DNA of 64,000 bases, taken from assembly GCF_020400655.1 (NCBI RefSeq), contig NZ_JAINRC010000014.1, positions 62,001-126,000 on the forward strand, written 5' to 3'. Below the pieces are notes generated by a model. The model made no database searches and was not told where the DNA came from. It saw nothing but the letters and a program-made list of their open reading frames with translations. This stretch comes from Streptomyces spinosus. Its GTDB lineage: Bacteria; Actinomycetota; Actinomycetes; Streptomycetales; Streptomycetaceae. Within the stretch, counting starts at the first letter, position 1. Every line of letters starts with the position of its first letter. A program made the position numbers and the translations under genes. Below are positions 1-64,000 of this stretch, piece by piece.

Positions 1-6
1 CATGAC

Positions 7-321
7 CTACCCCACCCCCACCCCCCGCAACACCGCCGTAGTCACAGCCGCCCCCAGCACCACCACGGCGAACGGCGCCCGGCGCCAGGCCAGGACGGCG
101 CCGACCAGGACGCCGGTGGGGCGGGCCCAGCCGGCGAAGCCGCCGGACTCGGTCAGGGCGCCCGTGGCCAGCAGGGCGACCAGGAGGACCACCGCGCCGG
201 CGGAGGCCAGTTCCTGGACGCGGGGCGGGACGGTGACCCGGCCGTGCAGGACCGGGCCGACCAGCCGGAAGGCGTACGTGCCGACGGCCAGGGCGAGGAT
301 CACGGCGAGCGTGGCGTTCAT
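7..321 (-). CDS. azlD: AzlD-family branched-chain amino acid exporter small subunit
   Basis: A 104-residue, very hydrophobic protein with about four membrane segments, the usual size for AzlD. In this family AzlD is the small partner of AzlC, and the pair exports branched-chain amino acids (or analogues) across the membrane. The start ATG (319-321 on the + strand read in reverse) overlaps the azlC stop by four bases, so the two genes are translationally coupled. The assignment rests mainly on size, hydrophobicity and the adjacent azlC. The substrate is not shown by the sequence. Confidence 0.85.
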   Translation of the reverse strand: MNATLAVILALAVGTYAFRLVGPVLHGRVTVPPRVQELASAGAVVLLVALLATGALTESGGFAGWARPTGVLVGAVLAWRRAPFAVVVLGAAVTTAVLRGVGVG

Positions 322-1034
322 GCGGCGGCTCCCCGGTCGGTCGGGCGGCGGTGCAGGAACAGCCCCGTCAGGGCCAGCAGGACCGGGACCCCGGCCGGGA
401 CGGCGGGCGTGGCCGCCAGGGCCAGGGCGGCGCCGAGCAGGGCGCACCGCCGTACCGTCGCGTCCCTGCGGAGGGCGGGCAGCACCAAGGCGACGAGGAC
501 GGCGGGGAACGCGGCGTCCAGGCCGTAGCGGGCGGTGTCGCCGAGGGCGCCGCCCGCGAGCCCGCCGGCCAGCACGCCGATGTTCCACACGGCGAACAGG
601 CCGAGCCCGGAGATCCAGAACGCCCGCCGCTGCCGTACCGGGTCGGACTGGGCGAGGGCGAAGGCGACCGTTTCGTCGGTGACCAGATGGGCGCCCAGGA
701 AGCGGGTCGCGCGGTTGGTGCCGATGATCTCGGCCACGGCGAGGCTGAAGGCCGCGGTCCGGGTGTTGAGCAGCAGTCCGGTGGTCACGGCGGCCACCGG
801 GCCGCCCCCGGCGAGCAGCACGCCCACCGCGCTGAACTGGGCCGAGCCTGCGTAGACCACCAGCGACATCAGTACCGGAACCCACAGCGGCAGCCCGCCG
901 GCGACGGAGACGGCGCCGAAGGAGACGCCGACGATGCCGCTGGCCAGCCAGACGAGCGAGCTGTCGCGCAGGAGGGAACGGTCCGTGCGGGAACGGTCCG
1001 TGTCGGGCGGCGTTGTTCGGTGTCGCGAACGCAT
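318..1034 (-). CDS. azlC: AzlC-family branched-chain amino acid exporter large subunit
   Basis: A 238-residue integral membrane protein with a polar, Arg/Asp-rich N-terminus of about 25 residues followed by multiple hydrophobic helices. The segment around residues 60-75 (VYAGSAQFSAVG) is typical of AzlC proteins. It should form an exporter for branched-chain amino acids with AzlD, whose start overlaps its stop. It is transcribed divergently from an XRE-cupin regulator only about 70 bp away, a common arrangement for a local repressor or activator of azlCD. The transported substrate is inferred from the family only. Confidence 0.88.
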   Translation of the reverse strand: MRSRHRTTPPDTDRSRTDRSLLRDSSLVWLASGIVGVSFGAVSVAGGLPLWVPVLMSLVVYAGSAQFSAVGVLLAGGGPVAAVTTGLLLNTRTAAFSLAVAEIIGTNRATRFLGAHLVTDETVAFALAQSDPVRQRRAFWISGLGLFAVWNIGVLAGGLAGGALGDTARYGLDAAFPAVLVALVLPALRRDATVRRCALLGAALALAATPAVPAGVPVLLALTGLFLHRRPTDRGAAA

Positions 1035-1039
1035 GTTCT
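1015..1039. promoter_or_regulatory. Candidate operator between azlC and the XRE-cupin regulator
   Basis: Two overlapping inverted repeats lie in the short divergent region: GTTCG-6-CGAAC at 1015-1030 and GAAC-gcat-GTTC at 1028-1039. They cover the azlC start codon. The neighbouring XRE regulator is a plausible ligand-responsive binder. Inferred from symmetry and position only. Confidence 0.35.
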
Positions 1040-1103
1040 CTACGATGGACAGCGAGCGCCCTGTCCGTCAAGGCGAACGATCGTACCGATGGAGCGAACG
1101 CAC

Positions 1104-1667
1104 ATGACCGAGGTGCCCGCCCGGCTTCCGCTGGAGTGGATCGCCGCGTCCCTGAAGCGGGAGCGCGGCCGTGCCGGCCTGTCCCTGTCCGAGCTGGCCA
1201 AGCGGGCCGGAATCGCCAAGTCCACGCTGTCCCAGCTGGAGGCCGCGAGCGGGAACCCGAGCATGGAGACCATCTGGGCGCTCGCGGTGGCGCTCGGTGT
1301 GCCGTTCAGTGCGCTGGTGGAGTCACCGGTGCCCAGCGTCCAGGTGGTCCGGGCCGGCGAGGGGCCCACGGTCGGCTCGGAGCGGTCCAGCTACGTGGCC
1401 GCGCTGCTGTCGGCGAGCCCGCCGGGGGCGCGCCGGGACATTTACTACGTGTGGCTGGAGCCCGGGACCGTACGGGATTCAGAGCCCCACATTCCGGGGA
1501 CCGTCGAGCACATCGTGGTCAGTGACGGGGCCGTGAAAGCCGGTCCGCGCGGCGAGGCGGTGGAACTCGGCCCCGGGGACTACATGTCGTACCGGGGAGA
1601 CGTGCCCCACGCGTACGAGGCGCTCGCGGCCGGGACCAAGTTCGTGCTGATCATGCAGCACATGTGA
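1104..1667 (+). CDS. XRE-family transcriptional regulator with C-terminal cupin domain
   Basis: The N-terminal 65 residues form an XRE helix-turn-helix (SLSELAKRAGIAKSTLSQLE), and a single cupin fold follows at about 75-185 (GTVEHIVV, ELGPGDYMSYRGDVPHAYEA). Such two-domain proteins bind DNA and sense a small ligand through the cupin. I chose the ATG at 1104 (187 aa) because a GGAG lies nine bases upstream; the ATG at 1089 in the same frame (192 aa) has no clear ribosome site. It is divergent from azlCD and probably controls it. A strong hairpin follows the stop. Confidence 0.88.
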   Translation: MTEVPARLPLEWIAASLKRERGRAGLSLSELAKRAGIAKSTLSQLEAASGNPSMETIWALAVALGVPFSALVESPVPSVQVVRAGEGPTVGSERSSYVAALLSASPPGARRDIYYVWLEPGTVRDSEPHIPGTVEHIVVSDGAVKAGPRGEAVELGPGDYMSYRGDVPHAYEALAAGTKFVLIMQHM

Positions 1668-1701
1668 GCGTTCGTGAATACGAAATGAACGGGGAAAGGC
1701 A

Positions 1702-1731
1702 GGAGCCCCGTCGCCGGTGGCGCGGGGCTCC
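1702..1731. terminator. Bidirectional hairpin terminator
   Basis: A perfect 9-bp stem (GGAGCCCCG paired with CGGGGCTCC) with a 12-base loop. It sits between the convergent XRE-cupin gene and the cold-shock gene, so it can serve both. No long T run, as is usual in Streptomyces. Confidence 0.65.
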
Positions 1732-1768
1732 TTGGGTACTGCACTCAGGTTCTGCGATCAGGCAGTGA

Positions 1769-1972
1769 TCAGACGGGGGTGACGTTCTCCGCCTGCGGGC
1801 CCTTCGGGCCCTGCGTCACGTCGAAGCTCACCTGCTGGTTCTCTTCGAGGGAACGGAAACCCGTGGCGTTGATCGCGGAGTAGTGAACGAAGACGTCGGG
1901 GCCGCCGCCCTCCTGGGCAATGAAGCCAAAGCCCTTTTCGGCGTTGAACCACTTAACGGTTCCGGTAGCCAT
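1769..1972 (-). CDS. Cold-shock domain protein (CspA family)
   Basis: A 67-residue protein that is a single cold-shock domain. RNP1 (KGFGFI) and RNP2 (VFVHY) are both intact, as is the start [10 protein letters not shown]. Members bind single-stranded RNA and DNA and melt RNA secondary structure. The start codon follows an excellent ribosome site (AAGGAGGG, about three bases away). Its leader is long, about 150 bases from a candidate promoter, and contains a strong hairpin, as is often seen for csp genes. Streptomyces carry several such paralogues, so no specific symbol is given. Confidence 0.96.
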
Positions 1973-2063
1973 AAGCCCTCCTTGGGCTCACAAAGGGTTG
2001 CCCTGCTCCAGAACCTGCAAGTGTGAAACGGTGCTGCACAACTGCATACTTCTGAAAACGACG

Positions 2064-2094
2064 AGAGCCTGCGGTTACATGCTCCGCAGGCTCT
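2064..2094 (-). promoter_or_regulatory. Leader hairpin of the cold-shock gene
   Basis: A perfect 11-bp stem (AGAGCCTGCGG with CCGCAGGCTCT) and 9-base loop inside the predicted 5' leader, about 90 bases before the start codon. On the minus strand it is followed by CGTCGTTTTC, so it could act as a terminator or attenuator as well as a cold-responsive structure. Confidence 0.55.
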
Positions 2095-2129
2095 GTACTG
2101 CAAGGGAAACCAAACTGCAACTTGCGGCA

Positions 2130-2157
2130 AGCCTAGCATCCGGGCAGCCGAAAGCAA
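2130..2157 (-). promoter_or_regulatory. Candidate promoter of the cold-shock gene
   Basis: On the minus strand, TTGCTT (2152-2157) and TAGGCT (2130-2135) are separated by 16 bases, resembling a housekeeping-sigma promoter. Transcription would begin near 2123, giving a leader of about 150 bases that includes the hairpin. Confidence 0.45.
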
Positions 2158-2250
2158 TAGGGATCAAGATCACGTCACCCGGATGTTTGAACGTCCGCTG
2201 GGCCGTTCGGGGGTGGGGTCGGTCCCGGCGCCGTGCCCCACGGGGTCTAG

Positions 2251-3108
<858 letters not shown>

Positions 3109-3148
3109 CGGGTAGGAACCCGGAGACGAGCCGGCCGAGGGGGGAAGC

Positions 3149-3937
3149 GTGGGCGGGGTGACCACGGGGGTGCTGGTGCTCGGCGCCCTGCTGTGGGGCG
3201 CGCTGGCGGGGGCGCTGCTGCCCCGCGCGGCCTACCGCTTCGCCGTACCGTCCGGCGAGCCGTGGCGCGACCGCTGCCCCGGCGGCCGCCATCGGGTCCG
3301 CGGCTGGCTGGGCGGGGTCCGGTGCGGTGAGTGCGCGCGCGTGGGCGAACGCGGGGGAGCCGAGGGGCGCGTGCCCGTCACCGCGCACCAGCCGTACGCC
3401 CCCTCCGCGCCGCTCCTCGCCACCGCCACCGCCGTCGTCTGCGCCGCCCTCGCCGCCGCCACCGGCACCCGGCCGGAGCTGGCGGTGTGGCTGCTGCTCG
3501 CGCCCGCCGGCGTGCTCCTCGCCGCCGTCGACCTCCGGGTGCGGCGGCTGCCCGATCCGCTGACCCTCCCGCTCGCCGCCACCGCCCTCGCCCTGCTCGG
3601 CCTCGCCGCCCTGCTCCCCGAACACGCCGGCCACTGGCGCACCGCCCTCTACGGCGCCCTCGCGCTGGGCGCCGGCTACTACCTGCTGTACCGCGTCAAC
3701 CCGGGCGGCATGGGCTTCGGTGACGTGAAGCTGGCCGTGGGCGCGGGCGCCGTGCTCGGCTGGTACGGCTGGCCCACCGTGCTGCTCGGCACCTTCGCCG
3801 GCTTCCTGCTCGGCGCGCTCTACGGCGGCGCGCTCGTCCTGGCCCGGCGGGCGAGCCGGAAGACGGCCGTGCCGTTCGGCCCGTTCCTCCTCGCCGGCGC
3901 CCTCGCCGGGGTGCTGATCGGCGCGTACGCGGCCTGA
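3149..3937 (+). CDS. Prepilin peptidase, A24 family
   Basis: A 262-residue polytopic membrane protein with the two catalytic aspartates of type IV prepilin peptidases: D128 in AAVDLR and D192 in GFGDVKL. Before these are an N-terminal helix and a cytoplasmic loop with two CxxC-like cysteine pairs (C43; C59 and C62), reminiscent of the zinc-binding loop of PilD-type enzymes but incomplete. It probably cleaves leaders of Flp/Tad-type pilins encoded elsewhere, as no pilus gene is in the window. The start GTG 3149 follows a GAGGGGGGA ribosome site. It lies between mqnA and mqnC, with no obvious functional link to them. Confidence 0.85.
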   Translation: MGGVTTGVLVLGALLWGALAGALLPRAAYRFAVPSGEPWRDRCPGGRHRVRGWLGGVRCGECARVGERGGAEGRVPVTAHQPYAPSAPLLATATAVVCAALAAATGTRPELAVWLLLAPAGVLLAAVDLRVRRLPDPLTLPLAATALALLGLAALLPEHAGHWRTALYGALALGAGYYLLYRVNPGGMGFGDVKLAVGAGAVLGWYGWPTVLLGTFAGFLLGALYGGALVLARRASRKTAVPFGPFLLAGALAGVLIGAYAA

Positions 3938-4009
3938 GCGCGGGCGGCCGAAAGGGCTGGCGTAGGCTGACTCAGTCCGTCCACAACCCTTGACGAAAGG
4001 GACGCCCTG

Positions 4010-5209
4010 GTGACCGAGAAGGCCGACCTCACGTCTGTCCTCGACCGTGCCGCTGCCGGTGGGCGGATCACCCCGGAAGAGGCCCTCGTCCTCTACCGTG
4101 ACGCCCCCCTGCACGCCCTGGGCGCCGCCGCCGACGCGGTGCGCCGCCGCAAGTACGCGGGCATCGAGCACATCGCCACGTACATCATCGAGCGGAACAT
4201 CAACTACACGAACGTGTGTGTCACGGCGTGCAAGTTCTGCGCCTTCTACGCGGCCCCCAAGGACAAGGACAAGGGCTGGACGCGGGACCTGGACGACATC
4301 CTGCGCCGCTGCGCCGAGACCGTGGAGCTCGGCGGCACCCAGATCATGTTCCAGGGCGGCCACCACCCGGACTACGGCGTCGAGTACTACGAGAAGCACT
4401 TCCGGGCCATCAAGGAGGCCTTCCCGCAGCTCGTCATCCACTCCCTGGGCGCGTCCGAGGTCGAGCACATGGCCCGGATCAGCGGGGTCTCGGTGGAAGA
4501 GGCCATCACCCGTATCCACGAGGCCGGCCTGGACTCCTTCGCCGGCGCGGGCGCGGAACTGCTGCCCGAGCGCCCCCGCAAGGCCATCGCGCCCCTCAAG
4601 GAGAGCGGCGAGCGCTGGCTGGAGATCATGGAGACCGCGCACCGGCTGGGCGTCGAGTCCACCTCCACCATGCTGATGGGCACCGGCGAGACCAACGCCG
4701 AACGCATCGAGCACCTGCGGATGATCCGGGACGTACAGGACCGCACGGGCGGCTTCCGCGCGTTCATCCCGTACACCTACCAGCCCGAGAACAACCACCT
4801 GAAGGGCCGCACCCAGGCCACCCTCTTCGAGTACCTGCGGATGATCGCCATCGCCCGCCTCTTCCTGGACAACGTCCAGCACATCCAGGGCTCGTGGCTC
4901 ACCACCGGCAAGGAGGTCGGCCAGCTGTCCCTGCACTACGGCGCGGACGACCTCGGCTCGATCATGCTGGAGGAGAACGTGGTCTCCTCGGCCGGCGCCA
5001 AGCACCGCTCCAACCGCCTGGAGATCATCGACCTGATCCGCAAGGCGGACCGCGTCCCGGCGCAGCGCGCGACGACGTACGAGCACCTGGTCGTGCACGA
5101 CGACCCGGCGAACGACCCCGTGGACGACCGCGTGGTCTCCCACATCTCCTCCACGGCCATCGAGGGCGGCACCGCCCACCCCGAGCTGAAGCTGCTCGCG
5201 CCGAACTAG
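4010..5209 (+). CDS. mqnC: Cyclic dehypoxanthine futalosine synthase (radical SAM)
   Basis: A 399-residue radical SAM enzyme of MqnC type. The cluster-binding motif is C70-x3-C74-x2-C77 (CVTACKFC), and GGTQIMFQGGHHPDYG and GSWLTTGKEVGQLSL are typical of the MqnC/MqnE group. It converts dehypoxanthinyl futalosine to the cyclic form using 5'-deoxyadenosyl radical chemistry. MqnC rather than MqnE is chosen because of overall similarity as recalled, including the YHPQ-like and HYGADDLGS segments. The start GTG 4010 has GAAAGGGA upstream. A small amidohydrolase-like gene starts seven bases after its stop. Confidence 0.92.
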   Translation: MTEKADLTSVLDRAAAGGRITPEEALVLYRDAPLHALGAAADAVRRRKYAGIEHIATYIIERNINYTNVCVTACKFCAFYAAPKDKDKGWTRDLDDILRRCAETVELGGTQIMFQGGHHPDYGVEYYEKHFRAIKEAFPQLVIHSLGASEVEHMARISGVSVEEAITRIHEAGLDSFAGAGAELLPERPRKAIAPLKESGERWLEIMETAHRLGVESTSTMLMGTGETNAERIEHLRMIRDVQDRTGGFRAFIPYTYQPENNHLKGRTQATLFEYLRMIAIARLFLDNVQHIQGSWLTTGKEVGQLSLHYGADDLGSIMLEENVVSSAGAKHRSNRLEIIDLIRKADRVPAQRATTYEHLVVHDDPANDPVDDRVVSHISSTAIEGGTAHPELKLLAPN

Positions 5210-5216
5210 GGCCGCC

Positions 5217-5822
5217 GTGCTGACGATTCACGCGGACTCCAGGGGGCACGCCTTCCTCGTCAAGGGGGAGTGGATCGAGGCGGTCGGTCCCCTGGAGGAG
5301 CTGGCCGCCGCGCAGCCACGCGTGCGCGTGCGCGCCTGGCCCGGCATCGTCACGCCCGGGTTCGTCAACCCCTACGGCAACGAGCTGCTGGAGCGGACGT
5401 ACCACCCGGACCCTCGCGAGGCCGACGAGCTCGGCACCGAGCCGCTGACCGGGGACGCGCTCGGCTTGCTCACCCTGGACGACGCCCGCTGGGGCGCGAG
5501 TGCCCGGCGGGGCATCCAGCGCATGCTGACGTACGGCACGGTCGCCGTTGCCTGCGAGCCCTTCGGCAGCCGCGCGGTGCGCGACGCCGTACGGCGCAGC
5601 GGGCTCGGGGTCGTGGGACGGCTGGGCACCCCCGGCGATGCGCCCTCCCTGGACCCGTTCGGCTCCGCCCGGCCCGCCATGCCGGCGACCGAACGCCGCC
5701 AGGGCTCCGCCGCCCGCTTCGCCGTCTTCGACGTGCGCGACGAGGACGAGCTGGCCGAGCGGGGCGCGGGGACGTGCGTGGCGACGGTGGTGGCGGGACG
5801 GCTGGTGTTCCGCCGCCGCTGA
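5217..5822 (+). CDS. Degenerate amidohydrolase-like protein beside mqnC
   Basis: A 201-residue protein resembling the composite beta domain and first part of the barrel of amidohydrolases such as imidazolonepropionase and aminodeoxyfutalosine deaminase. PGIVTPGFVN is the usual lead-in to the metal-binding HxH, but here the next residues are PYGNELLE, with no histidines. The later stretch LGTEPLTGDAL, ASARRGIQRML and YGTVAV keeps the family pattern. It ends with ATVVAGRLVFRRR, the usual terminal beta strand, so most of the barrel is missing. It starts GTG seven bases after mqnC. It is probably non-catalytic; a binding or accessory role in the futalosine pathway is only inferred. Confidence 0.75.
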   Translation: MLTIHADSRGHAFLVKGEWIEAVGPLEELAAAQPRVRVRAWPGIVTPGFVNPYGNELLERTYHPDPREADELGTEPLTGDALGLLTLDDARWGASARRGIQRMLTYGTVAVACEPFGSRAVRDAVRRSGLGVVGRLGTPGDAPSLDPFGSARPAMPATERRQGSAARFAVFDVRDEDELAERGAGTCVATVVAGRLVFRRR

Positions 5823-5861
5823 GCCGCCGCAGCGGTCCGCTCGGCCGGAGAGGCGGCCCCC

Positions 5862-6863
5862 TCAGCCGGAGAAGCGGCGTGCGAAGGCGCCCGGCGTCTG
5901 GCTCACCCCGCTGCAGTCCGTGGCCGCGTCGTCCTGCCCGGACCGCCCCTTCGCGCACTGCCGGTCCCGGAACGCCGACCACATCGACACCCAGGCGAGC
6001 CTCTTCCGCTCCGCGAACGTCCGCACCTGGTCGGCGTCGGACAGCGTGAACGTCTCCCCGGCCACGTCGTTGACGCCGATCATGGAGGTCAGCGCCATGC
6101 CCCGCCAGGCATCCGCGTCCGACAGCCCGAACACCTTCTCCAGCTGGGCGTGGGCCGCCGTCGCGGAGGTCACGGCGTAGTCCCCCATGTCCCCGTCGTA
6201 CGACTCGCCGTAGTTCATGGTCATGAGATTGACCGTGGAGACCTGAACGTCGTACGTGTTCGCGGACTCCAGCAGCGCCAGACCGTCCGCGTCGAGTCCC
6301 GAGGGCATCACCGGGAGGGTGAAGGAGACCCTCAGGTCCGGTCGTTCCTCCTGCAACCGCGCTATCGCCCGCGAACGCAGGGCGATCGAGGCGGAGTTCG
6401 TCAGTTCGTCCCCCTCGATGTCGAAGTCGGCCGCACTGGAACCGGCCGCGTCCAGCGCCTCTCCGTACGCGGCGGCGAGTTCCGAAACGCTGTCGCAGGC
6501 GGCGGCCAACTCCTTTCCGGAGGCGCCGCCGAACGAAACACGGACGTCGGCTCCCGTTTTCCTCAGCGAGGATGTCCGGGACGTCACGGCGGAATCGGTG
6601 ATCGCCTCGGTGCCGTTCCACTTTGGCGTACAGCCACTGCCCCCGGAGATCACGAAGGCGAGGTTGTACGTCGCCGGGGACCCGGCGGCCTCGGTGGCCG
6701 CGACCTCGGTGGCGCTGACGTAGGGGGCGTAGACGGTGCTGGTCACGGGGGCGGTGCCGGAGACGGCGGCGTGCGGTGCGCTCGCGGCCCCGGCGGAACA
6801 ACCCGTCACCGCGAGCACGGCCGCGCAGCCGGCCCCGGCCATCGGCCTCAGTGGACTCCTCAT
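5862..6863 (-). CDS. Secreted GH18-like (chitinase-type) lipoprotein
   Basis: A 333-residue protein with a short basic N-terminus, a hydrophobic stretch and a lipobox-like VTGC ending at Cys22, so likely exported and lipidated. The GH18 signature appears as ADFDIEGDE (D146, D148, E150), with E150 the expected catalytic acid, and VRVSFGGASGKEL precedes it as in actinobacterial chitinase-like proteins. Substrate could be chitin or another GlcNAc polymer. The ATG at 6863 was chosen to keep the positive charges; 6842 is an alternative with GAGG upstream. It is divergent from an exopolysaccharide cluster, so it might trim that polymer. Confidence 0.78.
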   Translation of the reverse strand: MRSPLRPMAGAGCAAVLAVTGCSAGAASAPHAAVSGTAPVTSTVYAPYVSATEVAATEAAGSPATYNLAFVISGGSGCTPKWNGTEAITDSAVTSRTSSLRKTGADVRVSFGGASGKELAAACDSVSELAAAYGEALDAAGSSAADFDIEGDELTNSASIALRSRAIARLQEERPDLRVSFTLPVMPSGLDADGLALLESANTYDVQVSTVNLMTMNYGESYDGDMGDYAVTSATAAHAQLEKVFGLSDADAWRGMALTSMIGVNDVAGETFTLSDADQVRTFAERKRLAWVSMWSAFRDRQCAKGRSGQDDAATDCSGVSQTPGAFARRFSG

Positions 6864-6939
6864 GGGAGGAAATCTCTCACACCGGGGTGTGCATTTCGTC
6901 CGTTCTCTCAGCTCGCCGACAGGTTGACGGCGCCTCCAT

Positions 6940-6979
6940 GGGCGGCTCACAAGGATTTCGGGCGGCTCACAAGAATTCC
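6940..6979. repeat. Two 20-bp direct repeats in a divergent promoter region
   Basis: GGGCGGCTCACAAG occurs at 6940-6953 and again at 6960-6973, and the six following bases are also similar. The exact 20-bp period is about two helical turns, which would place two bound proteins on one DNA face. It lies between the GH18-like gene and the exopolysaccharide cluster. Confidence 0.6.
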
Positions 6980-7005
6980 AGAGAAAAGGCCACACAAAGC
7001 CTCTC

Positions 7006-7011
7006 TAATAT
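7006..7011 (+). promoter_or_regulatory. Candidate -10 element giving a leaderless transcript
   Basis: TAATAT ends only eight bases before the ATG at 7019, so transcription would begin at or next to the start codon. There is no ribosome site before that ATG. No good -35 is visible, so an activator at the upstream repeats is possible. Confidence 0.4.
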
Positions 7012-7018
7012 CCGGGGA

Positions 7019-7405
7019 ATGCAATCCGAACCCGCCATCGAAACTCCCGCCGCCGGGCGCGGTCGTCGCCGCGAACATGGCAACGGATCCCCCGTGGGAC
7101 CCGTGTTCGTGGACACCACCGGACGCCGGTCGAAGGCACTGCGCCGCCTCGGCCTGTTCCTCGGCGCCGTCTGCCTCGCCTACGCGGGCGTGCTCGCCGC
7201 CGCGTTCATGGGCTGGGGCACCTCGCTCAACCCGTCGTCCCTGCTGCCCTTCGGCGCAAGCGCCGAAGGCGGCCGGGCGCCCGGCGGGATGCGGCCCGAG
7301 GGCGGCATCGGCCGCCGGGCGGAGCTGCCGGACACCGTCCGGCCGACGGCCTCACCCCCCGCGTCCACGACCCGGTCCGCCTCCGCGTCCGCGGGCGCCA
7401 ACTGA
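7019..7405 (+). CDS. Small single-pass membrane protein of the exopolysaccharide cluster
   Basis: A 128-residue protein with an Arg-rich cytoplasmic N-terminus, one hydrophobic segment at about 43-65, then a Gly/Pro/Ser/Thr/Ala-rich outer tail. No catalytic motif is visible. It sits 19 bases upstream of the deacetylase/glycosyltransferase gene in the same direction, so is probably co-transcribed and may be an accessory or anchoring subunit. The ATG at 7019 lacks a ribosome site but lies at a predicted transcript start. An in-frame ATG at 6938 would add 27 residues. Confidence 0.65.
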   Translation: MQSEPAIETPAAGRGRRREHGNGSPVGPVFVDTTGRRSKALRRLGLFLGAVCLAYAGVLAAAFMGWGTSLNPSSLLPFGASAEGGRAPGGMRPEGGIGRRAELPDTVRPTASPPASTTRSASASAGAN

Positions 7406-7424
7406 GCGGAGCGCAGCGGCAGTC

Positions 7425-9647
7425 ATGACCACTTTGACGTCCTCCCGGGGCCGCAGGCGCGCGCCCACCCGCATCGAGCGCGCGGCAGGCAGGGCCGCGG
7501 CGCTGCAACGGCCCCGCGTCATCCTCGCCCTCCTGCTCCTGCTCGCGCTGACCTGCGCGATGCTGCTCGACGGATACCTGCGCGCCGAGGTCGGCGGCGA
7601 CCAGCGCGTGCGCAGCGGGGCCGACTCCAGCGAGGTCCCGGACACGATCCTCGACGGCGGCCCGATCCTCACCTTCCGGGGCGGCCAGGCCACCACGGTC
7701 TCCGTCCCCGCCAAGACCATCGCCCTCACCTTCGACGACGGCCCGAACCCGACCTGGACGCCCCAGGTCCTCGAAATCCTGCGCAAGTACGACGTCCCGG
7801 GCACGTTCTTCCTGGTCGGCTCGATGGTGACGCGCTACCCGGGCATCGTGCGGACGATGGTCGAACAGGGCAACGAGGTCGGCGTGCACACCTTCACGCA
7901 CGTCGACCTGTCGTACCAGTCCGCGTCCCGCGTCGACCGCGAGATGGAGCAGACGCAGCTCGCCCTCGCCGGCGCGGCCGGCATCACCACGACCCTGTTC
8001 CGGGCGCCGTACTCCTCCGAGACGGACGCCATCGACAACTACAGCTGGCCCGTCTACGAAAGGCTCGGCAAGGACGGCTACACCAGCGTCTTCGTCGACA
8101 CCGACAGCGACGACTGGAAGCGGCCGGGCGTCTCCGACATCGTGAAGTGGGCCACCCCGAAGGGCACCCAGGGTGCCTCGGTGCTCTTCCACGACGCGGG
8201 CGGCGAGCGCTCGCAGACGATCGCGGCGCTGCCTGAGTACATCGAGAAGATGAAGGCGAAGGGCTACACCTTCACCACCATCAGCGGCGTCATGGCGCAC
8301 CGGCGGACGGCGGGCGCCGGCACGACGGCCGGCCCGAGCCTCCAGGCCGCCCACCACCGGGCGACCGGACCGACCCTCTACGAGGGCAAGGCTCTCATCG
8401 CGGCCGTGGCCGTCGCCGAGTGGACCGTACCCACGCTGTCGGTCGGGCTGGCGATCGTCGGGGCTGCCGTGCTGGCCCGCTTCGGGATGATGCTGCTCCT
8501 CGCCCGCCGCCACCACCGGCAGCGCAACAGACGCCGGTTCGGCTGGGGCCCCGCGGTCACCGGGCCGGTGAGCGTGATCGTCCCGGCGTACAACGAGAAG
8601 GAGTGCATCGCCAACACCCTCCGGTCGCTCGCGCGCAGCACCCACCCGATCGAGATCATCGTGGTGGACGACGGCTCGACCGACGGCACCTCGCGGATCG
8701 CGCGCGACGCGGCCGGGTCGCTCGGCATGACGAACGTCCGGGTGATCCGCCAGGAGAACGCCGGCAAACCGGCCGCGCTGAACAACGGCGTGCGCAACGC
8801 GTCCTACGGCATCGTCGTCATGATGGACGGCGACACGGTCTTCGAACCGGACACCGTGCGTGAGCTGGTGCAGCCGTTCGCCGACCCGTCCGTCGGCGCG
8901 GTCGCCGGCAACGCCAAGGTCGGCAACCGCACCACCGTGATCGGGGCCTGGCAGCACATCGAGTACGTGATGGGCTTCAACCTCGACCGGCGCATGTACG
9001 ACCTGCTGCGCTGCATGCCCACCATCCCGGGCGCGATCGGTGCCTTCCGCCGGGACGCCGTGCTGGCGGCCGGCGGCATGAGCGAGGACACCCTCGCCGA
9101 GGACACCGACATCACCATCGCGATGCACCGCGCGGGCTGGCGGGTCGTCTACCAGGAGCACGCCCGGGCCTGGACGGAGGCACCCGGCTCGCTCAGGCAG
9201 CTCTGGTCCCAGCGCTACCGCTGGTCGTACGGCACGATGCAGGCCCTGTGGAAGCACCGCGGGTGCCTGACGGACCGGGGGCCCTCGGGCCGCTTCGGCC
9301 GTGTCGGCATGCCCCTGGTGGTGATCTTCCAGGTCGTCACGCCGCTGTTCGCCCCGCTCATCGACGTCTTCACCGTCTACTCGATGATCTTCGTCGACTT
9401 CCGGGCGGCCCTGCTGGCCTGGCTGGCGGTCCTCGGCGTCCAGCTCCTGTGCGCGGCCTACGCCTTCCGCCTCGACCGCGAGAAGTACCGCTACCTGCTG
9501 ATGATGCCCCTGCAGCAACTGGCCTACCGGCAGATTATGTACCTCGTCCTCATCCACTCCTGCGTCACCGCGCTCACCGGCGGCCGTCTGCGCTGGCAGA
9601 AGCTGAAGCGCACGGGCGAGGTCGGGACGCCGGCGGGGGCGGGCTGA
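7425..9647 (+). CDS. NodB polysaccharide deacetylase / GT2 glycosyltransferase fusion
   Basis: A 740-residue membrane protein. After a basic N-terminus and a helix at about 32-50 comes a NodB deacetylase domain (about 95-290) with TFDDGPN (D104, D105), metal ligands H155 and H159 in HTFTH, and RAPYS. A second membrane region (about 322-362) leads to a processive family-2 glycosyltransferase with DDGST (415-419), DGD (468-470), EDTD (559-562) and QRYRW (596-600), then further helices. The layout matches fusions that make and part-deacetylate poly-N-acetylglucosamine, such as the Streptomyces MatB-type enzyme. Start ATG 7425; upstream starts are in non-coding sequence. Confidence 0.9.
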   Translation: MTTLTSSRGRRRAPTRIERAAGRAAALQRPRVILALLLLLALTCAMLLDGYLRAEVGGDQRVRSGADSSEVPDTILDGGPILTFRGGQATTVSVPAKTIALTFDDGPNPTWTPQVLEILRKYDVPGTFFLVGSMVTRYPGIVRTMVEQGNEVGVHTFTHVDLSYQSASRVDREMEQTQLALAGAAGITTTLFRAPYSSETDAIDNYSWPVYERLGKDGYTSVFVDTDSDDWKRPGVSDIVKWATPKGTQGASVLFHDAGGERSQTIAALPEYIEKMKAKGYTFTTISGVMAHRRTAGAGTTAGPSLQAAHHRATGPTLYEGKALIAAVAVAEWTVPTLSVGLAIVGAAVLARFGMMLLLARRHHRQRNRRRFGWGPAVTGPVSVIVPAYNEKECIANTLRSLARSTHPIEIIVVDDGSTDGTSRIARDAAGSLGMTNVRVIRQENAGKPAALNNGVRNASYGIVVMMDGDTVFEPDTVRELVQPFADPSVGAVAGNAKVGNRTTVIGAWQHIEYVMGFNLDRRMYDLLRCMPTIPGAIGAFRRDAVLAAGGMSEDTLAEDTDITIAMHRAGWRVVYQEHARAWTEAPGSLRQLWSQRYRWSYGTMQALWKHRGCLTDRGPSGRFGRVGMPLVVIFQVVTPLFAPLIDVFTVYSMIFVDFRAALLAWLAVLGVQLLCAAYAFRLDREKYRYLLMMPLQQLAYRQIMYLVLIHSCVTALTGGRLRWQKLKRTGEVGTPAGAG

Positions 9648-9648
9648 G

Positions 9649-10767
9649 ATGGGAGCGCACAGCAGGACCGCGGCCGTGCCCGTCACCCGGCCCTCCCGGC
9701 CCGGGCCCGCCGGGCGCGACCGCTACTTCGACACGCTCAGGGCCCTGGCGCTGATCCGGGTGGTGACGTACCACACCTTCGGGTGGGCCTGGTGCGGCCT
9801 GGTGTTCCCCTCCATGGGCGTCATGTTCGCGCTGGCCGGGACCCTGATGGCCAAGTCCCTGCAGCGCCCGGCCCCGAAGGTCCTCAGGAGCAGGCTCAGA
9901 CGGCTGCTGCCCCCGTTCTGGTTCTGGGGCTTCTTCGTGGTCCTCGCGATGCTCGTCCACGGCTGGATGCCGGGCCGGCAGATCGTCTACTGGGTCGTCC
10001 CGCTCGGCGACCCGCCGGGCGACGCGTGGGGCGAGCAGGCCTGGGAGATCCTCTGGTACCTGCGCACCTACCTCTGGTTCGTGCTGCTCTCCCCGCTGCT
10101 GCTGCGGGTCTTCCGGCTCGCCCCGGTCCCGGTCCTGCTGCTGTCCCTCGCGCCGGTCCTGGTGCTCGCCTTCGTGTGGTCCGGCCCGGACGGCCGGCTG
10201 GGCAGCGCCCTGTGGGACCTGTCGACGTACCTCTTCTGCTGGCTGCTCGGCTTCGCCCACCGCGACGGCGTGCTCCGGCGGGCCGGGCCGGTCCTGGTGG
10301 CCGTCCTGTCGCTCGCGGCGCTCGGTTACGGCGCCTGGTACGCCTTCGGGCACCAGGCCGAGTTCGGGACGTACGACCTGGACGAGAACCCCCTCGCGCA
10401 GGCCTTCTGGTCGGCCGGCTTCGTGACGCCGCTGATGTGGGCGAAGGCGCGCTTCCGGATCGACCTCGCCGGGCTGACCCGGTTCCGGCGCCTGGACCGC
10501 GCGGTCACCGTGTTCAACGCCCGCGCGGTGACGGTCTACCTGTGGCACGAGATCGCGCTGGTGCTGGCCGTCCCGCTGATCGACCGGCTCTGGGACGTAC
10601 CGGCCTTCGAGACGTACCTGCCGCTGGACAGCCAGTGGTTCCTGTTCGGTGTCGGCTGGGTGCTGATCGCCTTCTTCGTGCTGGCGTGCGGGTGGGTGGA
10701 GGACGTGGCGGCCCGCGCGAAGCCGACGCTCCTGCCGGGAGGGCGGGCTGCAAGAATGGGCGGGTGA
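9649..10767 (+). CDS. Membrane acyltransferase family 3 protein
   Basis: A 372-residue protein with about ten membrane helices and the family signature near the start ([20 protein letters not shown], with the His of helix 1). [10 protein letters not shown] occurs near the last helices. Such proteins O-acylate surface polysaccharides at the membrane using an acyl-CoA-derived group. Its ATG begins one base after the stop of the deacetylase/glycosyltransferase gene, so it very likely modifies that polymer. Its own stop overlaps the GTG of the menaquinone methyltransferase gene. Confidence 0.87.
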
Positions 10768-11456
10768 CCCGCGCTTCCCTGAACAAGCAGCCGCACGAAG
10801 TCGCCTCGATGTTCGACGACGTGGCGGAACGGTACGACCTGACGAACGACGTCCTGTCGCTCGGCCAGGACCGGCGCTGGCGCAAGGAGGTGGCGAAGGC
10901 GGTCGACGCGCGCCCCGCGCAGAAGGTCCTGGACCTCGCCGCCGGCACGGCCACCTCCTCGCTGCCCTTCGCACGGACCGGCGCGTACGTCGTCCCCTGC
11001 GACTTCTCCCTCGGCATGCTCCAGGTCGGCAAGAAGAAGCACACCTGGCTGCCGTTCACGGCGGGCGACGCGACGAGGCTGCCCTTCAAGGACGACACCT
11101 TCGACGCGGTGACGATCTCCTTCGGGCTGCGCAACGTCCAGGACACGGACGCGGCGCTGCGCGAGATGCACCGGGTCACCCGGCCCGGCGGACGCGTGGT
11201 GATCTGCGAGTTCTCCCACCCGACGTGGGCGCCGTTCCGCACCGTCTACACCGAGTACCTGATGCGGGCGCTGCCGTCGGTCGCGCGCGCGGTCTCCTCC
11301 AGCCCGGACGCGTACGTCTACCTCGCCGAGTCCATCCGGGCCTGGCCCGACCAGCCCGCGCTCGCCGAACGGCTGCGCGAGGCGGGCTGGTCCAAGGTGG
11401 CGTGGCGCGACCTCACGGGCGGGGTGGTCGCGCTGCACCGGGGCTTCAAGGAGTAG
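10764..11456 (+). CDS. menG: Demethylmenaquinone methyltransferase
   Basis: A 230-residue SAM-dependent methyltransferase of the UbiE/MenG family, which adds the C-methyl group in the last step of menaquinone synthesis. [20 protein letters not shown] at the N-terminus, the SAM-binding LDLAAGTAT (about 55-63) and the FGLRNV and HRVTRPGGR segments are characteristic. The GTG start overlaps the acyltransferase stop by four bases, so the two are translationally coupled although one is for cell-surface polysaccharide and the other for quinone. The start with [17 protein letters not shown] matches the usual N-terminus. Confidence 0.93.
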
Positions 11457-11481
11457 CGGGCTTTTGAGGAGGCCGGGAGTC

Positions 11482-11835
11482 TCAGGAGGAGCCGAACCCG
11501 GCCACCGCGTACGGGTCGCCCGGCTGCTCCAGCTCCCGTTGCAGTCCGCCCGTCGGTGGTCGCGGAACGCGCGGTTCGCGCACGCCTCCGCCGCCCTCGC
11601 CCTCACCGAAGTCGAACCACACGTACACCATCGAGTCCGGCGGCACCTCGGCACCGGGCTGCGGGTACTGGCGTACGACGTAGTCGACCACGGTGCGGTG
11701 GAAGTCCGGGCGGTCCGGCGCGTTGAGCAGCAGGCCCCGTGCCCTGGCCGTCTCGCGCGCGTCCACGGCCATGAGACCGACCAGACGAGGGACGCGCGCT
11801 TCGGGTGTTTTGGGTGTTATACGCACAGATGTCAC
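11482..11835 (-). CDS. Small single-PASTA-domain protein
   Basis: A 117-residue protein with one PASTA-like domain at about 14-75 (VPRLVGLMAVDARETARARGL, then VVRQYPQPGAEVPPDSMVYVW). PASTA domains usually bind peptidoglycan stems or beta-lactams, but here there is no signal peptide or membrane segment, so the location is unclear. The C-terminal third is Gly/Pro/Glu-rich and probably disordered. Start GTG 11835. It lies tail to tail with menG, 25 bases apart. Confidence 0.75.
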   Translation of the reverse strand: MTSVRITPKTPEARVPRLVGLMAVDARETARARGLLLNAPDRPDFHRTVVDYVVRQYPQPGAEVPPDSMVYVWFDFGEGEGGGGVREPRVPRPPTGGLQRELEQPGDPYAVAGFGSS

Positions 11836-11909
11836 CCCCAGCGGTACTGGCAGGGTAACTCTCGCTCCGGCCCGCCCGGAAGGCGCCGGTGTCTTTCTGT
11901 AACAGATTG

Positions 11910-12428
11910 CTACTCTGCGTCACCGAGGTGGAGCCGGAAACACAGGGCCGGCTCGTCCAGCGTGGGGTGCGTGTAGGTCTCCGCCCGCTCCATGCCGAGC
12001 CGGCGGGTCACCGCGATCGACCGCTCGTTGCCCTGCCGGACCATCGCCACCACCTCCGGCACCCCGGCCTCCCGCACCCGCCGCAGCGTCTCCCGCGCCG
12101 CCGCGGTGGCGTACCCCTTGCCCCAGTGCGCACGCCCGAGCCGCCAGCCGATCTCGATCTCACCGACCGGGCCCCAGTCCGGCCGCCACGGCTGCGCGCC
12201 GGTGAAGCCGATGACCTCGCCGGACTCGTCCAGCAGGGTCCACAGGCAGAAGCCGTGCTCCGCGTCGTGCCGCCGCTGGCGCGCGGTCAGTTCCTCGTAC
12301 ACCGACAGCTCCGCCGGTCTGCCGCCGTGGAACTCCATGACCTCCGGGTGGGCGAAGACCCGGTGCCAGGCGACCGCGTCCTCGTGCGTGGGGACGCGCA
12401 GCCGTACCGCGGGGAGAGGTCGCTTCAC
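11910..12428 (-). CDS. GNAT-family N-acetyltransferase (RimJ/RimL type)
   Basis: A 172-residue acetyltransferase with the acetyl-CoA-binding loop GRAHWGKGYATAA at about 99-111 and the upstream strand GEIEIGWRL. Family members acetylate protein N-termini or small amines; the substrate here is unknown. The GTG at 12428 (VKRPLPAVRLRVPT) was chosen because AAGGG lies about nine bases upstream. It is divergent from the geranylgeranyl-reductase-family gene. Confidence 0.85.
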   Translation of the reverse strand: MKRPLPAVRLRVPTHEDAVAWHRVFAHPEVMEFHGGRPAELSVYEELTARQRRHDAEHGFCLWTLLDESGEVIGFTGAQPWRPDWGPVGEIEIGWRLGRAHWGKGYATAAARETLRRVREAGVPEVVAMVRQGNERSIAVTRRLGMERAETYTHPTLDEPALCFRLHLGDAE

Positions 12429-12527
12429 AGGGCAGCCCTTCAGCCAGTCGATCAAGTCCGCTGAATAGACTGCCCATGTCCAGTGCCGGTCGGCACTCAG
12501 ATTTCGAAACCTTGGGGAGATCCCGCC

Positions 12528-13811
12528 GTGACCGAGCCCCTCTCCGACCACACCGCCGATGTGATCGTCGTGGGCGCGGGGCCAGCCGGCTCCACGACCG
12601 CGTACCACCTCGCCAAGGCCGGTCTCGACGTCCTGCTCCTGGAGAAGACCGAGTTCCCCCGCGAGAAGGTGTGCGGCGACGGCCTCACCCCGCGCGCGGT
12701 CAAACAGCTCGTCGCCATGGGCATCGACATCTCCGAGGAGGCCGGCTGGCTGCGCAACAAGGGCCTGCGCATCATCGGCGGCGGCTCCCGCCTCCAGCTC
12801 GACTGGCCCGACCTCGCCGCCTACCCGAACTACGGCCTGGTCCGCAAGCGCGACGACTTCGACGAGCAGCTCGCCCGCAACGCCCAGAAGGCCGGCGCCC
12901 GGCTGTACGAGCGCTGCAACGTCAGCGGCCCGGTCCTCGACGACCGCACCGGCCGCATCACCGGCGTCACCGCCAAGCTCGGCGAGGAGAAGCGCGAGGT
13001 CACCTTCCACGCGCCGCTCGTCGTCGCCGCCGACGGCAACTCCACCCGCCTCTCCCTGGCGATGGGCCTGCACCGCCGCGAGGACCGCCCGATGGGCGTG
13101 GCCGTGCGCACCTACTTCACCTCGCCCCGCCACGACGACGACTACCTGGAGTCCTGGCTGGAACTGTGGGACCGCCGCGGCCCCCAGGACCGCCTGCTGC
13201 CCGGCTACGGCTGGATCTTCGGCATGGGCGACGGCACGTCGAACGTGGGCCTCGGCGTGCTCAACACCTCCGCCTCCTTCAAGGAGCTGGACTGGCGCGA
13301 GATCCTCAAGGCGTGGTGCGCCTCCATGCCGGAGGACTGGGGCTACACCCCGGAGAACATGACCGGCCCGATCCGCGGCGCCGCCCTGCCCATGGCCTTC
13401 AACCGCCAGCCGCACTACACGCGCGGGCTGCTGCTCGTCGGTGACGCCGGCGGCCTGGTGAACCCCTTCAACGGCGAGGGCATCGCCTACGCCATGGAGT
13501 CCGGCCAGATCGCCGCCGACGTCATCGTGCAGGCCCACGCGCGCGCGACGCCCGCCCAGCGCGAGATCGCCCTCCAGCGCTACCCGCGCGTCCTCAAGGA
13601 CACCTACGGCGGCTACTACACGCTCGGCCGCGCCTTCGTGAAGCTCATCGGCAACCCGAAGGTCATGCAGATCGCCGCCCAGCGCGGTCTGACCCACCCG
13701 CTGCTGATGAAGTTCACCCTGAAGCTGCTGGCGAACCTCACCGACCCCACGGGCGGGGACGCGATGGACCGCATCATCAACGGCCTGAGCAAGGTGGCCC
13801 CGAAGGCGTGA
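12528..13811 (+). CDS. Geranylgeranyl-reductase-family FAD enzyme, probable menaquinone tail reductase
   Basis: A 427-residue flavoprotein. It opens with the dinucleotide-binding GAGPAG (16-21), has [14 protein letters not shown] at about 45-58, and the second FAD motif [18 protein letters not shown]. The family reduces isoprenoid double bonds. Streptomyces menaquinones are partly hydrogenated, and the gene sits near menG and in the same window as a polyprenyl diphosphate synthase, much as MenJ does in mycobacteria. A role in saturating the menaquinone side chain is therefore inferred. GTG 12528 has GGGGAGA seven bases upstream. Its 3' end overlaps the convergent deformylase gene by 35 bases. 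Confidence 0.85.
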
Positions 13812-14433
13812 CCAGGCGCTGAGCCGCGGCGTTGGCGGCCCGGCGCGCGTACACCGCGTCCCGCCGGTCCGCCATCTGCCGCAGCGCGTCCTTCTTGTCC
13901 CGTTTCGCGAGCCGGTCCAGATAGACGTACCCGTCGGTGTGGTCGGTCTCGTGGGCCAGGCACCGCGCGAAATACCCGGTGCCCTCGACGACGACGGGCT
14001 CGCCGTCCCTGTCCTGCCCCCGCACGACGGCCCGGTCCGGCCGCGGTACGGCCATCACGGCACCCGGCACCGACAGGCACCCCTCGCCCTCCTCCAGCAG
14101 CCGTCGCCCGGTCGTGGGCGTTTCCAGCACCGGATTGACGATGTGCCCGACATGTCGGACTCCGTCGTCATCGGGGCAGTCGTACACGAACAGGCGCAGA
14201 CCCACGCCGACCTGATTCGCCGCCAGCCCCGCGCCCTCGGCGACGTACATGGTGCGGAACATGTCGTCGACGAGCGCGGCGAGGTCGGGCCCGAACTCCG
14301 TGACGTCCCGGCACGGCTTGTGCAGCACCTCCTCGCCGACCTCGGTGACGCGGCGCACCGCGCCCCGCGCGGCCTCGGGGGCATGGCGCGGGTAGTGGCC
14401 GGCGGGACTTCCCTGTACGAACACGCGTGGCAT
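13777..14433 (-). CDS. def: Peptide deformylase
   Basis: A 218-residue peptide deformylase, which removes the N-formyl group from nascent proteins. All three family motifs are present: GAGLAANQ (67-74), EGCLS with metal ligand C119, and HETDH with ligands H161 and H165 and catalytic E162. It has a 25-residue N-terminal extension and an Ala/Arg-rich tail past the domain. Streptomyces have several def paralogues, so this may not be the main one. The gene runs 35 bases into the convergent reductase gene. Start ATG 14433 with AAGGGAT upstream. Confidence 0.92.
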
Positions 14434-14545
14434 CGCGTGGATCCCTTCGCTCGGCGGCGGACCACCGGACGGCGGCCCGAGCAGAGCATGTCAGGGGCGG
14501 GCGAGGCGCGTCAGGGGCGGCGCACGGCGCTCCGGGTACGCCGCA

Positions 14546-14576
14546 AGGGCCGCTGCCTCCGGGAGGCAGCGGCCCT
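14546..14576 (-). terminator. Terminator after the NlpC/P60 gene
   Basis: A perfect 13-bp stem (AGGGCCGCTGCCT with AGGCAGCGGCCCT) and 5-base loop, 27 bases beyond the NlpC/P60 stop on the minus strand. Confidence 0.8.
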
Positions 14577-14602
14577 ACGCGTGCGAGAGGTGCGGGGTGC
14601 GC

Positions 14603-15439
14603 TCAGAGCACCCGCACGGCGCCGGTGGGCGGGTCGTACGACAGCGGGCGCTCCACGACACCGGTGGAGGGGTTCTGCGCGCCCACGAACATGCCGTCGC
14701 CGACGTACACCGCGACGTGGTACGCGGAGCCCGCGCCGCCCCAGTACAGGATGTCGCCCGGCTGGAGGTTGCTCAGCGAGACCTGGGTGCCGGCCGTCGA
14801 CTGGTCCTGGGAGACGCGCGGCAGGCTGATGCCGACCTGCTTGAAGGCCGTCTGCACCAGGCCGGAGCAGTCGTAGGCGGAGGGGCCGGTGGCGCCGGAG
14901 ACGTACGCCTTGCCGACCTGCGCCTTGACGAAGCTGATGACGGCCGCGGCCGAACCGGTGGCCGTGGAGGTGCCGGTGCTGGTGCTGGTGCTGGTGGACA
15001 CGGTGGTGGAGCCGGCGTCCGCCGTGGTGGAGAGCGTGGTCCGCTCCGCGGTGCGGGAGGCGCGGGCGGCGGCCTCCTTGCGGGCGGCCTCCTGGGCCTT
15101 CTTCTTGGCCTCCGCCGCCTTCTTCTTGGCGTCGGCGAGGTCCGCCTTGGCCTGCTTCGCGGCCTTTGCGGCAGCCGCGTCACGCTCGGCCTGCAGCTGG
15201 TAGTTCGCCGCGGCCTGCTCGGTGGCGTCCGCGGACTGGGCCGCCTGAGCGGCCAGGTCGGCCGTCAGGGTGGGCAGTTCGAGGGTCTGCGTCACCGGCT
15301 CGGCAGCGTTCGCCGAGCCGGACGCCCCGGCGACTGCCAGGGTGCCGAGGACGCCACCGGCAACTCCGGCCCGCATCGCGAGGGTCGACGCGCTGCGGCG
15401 GGGTTTCCGGTGGCTGCGTATGTGAGCGGTGTGGGACAT
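14603..15439 (-). CDS. Secreted NlpC/P60 peptidoglycan hydrolase with coiled coil
   Basis: A 278-residue exported protein: an Arg-rich signal peptide with hydrophobic core (about 20-46), an Ala/Lys/Glu coiled coil (about 60-130), a Ser/Thr linker coded by a GGTGCT-type repeat, then an NlpC/P60 domain with catalytic Cys191 in YDCSGLV and His241 in YHVAVYVG. It cleaves peptide stems in peptidoglycan; the coiled coil is typical of RipA-like or division hydrolases. The ATG at 15439 gives the clean signal peptide; an in-frame ATG at 15469 would add ten residues. No ydaO-type riboswitch was seen upstream, but an inverted repeat is. Confidence 0.88.
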   Translation of the reverse strand: MSHTAHIRSHRKPRRSASTLAMRAGVAGGVLGTLAVAGASGSANAAEPVTQTLELPTLTADLAAQAAQSADATEQAAANYQLQAERDAAAAKAAKQAKADLADAKKKAAEAKKKAQEAARKEAAARASRTAERTTLSTTADAGSTTVSTSTSTSTGTSTATGSAAAVISFVKAQVGKAYVSGATGPSAYDCSGLVQTAFKQVGISLPRVSQDQSTAGTQVSLSNLQPGDILYWGGAGSAYHVAVYVGDGMFVGAQNPSTGVVERPLSYDPPTGAVRVL

Positions 15440-15570
15440 GGGAACAACCGGTACCAGGGGCTCCTTCATATCTTCAAGAAACGTGTGCTGCGCCACAGTT
15501 GTTCAATCGAGACCTGGAAACCCGGGCGTGTCGCTCTTTATTGACGCCGTAACGGACATTGTGGACGCCC

Positions 15571-15590
15571 GTGATCAAGCCCTTGATCAC
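15571..15590. promoter_or_regulatory. Perfect inverted repeat upstream of the NlpC/P60 gene
   Basis: GTGATCAAG and CTTGATCAC face each other across two bases, making a 20-bp symmetric site, with a further TTTGATCAT half-like copy at 15595-15603. It lies about 130 bases upstream of the NlpC/P60 start. The two-base gap argues for a dimeric protein site rather than an RNA hairpin. Confidence 0.5.
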
Positions 15591-16036
15591 GGTCTTTGAT
15601 CATTAAGTCCGAATTGCCCACCGCTTACCACTGGTTGGGTTCGTTGGCCAAGCCCGGTTCTCAGACGCCTCTCATGAATGTGGCGGACGTCACGGAACGA
15701 TTACCGGAACGGCGGCGTCCGACGCCCGCTCGGCTCGTGAACGCGTGCACGCACCCCGACCCCGTCCACATCCCGCCCCGGCTTCCCTCCGAGGTGTGAA
15801 CGAGCCCCACTATCAGGCCATCCCGTCCACCGCCAATTTGCATGCATCGGAACTCTCTTGATATGGAGACGCACCCTCCGGCCTGCGATGACGTGCGAGA
15901 TTGTCACTTCTGGTGATCAACTGAACGCTTCGCGTATGAAGATCACTCATCATCCGACTTCATGATCCTTCGTCAGGTGGTGGAGATCACAAAGCTTGTG
16001 CAATACCCCGTGTCGCAGATCACAGAGCGGCAGGCA

Positions 16037-16042
16037 TAAGAT
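16037..16042 (+). promoter_or_regulatory. Candidate -10 element of the nuo operon
   Basis: TAAGAT resembles a housekeeping -10. Transcription would start near 16049, so the Rex-type operator immediately downstream would block RNA polymerase. No clear -35 is seen. Confidence 0.4.
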
Positions 16043-16058
16043 GCGAGGCAGTTGGGCT

Positions 16059-16074
16059 TGTGACCTGCTTCACA
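16059..16074. promoter_or_regulatory. Rex-type redox operator of nuoA-N
   Basis: TGTGACCTGCTTCACA fits the Streptomyces Rex operator pattern TGTGAACGnnTTCACA at 14 of 16 positions, counting the two unspecified bases as matches. Rex binds such sites when NADH/NAD+ is low and releases them when NADH rises. The site is 108 bases before the nuoA start and just after the candidate -10. Rex control of the S. coelicolor nuo operon is established; the assignment here is by sequence. Confidence 0.85.
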
Positions 16075-16181
16075 TGTTCGCGATCTTCGCCGGGGCGAGC
16101 GGGGTTCGTGAGACCGGTGAGGCGGATGTGAGCCCAGTGCAACCGCCAGCAGTCAGTGCCGACTGAGAGGAGCGAGGAGCG

Positions 16182-16541
16182 GTGAACGCGTATGCGCCCA
16201 TCCTCGTACTGGGAGCCCTCGGGGCAGGCTTTGCGATCTTCTCCGTGGTCATGGCCACGCTGATCGGTCCGAAGCGGTACAACCGCGCGAAACTCGAAGC
16301 CTACGAGTGCGGCATCGAGCCGACCCCCACGCCGGCCGGCGGCGGGCGCTTCCCCATCAAGTACTACCTGACGGCGATGCTCTTCATCGTCTTCGACATC
16401 GAGATCGTCTTCCTCTACCCCTGGGCCGTCACCTTCGACGCCCTGGGGATCTTCGGGCTCGTGGAGATGCTGCTCTTCGTGCTCACCGTCTTCGTCGCGT
16501 ACGCGTACGTATGGCGGCGCGGCGGCCTGGAATGGGACTGA
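16182..16541 (+). CDS. nuoA: NADH-quinone oxidoreductase subunit A
   Basis: A 119-residue membrane protein with three helices and the NuoA signature YECGIEP, followed by KYYLTAMLFIVFDIEIVFLYPWA. NuoA is part of the membrane arm of complex I near the quinone site. GTG 16182 follows GAGAGGAGCGAGGAGC. It opens a 14-gene operon in the standard A-to-N order. Confidence 0.97.
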   Translation: MNAYAPILVLGALGAGFAIFSVVMATLIGPKRYNRAKLEAYECGIEPTPTPAGGGRFPIKYYLTAMLFIVFDIEIVFLYPWAVTFDALGIFGLVEMLLFVLTVFVAYAYVWRRGGLEWD

Positions 16542-16556
16542 GGGGCCTTTAACGAC

Positions 16557-17111
16557 ATGGGACTCGAAGAAAAGCTGCCGAGCGGCTTCCTGCTGACCAC
16601 CGTCGAGCAGGCCGCGGGCTGGGTGCGCAAGGCGTCCGTCTTCCCGGCCACCTTCGGCCTCGCCTGCTGTGCCATCGAGATGATGACCACGGGCGCGGGC
16701 CGCTACGACCTGGCCCGCTTCGGCATGGAGGTCTTCCGCGGCTCACCGCGCCAGGCGGACCTGATGATCGTCGCCGGCCGGGTCAGCCAGAAGATGGCGC
16801 CCGTCCTGAGGCAGGTCTACGACCAGATGCCCAACCCCAAGTGGGTGATCTCCATGGGCGTCTGCGCCTCCTCCGGCGGCATGTTCAACAACTACGCGAT
16901 CGTCCAGGGCGTCGACCACATCGTCCCGGTCGACATCTACCTGCCGGGCTGCCCGCCCCGCCCCGAGATGCTGATGGACGCGATCCTCAAGCTCCACCAG
17001 AAGATCCAGTCCTCCAAGCTCGGCGTGAACGCCGAGGAGGCGGCCCGCGAGGCGGAGGAGGCGGCGCTCAAGGCCCTGCCCACGATCGAGATGAAGGGGC
17101 TGCTGCGGTGA
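16557..17111 (+). CDS. nuoB: NADH-quinone oxidoreductase subunit B
   Basis: A 184-residue subunit carrying cluster N2, the last Fe-S centre before the quinone. The four ligands are the adjacent pair C37-C38 (ACCAIE), C103 (GVCASSGG) and C132 (GCPPRPE). The C-terminal 30 residues are Ala/Glu-rich. It follows nuoA by 15 bases and overlaps nuoC by four bases. Differs clearly from the second copy (NuoB2), which has a CSNCGG motif at the third ligand. Confidence 0.97.
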
Positions 17112-17902
17112 GCGACGCGAACGGCACCCAGGGGAACCACGGGGCGAACGGTCCCGCGAACGGGGTGAACGGCTCCGCGAACGGGGTGAACCCCGAGAAG
17201 GACCTCTCCGCCTCCAACCTCCCCGGCCAGCGCGGCCAGGGAGGCGAGGAGATCCGCGTGCAGCGCGGCATGTTCGGCGCCGAGAACGGCGGCGACACCT
17301 CCGGCTACGGGGGCCTGGTCCGCTCGGTCCGGCTCCCGGGACCGGCCACCCGCCCCTACGGCGGCTGGTTCGACGAGGTCGCCGACGAGCTGGAGGGCGC
17401 CCTGGAGGAACAGGGACTCCTGCCGGGGAACGCCATCGAGAAGACGGTCGTCGACCGCGGCGAGCTGACCTTCCACATCGAACGCGAGCACCTGGTCCGC
17501 GTCGCCCGCACCCTGCGCGACGACCCGGCCCTGCGTTTCGAGCTGTGCACCGGCGTCAGCGGCGTCCACTACCCGAACGACAAGGGCCGCGAGCTGCACG
17601 CCGTCTACCACCTGCGCTCGATCACCCACAACCGGCTGATCCGCCTCGAAGTCAGCGCGCCCGACGGTGACCCGCGCATCCCGTCGCTGGTCTCCGTCTA
17701 CCCGACGAACGACTGGCACGAGCGCGAGACCTACGACTTCTTCGGCATCGTCTTCGAAGGTCACCCGGCCCTGACGCGGATCATGATGCCGGACGACTGG
17801 CAGGGCCACCCGCAGCGCAAGGACTACCCCCTCGGCGGCATCCCCGTCGAGTACAAGGGCGCCCAGATCCCGGCTCCGGACCAGCGGAGGTCGTACTCGT
17901 GA
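17108..17902 (+). CDS. nuoC: NADH-quinone oxidoreductase subunit C
   Basis: A 264-residue NuoC. The core (about 85-250) has the signature [18 protein letters not shown] followed by [12 protein letters not shown]. It forms part of the peripheral arm connecting module with NuoD. Unusual is a roughly 30-residue N-terminal stretch with repeated Asn-Gly (NGxNG) units, probably disordered and coded by repeated GAACGG-like DNA. Start GTG 17108 overlaps the nuoB stop, and its stop overlaps nuoD. Confidence 0.95.
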
Positions 17903-19239
17903 GCACGCAGTCAGCATCCGCCGCGTCGGCCGCGTCCGCACGCGAGACCACCGAGGGCACCGTCTACACGGTCACCGGTGGCGACTGGGACGAGGTCGTC
18001 CAGTCCGCGGCCCGCGCCGACGACGAGCGCATCGTCGTCAACATGGGTCCCCAGCACCCGTCCACCCACGGGGTGCTCCGCCTGATCCTGGAGATCGAGG
18101 GCGAGACGGTCACCGAGGCCCGCTGCGGCATCGGCTACCTCCACACCGGCATCGAGAAGAACCTCGAGTACCGCACGTGGACGCAGGGCACCACGTTCGT
18201 GACGCGCATGGACTACCTGACGTCCTTCTTCAACGAGACCGCCTACTGCCTCGCCGTCGAGAAGCTCCTCGGCATCGAGGACCAGATCACCGAGCGCGCC
18301 AAGATCATCCGGGTGCTCCTGATGGAGCTGAACCGGCTCTCCTCCCACCTGGTGTGCATCGCCACCGGCGGCATGGAGCTGGGCGCCACCACGATCATGA
18401 TCTACGGATTCCGTGATCGTGAAATGATTCTCGACATCTACGAGCTGGTCACCGGCCTGCGCATGAACCACGCGTACATCCGGCCCGGCGGACTCGCCCA
18501 GGACCTGCCGCCCGGCGCGGTGGACCAGATCCGCGAGTTCGTGAAGAAGATGAAGAAGAACCTCCCGGAGTACGACAAGCTCGCCACCGGGAACCCCATC
18601 TTCAAGGCCCGCATGCAGGACGTCGGCTACCTCGACCTGGCCGGCTGCATGGCCCTCGGCGCGACCGGCCCGATCCTGCGCGCCACCGGCCTGCCGCACG
18701 ACCTGCGCAAGGCCCAGCCGTACTGCGGATACGAGACGTACGACTTCGACGTCCCGACCGCCGACACCTGCGACGCCTACGGCCGCTTCCTCATCCGCCT
18801 GGAGGAGATGCGCCAGTCGCTCGGGATCGTCGAGCAGTGCCTGGACCGGCTCCAGCCCGGCCCGGTCATGGTCGCCGACAAGAAGATCGCCTGGCCCGCC
18901 CAGCTCGCCCTGGGACCGGACGGACTCGGCAACTCCCTCGACCACATCAAGAAGATCATGGGTACCTCCATGGAGGCCCTGATCCACCACTTCAAGCTGG
19001 TCACCGAGGGCTTCCGGGTCCCGCCGGGACAGGCGTACGCGGCCGTGGAGTCACCCAAGGGCGAACTCGGGGTGCACGCGGTCTCCGACGGCGGCACCCG
19101 CCCCTACCGGGTCCACTTCCGCGACCCGTCCTTCACCAACCTTCAGGCCATGGCGGCGATGTGCGAGGGCGGCCAGGTCGCCGACGTCATCGTCGCCGTC
19201 GCGTCCATCGACCCCGTGATGGGAGGCGTCGACCGGTGA
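17899..19239 (+). CDS. nuoD: NADH-quinone oxidoreductase subunit D
   Basis: A 446-residue protein related to the large subunit of [NiFe] hydrogenases, which with NuoB and NuoH forms the quinone-binding cavity. [13 protein letters not shown] carries the conserved loop histidines, and [16 protein letters not shown] and [10 protein letters not shown] are typical. It is the only nuoD in the window: the second nuo cluster has none. Four-base overlaps join it to nuoC and nuoE. Confidence 0.97.
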
Positions 19240-20102
19240 CCACCTCTTCTTCCGAGCGGGGCGTCAGCCTGGGCATGCCCGAACTGCCCGCGCCCGCCTA
19301 CCCGGACGACGTCCGGGCCCGGCTGGAGGCGGACGCGCGCGAAGTGATCGCGCGCTACCCGGACTCCCGCTCCGCCCTGCTGCCGCTGCTCCACCTCGTG
19401 CAGTCGGAGGAGGGCCACGTCACGCGCACCGGCATGCGGTTCTGCGCGGAGATGCTGGGGCTGACCACGGCCGAGGTCACCGCCGTCGCCACCTTCTACA
19501 CGATGTACCGGCGCAAGCCCTCCGGTGACTACCAGGTCGGCGTCTGCACCAACACGCTGTGCGCGGTCATGGGCGGTGACGCGATCTTCGAGACCCTCCA
19601 GGAACACCTGGGCGTCGGCAACGGCGAGACCACCGACGACGGCAAGGTCACCCTGGAGCACATCGAGTGCAACGCGGCCTGCGACTACGCCCCGGTCGTG
19701 ATGGTCAACTGGGAGTTCTTCGACAACCAGACCCCGGCGAGCGCCAAGCACCTCGTCGACGACCTGCGGGCGGGACGCCCCGTCCAGCCCACGCGCGGGG
19801 CGCGCCTGTGCACCTTCAAGGAGACCGCGCGGATCCTGGCCGGCTTCCCCGACGAGCGGCCCGGGGCCGTCGAGGAAGGCGGCAGTGCGGGACCCGCGTC
19901 GCTGGTGGGTCTCCGCCTGGCCAAGGGGGAGACCGCACCCGCGCGGGTGGTCCATCCGCGCGGAGGTCCGCACGAGGAACCGCAGGACCGGGTGCACGAG
20001 CCGTCGCCGGCCGAGCACCTCAGCTCCCACGACGCGCCACAGGACACATCGGCCTCCGACCCTGCCCACCCCGCGGGGCCCACCGCGAAGGAGGGGGAGT
20101 GA
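19236..20102 (+). CDS. nuoE: NADH-quinone oxidoreductase subunit E
   Basis: A 288-residue protein with the thioredoxin-like [2Fe-2S] domain (cluster N1a) in the first 215 residues: ligands C104 and C109 (CTNTLC), C145 and C149 (CNAAC). It works with NuoF in oxidising NADH. Beyond about residue 215 there is a low-complexity tail rich in Pro, Glu, Gly and His that the 166-residue E. coli protein lacks. The GTG overlaps nuoD by four bases and the stop overlaps nuoF by one base (TGATG). Confidence 0.95.
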
Positions 20103-21448
20103 TGACCGTGGTATCCGAGGTCAAGGACCCGAGCCCCGAGAAGCTGCTCGCACCCGTGCTGTCGGCCTTCTGGGACGAGGACCGGTCCTGGACTCTGGAC
20201 GTCTACCGCAGGCACGAGGGGTACGAGGGGCTCCGCAAGGCCCTCGCCATGTCGCCGGACGACCTGATCGCGTACGTCAAGGACTCCGGGCTGCGAGGCC
20301 GCGGCGGCGCGGGATTCCCGACCGGGATGAAGTGGCAGTTCATCCCCCAGGGCGATGGGAAGCCGCACTATCTGGTTGTCAACGCCGACGAGTCGGAACC
20401 GGGCACCTGCAAGGACATCCCGCTCCTCTTCGCGAACCCGCACAGCCTCATCGAGGGCATCGTGATCGCGTGCTACGCCATCAGGTCGTCGCACGCCTTC
20501 ATCTATCTGCGGGGTGAAGTCGTCCCCGTCCTGCGGCGGTTGCACGAGGCCGTGCGCGAGGCCTACGCGGCGGGCTACCTCGGCGAGAACATCCTGGGCA
20601 GCGGACTCGACCTGACCCTCACCGTGCACGCCGGCGCCGGCGCGTACATCTGCGGTGAGGAGACCGCGCTGCTCGACTCGCTCGAAGGCCGCCGTGGTCA
20701 ACCGCGGCTGCGTCCCCCCTTCCCTGCGGTGGAAGGCCTCTACGCCTGTCCCACTGTGGTGAACAACGTCGAGTCGATCGCGTCGGTTCCCGCCATCCTG
20801 AAAAACGGCAAGGACTGGTTCAGGTCGATGGGCAGCGAGAAGTCCCCGGGCTTCACGCTCTACTCGCTCAGCGGCCACGTCGCGAGCCCCGGCCAGTACG
20901 AGGCCCCGCTCGGCGTCACGCTGCGCCAGCTCCTCGACATGAGCGGCGGCATGCGGCCGGGCCACCGCCTGAAGTTCTGGACACCGGGCGGCTCCTCCAC
21001 ACCGATGTTCACCGACGAGCACCTCGACGTCCCCCTCGACTACGAGGGCGTCGGCGCCGCCGGCTCCATGCTCGGCACCAAGGCGCTGCAGTGCTTCGAC
21101 GAGACGACCTGCGTGGTGCGGGCGGTGACCCGCTGGACCGAGTTCTACGCCCACGAGTCCTGCGGCAAGTGCACACCCTGCCGCGAAGGGACGTACTGGC
21201 TGGTGCAGTTGCTGCGGGACATCGAGGCAGGCAAGGGCGTGATGTCCGACCTCGACAAGCTCGCCGACATCGCCGACAACATCAACGGCAAGTCCTTCTG
21301 CGCCCTCGGCGACGGCGCCGCGTCCCCGATCTTCTCCTCGCTGAAGTACTTCCGCGAGGAGTACGAGCAGCACATCACGGGCCGGGGCTGCCCCTTCGAC
21401 CCGGCCAAGTCGACGGCCTGGGCGGACCGCCCGGAGGTGAACGCATGA
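20102..21448 (+). CDS. nuoF: NADH-quinone oxidoreductase subunit F
   Basis: A 448-residue subunit that binds NADH, FMN and the [4Fe-4S] cluster N3. GRGGAGF (66-72) is the NADH-binding glycine loop, [14 protein letters not shown] the FMN region, and [12 protein letters not shown] near residue 355 gives three of the four cluster ligands. It is the electron entry point of the first complex I. No second copy occurs with the second nuo cluster. Confidence 0.97.
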
Positions 21449-23973
21449 CCGTGACCACCAGTGCTCCCGCGGGTGGGGGAGAGGCGGCGGTCCCGCCGGA
21501 GGACCTCGTCACGCTGACGATCGACGGCATCGAGATCAGCGTGCCCAAGGGCACCCTGGTCATCCGGGCCGCCGAGCAGCTCGGCATCGAGATCCCCCGC
21601 TTCTGCGACCACCCCCTCCTCGACCCGGCCGGCGCCTGCCGCCAGTGCATCGTGGAGGTCGAGGGCCAGCGCAAGCCGATGGCGTCCTGCACGATCACCT
21701 GCACGGACGGCATGGTCGTGAAGACCCAGCTGACCTCGCCGGTCGCCGAGAAGGCCCAGCACGGCGTGATGGAGCTGCTGCTCATCAACCACCCGCTGGA
21801 CTGCCCGGTCTGCGACAAGGGCGGCGAGTGCCCGCTGCAGAACCAGGCGATGTCGCACGGCAACGCCGAGTCCCGCTTCGACGGCAAGAAGCGGACCTAC
21901 GAGAAGCCCGTGCCGATCTCCACCCAGGTGCTGCTCGACCGCGAGCGGTGCGTGCTGTGCGCCCGCTGCACCCGCTTCTCCAACCAGATCGCGGGCGACC
22001 CCATGATCGAGCTGGTCGAGCGGGGCGCGCTGCAGCAGGTCGGCACCGGCGAGGGCGACCCGTTCGAGTCGTACTTCTCCGGCAACACCATCCAGATCTG
22101 CCCGGTCGGCGCGCTCACCTCGGCCGCCTACCGGTTCCGCTCGCGCCCCTTCGACCTCGTCTCCTCCCCGTCGGTGTGCGAGCACTGCTCCGGCGGCTGC
22201 GCCACCCGCACCGACCACCGGCGCGGCAAGGTCATGCGGCGGCTCGCCGCCTACGACCCCGAGGTCAACGAGGAGTGGATCTGCGACAAGGGACGCTTCG
22301 CGTTCCGGTACGCGCAGGTGAAGGACCGCCTCGACACGCCGCTGGTGCGCAACGCCGACGGTGTCCTGGAGCCCGCCTCCTGGCCCGAGGCGCTGGAGGC
22401 GGCGGCACGGGGCCTGGGCGCCGCCCGCTCCCGGGCCGGCGTCCTCATCGGCGGCCGGCTGACCGTCGAGGACGCCTACGCGTACAGCAAGTTCGCGCGC
22501 GTGGCGCTCGACACCAACGACATCGACTTCCGCGCGCGCGTGCACAGCGGCGAGGAGGCCGACTTCCTGGCCGCCCGGGTGGCCGGCCACGGCCGGGACC
22601 TCGACGGCACCGGTGTCACCTACACCTCCCTGGAGAAGGCGCCCGCCGTCCTGCTGGTCGGCTTCGAGTCGGAGGAGGAGGCACCCGGCGTCTTCCTGCG
22701 GCTGCGCAAGGCCTGGCGCAAGCGCAAGCAGCGGGTGTTCTCGCTGGCCACGCACGCCACCCGGGGCCTTGAGAAGGCGGGCGGCACGCTGCTGCCGGCC
22801 GCCCCGGGCACCGAGACGGAGTGGCTGGACGCGCTCGCGAGCGGCGTCGGCCTGGAGGAGCCCGGCACGCTCGCCGCCGAGGCCCTGCGCGCCGAGGGTG
22901 CCGTCATCGTCGTGGGAGAGCGGCTGGCCGGTGTCGCGGGCGGACTCACCGCCGCGCTGCGCGCCGCCACCGCGACCGGCGCCGAACTGGTGTGGATCCC
23001 GCGTCGGGCCGGCGAACGCGGCGCCGTCGAGGTGGGCGCGCTGCCCTCGCTGCTGCCGGGCGGCCGCCCGGCGACCGACCCGCGCGCGCGGGAGGAGGTC
23101 GCGGCGGCCTGGGGCGTCGCCGAACTCCCGGCGCGCTACGGCCGCGACACCCACCAGATCGTCGAGGCCGCCGCCACCGGCGAACTCTCGGCGCTCCTGG
23201 TCGCCGGGGTGGAGGTCGCCGACCTGCCCGACCCGGCACGCGCGCGTGAGGCGCTGGAGAACGTCGGCTTCCTGGTGTCGCTGGAGCTGCGGCCCAGCGA
23301 GGTCACCGCCCACGCCGACGTCGTCCTGCCGGTCGCCGCGGTCGCCGAGAAGGCGGGCACCTTCCTCAACTGGGAAGGCCGCGTACGCCTCTTCGAGGCC
23401 GCGCTCAAGCCCGATCAGATGACCCGCCCGCTCGCGCCGACCGACACCCGGGTGCTGCACATGCTCGCCGACGCCATGGACGGTGCCGAGGGCGCCGACG
23501 GGCGCCGGCGGCTGGGCCTGCCGGATCTCCGGGCCGCGCGCGCGGAGATCGACCGGCTCGGTTCCTGGGACGGCCCCCGCGCCTCCGGACCCATGGAGAG
23601 CGCGGACGCGCTGCCCCGCCCGGCCGCCGGCGAGGCCGTGCTCGCGGGGCACCGGCTGCTGCTCGACCAGGGCGTCCTCCAGGAGGGCGACGAGGCGCTC
23701 GCCGGAACCCGGCACGCCGCACGCGCGCGCGTGTCCGCCGCGACGGCCGCCGAGGCGGGCGTCGCGGAAGGCGAGGTCCTGACCGTCACCGGCCCCGCCG
23801 GCACGGTGGGACTGCCCCTGCAGATCACCGAGATGCCCGACCGGGTGGTGTGGCTCCCGCTGAACTCCGCCGGCGCCGGGGTCGCCTCCGGCACCGGGGC
23901 ACGTCCCGGCTCCCTCGTCCGCATCGGCCCCGCGGCAGTCGCCGGAGAGGCCCCCAAGGAGGTGGAGGCATGA
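21445..23973 (+). CDS. nuoG: NADH-quinone oxidoreductase subunit G
   Basis: An 842-residue iron-sulfur subunit. In order: the ferredoxin-like N1b domain ([15 protein letters not shown]), the His-ligated N5 region ([17 protein letters not shown]), the N4 motif ([10 protein letters not shown] and CPVGALT), then the extra N7 site (CEHCSGGC with a later NEEWICDKG), and a molybdopterin-oxidoreductase-like domain without a cofactor. It passes electrons from NuoF toward NuoI. Overlaps of four bases join it to nuoF and nuoH. Confidence 0.97.
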
Positions 23974-25337
23974 GCCCGTACCTCGCCGCTGAAGACCTCT
24001 CGATGTTCGGCCGCGACCCGTGGTGGCTGGTCGTCGTCAAGGCGGTCTTCTGCTTCGCGTTCCTGATGGTGACCGTCCTGTTCTCCATCGTCTGGGAACG
24101 CAAGGTCGTCGCCTGGATGCAGCTGCGCATCGGCCCCAACCGGCACGGCCCCTGGGGCATGCTCCAGTCGCTCGCCGACGGCGTGAAGCTGATGCTGAAG
24201 GAAGACCTCATCGTCAAGCGCGCGGACAAGGTGGTCTACGTCCTCGCGCCGATCGTCGCGGCCATCCCGGCCTTCATGGCGATCGCGGTGATCCCCTTCG
24301 GACCGGCCGGGAACGAGATCTCGGTCTTCGGCCACCGCACCGCGATGCAGCTCACCGACCTGCCGATCGCGATGCTCTACATCCTCGCGGTCGCCTCGGT
24401 CGGCATCTACGGCATCGTGCTGGCGGGCTGGAGCTCCGGCTCCACCTATCCGCTCCTCGGCGGTCTGCGCTCCTGCGCGCAGATGATCTCGTACGAGATC
24501 GCCATGGGCGCCGCGTTCGCCTCCGTGTTCCTCTACTCGGGGTCGATGTCGACGTCCACGATCGTGGAGCAGCAGCACGACCGCTGGTACATCCTGCTGC
24601 TGCCGGTCTCCTTCATCCTGTACATCGTCACGATGGTCGGCGAGACCAACCGCGCCCCGTTCGACATGCCGGAGTCCGAGGGCGACCTGGTCGGCGGCTT
24701 CAACACCGAGTACTCGTCGATCAAGTTCGCGATGTTCATGCTCGCCGAGTACGTGAACATGGTGACGGTCTCGGCCGTCTCGACCACCCTGTTCCTCGGC
24801 GGCTGGCGCGCCCCCTGGCCGGTCAGCTCCTTCTGGGAGGGCGCGAACCACGGCTGGTGGCCGCTGCTCTGGTTCGTCATCAAGGTGCAGCTGCTGCTGT
24901 TCTTCTTCATCTGGCTGCGCGGCACGCTCCCGCGCGTGCGTTACGACCAGCTGATGAAGCTCGGCTGGAAGGTGCTCATCCCGGTCTCGGTGACCTGGCT
25001 GATGCTGGTCGCGACCGTCCGCGCCCTGCGCAACGAGAACTACGACTTCGCCGACATCGCCCTCTACGTGGGCGGCGGTGTCCTCGCCCTGCTGCTGATC
25101 TCCTTCGTCGCGGACATGTTCCGCGACAAGGGCGGCCCGGCCGAGGAGCCCGCCGGCCGGCAGCCGGCGTTCGACCCGATGGCGGGCGGGTTCCCGGTGC
25201 CGCCGCTGCCCGGGCAGGAGATGCCCGCGGTGCCGCGGCGCCGCCCCCGCTGGGGCGAGCGGGAGCTGATTGTCAGTGGTGGGACTGACACTGTCAGTGA
25301 CGGATCTTCGGATGGAAAGGAGGCGTCCGATGGCTGA
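23970..25337 (+). CDS. nuoH: NADH-quinone oxidoreductase subunit H
   Basis: A 455-residue membrane subunit with eight or so helices, bordering the quinone tunnel. The conserved loop [23 protein letters not shown] keeps its acidic residues, unlike NuoH2. A roughly 70-residue hydrophilic C-terminal tail, Pro/Arg/Gly-rich, extends past the last helix and contains a palindromic stretch (GTCAGTGGTGGGACTGACAC-like) in its DNA. The stop overlaps nuoI by eight bases. Confidence 0.96.
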
Positions 25338-25980
25338 GGAGCCTCAGGAGTCCGGGCAGAACAAGCCCGGTTTCCAGAATCCCGTGGCCGGCTTCGGCGT
25401 GACCTTCAAGGCCATGTTCAAGAAGCGGCTGACCGAGCAGTACCCGGAGCAGAAGAAGACCACGGCTCCGCGGTTCCACGGACGGCACCAGCTCAACCGC
25501 CATCCGGACGGCCTGGAGAAGTGCGTCGGCTGCGAGCTGTGCGCGTGGGCCTGCCCCGCCGACGCCATCTACGTGGAGGGCGCCGACAACACCGACGAGG
25601 AGCGCTACTCGCCGGGCGAGCGGTACGGCCGCGTCTACCAGATCAACTACGCCCGCTGCATCCTGTGCGGGCTGTGCATCGAGGCGTGTCCCACGCGCGC
25701 GCTGACGATGACGAACGAGTTCGAACTGGCCGACTCCAGCCGCGCCAACCTCATCTACACCAAGGAGCAGCTGCTCGCCGGTCTCGAGGAGGGCATGGTC
25801 GACACGCCGCACGCCATCTTCCCGGGGACGGACGAACAGGACTACTACCGCGGCCTGGTGACGCAGGCCGCGCCCGGTACGGTCCGCCAGGTGGCCGTCT
25901 CCAAGGGCGAGGTCCCGCAGGAGGCCGCCTCCACCTTCGGCGAGGACGAGCCGGCCTCGGAGAAGGTGATCGGCCGATGA
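25330..25980 (+). CDS. nuoI: NADH-quinone oxidoreductase subunit I
   Basis: A 216-residue ferredoxin-like subunit with two [4Fe-4S] clusters (N6a, N6b): C65, C68, C71, C75 ([12 protein letters not shown]) and C110, C113, C116, C120 ([12 protein letters not shown]). It passes electrons to NuoB. I chose ATG 25330 because AAAGGAGG ends six bases upstream; ATG 25312 would add six residues. It overlaps nuoH by eight and nuoJ by four bases. Confidence 0.96.
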
Positions 25981-26822
25981 CCGCGCAGCACCTCGCCGCC
26001 TACACCACCTCCGCCGGTGAGGCGTTCCAGTTCTGGGTCCTCGGCACGGTCGCGGTGATCGGCGCCCTGTGCACCGTCTTCATGCGGAAGGCCGTGCACA
26101 GCGCGCTCTGCCTCGCCGGGACGATGATCGTCCTGGCGGTGTTCTACCTCGCCAACGGCGCCTACTTCCTCGGGATCGTGCAGGTCGTCGTCTACACCGG
26201 CGCGATCATGATGCTGTTCCTGTTCGTGGTGATGCTCGTCGGCGTCACGGCCGCGGACTCCCTGAAGGAGACCATCAAGGGCCAGCGCTGGCTGGCCCTT
26301 CTGTGCGGGGTCGGCTTCGGCGTCCTGCTGTTCGCCGGCATCGGCAACGCCTCCCTGAAGGAGTTCGACGGTGCCGGCCGGGCGAACGCGAACGGCAACG
26401 TGGAGGGGCTGGCGTCCCTCCTCTTCACCAAGTACGTCTTCGCCTTCGAGATCACCGGCGCGCTGCTCATCACGGCCGCGGTCGGCGCCATGGTGCTCAC
26501 CCACCGGGAGCGCACCGAGCGCGCCAAGACGCAGCGCGAGCTGTCCGAACAGCGCGTCCGCGAGGGCAAGCACCTCCCGCCGCTGCCCGCCCCGGGTGTC
26601 TACGCCCGGCACAACGCCGTGGACATCGCGGGTCTGCTGCCCGACGGCACCCCGTCCGAGCTGACCGTCAACAAGACGCTGCGCGAACGCGGGCAGATCC
26701 GTGACGTGTCCGCGGAGGCGCTGAGGGAGCTGCGGGCGCTGGAGCAGCGCGCGGAGGAGCGCCTGGAGCGCCGGGCGATCGAGCCGGAGACGTTCAAGCG
26801 GTCCGAGGAGGCGTCGAAGTGA
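25977..26822 (+). CDS. nuoJ: NADH-quinone oxidoreductase subunit J
   Basis: A 281-residue membrane subunit with five helices, including the conserved region [19 protein letters not shown]. Past about residue 185 it carries a charged Glu/Arg-rich tail of roughly 95 residues that the E. coli protein (about 184 aa) lacks. It is part of the proton-pumping membrane arm. The stop overlaps the nuoK GTG by four bases. Confidence 0.95.
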
Positions 26823-27118
26823 ACCCGGTCAACTACCTCTACCTCGCCGCCCTGTTGTTCACGATCGGCGCGACCGGCGTCCTGATCCGGCGCAACGCCA
26901 TCGTGGTCTTCATGTGCATCGAGCTGATGCTGAACGCCTGCAACCTCGCGTTCGTCACCTTCTCCCGGATGCACGGCAACCTCGACGGCCAGATCATCGC
27001 CTTCTTCACGATGGTCGTCGCCGCGGCGGAGGTCGTGGTGGGCCTGGCGATCATCGTGTCGCTGTTCCGCGCCCGCCACTCGGCCTCGGTCGACGACGCC
27101 AGCCTGATGAAGCTGTAA
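26819..27118 (+). CDS. nuoK: NADH-quinone oxidoreductase subunit K
   Basis: A 99-residue, three-helix antiporter-like subunit of standard length. The essential membrane glutamates are present in [15 protein letters not shown] and in [10 protein letters not shown]. It transmits proton movement along the membrane arm. GTG start overlapping nuoJ. Confidence 0.97.
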
Positions 27119-27133
27119 GGGGTCGGAAGAATC

Positions 27134-29080
27134 GTGGAGAACCTGATCGCGCTGCTCATCGCGGCGCCCCTGCTCGGAGCGGCCGTCCTCCTGGTCGGTG
27201 GCCGGCGCCTGGACCGCGTCGGCCACTGGATCGGCACGCTGCTGTCGGCCGCGTCCTTCGTGTTCGGCCTCGTCCTCTTCGCCGGCCTCCTCGGCAAGGG
27301 TGCGGAGCACCGCACCCTGACGCAGCACCTGTTCAGCTGGGTCCCGGTGGCCGGCTTCCAGGCGGACGTCACTTTCCGCCTGGACCAGCTGTCCATGACG
27401 TTCGTCCTGCTCATCACGGGCGTCGGCTCGCTGATCCACCTGTACTCGGTCGGGTACATGGAGCACGACGAGCGCCGCCGCCGCTTCTTCGGCTATCTCA
27501 ACCTGTTCCTCGCGGCGATGCTGCTGCTCGTCCTCGCCGACAACTACCTGCTGCTGTACGTCGGCTGGGAGGGTGTCGGTCTCGCCTCGTACCTGCTGAT
27601 CGGCTTCTGGCAGCACAAGCCCAGCGCCGCCACGGCCGCGAAGAAGGCCTTCCTGGTCAACCGGGTCGGCGACATGGGCCTGTCGATCGCGATCATGCTG
27701 ATGTTCACCACCTTCGGCAGCTTCGCCTTCGGTCCGGTCCTCAGCCACACCGGTGACACCTCCGAGGGCAAGCTCACCGCGATCGGCCTGATGCTGCTGC
27801 TCGCCGCGTGCGGCAAGTCCGCCCAGGTGCCGCTGCAGTCCTGGCTCGGGGACGCCATGGAGGGCCCGACCCCGGTCTCCGCCCTCATCCACGCGGCGAC
27901 GATGGTGACCGCGGGCGTCTACCTGATCGTCCGGTCCGGCGCGATCTTCAACGCCGCCCCCGACGCGCAGCTGGCCGTCACGGTGGTCGGCGCGGTCACG
28001 CTGCTGTTCGGTGCGATCGTCGGTTGCGCCAAGGACGACATCAAGAAGGCGCTGGCCGGCTCGACCATGTCGCAGATCGGCTACATGGTCCTCGCGGCGG
28101 GCCTCGGCCCCATCGGCTACGTCTTCGCGATCATGCACCTGGTGACGCACGGCTTCTTCAAGGCCGGGCTGTTCCTCGGCGCCGGCTCCGTGATGCACGG
28201 CATGAACGACGAGGTCGACATGCGCCGCTACGGCGGCCTGCGGAAGTACATGCCGGTCACGTTCATCACCTTCGGCCTCGGCTACCTCGCCATCATCGGC
28301 TTCCCCGGCCTGTCGGGCTTCTTCTCCAAGGACAAGATCATCGAGGCGGCGTTCGCCAAGGGCGGCACCGAGGGCTGGATCCTCGGCGGCGCGGCCCTGC
28401 TGGGCGCGGCCATCACCGCCTTCTACATGACGCGCGTGATGCTGATGACGTTCTTCGGAGAGGAGCGGTGGCGCAAGGCCCCGACGCCGTCCCCGGCCGA
28501 GCCCAGCGTGGAGCCCGCCGCCGAGACCCGGGGCGAGCACGCCGAGCCGCACCCGCACGAGTCCCCGAAGGTCATGACGATCCCCATGATCGTCCTCGCC
28601 GTCGGATCGGTCTTCGGCGGTGCCTTCTTCAGCATCGGCGACCGCTTCCTGCACTGGCTGGAGCCCGTCACGGGCCACAGCGAGGGCCACTCCCCGCTCA
28701 GCGCGGCGACCGTCACCGGCGCCACCATGGTCTGCCTGGTCGTCGGCGTCGCCATCGCCTGGGCCCAGTACGGCCGCAAGCCCGTCCCGGCCGTCGCCCC
28801 GCGTGGCTCCCTGCTCACTCGCGCGGCCCGCCGCGACCTGCTCCAGGACGACTTCAACCACGTGGTCCTGGTGCGCGGCGGCGAGCACCTGACGCGGTCC
28901 CTGGTCTACGTCGACCACACCCTGGTCGACGGCGTCGTCAACGGCACCGCGGCCGGCTTCGGCGGCCTGTCCGGACGGATGCGCCGGCTCCAGAACGGCT
29001 TCGCCCGCTCCTACGCGGTCTCGATGTTCGGCGGCGCGGCGCTCCTGGTCGCCGCGACCCTGCTGATGAGGGCGGTCTGA
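27134..29080 (+). CDS. nuoL: NADH-quinone oxidoreductase subunit L
   Basis: A 648-residue antiporter-like subunit at the distal end of complex I, with about 16 helices and the long lateral helix region at the C-terminus. [16 protein letters not shown], the Lys-bearing [19 protein letters not shown] and [14 protein letters not shown] are typical. A His/Glu/Pro-rich loop occurs near residue 460. GTG 27134 lies 15 bases after nuoK. Confidence 0.97.
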
Positions 29081-29085
29081 TACCG

Positions 29086-30657
29086 ATGTCCTTTCCCCTG
29101 CTGACAGCGACGGCGGCGCTCCCGGCCCTCGGGGCGGTCGCCACGGCCGCCGTACCGGCCGCCCGGCGCACCGCCGCCAAATGGCTGGCGCTGACCGTCT
29201 CGCTCGCCACGCTCGCCCTGGCGATCACCGTCCTGGTCCGCTTCGACCCGGACGGCTCCCGCTACCAGCTCACCGAGTCCCACGCCTGGATCAAGGACTT
29301 CGGGGTCAGGTACGAACTGGGCGTCGACGGCATCGCGGTCGCGCTGATCGCGCTGACCGCCCTACTGATCCCGTTCATCGTCCTCGCGGGCTGGCATGAC
29401 GCCGACCCGCTGGAGACCGGCAGCCGGCGCTGGCGGCCCACCCAGGGCTTCTTCGCGCTGATCCTGGCCGTGGAGGCGATGGTGATCATCTCCTTCGAGG
29501 CCACCGACGTCTTCCTCTTCTACATCTTCTTCGAAGCCATGCTCATCCCGATGTACTTCCTCATCGGCGGCTTCGGGGACCGTGCCCACGAGCACGGCGA
29601 GGAGGCGGCCGCCACGCAGCGTTCGTACGCGGCGGTGAAGTTCCTGCTCTACAACCTGGCCGGCGGTCTGATCATGCTGGCCGCGGTGATCGGCCTGTAC
29701 GTGGTCGCCGGGAACTTCTCGCTCACGCAGATCGCCGAGGCCCGCGCGAACGGCTCGCTGCACATGGCGACCAGCACCGAACGCTGGCTGTTCCTCGGCT
29801 TCTTCTTCGCCTTCGCGGTGAAGGCGCCGCTGTGGCCGCTGCACACCTGGCTGCCGAACGCCATGCAGGAGTCCACCGCACCGGTCGCCGTCCTCATCAC
29901 CGCGGTCGTCGACAAGGTGGGCACCTTCGCGATGCTCCGCTTTTGCCTTCAGCTGTTCCCGGAGGCGTCGAAGTGGGCGACGCCCGTCATCCTCGTCCTG
30001 GCGCTCATCAGCATCGTCTACGGCGCGCTGCTCGCCGTCGGCCAGCGGGACATCAAACGCCTGGTGGCCTACGCGTCGATCTCGCACTTCGGCTTCATCA
30101 TCATGGGCATCTTCGCGATGACCAGCCAGGGCCAGTCCGGCGCCACGCTCTACATGGTCAACCACGGCATCTCCACGGCCGCCCTGATGCTGGTCGCCGG
30201 CTTCCTCATCTCCCGGCGCGGCTCCCGGCTCATCGCGGACTACGGAGGCGTGCAGAAGGTCGCCCCGGTGCTCGCCGGCACCTTCCTGATCGGCGGCCTG
30301 GCCACCCTGTCGCTGCCCGGACTGGCGCCGTTCGTCAGCGAGTTCCTGGTCCTGGTGGGCACGTTCACGCGCTATCCGGTGATCGGTGTCATCGCCACCT
30401 TCGGCATCGTCCTCGCCGCGCTGTACACGCTCGTGCTGTACCAGCGGACGATGACCGGCCCGGTGAAGCCCGAGGTCTCCGCGATGCCCGACCTGCGCGT
30501 GCGCGAGCTGGTGGTCGTCGCCCCGCTGATCGTGCTGCTGATCTTCCTGGGCGTCTATCCGAAGCCCGTGACGGACATCGTCAACCCGGCGGTCAAGCAG
30601 ACCATGTCCGACGTCCAGAAGAAGGACCCCAAGCCCGAGGTGGAGGCGGCCAAGTGA
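29086..30657 (+). CDS. nuoM: NADH-quinone oxidoreductase subunit M
   Basis: A 523-residue antiporter-like subunit, with FYIFFEAMLIPMYFLIG and KRLVAYASISHFGFI carrying the conserved Glu and Lys of the proton channel. It is the middle pump of the membrane arm. Start ATG 29086, five bases after nuoL; stop overlaps nuoN by four bases. Confidence 0.97.
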   Translation: MSFPLLTATAALPALGAVATAAVPAARRTAAKWLALTVSLATLALAITVLVRFDPDGSRYQLTESHAWIKDFGVRYELGVDGIAVALIALTALLIPFIVLAGWHDADPLETGSRRWRPTQGFFALILAVEAMVIISFEATDVFLFYIFFEAMLIPMYFLIGGFGDRAHEHGEEAAATQRSYAAVKFLLYNLAGGLIMLAAVIGLYVVAGNFSLTQIAEARANGSLHMATSTERWLFLGFFFAFAVKAPLWPLHTWLPNAMQESTAPVAVLITAVVDKVGTFAMLRFCLQLFPEASKWATPVILVLALISIVYGALLAVGQRDIKRLVAYASISHFGFIIMGIFAMTSQGQSGATLYMVNHGISTAALMLVAGFLISRRGSRLIADYGGVQKVAPVLAGTFLIGGLATLSLPGLAPFVSEFLVLVGTFTRYPVIGVIATFGIVLAALYTLVLYQRTMTGPVKPEVSAMPDLRVRELVVVAPLIVLLIFLGVYPKPVTDIVNPAVKQTMSDVQKKDPKPEVEAAK

Positions 30658-32303
30658 GCGCACCAGCCGTCCACAGCCTGTGGACAACCGCGGCCGAACC
30701 GATCTCCAAGATCGACGCGCCGAAGATCGAATACGGACAATTGTCGCCGACGCTGATCGTCATCGGCGCGGCGCTGGTCGGGGTGCTCATCGAGGCGTTC
30801 GTGCCGCGGCGGTCCCGCTACTACGCGCAGGTGTTCGTGTCCGTCGTCGCCCTGTGCGCCGCGTTCGCCGCGGTCGTCGCGCTCGCGGCGGACGGGTTCG
30901 GCACCACGAAGGCGCACATCGCGGCGATGGGCGCCATCGCGGTCGACGGCCCGGCCCTCTTCCTCCAGGGCACGATCCTGCTGGCCGGCCTGGTCGGCCT
31001 GTTCACGTTCGCCGAGCGGCGCCTGGACCCGGCGGCACACGGCAACCGGGTCGACTCCTTCGCCGCGCAGGCCGCCTCCGTCCCCGGCAGCGACAGCGAG
31101 CAGGCCGCCGTGAAGGCGGGCTTCACCACCACGGAGGTCTTCCCGCTGCTGCTGTTCGCGGTCGGCGGCATGCTGATCTTCCCGGCGGCGAACGACCTGG
31201 TCACCCTGTTCGTGGCCCTGGAGGTCTTCTCCCTGCCGCTGTACCTGCTGTGCGCGCTGGCCCGCCGCAAGCGGCTGATGTCGCAGGAGGCCGCGGTCAA
31301 GTACTTCCTGCTGGGCGCGTTCGCCTCCGCGTTCACCCTGTTCGGCATCGCGCTGCTGTACGGCTACGCGGGCTCGATGTCGTACGCGCGCATCGCCCAG
31401 GTCGTCGACGGCACGGTCACGGACGTCGACCCGGCCCTCGCCAACACCATGGGCAACGACGCGCTGCTGCTGATCGGCGGCGCGATGCTCCTGATGGGCC
31501 TGCTGTTCAAGGTGGGCGCGGTGCCGTTCCACATGTGGACGCCCGACGTCTACCAGGGCGCGCCCACCCCGGTGACCGGCTTCATGGCCGCGGCGACGAA
31601 GGTGGCCGCGTTCGGCGCGCTGCTGCGCCTGCTGTACGTCGTCCTGCCCGGGCTGCGCTGGGACTGGCGGCCGGTGATGTGGGCCGTGGCGATCGTCACC
31701 ATGCTGGGCGGCGCGATCGTCGCCATCACCCAGACCGACATCAAGCGGCTGCTGGCGTACTCGTCCATCGCGCACGCCGGTTTCATCCTCGCGGGTGTGA
31801 TCGCCACCTCGAAGGACGGCGTGTCGTCCGTCCTCTTCTACCTGGCGGGCTACTCCTTCGTCACCATCGGCGCGTTCGCCGTGGTCACGCTGGTGCGCGA
31901 CGCGGGCGGCGAGGCGACCCACCTGTCCAAGTGGGCGGGCCTCGGCCGGCGCTCCCCGCTGGTGGCGGCCGTCTTCGCGGTGTTCCTGCTGGCCTTCGCC
32001 GGCATCCCGCTGACCTCCGGGTTCGCCGGGAAGTTCGCCGTGTTCAAGGCGGCGGCGGACGGCGGCGCGGCCCCGCTGGTCGTGATCGGTGTGATCTCCT
32101 CGGCCATCGCGGCGTTCTTCTACATCCGCGTGATCGTGCTGATGTTCTTCAGCGAGCCGCGACCGCAGGGCCCGACCGTCGCCGTCCCGTCACCGCTGAC
32201 CATGCTCGCGATCGGCCTGGGCGTGGCGGTGACGCTGGTCCTCGGTGTGGCGCCGCAGTACTTCCTGGACCTGGCGAACCAGGCGGGAGTCTTCGTGCGC
32301 TGA
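30654..32303 (+). CDS. nuoN: NADH-quinone oxidoreductase subunit N
   Basis: A 549-residue antiporter-like subunit and last gene of the operon. FVALEVFSLPLYLLCALARRKR and TDIKRLLAYSSIAHAGFIL carry the conserved Glu and Lys. A longer periplasmic or cytoplasmic loop occurs around residues 125-160. A strong terminator follows 15 bases after the stop. Confidence 0.97.
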   Translation: MSAPAVHSLWTTAAEPISKIDAPKIEYGQLSPTLIVIGAALVGVLIEAFVPRRSRYYAQVFVSVVALCAAFAAVVALAADGFGTTKAHIAAMGAIAVDGPALFLQGTILLAGLVGLFTFAERRLDPAAHGNRVDSFAAQAASVPGSDSEQAAVKAGFTTTEVFPLLLFAVGGMLIFPAANDLVTLFVALEVFSLPLYLLCALARRKRLMSQEAAVKYFLLGAFASAFTLFGIALLYGYAGSMSYARIAQVVDGTVTDVDPALANTMGNDALLLIGGAMLLMGLLFKVGAVPFHMWTPDVYQGAPTPVTGFMAAATKVAAFGALLRLLYVVLPGLRWDWRPVMWAVAIVTMLGGAIVAITQTDIKRLLAYSSIAHAGFILAGVIATSKDGVSSVLFYLAGYSFVTIGAFAVVTLVRDAGGEATHLSKWAGLGRRSPLVAAVFAVFLLAFAGIPLTSGFAGKFAVFKAAADGGAAPLVVIGVISSAIAAFFYIRVIVLMFFSEPRPQGPTVAVPSPLTMLAIGLGVAVTLVLGVAPQYFLDLANQAGVFVR

Positions 32304-32318
32304 CGCCCGCGCCACCGC

Positions 32319-32360
32319 GCCGCTGCCCGGCACCCTCACCGCAGGGCGCCGGGCAGCGGC
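32319..32360. terminator. Terminator of the nuoA-N operon
   Basis: A perfect 13-bp stem (GCCGCTGCCCGGC with GCCGGGCAGCGGC) and 16-base loop, just after nuoN and just after the end of the convergent Uma2 gene, so it can work in both directions. Confidence 0.8.
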
Positions 32361-32372
32361 ATGTCGCCGTGG

Positions 32373-32975
32373 TCACTGATCCCTGTCGCGGCGCGTCTTG
32401 ATCCGGGTGAGGTCGAGGTCCATCGGGAAAGGCACGTCCAGCTTCATGCGCTCGCGGAAGATGCCGGTGCTCGTGTAGGTGCCGGTCGTCGGCTCCAGCT
32501 CGAAGACGTGCACCGCGGCCCGCCCGTTCTCGTTCTCGACCCGCCAGTAGTGGGGGATCTTGGCACGGGCGTACTTCAGGGGCTTGGTCTCCCGGTCGAG
32601 GGAGACGGAGTCCTCGGAGACGACCTCGATGGCCATGACGACGGACTCCGCCGGAAAGCGGGTCTGGCTCGGCTCCTCCACCACGTCTGCGCTTACCACC
32701 ACGACGTCCGGCTCGGGCCTGTTCTGCCGGTCGATGTCGATCGTGAACTCGCGGATGACCTCGAATTCCTCCGGCGCCAGCGACTGGAGCTGCCAATTGA
32801 AGAAGTCGACGGCCCGTACATGAAACATCGTCTGCGGACTCACGAAGACCAGGCTCCCGTCGATCAATTCCGTGTGCGGAGGAAGATTCGGGAGGCGGTC
32901 CAGGTCGTCGGCGGTCCATCCGCCCTTCGGCGGAGTCGGCCAGCTGGGCGTGGACGCCTTCGGTGCGACGCTCAT
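32373..32975 (-). CDS. Uma2-family (DUF820) restriction-endonuclease-like protein
   Basis: A 200-residue protein of the Uma2 family with a PD-(D/E)xK-type core: EPDVVVV supplies the acidic residue and AIEVVSEDS followed by [14 protein letters not shown] the Glu and Lys. These proteins are abundant in actinomycetes and cyanobacteria, and their function is unknown; nuclease activity is inferred from the fold. ATG 32975 has GGAG five bases upstream; ATG 32987 has none. It stands alone, between nuoN and recQ, without a partner gene. Confidence 0.82.
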
Positions 32976-33184
32976 CAGTGCTCCCATGGGGACGGAGTCT
33001 CGCCGGTGCGTTCAGACTATCGGCCCGAAACGGGCGAGTCTCCCGCGAACGTGTGAACGACAGTGTCCTTGACGTGCGCTTCTCCGGCTGCCCTGTGGAC
33101 AACTCCGGGACTGTCGGTCCGGACCCCTATGGTGGAGGCAGCGGTCGAGAGACGACACACGGGGGACCGACGGGGGACAGGACG

Positions 33185-35230
<2,046 letters not shown>

Positions 35231-35281
35231 GCGGGACGCCCGGGGAGGCCCAGGGGAGCACCCGGCAGTGCCGTCGGCCCC

Positions 35282-36220
35282 TCAGGACAGTGCCGTCAGA
35301 CCCGGGGCGAAGGTGATCAGCAGCGGGAGCAGCGGCACCAGCGCGGCCACCGTCGTCGTCAGCGCCCGGTGCCGGCGCAGCAGCCGGGGCGGCGGCTCCA
35401 GCAGACGGTCGACGCGCTCGCCCAGCAGGCGGCGGCTGGAGTCGCAGGACAGCACACCCCGGTGCTGGTTCAGTTCGATCAGGGCCAGGGCCGTGGTGAG
35501 GTGCCCGCAGCGCCGGGAGGCCGTGTCGTCGGCGGCCAGCTCGACCAGGCGGTGCGTCTGGTCGCAGAAGTGCGCGAACAGCGGCACGCGCGGGAAGCCC
35601 GTGGCGAGGGCGGTGGACAGGTGCAGCAGCCAGTCGTGGTGGGCGCGGGCGTGCCCCCGCTCATGGGTGAGGACGGCGTCCAGCTGAAGGTCGGTGAGGC
35701 GGTGCAGGGCCCCTGTGGTGACGACCAGTTGGGGCCGGTGCCCCGGCATCCACCAGGCGTCCGGGTACTCGTCCTCCAGGACCAGCATCGGCCCGCGCGC
35801 CGCCGGCAGCCCGGCCGGCAGCTCGGGCGCGCGCTCGCGCAGGTGCGCCCGGGCCTGGCCGCGGCTGCGGCGGGCCTCGACGAGTTCGCGGGCCAGCATC
35901 GCGGTCGTCCAGGCGGCCCCGCAGGCCAGCAGCACGGTGAGCGCGGCGGCCCACACCGGCGCGGTGGACAGGTCGTAGGCGGCGGTGACGGCGGGCGGCG
36001 CGGGCGCGAACACGTGGTCGCGGACGGTGTGGAAGACGGCCGCCGCGCCCAGGACGAGCGCGGTCAGGCAGCACAGCAGGACGGTGGCGACGAGGCACTG
36101 CCACACCCACAGCGCGACCACGGGTTCCCGCTCGGGCCAGGAGGCACGGGTCAGCGCGCGCGGCGCCGGTACGGCGGCCGTCAGGGCGACGACGCTCAGC
36201 AGGAGCAGGCAGACAGTCAT
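35282..36220 (-). CDS. M56-family membrane metallopeptidase
   Basis: A 312-residue membrane protein with helices at the N-terminus and near residues 90-110, and a zinc protease motif H186-E-R-G-H190 in VLTHERGHARAHHDW; E227 in VELAADDTA is the likely third ligand. It belongs to the BlaR1/MecR1 peptidase group but has no sensor penicillin-binding domain. Such genes usually sit beside a BlaI/MecI repressor gene, but none is adjacent here. Its target is unknown. Confidence 0.85.
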   Translation of the reverse strand: MTVCLLLLSVVALTAAVPAPRALTRASWPEREPVVALWVWQCLVATVLLCCLTALVLGAAAVFHTVRDHVFAPAPPAVTAAYDLSTAPVWAAALTVLLACGAAWTTAMLARELVEARRSRGQARAHLRERAPELPAGLPAARGPMLVLEDEYPDAWWMPGHRPQLVVTTGALHRLTDLQLDAVLTHERGHARAHHDWLLHLSTALATGFPRVPLFAHFCDQTHRLVELAADDTASRRCGHLTTALALIELNQHRGVLSCDSSRRLLGERVDRLLEPPPRLLRRHRALTTTVAALVPLLPLLITFAPGLTALS

Positions 36221-36446
36221 GCCGGGGCTCCGGTTCCTGGTCGGAGAGTGGGCGGGTGACGGTGGTGCCGGGCACGCGTCACGCGACGGCGGCTCGCGCG
36301 TGGTGCGTGTCCCCGTCAGTATGACGAAGACGGGCGGCCGGAGTCAGGTGTCGGCACCGATCCGCCGGGACCGGCCCGGGTCCGCGCCCGCCGTCGCCGC
36401 GCCCGCCCGGCGAGCTGTCCGGCCCGCCCGGTGACCCTCCGCGGGG

Positions 36447-37664
36447 TCAGGCCGGAACCACCCGCCCGCCGACCTCCCCCAGCCCCACCCGAGTGCCGTC
36501 CGGGCCCGGGGCCCATGCCGACAGGGTGACCACGTCACCGTCCTCCAGGAAGGTCCGCTTGCCGTCGGGGAGTTCGAGGGGGTCGCGCCCGTTCCAGGTC
36601 AGTTCCAGCAGGGAACCGCGCTGGCGTTCGGCGGGGCCGCTCACCGTCCCGGAGCCGTACAGGTCGCCCGTGCGCAGCGAGGCGCCGTTCACGGTCATGT
36701 GGGCGAGCTGCTGGGCGGCGGTCCAGTACATGGTGGAGAAGGGCGGTTCGGAGACCACGTGGCCGTTGACCGCGACCGAGATACGCAGGTCGTAACCGCC
36801 GGGCTCGGTGCCGGGCGCCGAGTCGTCCAGGTAGGGCAGCAGCGGGTGGGTGCGCCGCGGAGGCAGCACGCGCGCGTGCTCCAGCGCCTCCAGCGGTGTG
36901 ATCCACGCCGACACCGAGGTCGCGAAGGACTTGCCGAGGAACGGGCCGAGGGGGACGTACTCCCAGGCCTGGATGTCGCGCGCGGACCAGTCGTTGAGCA
37001 GGCACAGCCCGAAGACGTGCTCCCGGAAGTCGCCGAGCGCGACCGGGGTGCCGAGCCGCGACGGCACGCCCACGACGAAGCCGACCTCCGCCTCGATGTC
37101 CAGCCGGACCGAGGGGCCGAAGACGGGCGCGGGGTCGGCCGGGCCCTTGCGCTGCCCGGAGGGCCGTACGACGTCCGTGCCGGAGACGACCACGGTGCCG
37201 GAGCGGCCGTGGTAACCGATCGGCAGGTGCTTCCAGTTCGGGGTGAGGGAGTCCTCGGCGTCGGGTCGGAAGATCCGGCCGACGTTGCGGGCGTGGTTCT
37301 CCGAGGCGTAGAAGTCGACGTAGTCCGCGACCTCGAAGGGCAGGTGCAGGGTCACCTCGGACAGGGGGTGGAACAGTGGCTCGACGACCGTGCGGTGCGC
37401 CGGTTCCGTGACCCAGGACGTGACGGAGCGCCGTACGTCCGACCAGGTGGCGCGGCCGGCGGCCAGCAGCGGGTTGAGGGTGGGCCGGGCGAGCAGCGGC
37501 TGGTGGGGTGAGCCGAGCGCGGCGGCCGCGGCGCCCGCGTCGAGGACGTGGTTCCCGAGCCGGACGCCGATCCTCCGCTCCGTGCTGCCGGAGGGCGCGA
37601 ACACGCCGTAGGGGAGGTTGTGCGGACCGAAGGGGTCACCCTCGGGGACGTCGAAGGGGGGCAT
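36447..37664 (-). CDS. fahA: Fumarylacetoacetase
   Basis: A 405-residue hydrolase that splits fumarylacetoacetate to fumarate and acetoacetate, the last step of tyrosine and phenylalanine breakdown. The metal ligands D117 (YVDFYASENHA), E191 and E193 (DIEAEVGF) and D225 (LLNDWSARD) are all present, with H124 as catalytic base. The length is normal for the family. ATG 37664 was chosen because GAGG lies nine bases upstream. It is divergent from the HAD gene; no other tyrosine-catabolic gene is near. Confidence 0.95.
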   Translation of the reverse strand: MPPFDVPEGDPFGPHNLPYGVFAPSGSTERRIGVRLGNHVLDAGAAAAALGSPHQPLLARPTLNPLLAAGRATWSDVRRSVTSWVTEPAHRTVVEPLFHPLSEVTLHLPFEVADYVDFYASENHARNVGRIFRPDAEDSLTPNWKHLPIGYHGRSGTVVVSGTDVVRPSGQRKGPADPAPVFGPSVRLDIEAEVGFVVGVPSRLGTPVALGDFREHVFGLCLLNDWSARDIQAWEYVPLGPFLGKSFATSVSAWITPLEALEHARVLPPRRTHPLLPYLDDSAPGTEPGGYDLRISVAVNGHVVSEPPFSTMYWTAAQQLAHMTVNGASLRTGDLYGSGTVSGPAERQRGSLLELTWNGRDPLELPDGKRTFLEDGDVVTLSAWAPGPDGTRVGLGEVGGRVVPA

Positions 37665-37896
37665 GGGGTGCTGCCTCACTCTCATCCGGGCCATGCATGG
37701 CACTGCGTTCCATGTGGTCGGGCCACACGTTACGGCCGAGCCGCGTGTCTTGGGCAGTGCCTCACCAGGGGCTCGGCAGGTCTGGACGAAGCGCTGCCCA
37801 TCGCGCCGTCCGGGGTGAGCGGTTGGGCGGCAGCGGCACGTAAGTGCGGGTAACGACAGGTGAGTCGGCGGGGCGTGCTGTCCGTATTCTCTGATC

Positions 37897-38709
37897 ATGG
37901 CACCCACCCCGGCATATGCACTGATCGCCACCGACCTGGACGGGACGCTGCTGCGCGGCGACGACACCGTCTCGGACCGGTCCCTCGCCGCGCTCGCGCG
38001 GGTGGCGCGGGCCGGTGCCCGGCACCTGGTGGTGACGGGCCGCCCGGCCCCGCGGGTGCGGCCGCTGCTCGCGGACCTCGGCGGTGCCGGACTCGCGGTG
38101 TGCGGGCAGGGGGCCCAGGTCTACGACGGCGCGACCGACCGTCTGTTGTGGTCCGTACGGCTGGACCGGGAGCTGGCCGAGACGGCGCTCGGCAAGATCG
38201 AGGCGGAGGTGGGGGAGGTCTACGCGGCGGTCGACCAGGACGGCGTGGACGGGCTCACGCTCATCGAGCCCGGTTACCGGATGCCCCACCCGACGCTGCC
38301 CGCGGTGCGGGTCGCCCGGCGCGACGACCTGTGGTGCGCGCCCATCAGCAAGGTGCTGCTGCGGCACGCCACCCTGTCCGACGACGAGTTGGCGGCCGTG
38401 GCCCGCGCCGCGGTGGGCTCGCTCGCGTCGGTCACGATGTCGGGGCCGGGCACGGTGGAGCTCCAGCCGTGCGGGGTGACGAAGGCGACCGGGCTGGCGC
38501 TGGCCGCGGAACGGCTGGGGATCGCCGCCGAACGGGCCCTCGCGTTCGGTGACATGCCCAACGACATTCCGATGTTCGACTGGGCCGGGCGCGGTGTCGC
38601 CATGGCCGGCGCGCACCCGGAACTGAAGGCGGTGGCCGACGAGGTCACCCTGTCGAACGAGGACGACGGCGTCGCCGTCGTCCTCGAACGACTCTTCCCG
38701 GCCGGCTGA
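37897..38709 (+). CDS. Cof-type HAD-superfamily phosphatase
   Basis: A 270-residue HAD hydrolase. Motif I is ATDLDGTLL with nucleophile D13 and D15, motif II is VVTGRP, and motif IV is GDMPNDIPMF. The cap insertion in the middle is of the Cof (type IIB) kind, acting on sugar phosphates, nucleotides or flavin phosphates. The substrate cannot be read from the sequence. Confidence 0.88.
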   Translation: MAPTPAYALIATDLDGTLLRGDDTVSDRSLAALARVARAGARHLVVTGRPAPRVRPLLADLGGAGLAVCGQGAQVYDGATDRLLWSVRLDRELAETALGKIEAEVGEVYAAVDQDGVDGLTLIEPGYRMPHPTLPAVRVARRDDLWCAPISKVLLRHATLSDDELAAVARAAVGSLASVTMSGPGTVELQPCGVTKATGLALAAERLGIAAERALAFGDMPNDIPMFDWAGRGVAMAGAHPELKAVADEVTLSNEDDGVAVVLERLFPAG

Positions 38710-38769
38710 CCGGGACACCGGCAGTGCCCGGTCGGGCCGGCCGGCGCCGGGTCAGGCCGCCGGTGCCGG

Positions 38770-39267
38770 TCAGTACGCGCCGAACACGTTGTCGATGGAC
38801 CCGTACCGTGCGGCCGCGTAGTTGCAGGCGGCGGTGATGTTGGCGACCGGGTCGTAGATGTCGAAGGACGTTCCGGCCACGTGGTACGCGTTGAACGTCG
38901 GGTCGATGACCTGGAGCAGGCCCTTGGACGGGATGCCCTTGGCGGCGTTGGAGTCCCAGAGGTTGATGGCCTTCGGGTTGCCGGAGGACTCGCGGATGAT
39001 GTTGCGGTGGATGCCGTTGTAGGTGCCGGGGATGTGCTTCTCGGCCATGATCGCCAGCGACTCGCGGATCCAGCCGTCGAGGTTGTTCGGGTAGCCGGCG
39101 GGGGTGGTGGCGGGGGTGCTGGCGGCCGTGGTGGTGCTGGGGGCCGCGGAGGCGTCGGCCGCGCCGATGAGGGGCAGGGCGAGAACGGCGGCACCGGTGC
39201 CGGCGGCGGTGAGCGCGCGGACAAGGCGGCTGTTCCGGGTACGGCGGGGCTGGGCGACAGCAGACAT
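38770..39267 (-). CDS. Secreted SLT-domain lytic-transglycosylase-like protein
   Basis: A 165-residue exported protein: a signal peptide with Arg-rich start and cleavage near ADASA (about 37-42), a short Thr/Ala/Pro linker, then a compact SLT domain with catalytic E93 in IIRESSGNP and the GLLQVIDPTFNAYHV segment. It should cut peptidoglycan glycan strands in the wall. Its leader holds a c-di-AMP (ydaO-type) riboswitch, as for other Streptomyces wall hydrolases such as rpfA, which points to control by c-di-AMP during growth resumption. Confidence 0.9.
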   Translation of the reverse strand: MSAVAQPRRTRNSRLVRALTAAGTGAAVLALPLIGAADASAAPSTTTAASTPATTPAGYPNNLDGWIRESLAIMAEKHIPGTYNGIHRNIIRESSGNPKAINLWDSNAAKGIPSKGLLQVIDPTFNAYHVAGTSFDIYDPVANITAACNYAAARYGSIDNVFGAY

Positions 39268-39344
39268 GGGGGCGTTCCTCTCCGGCGCCTGCGAGGTGAG
39301 CTGTCGGGTTCGGGCGGGGAGGTGCCCGGCCGTGCTCCTGACGG

Positions 39345-39485
39345 AGGCATGGCTTCACCCCTAGCCGTCCCGGCGCGGCGTGTGCCGTTCCGGACCGGCG
39401 GCTTACCTGGGTCCCCCGCTCCTGCCGTACGAATGAGTTCGTCGATGGGTATGCGGGCGGCGGCAGGATTCGGCGTCCGCCCGAC
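39345..39485 (-). ncRNA. c-di-AMP (ydaO-yuaA) riboswitch
   Basis: In the leader of the SLT gene, read on the minus strand, the conserved blocks of this riboswitch appear in order: GCCGAATCCTGCC (within 39462-39474), GGAGCGGGGGACCCA (about 39408-39422) and TAGGGGTGAAGCC (about 39351-39363), ending about 80 bases before the start codon. In the family, c-di-AMP binding switches expression off. Limits are approximate, since no covariance model was run. Confidence 0.85.
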
Positions 39486-39997
39486 GGCCCGGAACGTATG
39501 CGAGAGCACATGTCGGGAACAAGAGCCGGATTCATACAACGTGCGATTTGACCTTGATCGATGCCGTATGAGGTGCTTGATCCTTTGCGGTTGCCAATCC
39601 TCAACTCGCCGACACGGCAAGGAGTCACGGGGATCGGGCCGAGCGGGCGGGCCCGCCGGGCACGTGACCCAACTCACGAAATAGCAAACAGCTTTAAATC
39701 GGACATGGCGGATTGGGGGGATTTGCACCTTAAGCCGAGTTGATGGCGGAAAGGGGCATGTGGGGGACGTCGTTGCCGAGGCGAGGGCGGAGTGTCCGGA
39801 TTACTCTTATATGGATAAAAATCCACTCACACTGTGTGATCAAAACCATGCCGGTCATGATCCGGTATCGCCCGGGCTGGACCGGTGGGCGCTATCGGTG
39901 ATCGAAAGAGGACCGGATACGCTGACTTGAGTGATGGCAGCGACCTATCGACAAACCGTGTAACCGCCAGCAGACACCAGCAGACAGGAGACCCCTC
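39486..39997. other. Divergent intergenic region before the polyprenyl synthase gene
   Basis: About 510 bases without a gene, with AT-rich patches unusual for this chromosome (for example around 39680-39720 and 39800-39845). It should hold the promoter feeding the riboswitch on one strand and the promoter of the polyprenyl synthase on the other. Two adjacent palindromes at 39812-39839 are the most notable elements. A TACGCT at about 39919 is a weak -10 candidate on the plus strand. Confidence 0.55.
39812..39839. promoter_or_regulatory. Two adjacent palindromes in an AT-rich patch
   Basis: TGGAT-aaaa-ATCCA at 39812-39825 is followed directly by TCACAC-T-GTGTGA at 39827-39839. Both are perfect apart from their spacers. 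They are operator-like and lie about 160 bases before the polyprenyl synthase start. No binding protein can be named. Confidence 0.45.
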
Positions 39998-41008
39998 GTG
40001 ACCGTCGTCGGGCCGTTCGGGCTGAGCGTGCGGGACCAGGCTCTGGAAGCCGATGTCCAGGCCGGATTGGCGGCTGTCGAGGAAGGCTTGCTCGAGGCCA
40101 CCAAGAGCGAGGTCCCCTTCATCACGGAGGCGGCGCAGCACCTGGTGCGGGCGGGCGGGAAGCGGTTCCGGCCACTCCTCGTGATGCTCGCGGCCCAGTT
40201 CGGCGACCCCTACGCGCCGGGCGTGGTGCCCTCGGCCGTGGTCGTGGAGCTGACCCACCTGGCCACGCTGTACCACGACGACGTCATGGACGAGGCGGCC
40301 GTACGGCGTGGCGTGGACAGCGCCAACACCCGCTGGGGCAACTCCGTCGCGGTCCTCACCGGCGACTTCCTCTTCGCCCGCGCCTCCCAGATCCTCGCCG
40401 ACCTCGGTCCCGAGGCGGTCCGGGTGCAGGCCCTCGCGTTCGAACGGCTCGTCACCGGCCAGATCCTGGAGACCGCGGGTCCCTCGGACGGCCGAGACCC
40501 GGTCGAGCACTATCTGGACGTGCTCGCCGGCAAGACGGGCTCCCTGGTGGCGGTGTCGTGCCGGTTCGGCGCGATGATGTCCGGCGCGGACGAGACGGTC
40601 GTCGACGTCCTCACCCAGTACGGGGAACGGCTCGGCGTCGCCTTCCAGCTCGCGGACGACGTCCTGGACATCGCCTCCGACTCCCACGAGTCCGGCAAGA
40701 CCCCGGGCACCGACCTGCGGGAGGGCATCCCGACCCTGCCGGTGCTCCGGCTGCGCGAGCGGGCCGCCCGGCTGGGCCTGGCCGAGGACGTCGCGCTGTG
40801 CGCGCTGCTGGACTCCGACCTCAGCGACGACGCCCGGCACGCCGAGGCGCTGGCCGCGCTGCGCGCCCACCCCGCGCTGGAGCAGGCCCGCCGGGACACC
40901 GTGCGGTACGCGGAGGAGGCGCGGGCCGCGCTCGCCCCGCTGCGCGAGTGCGATGCCAAGGCGGCGCTGATCGAGCTGTGCGACGCGGTCGTGCACCGCG
41001 CCGGCTGA
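39998..41008 (+). CDS. Long-chain polyprenyl diphosphate synthase
   Basis: A 336-residue trans-prenyltransferase. The two aspartate-rich motifs are DDVMD (94-98) and DDVLD (220-224), with GGKRFRP binding the homoallylic substrate. Residues before the first motif are small or aliphatic rather than aromatic at the fifth place, consistent with a long product. It most likely makes the C45-type side chain of menaquinone-9, fitting the menaquinone genes elsewhere in the window; the exact chain length is not proven. GTG 39998 has CAGGAG upstream. Confidence 0.9.
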   Translation: MTVVGPFGLSVRDQALEADVQAGLAAVEEGLLEATKSEVPFITEAAQHLVRAGGKRFRPLLVMLAAQFGDPYAPGVVPSAVVVELTHLATLYHDDVMDEAAVRRGVDSANTRWGNSVAVLTGDFLFARASQILADLGPEAVRVQALAFERLVTGQILETAGPSDGRDPVEHYLDVLAGKTGSLVAVSCRFGAMMSGADETVVDVLTQYGERLGVAFQLADDVLDIASDSHESGKTPGTDLREGIPTLPVLRLRERAARLGLAEDVALCALLDSDLSDDARHAEALAALRAHPALEQARRDTVRYAEEARAALAPLRECDAKAALIELCDAVVHRAG

Positions 41009-41042
41009 CCAGGCCGGTCACCCGTACGGGCCCCGGCCTCCG

Positions 41043-41064
41043 GCCCGACCCCTACGGGTCGGGC
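41043..41064 (+). terminator. Terminator after the polyprenyl synthase gene
   Basis: A 9-bp stem (GCCCGACCC with GGGTCGGGC) and 4-base loop, 35 bases after the stop codon. Confidence 0.6.
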
Positions 41065-41210
41065 GGAGGAACCACCGCCGGGTGTCATACCGCAGGTGTA
41101 GACGGAGTTGGCTCCGAGGTCTGACGCTTGTCCGCAGCCGATTTGGTCAGATGGACACCACGGAAATCACCACTCCTCACCGTTTCGGGTGAGAATGGCG
41201 GCTCAGGGTG

Positions 41211-41234
41211 GACCAGCGGACCAGCGGACCAGCG
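41211..41234 (+). repeat. Three tandem copies of an 8-bp unit
   Basis: GACCAGCG occurs three times in a row, about 40 bases before the LolA-like gene, in its predicted leader. Could be a slipped-strand array or a weak regulatory element. Confidence 0.6.
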
Positions 41235-41272
41235 TGAGGACAGCCGCCGCCGACGACGGAGGTAAGGCACAC

Positions 41273-42484
41273 ATGGCACCGTACGAATCCGACGACGCAG
41301 TGGGCGCCGCGCGGGACGAGTACCCGCGCTCCGGCCGGCGCAAGGCCGCCCGGTACGCCGTACCGGTCGCGGTGGTGGGGGTGGCGGCGGCCACGATCGG
41401 GCTGGTCCCGGCGCTCGCCGACTCCGGTGACCCCGACCTGCCGAGGATCAGCGCCCAGCAGCTCATCGAGAAGATCGCCAAATCGGACGTGCAGCAGTTG
41501 TCCGGCACGGTGAAGGTCAGCACCGACCTCGGCCTGCCCGACCTCGGCGGTCTCGAGGACGGCCTGATGTCCGGCTCGGGCCGGGGCGGCTCCGGCGACG
41601 GCTCCTCCGCCGACCCGAAGGCCAAGCTCACCGAGCTGGTCTCCGGCACGCACACCCTGCGCGTCGCCGCCGACGGCCCCGACCGGCAGAAGCTGTCGCT
41701 GCTGGAGAGCGGCGCCGAGTACAGCCTGATCCACGACGGCAAGGACGTCTGGGGCTACGACAGCAAGAGCAACCAGGTCTTCCACTCCACCGGGTCCGCC
41801 TCCGGCAAGGACCGCGACGCCGAGCCGCCGGCCACGCCCAAGGACTTCGCCGACCAGGCCCTGAAGTCGGTGGACGACACGACGTCCGTCACCGTCGACG
41901 GCACCGCCCACGTCGCCGGGCGCGACGCCTACAAGCTGCTGATCCGGCCCAAGCAGTCCGGCACCACGGTCGGCGCGATCAGCATCGCCGTGGACGCGAG
42001 GACCGGGATGCCGCTGAAGTTCACGCTGACCCCGAGGAGCGGCGGCGCCGCCGTGCTCGACGCGGGCTTCACCCAGGTCTCCTTCGCCCGGCCCGCCGCC
42101 TCCACGTTCGACTTCACGCCGCCCAAGGGCGCGAAGGTCACCGAGGAGAAGGACGCCGCCGGTGCCCGGGAGCACACCCCGGAGCACGGTGGGGACTTCG
42201 CCGGGGGCCTGGAGGGCAAGGACGGGCTGAAGGTGCTGGGCAAGGGCTGGACCTCCGTCGCCACCTTCGACACCGGCGCCAAGGGCGGCGTGCCGACCGG
42301 CTCCCAGGGCGGTGAACTCGGCGGCTTCCTCGGCTCGCTGGGCGACCCGGTCTCCGGGAGGTTCGGCAAGGGCACGGTCTTCTCCACCCGCCTGGTCAAC
42401 GCCCTCATCACCGACGACGGCAAGGTCTACGCCGGCACGGTGACCAAGGACGCCCTGGTAAAGGCGGCCGACGCCGGGAAGTGA
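41273..42484 (+). CDS. LolA-like exported protein
   Basis: A 403-residue protein with an Arg/Lys-rich start, a membrane or signal segment at about 25-50 (VAVVGVAAATIGLVPALADS), and a periplasm-type region resembling LolA/RseB-like folds (SAQQLIEKIAKSD, LSGTVKVS, KLSLLESGAEYSLIHDGKDVWGYDSKSNQ). Such Streptomyces proteins are annotated as LolA-like or DUF2092. Since these bacteria lack an outer membrane, lipoprotein transport in the LolA sense is unlikely, and a role in sensing or binding lipids is only inferred. ATG 41273 follows GGAGGTAAGG. An ABC transporter gene pair follows. Confidence 0.78.
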   Translation: MAPYESDDAVGAARDEYPRSGRRKAARYAVPVAVVGVAAATIGLVPALADSGDPDLPRISAQQLIEKIAKSDVQQLSGTVKVSTDLGLPDLGGLEDGLMSGSGRGGSGDGSSADPKAKLTELVSGTHTLRVAADGPDRQKLSLLESGAEYSLIHDGKDVWGYDSKSNQVFHSTGSASGKDRDAEPPATPKDFADQALKSVDDTTSVTVDGTAHVAGRDAYKLLIRPKQSGTTVGAISIAVDARTGMPLKFTLTPRSGGAAVLDAGFTQVSFARPAASTFDFTPPKGAKVTEEKDAAGAREHTPEHGGDFAGGLEGKDGLKVLGKGWTSVATFDTGAKGGVPTGSQGGELGGFLGSLGDPVSGRFGKGTVFSTRLVNALITDDGKVYAGTVTKDALVKAADAGK

Positions 42485-42538
42485 CCTTCCCGGCACACCG
42501 CGCCGGACGAGACGAACCGGATGAACCGAGGGGAGCCG

Positions 42539-43513
42539 ATGGACGAACCGTCCGCCACGCAGCCGGAGCCGGGCGACACCACGGCGAGCGTGATCGCCAC
42601 GCGCGGCCTCACCAAGCGCTACCGCGGCGGACAGCTCGCCGTGGACGGTCTGGACCTGACCGTCCCGGCGGGCAGCGTCTTCGGCTTCCTCGGCCCGAAC
42701 GGCTCCGGCAAGACCACCACCATCCGCATGCTGATGGGTCTGATCGAGCCCACGGCGGGCACCGCCCGGGTGCTCGGCCGGCCCATGCCGAAGGCGGCCC
42801 GTACGGTCCTCCCGCAGGTCGGCGCCCTGATCGAGGGCCCCGCCCTGTACGGCTTCCTCTCCGGCCGGGACAACCTGCTGCGCTACGACGCCGCCGACCC
42901 GACCGCCGACCCGCGCACCCGGCGTGTCCGCGTCGCCGCGGCGCTGGACCGGGTCGGCCTCGCGGCCGCCGCCGGCAAGAAGGCGAAGGCGTACTCGCTC
43001 GGCATGAAACAGCGTCTGGGACTGGCCGCCGCGCTGCTCCAGCCGCGCAGACTGCTCGTCCTGGACGAGCCCACCAACGGCCTCGACCCGCAGGGCATGC
43101 GCGAGATCCGCACCCTGATCAGGGAGTTGGCCGCCGACGGCACGACCGTCTTCCTCTCCTCCCACCTCCTCGACGAGATCGAGCAGGTGTGCACGCACGC
43201 GGCGGTCATGGCACAGGGCCGGCTCGTCACCCAGGGCGCGGTCGCCGACCTGGCCGCCGGGGCGCGCGACCGGCTGGTGGTCACCACCCCGGACCCGGCC
43301 GAGGCGGCACGCGTGCTGAAGGAACTGGGCGTCGGGGACGTGCTGGCCGACGGGGACCGGGTCACCGGCGAGCCGCCCGTACGGGATCTGGCCGAGGTGA
43401 CGGCGGCCCTGGTCGCGGCGGGCGTCCGGGTCCGGGGCCTCACCGTCGAACGGGCCTCGCTGGAGGACGCGTTCGTGGCGCTGACCGGGGAGGGCTTCGA
43501 TGTCGCGGGCTGA
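42539..43513 (+). CDS. ABC transporter ATP-binding protein
   Basis: A 324-residue ATPase with Walker A GPNGSGKTT, signature YSLGMKQRLGLA, Walker B LLVLDEPTNGLD and the switch H in SSHLLDEIEQ. The C-terminal 80 residues resemble those of DrrA-type exporter ATPases. It energises the membrane protein encoded next, with a 14-base overlap. ATG 42539 follows GAGGGGAG closely; ATG 42521 lacks a good ribosome site. The substrate is unknown. Confidence 0.92.
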   Translation: MDEPSATQPEPGDTTASVIATRGLTKRYRGGQLAVDGLDLTVPAGSVFGFLGPNGSGKTTTIRMLMGLIEPTAGTARVLGRPMPKAARTVLPQVGALIEGPALYGFLSGRDNLLRYDAADPTADPRTRRVRVAAALDRVGLAAAAGKKAKAYSLGMKQRLGLAAALLQPRRLLVLDEPTNGLDPQGMREIRTLIRELAADGTTVFLSSHLLDEIEQVCTHAAVMAQGRLVTQGAVADLAAGARDRLVVTTPDPAEAARVLKELGVGDVLADGDRVTGEPPVRDLAEVTAALVAAGVRVRGLTVERASLEDAFVALTGEGFDVAG

Positions 43514-44381
43514 TGTGGTCCAGGCAGGCGCCGGGCGCCGGCCGAACCCCCTGTGGACCCTCGGGCTGCTGCGCAGCGAGCTGGTCACCACCGTCCGCCG
43601 CTGGCGCACGCTGGCCCTGCTCGGGGTGCTGGCCGCGGTGCCGGTGCTGGTCGGGATCGCCGTGAAGATCGAGACACGGGGCGGCGGACCGGCGGGCGGA
43701 GGCGGCGAGGGGCCGGCGTTCATCTCGCAGATCACCAACAACGGCCTGTTCCTGGTGTTCACCGCGCTGGCCGCGACCCTGCCGTTCTTCCTGCCGATGG
43801 CGGTCGGCGTCGTCGCGGGCGACGCGGTCGCCGGGGAGGCCGGCGCGGGCACCCTGCGCTATCTGCTGGTCGCCCCGGCCGGCCGCACCCGCCTGCTGCT
43901 CACCAAGTACGCGACGGTGCTGGCCTTCTGTCTGCTGGCCACGCTGGTCGTCGCCGTCTCGGCGCTGCTCGTCGGCGCGCTGCTGTTCCCGCTCGGCGAG
44001 CTGACGACGATCTCCGGCACCCGGATCAGCTTCGCCGAGGGGCTCGGCCGCGCCGTGCTGATCGCCCTGGTCGTCGCCGCGTCACTGGTCGGTGTCGCGG
44101 CCCTCGGCCTGTTCGTGTCGACGCTCACCAACAGCGGCATCGCGGCGATGGCCACCACGGTGGGTCTGCTCATCACCGTGCAGATCGTCGACCAGATACC
44201 CCAGCTGCACGCGCTCCAGCCGTATCTGTTCTCGCACTACTGGCTGTCGTTCGCCGACCTGATGCGCGACCCGGTCTACTGGGACGACCTGGTGAGGAAC
44301 CTCGGTCTGCAAGGGCTGTACGCGGCCGTGTTCGGCGCGGCGGCCTGGGCGCGGTTCACGGCGAAGGACATCAACGCCTAG
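43500..44381 (+). CDS. ABC transporter permease
   Basis: A 293-residue membrane protein with six helices, of the ABC-2 family, and a Gly-rich external loop near residues 58-72. It starts inside the end of the ATPase gene and so is translationally coupled to it. Together they form an exporter of unknown substrate, possibly linked to the upstream LolA-like protein. Confidence 0.9.
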   Translation: MSRADVVQAGAGRRPNPLWTLGLLRSELVTTVRRWRTLALLGVLAAVPVLVGIAVKIETRGGGPAGGGGEGPAFISQITNNGLFLVFTALAATLPFFLPMAVGVVAGDAVAGEAGAGTLRYLLVAPAGRTRLLLTKYATVLAFCLLATLVVAVSALLVGALLFPLGELTTISGTRISFAEGLGRAVLIALVVAASLVGVAALGLFVSTLTNSGIAAMATTVGLLITVQIVDQIPQLHALQPYLFSHYWLSFADLMRDPVYWDDLVRNLGLQGLYAAVFGAAAWARFTAKDINA

Positions 44382-44388
44382 CGTCCGC

Positions 44389-44991
44389 TCACCGGGGTGC
44401 GGCGCCGACGGTCTCGTACGGGAAGCGCGCGAGGGGCGCGTCCTGCGCGAAGAACGTCTTCGCGCGCGCCAGTGCCCCGGTGTCCTTGCGTACGTCGCCC
44501 GGCGCGCTGCCGTTGCCGAGCAGCACCCCGCCGAAGCGCATCCGCAGGTAGGCGGCCGAGTTGTTGAGCGTGCCGGCGTACGGGTCGGCGACCGACGGCT
44601 CGTCGTCCGCCAGCGCGGCGACGCCCCAGAGGGTGCGGCCGGCCATCGTGTCCCTGAAGTCGACGCCCGGGGTGCGCAGCCAGGCCGACCAGTAGTCCAG
44701 GTAGCGCTTGGTGAGGCTGGAGACCGAGTACCAGTACAGCGGCGAGGCGATCACGATGTCCGTCGCCGCCAGCGTGGCGTCCAGGAGCAGGCCGGCCGGG
44801 GTGTCCGGGGACGGCCGGACGTGGTCGCTGTCGTGCCGCAGGTCCGCGAAGTCGGGCAGGGGGTGGTCGGCGAGGCGGATCCAGCGCTGTTCGGTGTCGC
44901 CGGGCAGCTGCGCGGCGGCCTCGCGGGCCAGCAGTTCGGTGTTGCCCGCCTCGCGGGCGCTGCCCAGGACGAAGAGGAAACGTCGGCTCAT
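44389..44991 (-). CDS. Flavodoxin-fold NAD(P)H-dependent oxidoreductase
   Basis: A 200-residue flavin reductase with the FMN phosphate loop near the start (LGSAREAGNTELLA) and SPLYWYSVSSLTKRYLDYWS, typical of the NADPH-dependent FMN reductase family. It probably reduces quinones, azo or nitro compounds, or flavin. ATG 44991 is preceded by GGGGGACCC. A near-perfect 25-bp palindrome lies 38 bases upstream of the start and is a likely operator. Confidence 0.85.
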   Translation of the reverse strand: MSRRFLFVLGSAREAGNTELLAREAAAQLPGDTEQRWIRLADHPLPDFADLRHDSDHVRPSPDTPAGLLLDATLAATDIVIASPLYWYSVSSLTKRYLDYWSAWLRTPGVDFRDTMAGRTLWGVAALADDEPSVADPYAGTLNNSAAYLRMRFGGVLLGNGSAPGDVRKDTGALARAKTFFAQDAPLARFPYETVGAAPR

Positions 44992-45028
44992 GGGTCCCCC
45001 ATGCACGTCGTGTCGTACGCCGGTTGAG

Positions 45029-45053
45029 TGCGTGCGCATTCTATGCACACGCA
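45029..45053. promoter_or_regulatory. Palindromic operator candidate
   Basis: Arms TGCGTGCGCAT and ATGCACACGCA are separated by TCT and differ from perfect symmetry at one position. The site lies between the divergent flavin reductase and TPR-protein genes, close to the former. Confidence 0.6.
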
Positions 45054-45186
45054 AGCAATTTCCGCCAGGGTGTGGCTGGTGCGATGCTGTGACGCCGCGG
45101 TGACGTGGAAAACCGTCGGGAGCGGACACACTGATGGGCAGGACGCGTACGACCGGACCGCGACGCCGGGGGAGTGAGGAACACCG

Positions 45187-46245
45187 ATGGCTGGACTCAG
45201 CTTCGAGAAGAAGCGGGCGCCGCAGCCCGTGGGCCGTCCGGCGGCGGTGTCCGTCCGGGTGTCCGGGGCGGGCGGCGCGTCGGTGGACGGGGCGCGGATC
45301 GTGGCGGCACCGGGCCAGGAGATCCAGCAGGCCGTGCTCGACCACCTCCAGCGCCTGGCCATCAGCGTCGGCGCGCCCATACGGGCCACGGTCCACGACG
45401 ACCTCGCGGGCTGCGTGGTCCCCCTGGAGGTCTCGGCGGACGGCTCCAGCCGGGTGACGGGGGAGGCGGTCCGGGTGGGCCCGCGGCCGAGCGGGGCCGG
45501 GACGCCCGGCGCCGGGCAGGCCGGCGCGGGGACGTCTGGTGCCGCGACGTCTGGTGCCGGGGAGGCCGCGGCCGGGGCGTCCGGTGCCGTTCGGGGCTCG
45601 ACCGGGCAGGTCGGACCGGCGCAGGTGGCGGAGGGTCCCGGCGCGGATGCCCGGGACGCCACGGCTGACAGCCTCCTCGCCGACGCACCGCCCGAGCCCA
45701 CCGCCACCCCGGCCCGCGGGTTCGACGCGGTCGCCGAGGAGGTGCTCGGCGACGGGCCGCTGACCGAGACCGCCGAGGGCGCGAAGCTGCTCACCGGGCC
45801 GATGAGCCGGATCAACGAGGCGGTGCGGGCCGGCCGGATCGACACCGCGGCGGAACTGGCCGACCGGACGCTCGCCGAGGCCACCGCCGTGTTCGGCCCG
45901 GGCCACGCCGAGGTGCTGCACCTGCTCGAACTGTCCGCCTACATCGCCTACCTGGCCGGTGACCCGGTCCGCGCCTTCCGGCTGTCCCTGGACGTCGCCC
46001 GGCTGCGCCGCCAGGCACGGGACGGGGAGGCCGCCTACGACAACGTGCGGAGCGCGGCCACGGCCTGGCGCGCGGTGCGCGACCCGGAGGAGGGCCTGCG
46101 GCTGGGCCGCGACCTGATCGACCTGTGGACGGACCTCACCGCCGAGCCGGGCCCCGCCGCCGACGACCCCGGCCCGCTGGAGTCCGCCCGCGCCCGCATG
46201 GTCCGCCTGACCGACCGCGCGGCCCAGGCGGCGGCGCGGGCGTGA
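45187..46245 (+). CDS. TPR-containing protein of unknown function
   Basis: A 352-residue protein. The first 85 residues form an unrecognised alpha/beta domain (SVRVSGAGGASV, IQQAVLDHLQRLAISVGAPI). Residues about 95-170 are Gly/Ala/Thr-rich and disordered with repeated GAGTSGA-like units. The C-terminal half (about 185-340) is helical and resembles tetratricopeptide repeats (AAELADRTLAEATAVFGPGHAEVL, AYIAYLAGDPVRAFRLSLDVA). It is conserved in Streptomyces as I recall, with no known job. ATG 45187 follows GGGGAGTGAGGA. Confidence 0.8.
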   Translation: MAGLSFEKKRAPQPVGRPAAVSVRVSGAGGASVDGARIVAAPGQEIQQAVLDHLQRLAISVGAPIRATVHDDLAGCVVPLEVSADGSSRVTGEAVRVGPRPSGAGTPGAGQAGAGTSGAATSGAGEAAAGASGAVRGSTGQVGPAQVAEGPGADARDATADSLLADAPPEPTATPARGFDAVAEEVLGDGPLTETAEGAKLLTGPMSRINEAVRAGRIDTAAELADRTLAEATAVFGPGHAEVLHLLELSAYIAYLAGDPVRAFRLSLDVARLRRQARDGEAAYDNVRSAATAWRAVRDPEEGLRLGRDLIDLWTDLTAEPGPAADDPGPLESARARMVRLTDRAAQAAARA

Positions 46246-46276
46246 CCGGCCCCGCGCGCGGCCGGCGCGCCCGGGG

Positions 46277-46744
46277 TCACTGCACGCAGAACTCGTTGTC
46301 CTCCGGGTCCGCCATCAGCACCCACCGGCCCGCGGGCTCCTCCACCTCGCGCACCACCCGGGCGCCCAGCGCCTGAAGGCGTGCCACCTCGTCCGCGCGC
46401 CGTTCCGGACCGGCGTGGACGTCGAGGTGGAGCCGGTTCTTGACGGTCTTCGGCTCCGGTACCCGCTGGAACAGCAGCCGTCGCCCGAGCCCGGTGCCGG
46501 TCGCGGGGTCGTACGGGTCGTCGGGGTGCCGTACGGCGATCAGGTCGCGGAACGCGGGCCGCCCGTGGTACTCGACGGTGGCCTCCCCGGCCAGCGCGCC
46601 GAGGGACAGCAGCCGTTCGACGAGGGCGCTGTTGTCCTCGGGGGTGTAGTGCAGCGCGGCAGCCCAGAAGTCGGCCTGTGCGTGCGGGTCAGCCGCGTCG
46701 ATGACGAGCTTCCAGTGCAGGGGGGCGGGCGCCTGTGCGGTCAT
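46277..46744 (-). CDS. VOC/glyoxalase-like domain protein
   Basis: A 155-residue protein of the vicinal-oxygen-chelate fold, with paired beta-alpha-beta modules (HWKLVIDAADPHAQADFWAAAL at the N-terminus and LHLDVHAGPERRADEVARLQAL later) ending in WVLMADPEDNEFCV, the usual closing motif. It resembles the glyoxalase_6 group often annotated as 4a-hydroxytetrahydrobiopterin-dehydratase-like or VOC proteins. Substrate unknown. ATG 46744 is used; GTG 46753 is in frame nine bases earlier. Confidence 0.82.
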   Translation of the reverse strand: MTAQAPAPLHWKLVIDAADPHAQADFWAAALHYTPEDNSALVERLLSLGALAGEATVEYHGRPAFRDLIAVRHPDDPYDPATGTGLGRRLLFQRVPEPKTVKNRLHLDVHAGPERRADEVARLQALGARVVREVEEPAGRWVLMADPEDNEFCVQ

Positions 46745-46817
46745 GGCGTCCACTTATAGCCGGACGTGTCGGCGGAGGGGGGCACTCCGCCCACTCCGGA
46801 CCCCGCGGCCCCTCGGG

Positions 46818-47834
46818 TCAGGCGTCCGCCGGGGTCGTGGCCGGAGCGGACGTGGAAGGCGCGGAAGGCGCGGAAGCCGATGCGCGTGCCGACGGCGAGG
46901 GCGACGCCCCGGCCGTGCGGGCCGGCGGCACCACGAGCCGCGCGGGTCGCCTCGCCCACCGCAGGGCATCGCCGGTGAGGAGGATCAGCGCCAGCCAGAC
47001 CAGCGCGAACCCGGCCCACCGCTCGGCCGGCATGGCCTCGTGGAAGTAGAGGACGCCGAGCAGGAACTGGAAGATCGGGGCCAGGTACTGCAGCAGGCCC
47101 AGCGTGGACAGGGGCACGCGGATCGCCGCCGCGCCGAAGCAGACCAGCGGCAGGGCGGTGACGATGCCCGTGGACGCGAGCAGGGTGGCGTGTCCGGCGC
47201 CCTCGTCCAGGAAACTGGCCCCGCCGTGCGCGGTCAGCCACAGCAGATAGCCGAGCGCCGGCAGGAACTGGATGGCGGTCTCGGCGGCCAGCGACTCGAC
47301 ACCGCCGAGGTCCACCTTCTTCTTCACCAGGCCGTAGGTGGCGAAGGAGAAGGCGAGGCAGAGGGAGATCCACGGCGGGCGGCCGTAGCCGACGGTCAGC
47401 ACGACGACGGCGGCGAGGCCTATGCCGACCGCCGCCCACTGCACGGGCCGCAGCCGCTCCTTGAGGAGGAGCACGCCCATCGCGATGGTGACCAGCGGGT
47501 TGATGAAGTATCCGAGCGAGGCCTCGACGACGTGGCCGGCGTTCACCGCCCAGATGTAGACGCCCCAGTTCACGGTGATGACACCGGCCGCCACGGCGAC
47601 GAGGGCGAGCCGCCGGGGCTGGCGCAGCAGCTCTCCGGCCCAGGCCCAGCGGCGCACGAAGAGCAGCGCGACGGCGACGAACACCAGGGACCACACCATG
47701 CGGTGGGCGAGGATCTCCATGGCGCCGGCCGGTTTGAGCAACGGCCAGAACAGGGGTACGAGCCCCCACATGCCGTAGGCGGCGAAGCCGTTCAGCAGGC
47801 CTGTGCGGTGCTCACCCTCGGACGTCGCGGCCAC
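46818..47834 (-). CDS. rarD: RarD-type EamA-family transporter
   Basis: A 338-residue membrane protein with ten helices of the EamA drug/metabolite transporter superfamily. NWGVYIWAVNAGHVVEASLGYFINPLVTIAMGVLLLKERL is divided here as the hallmark of RarD proteins, first half about 85-105 and second about 105-125. The C-terminal 40 residues are Ala/Ser/Pro-rich. Start GTG 47834 follows AAGGAGGGGAC. The physiological substrate of RarD is unknown. A 32-bp symmetric site lies 70 bases upstream. Confidence 0.9.
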   Translation of the reverse strand: MAATSEGEHRTGLLNGFAAYGMWGLVPLFWPLLKPAGAMEILAHRMVWSLVFVAVALLFVRRWAWAGELLRQPRRLALVAVAAGVITVNWGVYIWAVNAGHVVEASLGYFINPLVTIAMGVLLLKERLRPVQWAAVGIGLAAVVVLTVGYGRPPWISLCLAFSFATYGLVKKKVDLGGVESLAAETAIQFLPALGYLLWLTAHGGASFLDEGAGHATLLASTGIVTALPLVCFGAAAIRVPLSTLGLLQYLAPIFQFLLGVLYFHEAMPAERWAGFALVWLALILLTGDALRWARRPARLVVPPARTAGASPSPSARASASAPSAPSTSAPATTPADA

Positions 47835-47904
47835 GTCCCCTCCTTCGTGCTCGCGCGTCCGGCGTGGACGCACGAGGACGAAGGTAACGCCGGGTGGCCC
47901 CGGA

Positions 47905-47936
47905 TGTCATGCTCGTATCGCCATACGGTCATGACA
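47905..47936. promoter_or_regulatory. 32-bp nested palindrome upstream of rarD
   Basis: Outer arms TGTCATG and CATGACA enclose inner arms CGTAT and ATACG with symmetric spacing and only two unpaired bases between the arms on each side. It lies 71-102 bases before the rarD start, so is a strong operator candidate for an unknown regulator. Confidence 0.6.
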
Positions 47937-47957
47937 GCCGGACGGCCGGCCCCGGGG

Positions 47958-48812
47958 TCAGCCCTTGAGCCCGGCGGTGACGGCCTCGGCGAGCGGCGTC
48001 GTGGGACGGCCGATCAGCCGGGACAGGTCACCGGAGGAGACGACCAGCTCCCCCTTCTCGATCGACGCGTCCACGCCCGCCAGGATCCCGGCCACCGGCG
48101 CGGGCACCCCGGCGCCGGTCAGGATGCCGGTGAGGGTCTCCACCGGGACCGCGTTGTAGACGATCTCCCGGCCGGTCTGCCGGCTCAGCTCGGCCGCGTA
48201 CTCGGCGAAGCTCCACGCCTCGTCGCCGCCCAGTTCGTACGTCGTGTTCTCGTGGCCCTCGCCGGTCAGCACCTCGACCGCGGCGGCGGCGTAGTCGGCG
48301 CGGGCGGCCGAGGAGACCCGGCCCTCACCGGCGGCGGCCACGACCGCGTCGTGCTCCAGCACCGGGGCCAGGTTCTCGGTGTAGTTCTCGTGGTACCAGC
48401 CGTTGCGCAGCAGGCTGTAGGGCAGGCCGGAGGCGAGCAGCACCTCCTCGGTCGCCCGGTGGTCGTCCGCCAGCGCGGCCGTCAGGGTGCCCGGGGCGCT
48501 GGTGTAGGCGAGCAGCGCCACGCCGGCCGCCTTGGCCGCCTCGATGACGACCGTGTGCTGCCCGACCCGGCCCTTGTCGAACTCGTTGCCGGAGATCAGC
48601 AGGACCTTGTCGCCGGCGGCGAACAGGCCGTCGAAGGTCTCGGGCACGTTGTAGTCGGCGACGGCCAGCTTCACCCCGCGGGCGGCGAGGTCGGCGGCCT
48701 TCGCCTCGTCCCGCACGACGGCGGTGATCCGGTCGGCCGGCACCTTCTCCAGCAGCTGTTCCACGACGTGCCGGCCGAGGTGTCCGGTGGCTCCGGTGAC
48801 GACGATGCTCAT
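47958..48812 (-). CDS. NmrA/QorB-like NAD(P)H-binding oxidoreductase
   Basis: A 284-residue Rossmann-fold protein with TGATGHLG near the N-terminus and the LRNGWYHENY motif, as in the QorB (YtfG) group of NAD(P)H:quinone oxidoreductases. It is divergent from an HxlR-family gene, the same pairing as E. coli ytfG/ytfH and Corynebacterium qor2/qorR, which supports a redox-controlled quinone reductase role. ATG 48812 has AAGGAG nine bases upstream. Confidence 0.86.
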   Translation of the reverse strand: MSIVVTGATGHLGRHVVEQLLEKVPADRITAVVRDEAKAADLAARGVKLAVADYNVPETFDGLFAAGDKVLLISGNEFDKGRVGQHTVVIEAAKAAGVALLAYTSAPGTLTAALADDHRATEEVLLASGLPYSLLRNGWYHENYTENLAPVLEHDAVVAAAGEGRVSSAARADYAAAAVEVLTGEGHENTTYELGGDEAWSFAEYAAELSRQTGREIVYNAVPVETLTGILTGAGVPAPVAGILAGVDASIEKGELVVSSGDLSRLIGRPTTPLAEAVTAGLKG

Positions 48813-48875
48813 GAGGGGTGGCTCCTTCTCCAGTGGGTACGCCACTCACCCTAGGAGAGGCGCTAACTCAGCGAA

Positions 48876-48900
48876 AGTACCCACTTTGGAGTAAGGTACT
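48876..48900. promoter_or_regulatory. Inverted repeat in the QorB/HxlR divergent promoter
   Basis: AGTACC (48876-48881) and GGTACT (48895-48900) are separated by 13 bases and end just before the HxlR gene start. The spacing and place fit an autoregulatory HxlR-type operator. Confidence 0.55.
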
Positions 48901-48903
48901 GGC

Positions 48904-49371
48904 ATGCCGGTAAGCAAGAACGCGGTGGACGCCGAGGCGATGTGCCCGCACCGCCTGGTCCTGGAGCACGTCACCAGCCGCTGGGGTGTCCTCGTCCTCA
49001 TCGAGCTGCTGGAGCGGCCGTACCGGTTCAGCGAGCTGCGCCGTGCGGTCAGCGGGCTCGGGGGCCGGGGCGTCAGCGAGAAGATGCTCACCCAGACGCT
49101 GCAGACCCTGGAGCGCGACGGCCTGGTCCACCGGGACGCCAAGCCGGTGATCCCGCCCCGCGTCGACTACTCGCTCACCGCACTCGGCCGCGAGGCGGCG
49201 GAGCAGGTCCGGGCCCTCGCGCGGTGGACGCACGCCCGCATGGACGCGGTGGAGGAGGCCCGCCGGGCCTACGACGAGAACCGCCGGGCGTACGACGAGA
49301 GCCGCCGGGCGTACGACGAGAGCCGCGGCGCATACGAAGAGGCCCGGGAGAACCGGTCCCGGGCCTCCTGA
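48904..49371 (+). CDS. HxlR-family transcriptional regulator with heptad-repeat tail
   Basis: A 155-residue winged-helix regulator. Cys14 in AMCPHRLVLEHVTSRWG is at the place of the redox-sensing cysteine of QorR/YodB-type proteins, and SEKMLTQTLQTLERDGLV is the recognition helix. After the domain ends near residue 115 there are four tandem seven-residue repeats (RRAYDEN, RRAYDES, RRAYDES, RGAYEEA; residues 120-147) probably making an amphipathic helix. It most likely represses the divergent QorB-like gene in a redox-dependent way. Confidence 0.88.
   Translation: MPVSKNAVDAEAMCPHRLVLEHVTSRWGVLVLIELLERPYRFSELRRAVSGLGGRGVSEKMLTQTLQTLERDGLVHRDAKPVIPPRVDYSLTALGREAAEQVRALARWTHARMDAVEEARRAYDENRRAYDESRRAYDESRGAYEEARENRSRAS
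49339..49367. terminator. Bidirectional terminator inside the 3' end of the HxlR gene
   Basis: A perfect 11-bp stem (GAGGCCCGGGA with TCCCGGGCCTC) and 7-base loop, ending four bases before the HxlR stop codon is complete. It also lies just past the convergent korB stop. Confidence 0.65.
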
Positions 49372-49384
49372 GCCGGCGGACGGA

Positions 49385-50438
<1,054 letters not shown>

Positions 50439-50446
<8 letters not shown>

Positions 50447-52367
50447 CGATGGCCTCCTTCAGCGCCGCGGCGAGCTGTTCCGCCTTGAACGGCATGCCGT
50501 TGACCTGGTTGTAGGAGTGGGCGTCGACCAGGTACTTCGCCCGGATGAGGGTGGCGAGCTGCCCGAGGTTCATCTCGGGGACGACCACCTTGTCGTAGCC
50601 CTTCAAAACCGTGCCGAGGTTGCGCGGGAAGGGGTTGAGGTGGCGCAGATGGGCCTGGGCGATCGACTCGCCGGCCGCGCGCAGCCGCCGTACCGCCGCC
50701 GTGATCGGGCCGTAGGTCGAGCCCCAGCCGAGCACCAGGGTGCGCGCGCCGTGCGGGTCGTCGACCTCCACGTCGGGAACGTCGATGCCGTCGACCTTGG
50801 CCTGCCGGGTGCGGACCATGAAGTCGTGGTTGGCCGGGTCGTAGGAGATGTTGCCCGTGCCGTCCTGCTTCTCGATGCCGCCGATGCGGTGCTCCAGCCC
50901 CGGGGTGCCCGGGATCGCCCACGGCCGGGCCAGGGTGTGCGGGTCGCGCTTGTACGGCCAGAAGACCTCGGTGCCGTCCTCCAGCGTGTGGTTCGGGCCG
51001 GAGGCGAACCGCACCCGCAGGTCGGGCAGCTCGTCCAGGTCGGGGATGCGCCACGGCTCGGAGCCGTTGGCCAGGTAACCGTCCGACAGCAGCATCACCG
51101 GGGTGCGGTACGTCAGCGCGATCCGGGCCGCCTCCAGGGCGGCGTCGAAGCAGTCGGCCGGCGTCCGCGGCGCGACCACCGGCACCGGCGCCTCGCCGTT
51201 GCGGCCGTACATCGCCTGGAGCAGGTCGGCCTGCTCGGTCTTGGTCGGCAGACCCGTCGACGGGCCGCCGCGCTGGATGTCCACCACCAGCAGGGGCAGC
51301 TCCAGCGAGACCGCGAGGCCGATCGTCTCGCTCTTCAGGGCGACACCGGGGCCGCTCGTCGTGGTCACCGCCAGCGAGCCGCCGAACGCCGCGCCCAGCG
51401 CCGCGCCGATGCCGGCGATCTCGTCCTCGGCCTGGAAGGTGCGCACGCCGAAGTTCTTGTGCTTGCTCAGCTCGTGCAGGATGTCCGAGGCCGGCGTGAT
51501 CGGGTACGACCCCAGGAACAGCGGCAGATCCGCCTGGCGGGACGCGGTGATCAGGCCGTAGGACAGGGCGAGGTTGCCGGAGATGTTCCGGTAGGTGCCG
51601 ACCGGGAAGGCCTTGGCGGCCGGCGCCACCTCGTAGGAGACCGCGAAGTCCTCGGTCGTCTCGCCGAAGTTCCAGCCCGCGCGGAACGCCGCGATGTTGG
51701 CCTCGGCGATGTCGGGCTTCTTCGCGAACTTCGACTTCAGGAACTTCTCGGTGCCCTCGGTCGGCCGGTGGTACATCCAGCTCAGCAGCCCCAGCGCGAA
51801 CATGTTCTTGCTGCGCTCGGCCTCCTTGCGGGAGAGGTCGAACTCCTTCAGCGCCTCCACGGTCAGCGTGGTCAGCGGCACCGGGTGGAGGCTGTAGCCG
51901 TCGAGCGAGCCGTCCTGGAGCGGGTCGCTGGCGTACCCCACCTTCTGCAGGGCCCGCTTGGTGAACTCGTCGGTGTTGACGATGATCTCGGCTCCGCGCG
52001 GGAGATCGCCGATGTTGGCCTTCAGGGCGGCCGGGTTCATGGCGACCAGGACGTTCGGCGCGTCACCGGGGGTGAGGATGTCGTGGTCGGCGAAGTGGAG
52101 CTGGAAGGACGAGACACCCGGCAGGGTGCCGGCGGGGGCGCGGATCTCGGCGGGGAAGTTCGGGAGGGTGGAGAGGTCGTTGCCGAAGGAAGCGGTCTCC
52201 GAGGTGAAACGGTCCCCGGTGAGCTGCATGCCGTCACCCGAGTCCCCCGCGAACCGGATGATCACCCGGTCCAGGCGCCGCACGTCCTTCGCGCCGCCCG
52301 GTTTGCGCTGCTCTCCCACGACGGTTCCGTCGGTCTGCTCCGCTGGGCTGCTGACCTGGCTGGTCAC
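50439..52367 (-). CDS. korA: 2-oxoglutarate:ferredoxin oxidoreductase alpha subunit
   Basis: A 642-residue fusion of the gamma domain (about 30-215, with RFAGDSGDGMQLTG) and the alpha pyrimidine-binding domain (about 230-640, with YPITPASDILHEL, QAEDEIAGIGAALGAAFGG and TTTSGPG). No ferredoxin domain is fused, so a separate ferredoxin is needed. GTG 52367 follows AAGGAGG nine bases upstream, which excludes the longer open frame. The gene is in the two-subunit arrangement typical of actinobacterial KorAB. Confidence 0.93.
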
Positions 52368-52707
52368 TGAACTGGACCTCCTTCGAGGCGGCTGTCCGGG
52401 GCCTGGTCGTCCCACGGACCATCCCAGGATCAACCCTACGTCGGTTAGGGTCGCCTTCCCGAGGCCATCCAGGGATTGGACGACATTTCGAGACGGCCTG
52501 TCGCGCTGTGTGCACATCATGTCCCGCATCGCCGGAGCACCGGTCAAGGCGCTCCCCGCGCGTGTACAGGTTCTCTCCTCCGGCGCCCGTCCGGAGCCCC
52601 GGTCGCCCCCTACGGCTCACTGAGGGCCTTCCTCCCGGGTACCCGCCTCCACCGAAGCGGGAGCGGCTGACGGGACGCTGACGGGAGGCTGACACCGGTC
52701 CGGCCGG
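52368..52707. other. Intergenic region upstream of korA
   Basis: 340 bases without a gene, holding the korA promoter and the end of the response regulator operon. An inverted repeat ACCCTA-7-TAGGGT lies at 52433-52451, with TTAGG and CCTT spacing that recalls an iron box at about 12 of 19 positions. Two or three direct copies of GCTGACGGGA lie at 52666-52693. Neither is convincing alone. Confidence 0.45.
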
Positions 52708-53379
52708 CTAGGAGTTCAGGTAGGTGAGAACGGCCAGAACCCGCCGGTGGTCGCCCTCGCTCGGGGCCAGGCCGAGCTTCAGGAAGATGTTGCTGACGTG
52801 CTTCTCGACGGCGCCGTCGCTGACCACCAGCTGCCGGGCGATCGCCGAGTTCGTCCGCCCCTCCGCCATCAGCCCCAGCACCTCGCGCTCCCGGGGCGTG
52901 AGCCCCGCCAGCACGTCCTGCTTGCGGCTGCGGCCGAGCAGCTGCGCGACCACCTCCGGGTCCAGTGCCGTACCACCCTCGGCGACCCGCACCACCGCGT
53001 CCACGAACTCCCGGACGTCCGCCACCCGGTCCTTGAGCAGATAGCCGACGCCCCGGCTGGAACCGGCCAGCAGCTCGGTGGCGTAGCGCTCCTCGACGTA
53101 CTGCGACAGCACCAGCACCCCGAGCCCGGGGTGCAGCCGGCGCAGCAGCACGGCCGCCCGGACGCCCTCGTCGGTGTGCGTCGGCGGCATCCGTACGTCC
53201 GCCACGACCACGTCGGGCAGCTCACCGCGCTCGTCCAGCTCGGTGATGGTCTTCACCAGCGCGTCCGCGTCGCCGACGCCCGCCACGACATCGTGCCCGC
53301 GGTCGGTCAGCAGCCGGGTCAGGCCCTCCCGCAGCAGCACTGAATCCTCGGCGATGACCACCCGCACCCTGTCCTCCAC
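52708..53379 (-). CDS. NarL/LuxR-family response regulator
   Basis: A 223-residue two-domain regulator: receiver domain (about 1-120) with phosphoacceptor Asp in VVVADVRMPPTHTDEG, and a LuxR-type helix-turn-helix (about 155-215) with LTPREREVLGLMAEGRTN and AVEKHVSNIF. The GTG at 53379 is preceded by GGAAGA. It is encoded downstream of two paralogous sensor kinases in the same direction and is likely phosphorylated by one or both. Its target genes are unknown; korAB and nuo2 on either side are obvious candidates. Confidence 0.9.
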   Translation of the reverse strand: MEDRVRVVIAEDSVLLREGLTRLLTDRGHDVVAGVGDADALVKTITELDERGELPDVVVADVRMPPTHTDEGVRAAVLLRRLHPGLGVLVLSQYVEERYATELLAGSSRGVGYLLKDRVADVREFVDAVVRVAEGGTALDPEVVAQLLGRSRKQDVLAGLTPREREVLGLMAEGRTNSAIARQLVVSDGAVEKHVSNIFLKLGLAPSEGDHRRVLAVLTYLNS

Positions 53380-53724
53380 GATTCTTCCGGCCCCCCACAG
53401 CCCGATCCCCCGCGACGCCGTCCGCCCCGGGGCGTCCTTCGGGGGTCCAGCATTCCAGCAATCCCCCCGGTCCGCCGCCGGACCGGGGGAATGTCGGGGG
53501 AACACCGGGGGCGTGCCGGGGCGTGTCCCCGGGGAGCGGACCCGATCTCATGCGCTGCGCCGGGCGGATGCCCGGGGGCTTCGGCGTGCGGCCGTTTCGG
53601 AGCGCGGGCGCTTTGGTGTGCGGCCGTTCCGCAGCTGGCGGTGCACCGGACGGCCGCGTGGTGCGTCGGCATGGGCTCCGGCGCGACCAGGGGCCGGCCC
53701 GCACCGACCCGGGCGTTTTGGTGT
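53380..53724. other. Intergenic region with hairpin and near-repeats
   Basis: 345 bases between a kinase stop and the response regulator start, with no convincing gene. It holds a strong hairpin (53464-53489) and two similar stretches about 32 bases apart around GTGCGGCCGTT (near 53585 and 53617), possibly residue of a duplication. Confidence 0.5.
53464..53489 (-). terminator. Hairpin upstream of the response regulator
   Basis: A perfect 11-bp stem (CCCCCGGTCCG with CGGACCGGGGG) and 4-base loop, 85 bases before the response-regulator start and 236 bases past the kinase stop. It may end the kinase transcript or attenuate reading into the regulator gene. Confidence 0.5.
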
Positions 53725-55050
53725 TCAGCCGCGCCAGGGGAGTTCCGCGATCACCCGGGTGGGGCCGCCCGCCGGGGAGTCCACCATGAGGATGCCGTCC
53801 ACCGCGTCCAGGCGGGCGGCGAGACCGGCCAGCCCGGAGCCACGGGACGCGTCGGCGCCGCCCACGCCGTCGTCGGTCACCTGGAGCATCAGCCGGTCCT
53901 GCGAGCGCCACACATCGACGGAGGCGGACCGGGCGCCGCTGTGCTTGCTGATGTTCTGCAGCAGCTCGGAGACGGTGAAGTAGGCGATGCCCTCGATGGC
54001 GGGCGCGGGCCGGGCCGGCAGGTCGACCTCGACCCGCACCGGTACCGCGCAGCGGGAGGCGACGGCCGACAGGGCCGCGTCCAGGCCGCGGTCGGTGAGC
54101 ACGGCCGGGTGGATGCCCCGGGCCAGGTCGCGCAGCTCCTGGAGGGCCGTCTTCACCTCGCCGTGCGCCTCCTCCACCATCCGCGCCGCCGTCCGCGGGT
54201 CCTCCCGCAGCTTCTCCTTCGCCAGCCCCAGGTCCATCGCCAGGTTCACCAGCCGGGCCTGCGCCCCGTCGTGCAGGTCCCGCTCGATGCGGCGCAGATC
54301 GGCGGCGGCCGTGTCGACCACGACCCCCCGGTCCGACTCCAGCTCCACCACCCGCGCCGACAGCGGCGACGGGCCGAGCAGCCCGCGCACGAGCAGCCCG
54401 TCCACGGTCGTCAGGGCCCGTACGAGCCAGGGCGCGGCCAGGGTGAACACCAGCCCGACCAGCGCGGTCACGGTGATCTCGAAGGGGTTGTCGAGGTAGA
54501 CGCTGTGGTGGGCGTCGCCGTAGAGCTGGATCCCGCCCTCGCCGGCGTACGCCGGGAACACCCAGAACCACAGCGGATAGGTCAGCAGCCCCCAGCCGCA
54601 GGACCAGAAGGTCACCGCCACCGAGAACGAGAACACCGCCCAGGGGAACTGCACCAGCGCGTACAGCGCGTGCCGCCAGGAGGCTCCGCTCTTGAGCATC
54701 GCGCCCATCCAGGCCGCCGCACCCTGTTTGCGCGGCCGCAGCGGTTCCGGGTCGGCCACCTCCAGGTCCAGCAGGCCGCGCGCCCGCGCCCGCTCCAGCA
54801 CGCCGAAGCCCCGGCAGCCGGCGAGCGCCGCCGCCAGCACCGGGATGCCGAGGAAGGTCACCAGCAGGCCCGCGCCCAGCGCGACCATCGTCACCGTCCA
54901 GCTGAACAGGACGGTCGCCACCGGCAGGCTCAGCAGCACGTAGCCGAACTCGCGCCGGCTTCGGCCCTCGAAGGGCGCCCGCAGCCCGGCGGGCAGCCGG
55001 TGCCGCGGCTCGCTGCGGGTGGCGTACCCCTGTCCGTAGTCCGTGACCAT
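53725..55050 (-). CDS. Two-component sensor histidine kinase (paralogue 1)
   Basis: A 441-residue membrane kinase. About four helices in the first 250 residues form a sensor region; then a HisKA_3 domain with phospho-acceptor His in RRIERDLHDGAQARLVNLAM and an HATPase domain (ELLQNISKHSGA, DDGVGGAD, GSGLAGLAARL). Two tracts of its gene are identical at DNA level to the next kinase gene. The start MVTDYGQ (55050) is the most likely; ATG 55131 would add 27 residues. Confidence 0.88.
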   Translation of the reverse strand: MVTDYGQGYATRSEPRHRLPAGLRAPFEGRSRREFGYVLLSLPVATVLFSWTVTMVALGAGLLVTFLGIPVLAAALAGCRGFGVLERARARGLLDLEVADPEPLRPRKQGAAAWMGAMLKSGASWRHALYALVQFPWAVFSFSVAVTFWSCGWGLLTYPLWFWVFPAYAGEGGIQLYGDAHHSVYLDNPFEITVTALVGLVFTLAAPWLVRALTTVDGLLVRGLLGPSPLSARVVELESDRGVVVDTAAADLRRIERDLHDGAQARLVNLAMDLGLAKEKLREDPRTAARMVEEAHGEVKTALQELRDLARGIHPAVLTDRGLDAALSAVASRCAVPVRVEVDLPARPAPAIEGIAYFTVSELLQNISKHSGARSASVDVWRSQDRLMLQVTDDGVGGADASRGSGLAGLAARLDAVDGILMVDSPAGGPTRVIAELPWRG

Positions 55051-55233
55051 CGGTGTCGTCCCGTTCTCCTCGTTCCGGCGGCGGTTTCCAGCCGTACCTC
55101 CAGGGTCGTCCGCCGGGCCCTGCCGGGACATGGAGTCCGTCGGCGTCTTGAGCGGGGGGTTTTCCCCACCCCCCCCGCTCCGCCCGGCCGCGGTGCCGGG
55201 GTGGGCGCCGCGGTCGCGCGGCCCGGAAACGCG

Positions 55234-55278
55234 GCCACGCGCGCGTGAGGCGTTTCTCGCGTCTCACGCGCGCGTGGC
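55234..55278 (-). terminator. Long perfect hairpin between the two kinase genes
   Basis: A 16-bp perfect stem, arms CCACGCGCGCGTGAG and CTCACGCGCGCGTGG plus one more pair, with a 13-base loop. It lies 57 bases beyond the stop of kinase 2 and upstream of kinase 1, so probably ends the kinase 2 transcript. Each arm itself contains the palindrome ACGCGCGCGT. Confidence 0.65.
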
Positions 55279-55334
55279 GCCGCGGCGGCCGGCCATGTGC
55301 GGGCGGGGCCACCGCTGTGCCCTGGCGGGCGGGG

Positions 55335-56570
55335 TCACTCCTGCCGGTCCCGCCAGGGCAGCTCCGCCGTGACCACCGTCGGGCCGCCCGCCGGGGAGTC
55401 GACGACGAACAGGCCGTCCACCGCGCCCAGCCGGTCCGCCAGGCCCCGCATCCCGCTGCCCCCGTCCAGCCGGGCGCCGCCCCGGCCGTCGTCCCGGACC
55501 TGGATGAGCAGCCGGTCCTGCGAGCGCCACACGTCGACGGAGGCGGACCGGGCGCCGCTGTGCTTGCTGATGTTCTGCAGCAGCTCGGAGACGGTGAAGT
55601 AGGCGATGCCCTCGATGGCCGCCGCGGGCCGGGCCGACAGGTCCACGGTCACCGTCACCGGTACCGTGCAGCGGGAGGCGACGGCCGACAGGGCCGCGTC
55701 CAGGCCGCGGTCGGTGAGCACGGCCGGGTGGATGCCCCGGGCCAGGTCGCGCAGCTCCTGGAGGGCCAGCTTCACCTCGCCGTGCGCCTCGTCCACCATC
55801 GCCGCCGCCGCGTCCGGGTCCTCCAGCAGCTTCTCCTTGGCGAGGCCCAGCCCCATGGCCAGGTTGACCAGCCGCGCCTGGGCCCCGTCGTGCAGGTCCC
55901 GTTCGATCCGGCGCAGGTCCGCCGCCGCCGTGTCCACCACGATCCCGCGGTCGGACTCCAGCTCGGCGATCCGGCGCTCCAGCTCGTCCGAGGGCGACAG
56001 CAGCCCCCGCACCATCGCCCGGTCCAGGTTCGCCATGCCCCGCGCCAGGTACGGCAGCACCGGCCACAGCACGAACAGCGAGACCAGCACCGTGCAGAAC
56101 GTGAGGACGCCCCAGGGCAGCCGGATGGCGTCGTACAGCAGCGTGCGCCACCCCACCGGGTCCTTCAGCGCCATCCACAACCGCTGCACCGGGCCGCCGC
56201 CCTTCGCGAGCGGCAGCGGCGAGGGCTCCTCCACCCGCACCCCGAGCAGCTTCCGGGCCCGGGCCCGTTCCAGTTTGCCCAGCTGCCGCGCGCCCAGCAG
56301 GGACAGCGCGAGCAGCGGGAGACCGATCACGGTGAGGGTGAGGGTGCCGCCGGCCACCAGCACGGTGACCGCGTACGCGAATCCGAACAGCGCCACCGGC
56401 AGGTTCAGCAGGAGATACGCGATCTCCTTCCAGGTGTGCGCCTCATAGGCCGGCCGGGGCGGCGGCAGCCGGTGCGGGCCGTCGTGTCCGTCGTGTCCGC
56501 CGTCACCTGCACGGCCGTCACGTTCGTCGGTGCCGCCGGTCCGGTCGGCGGCGGGGCTGGGAGCGGTCAT
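55335..56570 (-). CDS. Two-component sensor histidine kinase (paralogue 2)
   Basis: A 411-residue membrane kinase built as paralogue 1: a His/Gly/Asp-rich cytoplasmic start (about 1-45), sensor helices (about 55-220), HisKA_3 (RRIERDLHDGAQARLVNLAM) and HATPase domain (RDDGRGGARLDGGSGMRGLADRL). The sensor half differs from paralogue 1 while the catalytic half is nearly identical, with an 86-base and a 100-base run of identical DNA. ATG 56570 gives the most credible start. It is divergent from nuoA2. Confidence 0.88.
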   Translation of the reverse strand: MTAPSPAADRTGGTDERDGRAGDGGHDGHDGPHRLPPPRPAYEAHTWKEIAYLLLNLPVALFGFAYAVTVLVAGGTLTLTVIGLPLLALSLLGARQLGKLERARARKLLGVRVEEPSPLPLAKGGGPVQRLWMALKDPVGWRTLLYDAIRLPWGVLTFCTVLVSLFVLWPVLPYLARGMANLDRAMVRGLLSPSDELERRIAELESDRGIVVDTAAADLRRIERDLHDGAQARLVNLAMGLGLAKEKLLEDPDAAAAMVDEAHGEVKLALQELRDLARGIHPAVLTDRGLDAALSAVASRCTVPVTVTVDLSARPAAAIEGIAYFTVSELLQNISKHSGARSASVDVWRSQDRLLIQVRDDGRGGARLDGGSGMRGLADRLGAVDGLFVVDSPAGGPTVVTAELPWRDRQE

Positions 56571-56768
56571 GCTGATCAGCCTGCCGTGCGCGGCACCGTC
56601 CACGCCATGCGGTACGCCGCCCTCCGCCGCCGGGGGAAAACCCCACCCCATCCCGGGTACCGGCTGTCCCACGGCCCGACGGGCTGCTTACCGGTTCTTT
56701 ATCAGGGCCTAGACTCCCGTGCGTACAGGTCAACGAGGTCAACGAGGTCAGGGAGCGAGGGACGGACG

Positions 56769-57188
56769 GTGCGGGAGACGTTGGGGGACTCGTCGTACGC
56801 CGCGGTGAACGTCGTCGCGGCCGGCTACTTCCGGTCCTACTCGGTGGTCGGACTGCTCGCCCTCATCGGCGTGCTCTTCGTCGCGGTCGCCTTCGGGGCC
56901 GGCCGCCTGCTGCGCCCGGTCGTGCCGACACCGGAGAAACTCCTGACCTACGAGTGCGGAGTCGACCCCGTCGGCGAGGGCTGGGCCCACACCCAGGTCC
57001 GCTACTACGTGTACGCCTTCCTGTACGTGATCTTCGCGGTCGACTCGATCTTCCTGTTCCCCTGGGCGACGGTCTTCGCCGCCCCCGGCTACGGCGCGGC
57101 GACCCTGGTGGAGATGTTCGTCTTCCTCGGCTTCCTCGCCGTCGGCCTGCTGTACGCATACAAGAAGGGCGTCCTGGCATGGACGTGA
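56769..57188 (+). CDS. nuoA2: Second NADH-quinone-oxidoreductase-like subunit A
   Basis: A 139-residue NuoA with three helices and the signature [21 protein letters not shown]. It is longer at the N-terminus than NuoA of the first operon. It opens a second cluster (A,B,C,H,I,J,K,L,M in the window). GTG 56769 follows GGGAGCGAGGGACGG. Upstream are AGGTCAACG direct repeats (about 56726-56750) and a TAGACT -10 candidate; no Rex site was found. Confidence 0.93.
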
Positions 57189-57790
57189 ACCCCTCGGTCT
57201 CCGAGCCCGTGTACCTGCCTGAGCCGAAGAGGCTGGGCGCGCTCGCCCGCCTCGCCCCCGAGCCGATGAAGGTCGTCCTGAACTGGGGCCGCCGCTACTC
57301 GCTCTGGGTGTTCAACTTCGGCCTCGCCTGCTGCGCGATCGAGTTCATCGCCGCGTCCATGGCCCGCCACGACTTCATCCGCCTCGGCGTGATCCCGTTC
57401 GCGCCGGGCCCCCGCCAGGCCGACCTGATGGTGGTCTCGGGCACGGTGACGGACAAGATGGCCCCGGCGGTCAAGCGCCTGTACGAGCAGATGCCGGAAC
57501 CCAAGTACGTCATCTCCTTCGGCGCCTGCTCCAACTGCGGCGGCCCCTACTGGGACTCGTACTCGGTGACGAAGGGCGTCGACCAGATCATCCCCGTCGA
57601 CGTCTACGTCCCCGGCTGCCCGCCGCGCCCCGAGGCGCTGCTCCAGGGCATCCTCAAGCTCCAGGAGAAGATCGCCCGCGAGTCGCTGGGTGAGCGGTAC
57701 GGCAACGGGCCGGCCCGGCCGTCCGCCGCCGCCCTGCAGAGCGGCCTGGTGCGGCCCCCGGCGCCGGCCGGTGAGGGGGACACACGATGA
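57179..57790 (+). CDS. nuoB2: Second NADH-quinone-oxidoreductase-like subunit B
   Basis: A 203-residue NuoB with all four N2 ligands: C51-C52 (LACCAIEF), C117 in GACSNCGG, and C147 in GCPPRPE. The third motif is the classic SNCGG form, unlike ASSGG in NuoB of the first operon. A Pro/Ala/Gly-rich C-terminal tail of about 30 residues follows. It overlaps nuoA2 by ten bases and nuoC2 by four. The intact ligands mean the cluster can still deliver electrons to quinone. Confidence 0.94.
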
Positions 57791-59274
57791 GCACGGCCGC
57801 CGGCTGGCTGCCCGCCCCCGCGGAGGAACTCTTCGGCACGGGCGCCACGGCCGAGGAGTCCTACGACCTCCTGACCGTGGACGTAGCGCCGTCCGCCTGG
57901 CTCACCGCCCTGGAGACGGCCCGTACGACCCTGTCCTGCACCTACTTCGACTGGCTGAGCGCGGTCGACGAGCCGGGCACCGGCTTCCGGATCTGCGCGC
58001 ACGTCGTCGGCCTGCACCCGGTCCGCCGTCTCCTCGTCCGTACGACCGTGCCGCACGAGGCCCCGGCCCTGCCCTCCGCCGTCGGCGTCTACGCCGGTGC
58101 CGCCTGGCACGAGCGCGAGACCCACGAGATGTTCGGCGTCGTCTTCGAGGGCCACCCGGGGCTGGACCACCTCCTTCTCCCGGAGACCTTCGAGGGCCAC
58201 CCCCTCCGCAAGGACTTCGTCCTCGCCGCCCGCGTCGCCAAGGCCTGGCCGGGCGCGAAGGAACCCGGCGAGTCCGAGCACGGCGGCCCCAAACGCCGGC
58301 AGATGCTGCCCCCCGGCGTCCCCGACCCCAACGAGTGGGGCCCCCTGAAGGGCCAGCTCCCGCCCGCCCCGACCCGCCCGGCGAGGGCGGCGGCGGGCCG
58401 CACGGCGGCAGGCGCGGCGGGGGAGCGTCCGGTACGGCGCACCCGTTCGGCCTCCCAGGGCTCGGCCTCCCAGGCCGCAGCCGCGGGCGGGGCCGGGGAG
58501 GCTGCTGGTGCTGGTGCTGGTGCTGGTGCTGGTGCTGGTGCTGCCGGTGCGTCCGGTCGGCCGCGTCGGACGCGGAGTGCGAGCCAGGGCTCGGTGAGCC
58601 AGGCGGCGGTGCCGGCCGAGGACGCGGCGACGCGCAAGGAGGCCGCGACCGAGGGCGATGCCACCCGGGCGGCGGCGCGGGGGCCCGCGGACGGGCCGGC
58701 CGCCGAGGCCTCGGTGGCGTACGAGCCCGGCTCGGCGCCCGCGCCCGCCCGGCCGCGCCGCACCCGCAGCGCCTCGCAGGGCTCGGCCTCGCAGCGGACC
58801 GCGGCGGCGCCGGAACCGTCCCCGGCGGAGCCGGCGGAACCCGCGGAACAGGCCCGACCGGAAGAGCCGGCAGGGCCGGAGGAACCGGCGGGACCGGTGG
58901 AGTCGGCCGGCGCCACCCGCCCCGCCCGCCGCGGCACCGCCCCCCGCAGTTCCGACGCCCCGTGGCACCACGCCCGCCCGGCGTTCGCCGGGGCGGAGCC
59001 CCCTGCCGAGCCGGGGCCCCCTGCCGAACCGGAGCCCCCTGCCGAACCGGAGCCGCGGAAGGCAGCCGGGCCGCAGCGGCCTGTGGAACCGGAGCGGCCT
59101 GCGGAACCGGAGCGGCCTGCGGAACCCGAGCGGCCTGCGGAACCCGAGCGGTCCGCTGAACCCGAGCGGTCCGCGGAACCGGCACCGGAGCAGGCACGTG
59201 CCCCCGAGCCGCGCCCCGACGACCCCGAGCACGACCCGACCACCCCCGACGACCCCGCAGGAGGCCCGCAGTGA
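57787..59274 (+). CDS. nuoC2: Second NuoC-like subunit with long repetitive C-terminal tail
   Basis: A 495-residue protein. Residues 1-195 are a NuoC domain with [18 protein letters not shown] and [10 protein letters not shown]. The remaining 300 residues are low-complexity: three copies of [10 protein letters not shown](A/V)SQ at 217-229, 260-272 and 324-336; a Gly-Ala run at 240-252 coded by six GCTGGT hexamers; a Pro/Glu/Ala region; and PERPAE-type repeats at 431-466. The tail is not NuoD and no nuoD follows. It is probably disordered and may bind a partner or tether the complex; the Ser-rich repeats could be phosphorylated. Start overlaps nuoB2; stop overlaps nuoH2. Confidence 0.9.
58501..58543 (+). 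repeat. Hexanucleotide microsatellite in nuoC2
   Basis: Six consecutive GCTGGT units coding a Gly-Ala run. Length change by slippage would keep the reading frame, so the tail length may vary between strains. Confidence 0.85.
59077..59184 (+). repeat. Tandem repeats coding PERPAE-type units in nuoC2
   Basis: About five or six 18-base units, seen as GAGCGGCCTGCGGAACC and close variants, coding Pro-Glu-Arg-Pro/Ser-Ala-Glu repeats near the end of NuoC2. Confidence 0.75.
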
Positions 59275-60239
59275 ACGGCGCGTGGGACGTCGCCCTGCGA
59301 CTCGTGGTCGTCTTCGTCGTCTTCCTCACCTTCCCGCTGATCGTGGGGCAGACCGAGCACAAGGTGATGGCCCACATGCAGGGCCGGCTCGGACCGATGT
59401 ACGCGGGCGGCTTCCACGGCTGGGCTCAGCTCATCGCGGACGGCGTGAAGTTCGCGCAGAAGGAGGACGTGGTCCCGGCGGGCGCCGACCGCCGCGTCTT
59501 CCAGCTCGCCCCCGCCGTGGCCCTGTTGCCGTACCTCCTCGTCCTCCTCGCCCTCCCCATCGGCCCGGGCGAGGGCGCCGTCGGCCAGGTGCTGGACGCC
59601 GGCGTGTTCTTCGTGCTCGCGGTGATGGGCGTCGGCGTCCTCGGCTCGCTGATGGCCGGCTGGGCCAGCGCCAACAAGTACTCCCTGCTCGGCGGCCTGC
59701 GTACGGCCGCCCAACTGCTCGCCTACGAACTCCCGATGCTGCTGGCGGCGGCCTCGGTCGCGATGGCGGCGGGCACCGTCTCCCTGCCCGGCATCGTGCA
59801 CGCCTTCCACTGGTGGTGGCTGCCGTGGCAGATCGTCGGCGCGATCGTCTTCTTCGTCGCCGGACTCGCCGAGCTGCAACGCCCGCCGTTCGACATGCCC
59901 GTCGCCGACTCGGAGATCATCTTCGGCGCGTACACCGAGTACACCGGCCTGCGGTTCGCGCTCTTCCTCCTCGCCGAGTACGCGGGGATCGTCGTCCTGT
60001 GCGGCCTGACCACCGTCCTGTTCCTCGGCGGCTGGCACGGGCCGTGGGGCCACGACGGCCTGGGCTGGCTGTGGACCCTGCTGAAGACCGCGATCCTCGC
60101 CTTCCTCGTCATCTGGCTCCGCGTCACCTACCCGCGGCTGCGCGAGGACCAGCTCCAGAAGCTGTCCTGGACCCTCCTCGTCCCCCTCTCCCTCGCCCAG
60201 ATCGCCCTCACCGGCATCGTCAAGGTGGTGATCTCCTAG
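59271..60239 (+). CDS. nuoH2: Second NADH-quinone-oxidoreductase-like subunit H
   Basis: A 322-residue membrane subunit of standard NuoH length, without the C-terminal tail of NuoH of the first operon. The conserved loop after PFDMP (206-210) reads [16 protein letters not shown], so the first acidic residue of the usual PExE motif is Val (V211) and the AGFNTEYS segment is altered. This loop lines the quinone and proton path, so its change may mean a different quinone or coupling. GTG 59271 overlaps nuoC2 by four bases. Confidence 0.93.
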
Positions 60240-60814
60240 TGGCCGAGTCGCTCCCGCCCACCCGGTCCCGCATCCCCGGCAGCGGCCTCGCCAAGGGCCT
60301 GGCCGTCACCCTCCGCACGATGACCAGGAAACACGTCACCGAGCAGTACCCGGACGTCCTGCCCGAACTCCCGCCCCGCAGCCGTGGCGTGATCGGCCTG
60401 TTCGAGGAGAACTGCACGGTCTGCATGCTGTGCGCCCGGGAGTGCCCGGACTGGTGCATCTACATCGACTCGCACAAGGAGACGGTCCCGCCCGCCGCCC
60501 CCGGCGGCCGCGAGCGCAGCCGCAACGTCCTCGACCGGTTCGCCATCGACTTCTCCCTGTGCATGTACTGCGGCATCTGCATCGAGGTGTGTCCCTTCGA
60601 CGCCCTGTTCTGGTCGCCGGAGTTCGAGTACGCCGAGACCGACATCCGCGACCTCACCCACGAGCGGGACAAGCTCCGCGAGTGGATGTGGACCGTGCCG
60701 GCCCCGCCCGCCCTGGACCCCGGCGCGGAGGAGCCCAAGGAGATCGCCGCCGCCCGCAAGACCGCGGAGAAGCTGGCCGCCGCCCAGGCCGAGCCGCGGG
60801 AGGGGGAGTCGTGA
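60239..60814 (+). CDS. nuoI2: Second NADH-quinone-oxidoreductase-like subunit I
   Basis: A 191-residue two-[4Fe-4S] ferredoxin-like subunit: C59, C62, C65, C69 ([12 protein letters not shown]) and C108, C111, C114, C118 ([12 protein letters not shown]), all ligands present, plus an extra C73. In the absence of NuoEFG it is the natural electron entry from ferredoxin. GTG 60239 overlaps the nuoH2 stop by one base. The Ala/Lys/Glu-rich tail is longer than in E. coli. Confidence 0.93.
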
Positions 60815-61407
60815 CCCTCGCCGCGACCACGGTGGCCGCCTCCGGAACACCGGGTTTCCTGTCCCCGACCGGCGTCGAGATCGCGTTCCTGCTCGTCGGA
60901 CTGGTCACCCTCGGCGCGGCGCTGGTCACCGTCACCACCCGGCAGCTGGTGCACGCCGCGCTGTGGCTGGTGGTCGCGCTCGGCGGCCTCGCCGTGGAGT
61001 ACCTGCTCCTCACGGCCGAGTTCATCGCCTGGGTACAGGTGCTGATCTACGTCGGTTCCGTCGTCGTCCTCCTCCTCTTCGGCCTCATGCTCACCAAGGC
61101 CCCCATCGGCCGCTCCCCGGACGCCGACTCCGGCAACCGCTGGGCCGCCCTCACGGTCGCGGTCGCCGCCGCCGTCGCCCTGGTGTGGGTGGTCGTCGAC
61201 GCCTTCAGGGCCACCTGGATCGACCTGGACGGACCGGCAGCCGGCACCACCGAGGTCACCGGCGCGAGCCTGTTCCGGCACTGGGTGCTGCCCTTCGAGG
61301 CCCTGTCCGTGCTGCTCCTCGCCGCGCTGGTCGGCGCGATCGTCCTGTCCCGCAAGGCCAGGGCCGACGCCGGCCCCGCGGCCCCCGGGAAGGAAGGCGC
61401 CCGCTGA
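60811..61407 (+). CDS. nuoJ2: Second NADH-quinone-oxidoreductase-like subunit J
   Basis: A 198-residue membrane subunit with five helices and the conserved [21 protein letters not shown]. It lacks the long charged tail of NuoJ of the first operon. GTG 60811 overlaps nuoI2 by four bases and its stop overlaps nuoK2 by one base. Confidence 0.92.
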
Positions 61408-61796
61408 TGCACCTCGCCTACCCCGCCGTACTCTCCGCCCTCCTGTTCTGCACCGGCCTGTACGGCGTCCTCGCCCGCCGCAACGCGATCCTGGTCCTGA
61501 TGTCGGTCGAGCTGATGCTCAACGCCGTCAACCTCAACCTGGTCGCCTTCGACGTCTGGCTCAGCCGCGCCGCGAAGGAGACCCTGCACTCCGGCCAGGC
61601 CCTGACCCTGTTCACCATCGCCATCGCCGCCGCCGAGATCGGCATCGGCCTGGCGATCGTGCTCGCCGTCCACCGCAACCGCGGCACCTCCGACATCGAC
61701 AAGCTCCGCGACACCGCCGAGGGTCCCGACGCCGCCGGTCCCGGCACCGAGGGCCCCGGCACCCCCGCGGCCGGGAAGGCTGAGGCCACCGCGTGA
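61407..61796 (+). CDS. nuoK2: Second NADH-quinone-oxidoreductase-like subunit K
   Basis: A 129-residue protein. The first 100 residues are the three-helix NuoK fold with both key glutamates ([13 protein letters not shown] and [10 protein letters not shown]). A Gly/Pro/Ala/Glu-rich tail of about 28 residues is added, absent from NuoK of the first operon. ATG 61407 shares a base with the nuoJ2 stop (TGATG); its stop overlaps nuoL2 by four bases. Confidence 0.92.
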
Positions 61797-63787
61797 CCAC
61801 GATCACCCTCGCCGTTCTCGTTCCCCTCCTGCCGTTCCTGGGCGCCGCGGCCGGCCTGCTGCTCGGCCGCACCGCCCCCGGGTTCGTCCGCCCGCTCGCC
61901 GTGCTGCCCCCGTTGGCCTCCCTGGTGCTGGCCGCGCTGGTCGCCGCGCGGGAGGGCGGTGACGCGGCCGTCGACGCCCACACCGAGCTGACGCCCACCG
62001 GATCCGTGCCGATCGAGCTGGCCCTGCACATCGACGGCTTCGCCGCGCTCGTCGCCGTCCTGGTCGCGTTCGTGGCGGCCTGCGTGCAGATCTACTCCAC
62101 CGGCTACCTGCGGGACGACCCGCGCTACCCCTCGTACGCCGCGCTCGTCTCCCTGTTCACCTCCGCGATGCTCCTGGTCGTCTACTCCGGCGATCTGATC
62201 GTGCTGCTGGTCGGCTGGGAGGTCATGGGCATCTGCTCCTACTTCCTGGTCGGCCACTACTGGGAGACCCCCGAGGCCCGCGCCGCCTCCCTGAAGGCCT
62301 TCCTGGTCACCAAGCTCGGCGACGTGCCGTTCCTCATCGGCCTGTTCGCGCTGGGCGCCGAGGCCGGCTCGTTCCGCATCACCCGCGTCCTCGATGCCGT
62401 CGCGAGCGGCGGCATCGACCACCCGACCGTGATCGCGCTGCTGCTGCTCGCGGGCGTCGCCGGCAAGTCGGCGCAGTTCCCGCTGCACACCTGGCTGCCG
62501 GACGCGATGGCGGGCCCGACGCCCGTCTCGGCGCTGATCCACGCCGCGACGATGGTCGCCGCCGGTGTCTACTTCACCGCCCGTCTCCTCCCGCTCTTCG
62601 AGGCCTCCCGGGCCGCGATGGTGGTCCTCGCCGTCATGGCCGCCGTCACCATGGCCGGCTCCGGTCTCGCCGCGCTCGCCCAGGACGACATCAAGCGCGT
62701 CCTCGCCTACTCGACGATCGGCCAGCTCGGCTACATGACCGGCGCCCTCGCCGTCGGCGACCGCGGTGCCGCCGTCTTCCACCTCCTTTCGCACGGCGCC
62801 TTCAAGGCGCTGCTGTTCCTCGCGGCCGGCGTGGTCATCCACGCCGCCGGCACCAACTCGCTGGCCGCCATGTCCCGCATGCACGGCCTGCGCGACCGCA
62901 TCCCGGACGCCTACTGGACGATGACCGTGGCGCTGCTCGCCCTCGCCGCGATCCCGCCCTTCAGCGGCTTCTTCTCCAAGGAGTCCGTCCTCGGCGCTGC
63001 CGAGCACGTGACCTCCGGCCACACCGGGCACGCCCCCGGCGCCGCCGGCTGGATCGTCCTCGTCGCCGGCCTGTTCACCGCCGTGCTGACGGCCGCGTAC
63101 GCCACCCGGCTGTGGCTGCTGGCCTTCCGCGGCCGGGGCGCGGAGGCACCCGACCACGGCCGTCAGCCGCTGACGATGACCGTGGTGCTGTGGGTCCTGG
63201 CGGTCCCGTCCCTGGCCTTCGGCGGGCTCGCCTACCGGGCGCTCCCCGGCTGGTTCGACGGCCGGGACCTGACCCCGACCCTCCTCACCTCCGTCCTCGG
63301 CACCGGCCTCGCCCTGGTCGGCGGGCTGCTCACCTACGGCGCCTGGCAGCGCACGGCCGCGCTGGCCGCCCGTGTCCCGCTCGGCGCGGTCGCCGCCCAC
63401 CCCGAGGAGGACGCCGGACTGGTCGAGGCCGAGGCCATCGCCTCCCACGCACCGGCCTACGGCGACATCGCCTACGCCCCCGACCCGGCGGACCCGGCAC
63501 GGCTGCTGCTCGGCCCGCTGCACCGGCACGCGGCCGCCGGCTTCCACCTGGACGCCGTGTACTCGGCGCTGTTCGTCCGGCCGGTCCAGGCCGGAGCGAG
63601 CCTCGTCCGGTTCCTCGACCGTGAGGTCGTCGACACCTACGTCCACGGCGCCGCCGCCGTGCCCCGGCTGCTCGGGGCCGCCGTGCGGCGCGCCCAGACC
63701 GGCAACGTGCAGACCTATGTGAGCGCGCTGCTCGCCGGCACCGTCGTCCTGGTGGTCGCCGTCCTCCTCGTCGCCACGGGAGTGTGA
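61793..63787 (+). CDS. nuoL2: Second NADH-quinone-oxidoreductase-like subunit L
   Basis: A 664-residue antiporter-like subunit with [17 protein letters not shown], the Lys-bearing [19 protein letters not shown] and [17 protein letters not shown]. The full length and C-terminal helix region suggest a working proton pump. GTG 61793 overlaps nuoK2; nuoM2 follows six bases after its stop. Confidence 0.94.
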
Positions 63788-63793
63788 GCAGGC

Positions 63794-64000
63794 GTGATCG
63801 ATATCAACGAGTCCGTGATGCAGTTCCTTCTGGCATTCGTCGTCGTCGGCCCGCTCCTCGGCGCCGTCGCCGCTCTCCTGCCGGCCCCGCCCGGACTGAA
63901 GGGGAAGTCACCCGAGCAGGCCGTGCTCCGGCACGGCGTGACCGTGACCGGCGCGGTCCTCATCGCCGCGATCGTCCTCGCGCTCGGCTTCGACCACGAC
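63794..64000 (+). CDS. nuoM2: Second NADH-quinone-oxidoreductase-like subunit M, 5' part
   Basis: The first 69 codons of a gene cut by the window end. It starts GTG at 63794 with GAGCAGG close upstream. The visible part has a hydrophobic helix (LLAFVVVGPLLGAVAALLP) and a second starting near residue 48, as in NuoM. The identity follows mainly from its place after nuoL2, so it is less certain than its neighbours. Confidence 0.8.
   Translation, partial: MIDINESVMQFLLAFVVVGPLLGAVAALLPAPPGLKGKSPEQAVLRHGVTVTGAVLIAAIVLALGFDHD

Follow-up and report, generated by a model that had tools for sequence, protein, structure and literature searches.

The question raised by this locus is why an ORF whose product keeps part of an amidohydrolase without its metal site should stand directly after mqnC. 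In the window, as we call the whole stretch of 64,000 nucleotides of Streptomyces spinosus DNA analyzed here, the GTG start codon of this ORF lies 7 nt from the mqnC stop codon, the spacing that the sequence-only reading had given (Table 1). The mqnC gene itself scores 466 bits against TIGR03699, for which the NCBIfam cut-off is 428. G+C at the three codon positions of the ORF is 0.77, 0.56, and 0.94, a coding pattern present in its own frame and absent from the other two, and a search for a second copy in its own genome gave a best match of only E = 0.17. The convergent gene downstream (5862-6995, minus strand, 377 aa) encodes what is probably a secreted glycoside-hydrolase-like protein, a name that is a guess, and has a homologue in 37 of the 80 best loci of our named scan. 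SCO4550 is mqnC, and Streptomyces coelicolor and Acidothermus use a three-step route with an MqnX deaminase (PMC3937554). In searches of an open-access library, we found no paper on an mqnC-adjacent miniature protein.

Table 1. Positions in the window of the ORF, its predicted parts, and its neighbors
Feature	Position	Strand	Basis and remarks
Mini-amidohydrolase ORF (miniature), predicted catalytically dead descendant of an mqnC-linked amidohydrolase	5217..5822	+	201 aa, GTG start, TGA stop
mqnC (cyclic dehypoxanthinyl futalosine synthase), upstream partner gene	4010..5209	+	NCBIfam TIGR03699
mqnA-type gene, upstream on the same strand	2260..3108	+	PF02621
Type IV leader peptidase-like gene, same cluster	3149-3937
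N-terminal half of composite β-sandwich (residues 1-46), PF22039-like	5217..5354	+	PF22039 match at residues 12-34; model strands 2-6, 11-16, 19-25, 37-40
Barrel remnant, about β1-α1-β2-α2-β3 (residues 47-135)	5355..5621	+	Alignment and model; assignment of elements is our reading of the alignment
Lost HxH metal motif, Tyr-Gly-Asn for His-x-His	5373..5381	+	Alignment; register uncertain, insertion of about 4 residues
YHPDPRE	5400..5420	+	Invariant in 68/68 aligned relatives of about 200 aa; absent from full-length enzymes
C-terminal half of composite domain, ending ...GRLVFRRR	5712..5822	+	Model, BLASTP, and comparison of C-termini

The fold of the window protein is predicted to be that of the amidohydrolase superfamily. 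Its match to Pfam PF22039 (an imidazolonepropionase-like composite domain) reaches 25.1 bits, under the gathering threshold of 25.5, and this domain is found at E ≤ 0.01 in 35 of 36 aligned relatives. When the window protein by itself was compared with PDB sequences, nothing matched at E ≤ 1. An AlphaFold2 model (68 sequences; pLDDT 95.7, pTM 0.90) retrieves 19 PDB chains at E ≤ 0.001 with Foldseek (best E = 1.7e-5), which are described as deaminases, imidazolonepropionase, ochratoxinase, or amidohydrolases and include the Helicobacter pylori aminofutalosine deaminase; VIA-align reaches Z 13.8 with 4dzh (187 residues, rmsd 2.9) and Z 12.5 with 7lkk. Query-normalized TM-scores are only about 0.45, which is expected because one piece is matched to two separated parts of a larger chain. 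The predicted structure has the composite β-sandwich and the barrel topology of the superfamily, the barrel being partial, and the unrelated fold that had been named beforehand as grounds for abandoning the amidohydrolase interpretation did not appear.

A full-length form of this protein is encoded beside mqnC in related actinomycetes. Genomes of the same order have their best matches to the window protein within long frames (>420 aa). In G037, a full-length gene (416-436 aa) directly follows mqnC, and both ends of the window protein, N- and C-terminal, are matched in a single frame with about 215 aa between them. Pairwise BLASTP of the window protein against a full-length mqnC neighbor aligns the N-terminal part at E = 1e-10 and the C-terminal part at E = 2e-8. 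Within the family Streptomycetaceae, the full-length gene directly follows mqnC in G064 and lies about 1.2 kb after it in G061; seven of the eight full-length loci in the family sample adjoin mqnC. In G038, from the same order, the distance is about 3.8 kb. At the class level, mqnC is present in 15 of 18 genomes with the full-length enzyme versus 50 of 197 overall. For the full-length protein, the Amidohydro_1 match scores 145 bits, and eight residues that we take to be metal-site residues from their role in amidohydrolases (H63, H65, H203, H205, E208, H263, H266, and D314, numbered as in L251) are invariant in 7/7 aligned full-length proteins. Its PDB relatives include DR_0824, Nis0429, and H. 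pylori aminofutalosine deaminase; Goble et al. 2013 reportedly found that DR_0824, Nis0429, and their relatives deaminate aminodeoxyfutalosine. The miniature descends from this full-length, mqnC-adjacent amidohydrolase of related actinomycetes; its descent and its loss of catalysis are both well supported. We infer, again with good support, that the full-length parent was the MqnX (COG0402-type) aminodeoxyfutalosine (AFL) deaminase of the futalosine pathway. Two full-length relatives are unusual in other respects. L041, from a genome without an mqnC match (G056), has no metal motifs, with VNAGTS for VNAHAH, LLPVAE for LHPHLAE, and ATGS for GTDS, and the family member G074 (L260/L261) has a full-length amidohydrolase but lacks both an MqnC match at E ≤ 1e-100 and a PF00962 enzyme of the window type.

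Compared with this parent, the miniature keeps both halves of the composite β-sandwich and roughly the initial third of the barrel, as judged from alignment and model, and the window protein is missing a barrel stretch of about 215 aa. At the HxH site, V-N-A-H-A-H of the full-length enzymes corresponds to V-N-P-Y-G-N in the window, so that the HxH is gone, although the register is uncertain. Six of the eight tracked metal-site positions (H203, H205, E208, H263, H266, and D314) are gaps in 116/116 miniatures; the first histidine of HxH is aligned in 59/116, in a single alignment of uncertain register, and one relative, L022, retains HAH at this site. A PSLDP remnant in the miniature aligns with SPSLDL of the full-length enzymes, and the invariant YHPDPRE is, from its distribution in the alignment, apparently a gain of the class of about 200 aa. 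Neither the HxH, nor the HxHxxE/H/D residues, nor the complete (β/α)8 barrel that characterize AFL deaminases (COG0402, MqnX) is found in the window protein, which shares with them common ancestry and the place after mqnC. Because the metal and catalytic residues are missing, we exclude deamination by the miniature. Its catalytic residues having been lost while the protein is still under selection (see below), the miniature is a pseudoenzyme. The sequence-only reading, which had seen an HxH replaced by Asn/Tyr/Gly and most of the barrel absent, was essentially right on the first point and agrees on the second with a model that extends only from about β1 to β3. It had further called the protein a relic, coupled to mqnC, of imidazolonepropionase- and AFL deaminase-type amidohydrolases, of which the relic, the coupling, and the AFL deaminase-type parent stand and the imidazolonepropionase part falls: membership of the imidazolonepropionase (HutI) family was rejected at 10.6 bits against a TIGR01224 cut-off of 298.15. 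The N-terminal composite strands of the miniature are like those of HutI/PF22039; in contrast to HutI, its genomic context and its parent belong to the futalosine pathway.

The distribution of the miniature follows mqnC. A homologue is present after mqnC in 37/37 genomes of the same genus in our first sample, and in 36/36 of those without masked bases it is directly after mqnC; in the remaining genome, G010 (L042), the gene contains masked bases, and the selection and alignment counts exclude this genome. Relatives are encoded by 463 of the 521 pattern matches in a named scan, and the best 80 of these 463 are all from Streptomyces or actinobacteria; among these 80 loci, mqnC is upstream in 78, the other two being cut by a contig end. 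The gap between mqnC and the ORF across the named loci ranges from 1 to 172 nt and is most commonly 7 nt. The short-form profile matches 224 of 249 Streptomycetaceae genomes, a number that includes 8 genomes with the full-length gene and at least three (G118, G194, and G184) without any form beside mqnC, and the miniature is carried by about 213 of the 249. The sequence-only reading had proposed conservation beside mqnC as a check, and the scattered, mqnC-independent pattern that would have spoken against it did not appear. In 14 mqnC-bearing loci of the family, no recognizable copy follows mqnC, and because of these loci we regard the miniature as dispensable and not strictly needed by the pathway. 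Near mqnC in 19 class-level genomes outside the family that have this gene and lack the full-length enzyme, no form was found with profiles checked on known positives. As separate observations, G013, G076, and G478 have second or third mqnC copies of high identity, and G060 and G317 each have one in-frame stop inside the mqnC match.

An ORF in a GC-rich genome might stay open by chance after its enzyme had been replaced, which would make the miniature an eroding relic, that is, a decaying pseudogene; its faster evolution relative to mqnC, the shortening to about 140 aa, and the complete loss in some lineages all fit this explanation. However, codon-model trees give omega values of 0.086, 0.096, 0.087, and 0.054 in four groups of 6, 8, 6, and 5 genomes (0.024-0.029 for mqnC in the same genomes), and third-position differences exceed those at second positions by 2.4-3.3 fold (5.3-6.3 for mqnC). 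The conserved C-terminus is reached by 116/116 unmasked copies, and when the window ORF is evolved neutrally in simulation to 10-20% divergence, only 23-55% of the copies stay open, even with indels left uncounted. Given these omega values, codon-position ratios, intact C-termini, and simulations, the protein sequence of the miniature is under purifying selection, less strict than that on MqnC, and the ORF is neither a chance frame nor a decaying pseudogene. Together with the confident predicted fold, these results lead us to disfavor strongly the eroding relic, which we consider very improbable.

A candidate for the enzyme that took over from the full-length form is found in the PF00962 (adenosine deaminase) family. 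In the genome of the window, the gene for this PF00962 enzyme lies on a different contig (G000 C7:83626-84597). Of 249 family genomes, 241 have this enzyme and the remaining 8 have the full-length amidohydrolase, with no overlap and no gap. In the class sample (n = 197), mqnC is present in 50 genomes, of which 15 have the full-length enzyme only, 27 the PF00962 enzyme only (46-100% identity), none both, and 8 neither. Fisher values for exclusivity are 3e-15 for the family and 2e-7 for the class; relatedness is ignored in both, and independence is overstated because the 8 full-length family genomes represent only 3 genera. The exclusivity in the family suggests an enzyme replacement followed by a single barrel excision. 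Two genomes of the same order (G038 and G046; L033 and L037) have both the full-length amidohydrolase and the PF00962 enzyme and are possible living intermediates of the replacement. For the mqnC-bearing genomes with neither deaminase type (G334, G335, G352, G367, G381, G412, G448, and G465), a further AFL deaminase or a bypass are suggested as alternatives. A first PF00962 tree, in which 7 rows on a very long branch are probably of the wrong strand, was used only to tell copy types apart. The window's PF00962 enzyme may be the orthologue of SAV_2595/SCO5662, which Goble et al. 2013 reportedly identified as an AFL deaminase. We propose this role with caution, because no NCBIfam family is matched by the frames neighboring the PF00962 gene, and the enzyme also occurs, at 62-71% identity, in mqnC-free genomes. 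The same pattern might be read as partnership, in which the miniature, without catalysis of its own, would assist the replacing PF00962 deaminase (or MqnB/MqnD) instead of MqnC; in the family, the miniature never occurs without the PF00962 enzyme, the 8 genomes lacking it having the full-length form. The enzyme is equally present in genomes without the miniature, however, and its gene is on a separate contig; we regard a partnership of this kind as improbable.

Our phylogenetic analyses place the loss of the barrel at one point. On an mqnC tree of 75 loci, from which L252 (the second mqnC copy of G076) was left out and in which L232 was counted as m140, full and not full are separated by one change (support 91/90), and the barrel was therefore most likely cut out once in Streptomycetaceae. 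In the tree of the protein itself, the class of about 140 aa (m140) and the class of about 200 aa each form one clade (99/95 and 100/97, respectively). On the mqnC tree, however, the m140 class requires 14 changes, 7 of them forced by well-supported branches. The window and G020 (L091) are 95.6% identical over window positions 2792-5235 and 91.4% over 5905-8437, and they carry different miniature classes (about 43% amino acid identity), the difference lying exactly at this gene; the best interpretation is a recombination that replaced one allele by the other. Among pairs with MqnC at least 97% identical, the ORF is less than 60% identical in 15/129, as compared with 0/90 for A24 and 0/40 for the downstream gene. 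Because 10 of these 15 discordant pairs involve G020, they mostly reflect one event, and it is the trees that support the wider interleaving.

The class swapping bears on two further explanations. The first is that the miniature has a function unrelated to menaquinone and stays by mqnC through its origin there and coupled translation, the swapping reflecting a fast-changing partner; two old monophyletic classes interleaved on the mqnC tree, the window and G020 differing just at this gene in a 91-96% identical background, and mqnC genomes without the miniature all accord with such a function. Yet no convincing copy away from mqnC was found where position was examined, and the link to mqnC has lasted through the whole family, and we consider the explanation rather unlikely. 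The second is that the element acts at the level of RNA or translational coupling, the protein being incidental, as the tight spacing after mqnC might suggest. Here the selection on amino acids, the variable gap length, and the little nucleotide sequence shared by the two classes all argue to the contrary, and we give this explanation scarcely any weight.

We posit instead that the job of the full-length AFL deaminase probably passed to the distantly related PF00962 enzyme, which would have freed the mqnC-linked amidohydrolase from catalysis; its catalytic barrel was, most simply, cut out once in Streptomycetaceae, and the remainder is kept directly after mqnC. We think it somewhat probable that this chain of descent, barrel excision, a selected and foldable remnant, and deaminase replacement is correct as a whole, the accessory step described next excluded. 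The leftover would be an accessory subunit without catalysis, made by translation coupled to that of MqnC, and might aid the assembly, stability, or regulation of MqnC or another futalosine enzyme via its composite β-sandwich and the open edge of its barrel. This is our best guess because the β-sandwich and the open barrel edge are plausible protein-binding surfaces and the gene is placed for MqnC-coupled translation, and the existence of genomes without the miniature accords with a helping or regulatory role, not an essential one; we propose such a role, with MqnC or with a complex of futalosine enzymes, only tentatively and consider it less likely than not. The more specific idea that barrel-less mini-amidohydrolases are, family-wide, a new futalosine accessory or regulatory subunit with two ancient allele classes, swapped between near-identical genomes as a cassette that tracks a changing partner, we hold to be doubtful.

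Known systems offer both a parent and a precedent. The COG0402 AFL deaminases (MqnX; Nis0429 3v7p, DR_0824 2imr, and H. pylori AFLDA 7lkj/7lkk) are PDB relatives of the full-length parent, and the miniature aligns with the full-length enzyme in both halves of the composite domain and in the first units of the barrel, its model also matching the known structures in fold; unlike these enzymes, it has neither the metal site nor about 215 aa of the barrel, and no deaminase activity would be expected of it. The Pseudomonas pseudo-dihydroorotase belongs to the amidohydrolase superfamily. As an inactive chain that works with an enzyme of the same pathway, it is a precedent for the miniature, although it is of full size and has a proven partner, whereas the barrel of the miniature is excised and its partner is only putative. 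Pseudomonas ATCase needs the inactive 45 kDa dihydroorotase chain for activity (PMC7053772).

The mqnC site thus holds an unusually complete natural record of the passage from enzyme to non-enzyme, with full-length, ~200-aa, and ~140-aa forms and loss all at one place and a candidate replacement enzyme of the PF00962 family accompanying it. This record makes testable the question of why a pathway retains the scaffold of an enzyme that it no longer uses, and it points to an unrecognized protein in the futalosine route of Streptomyces.
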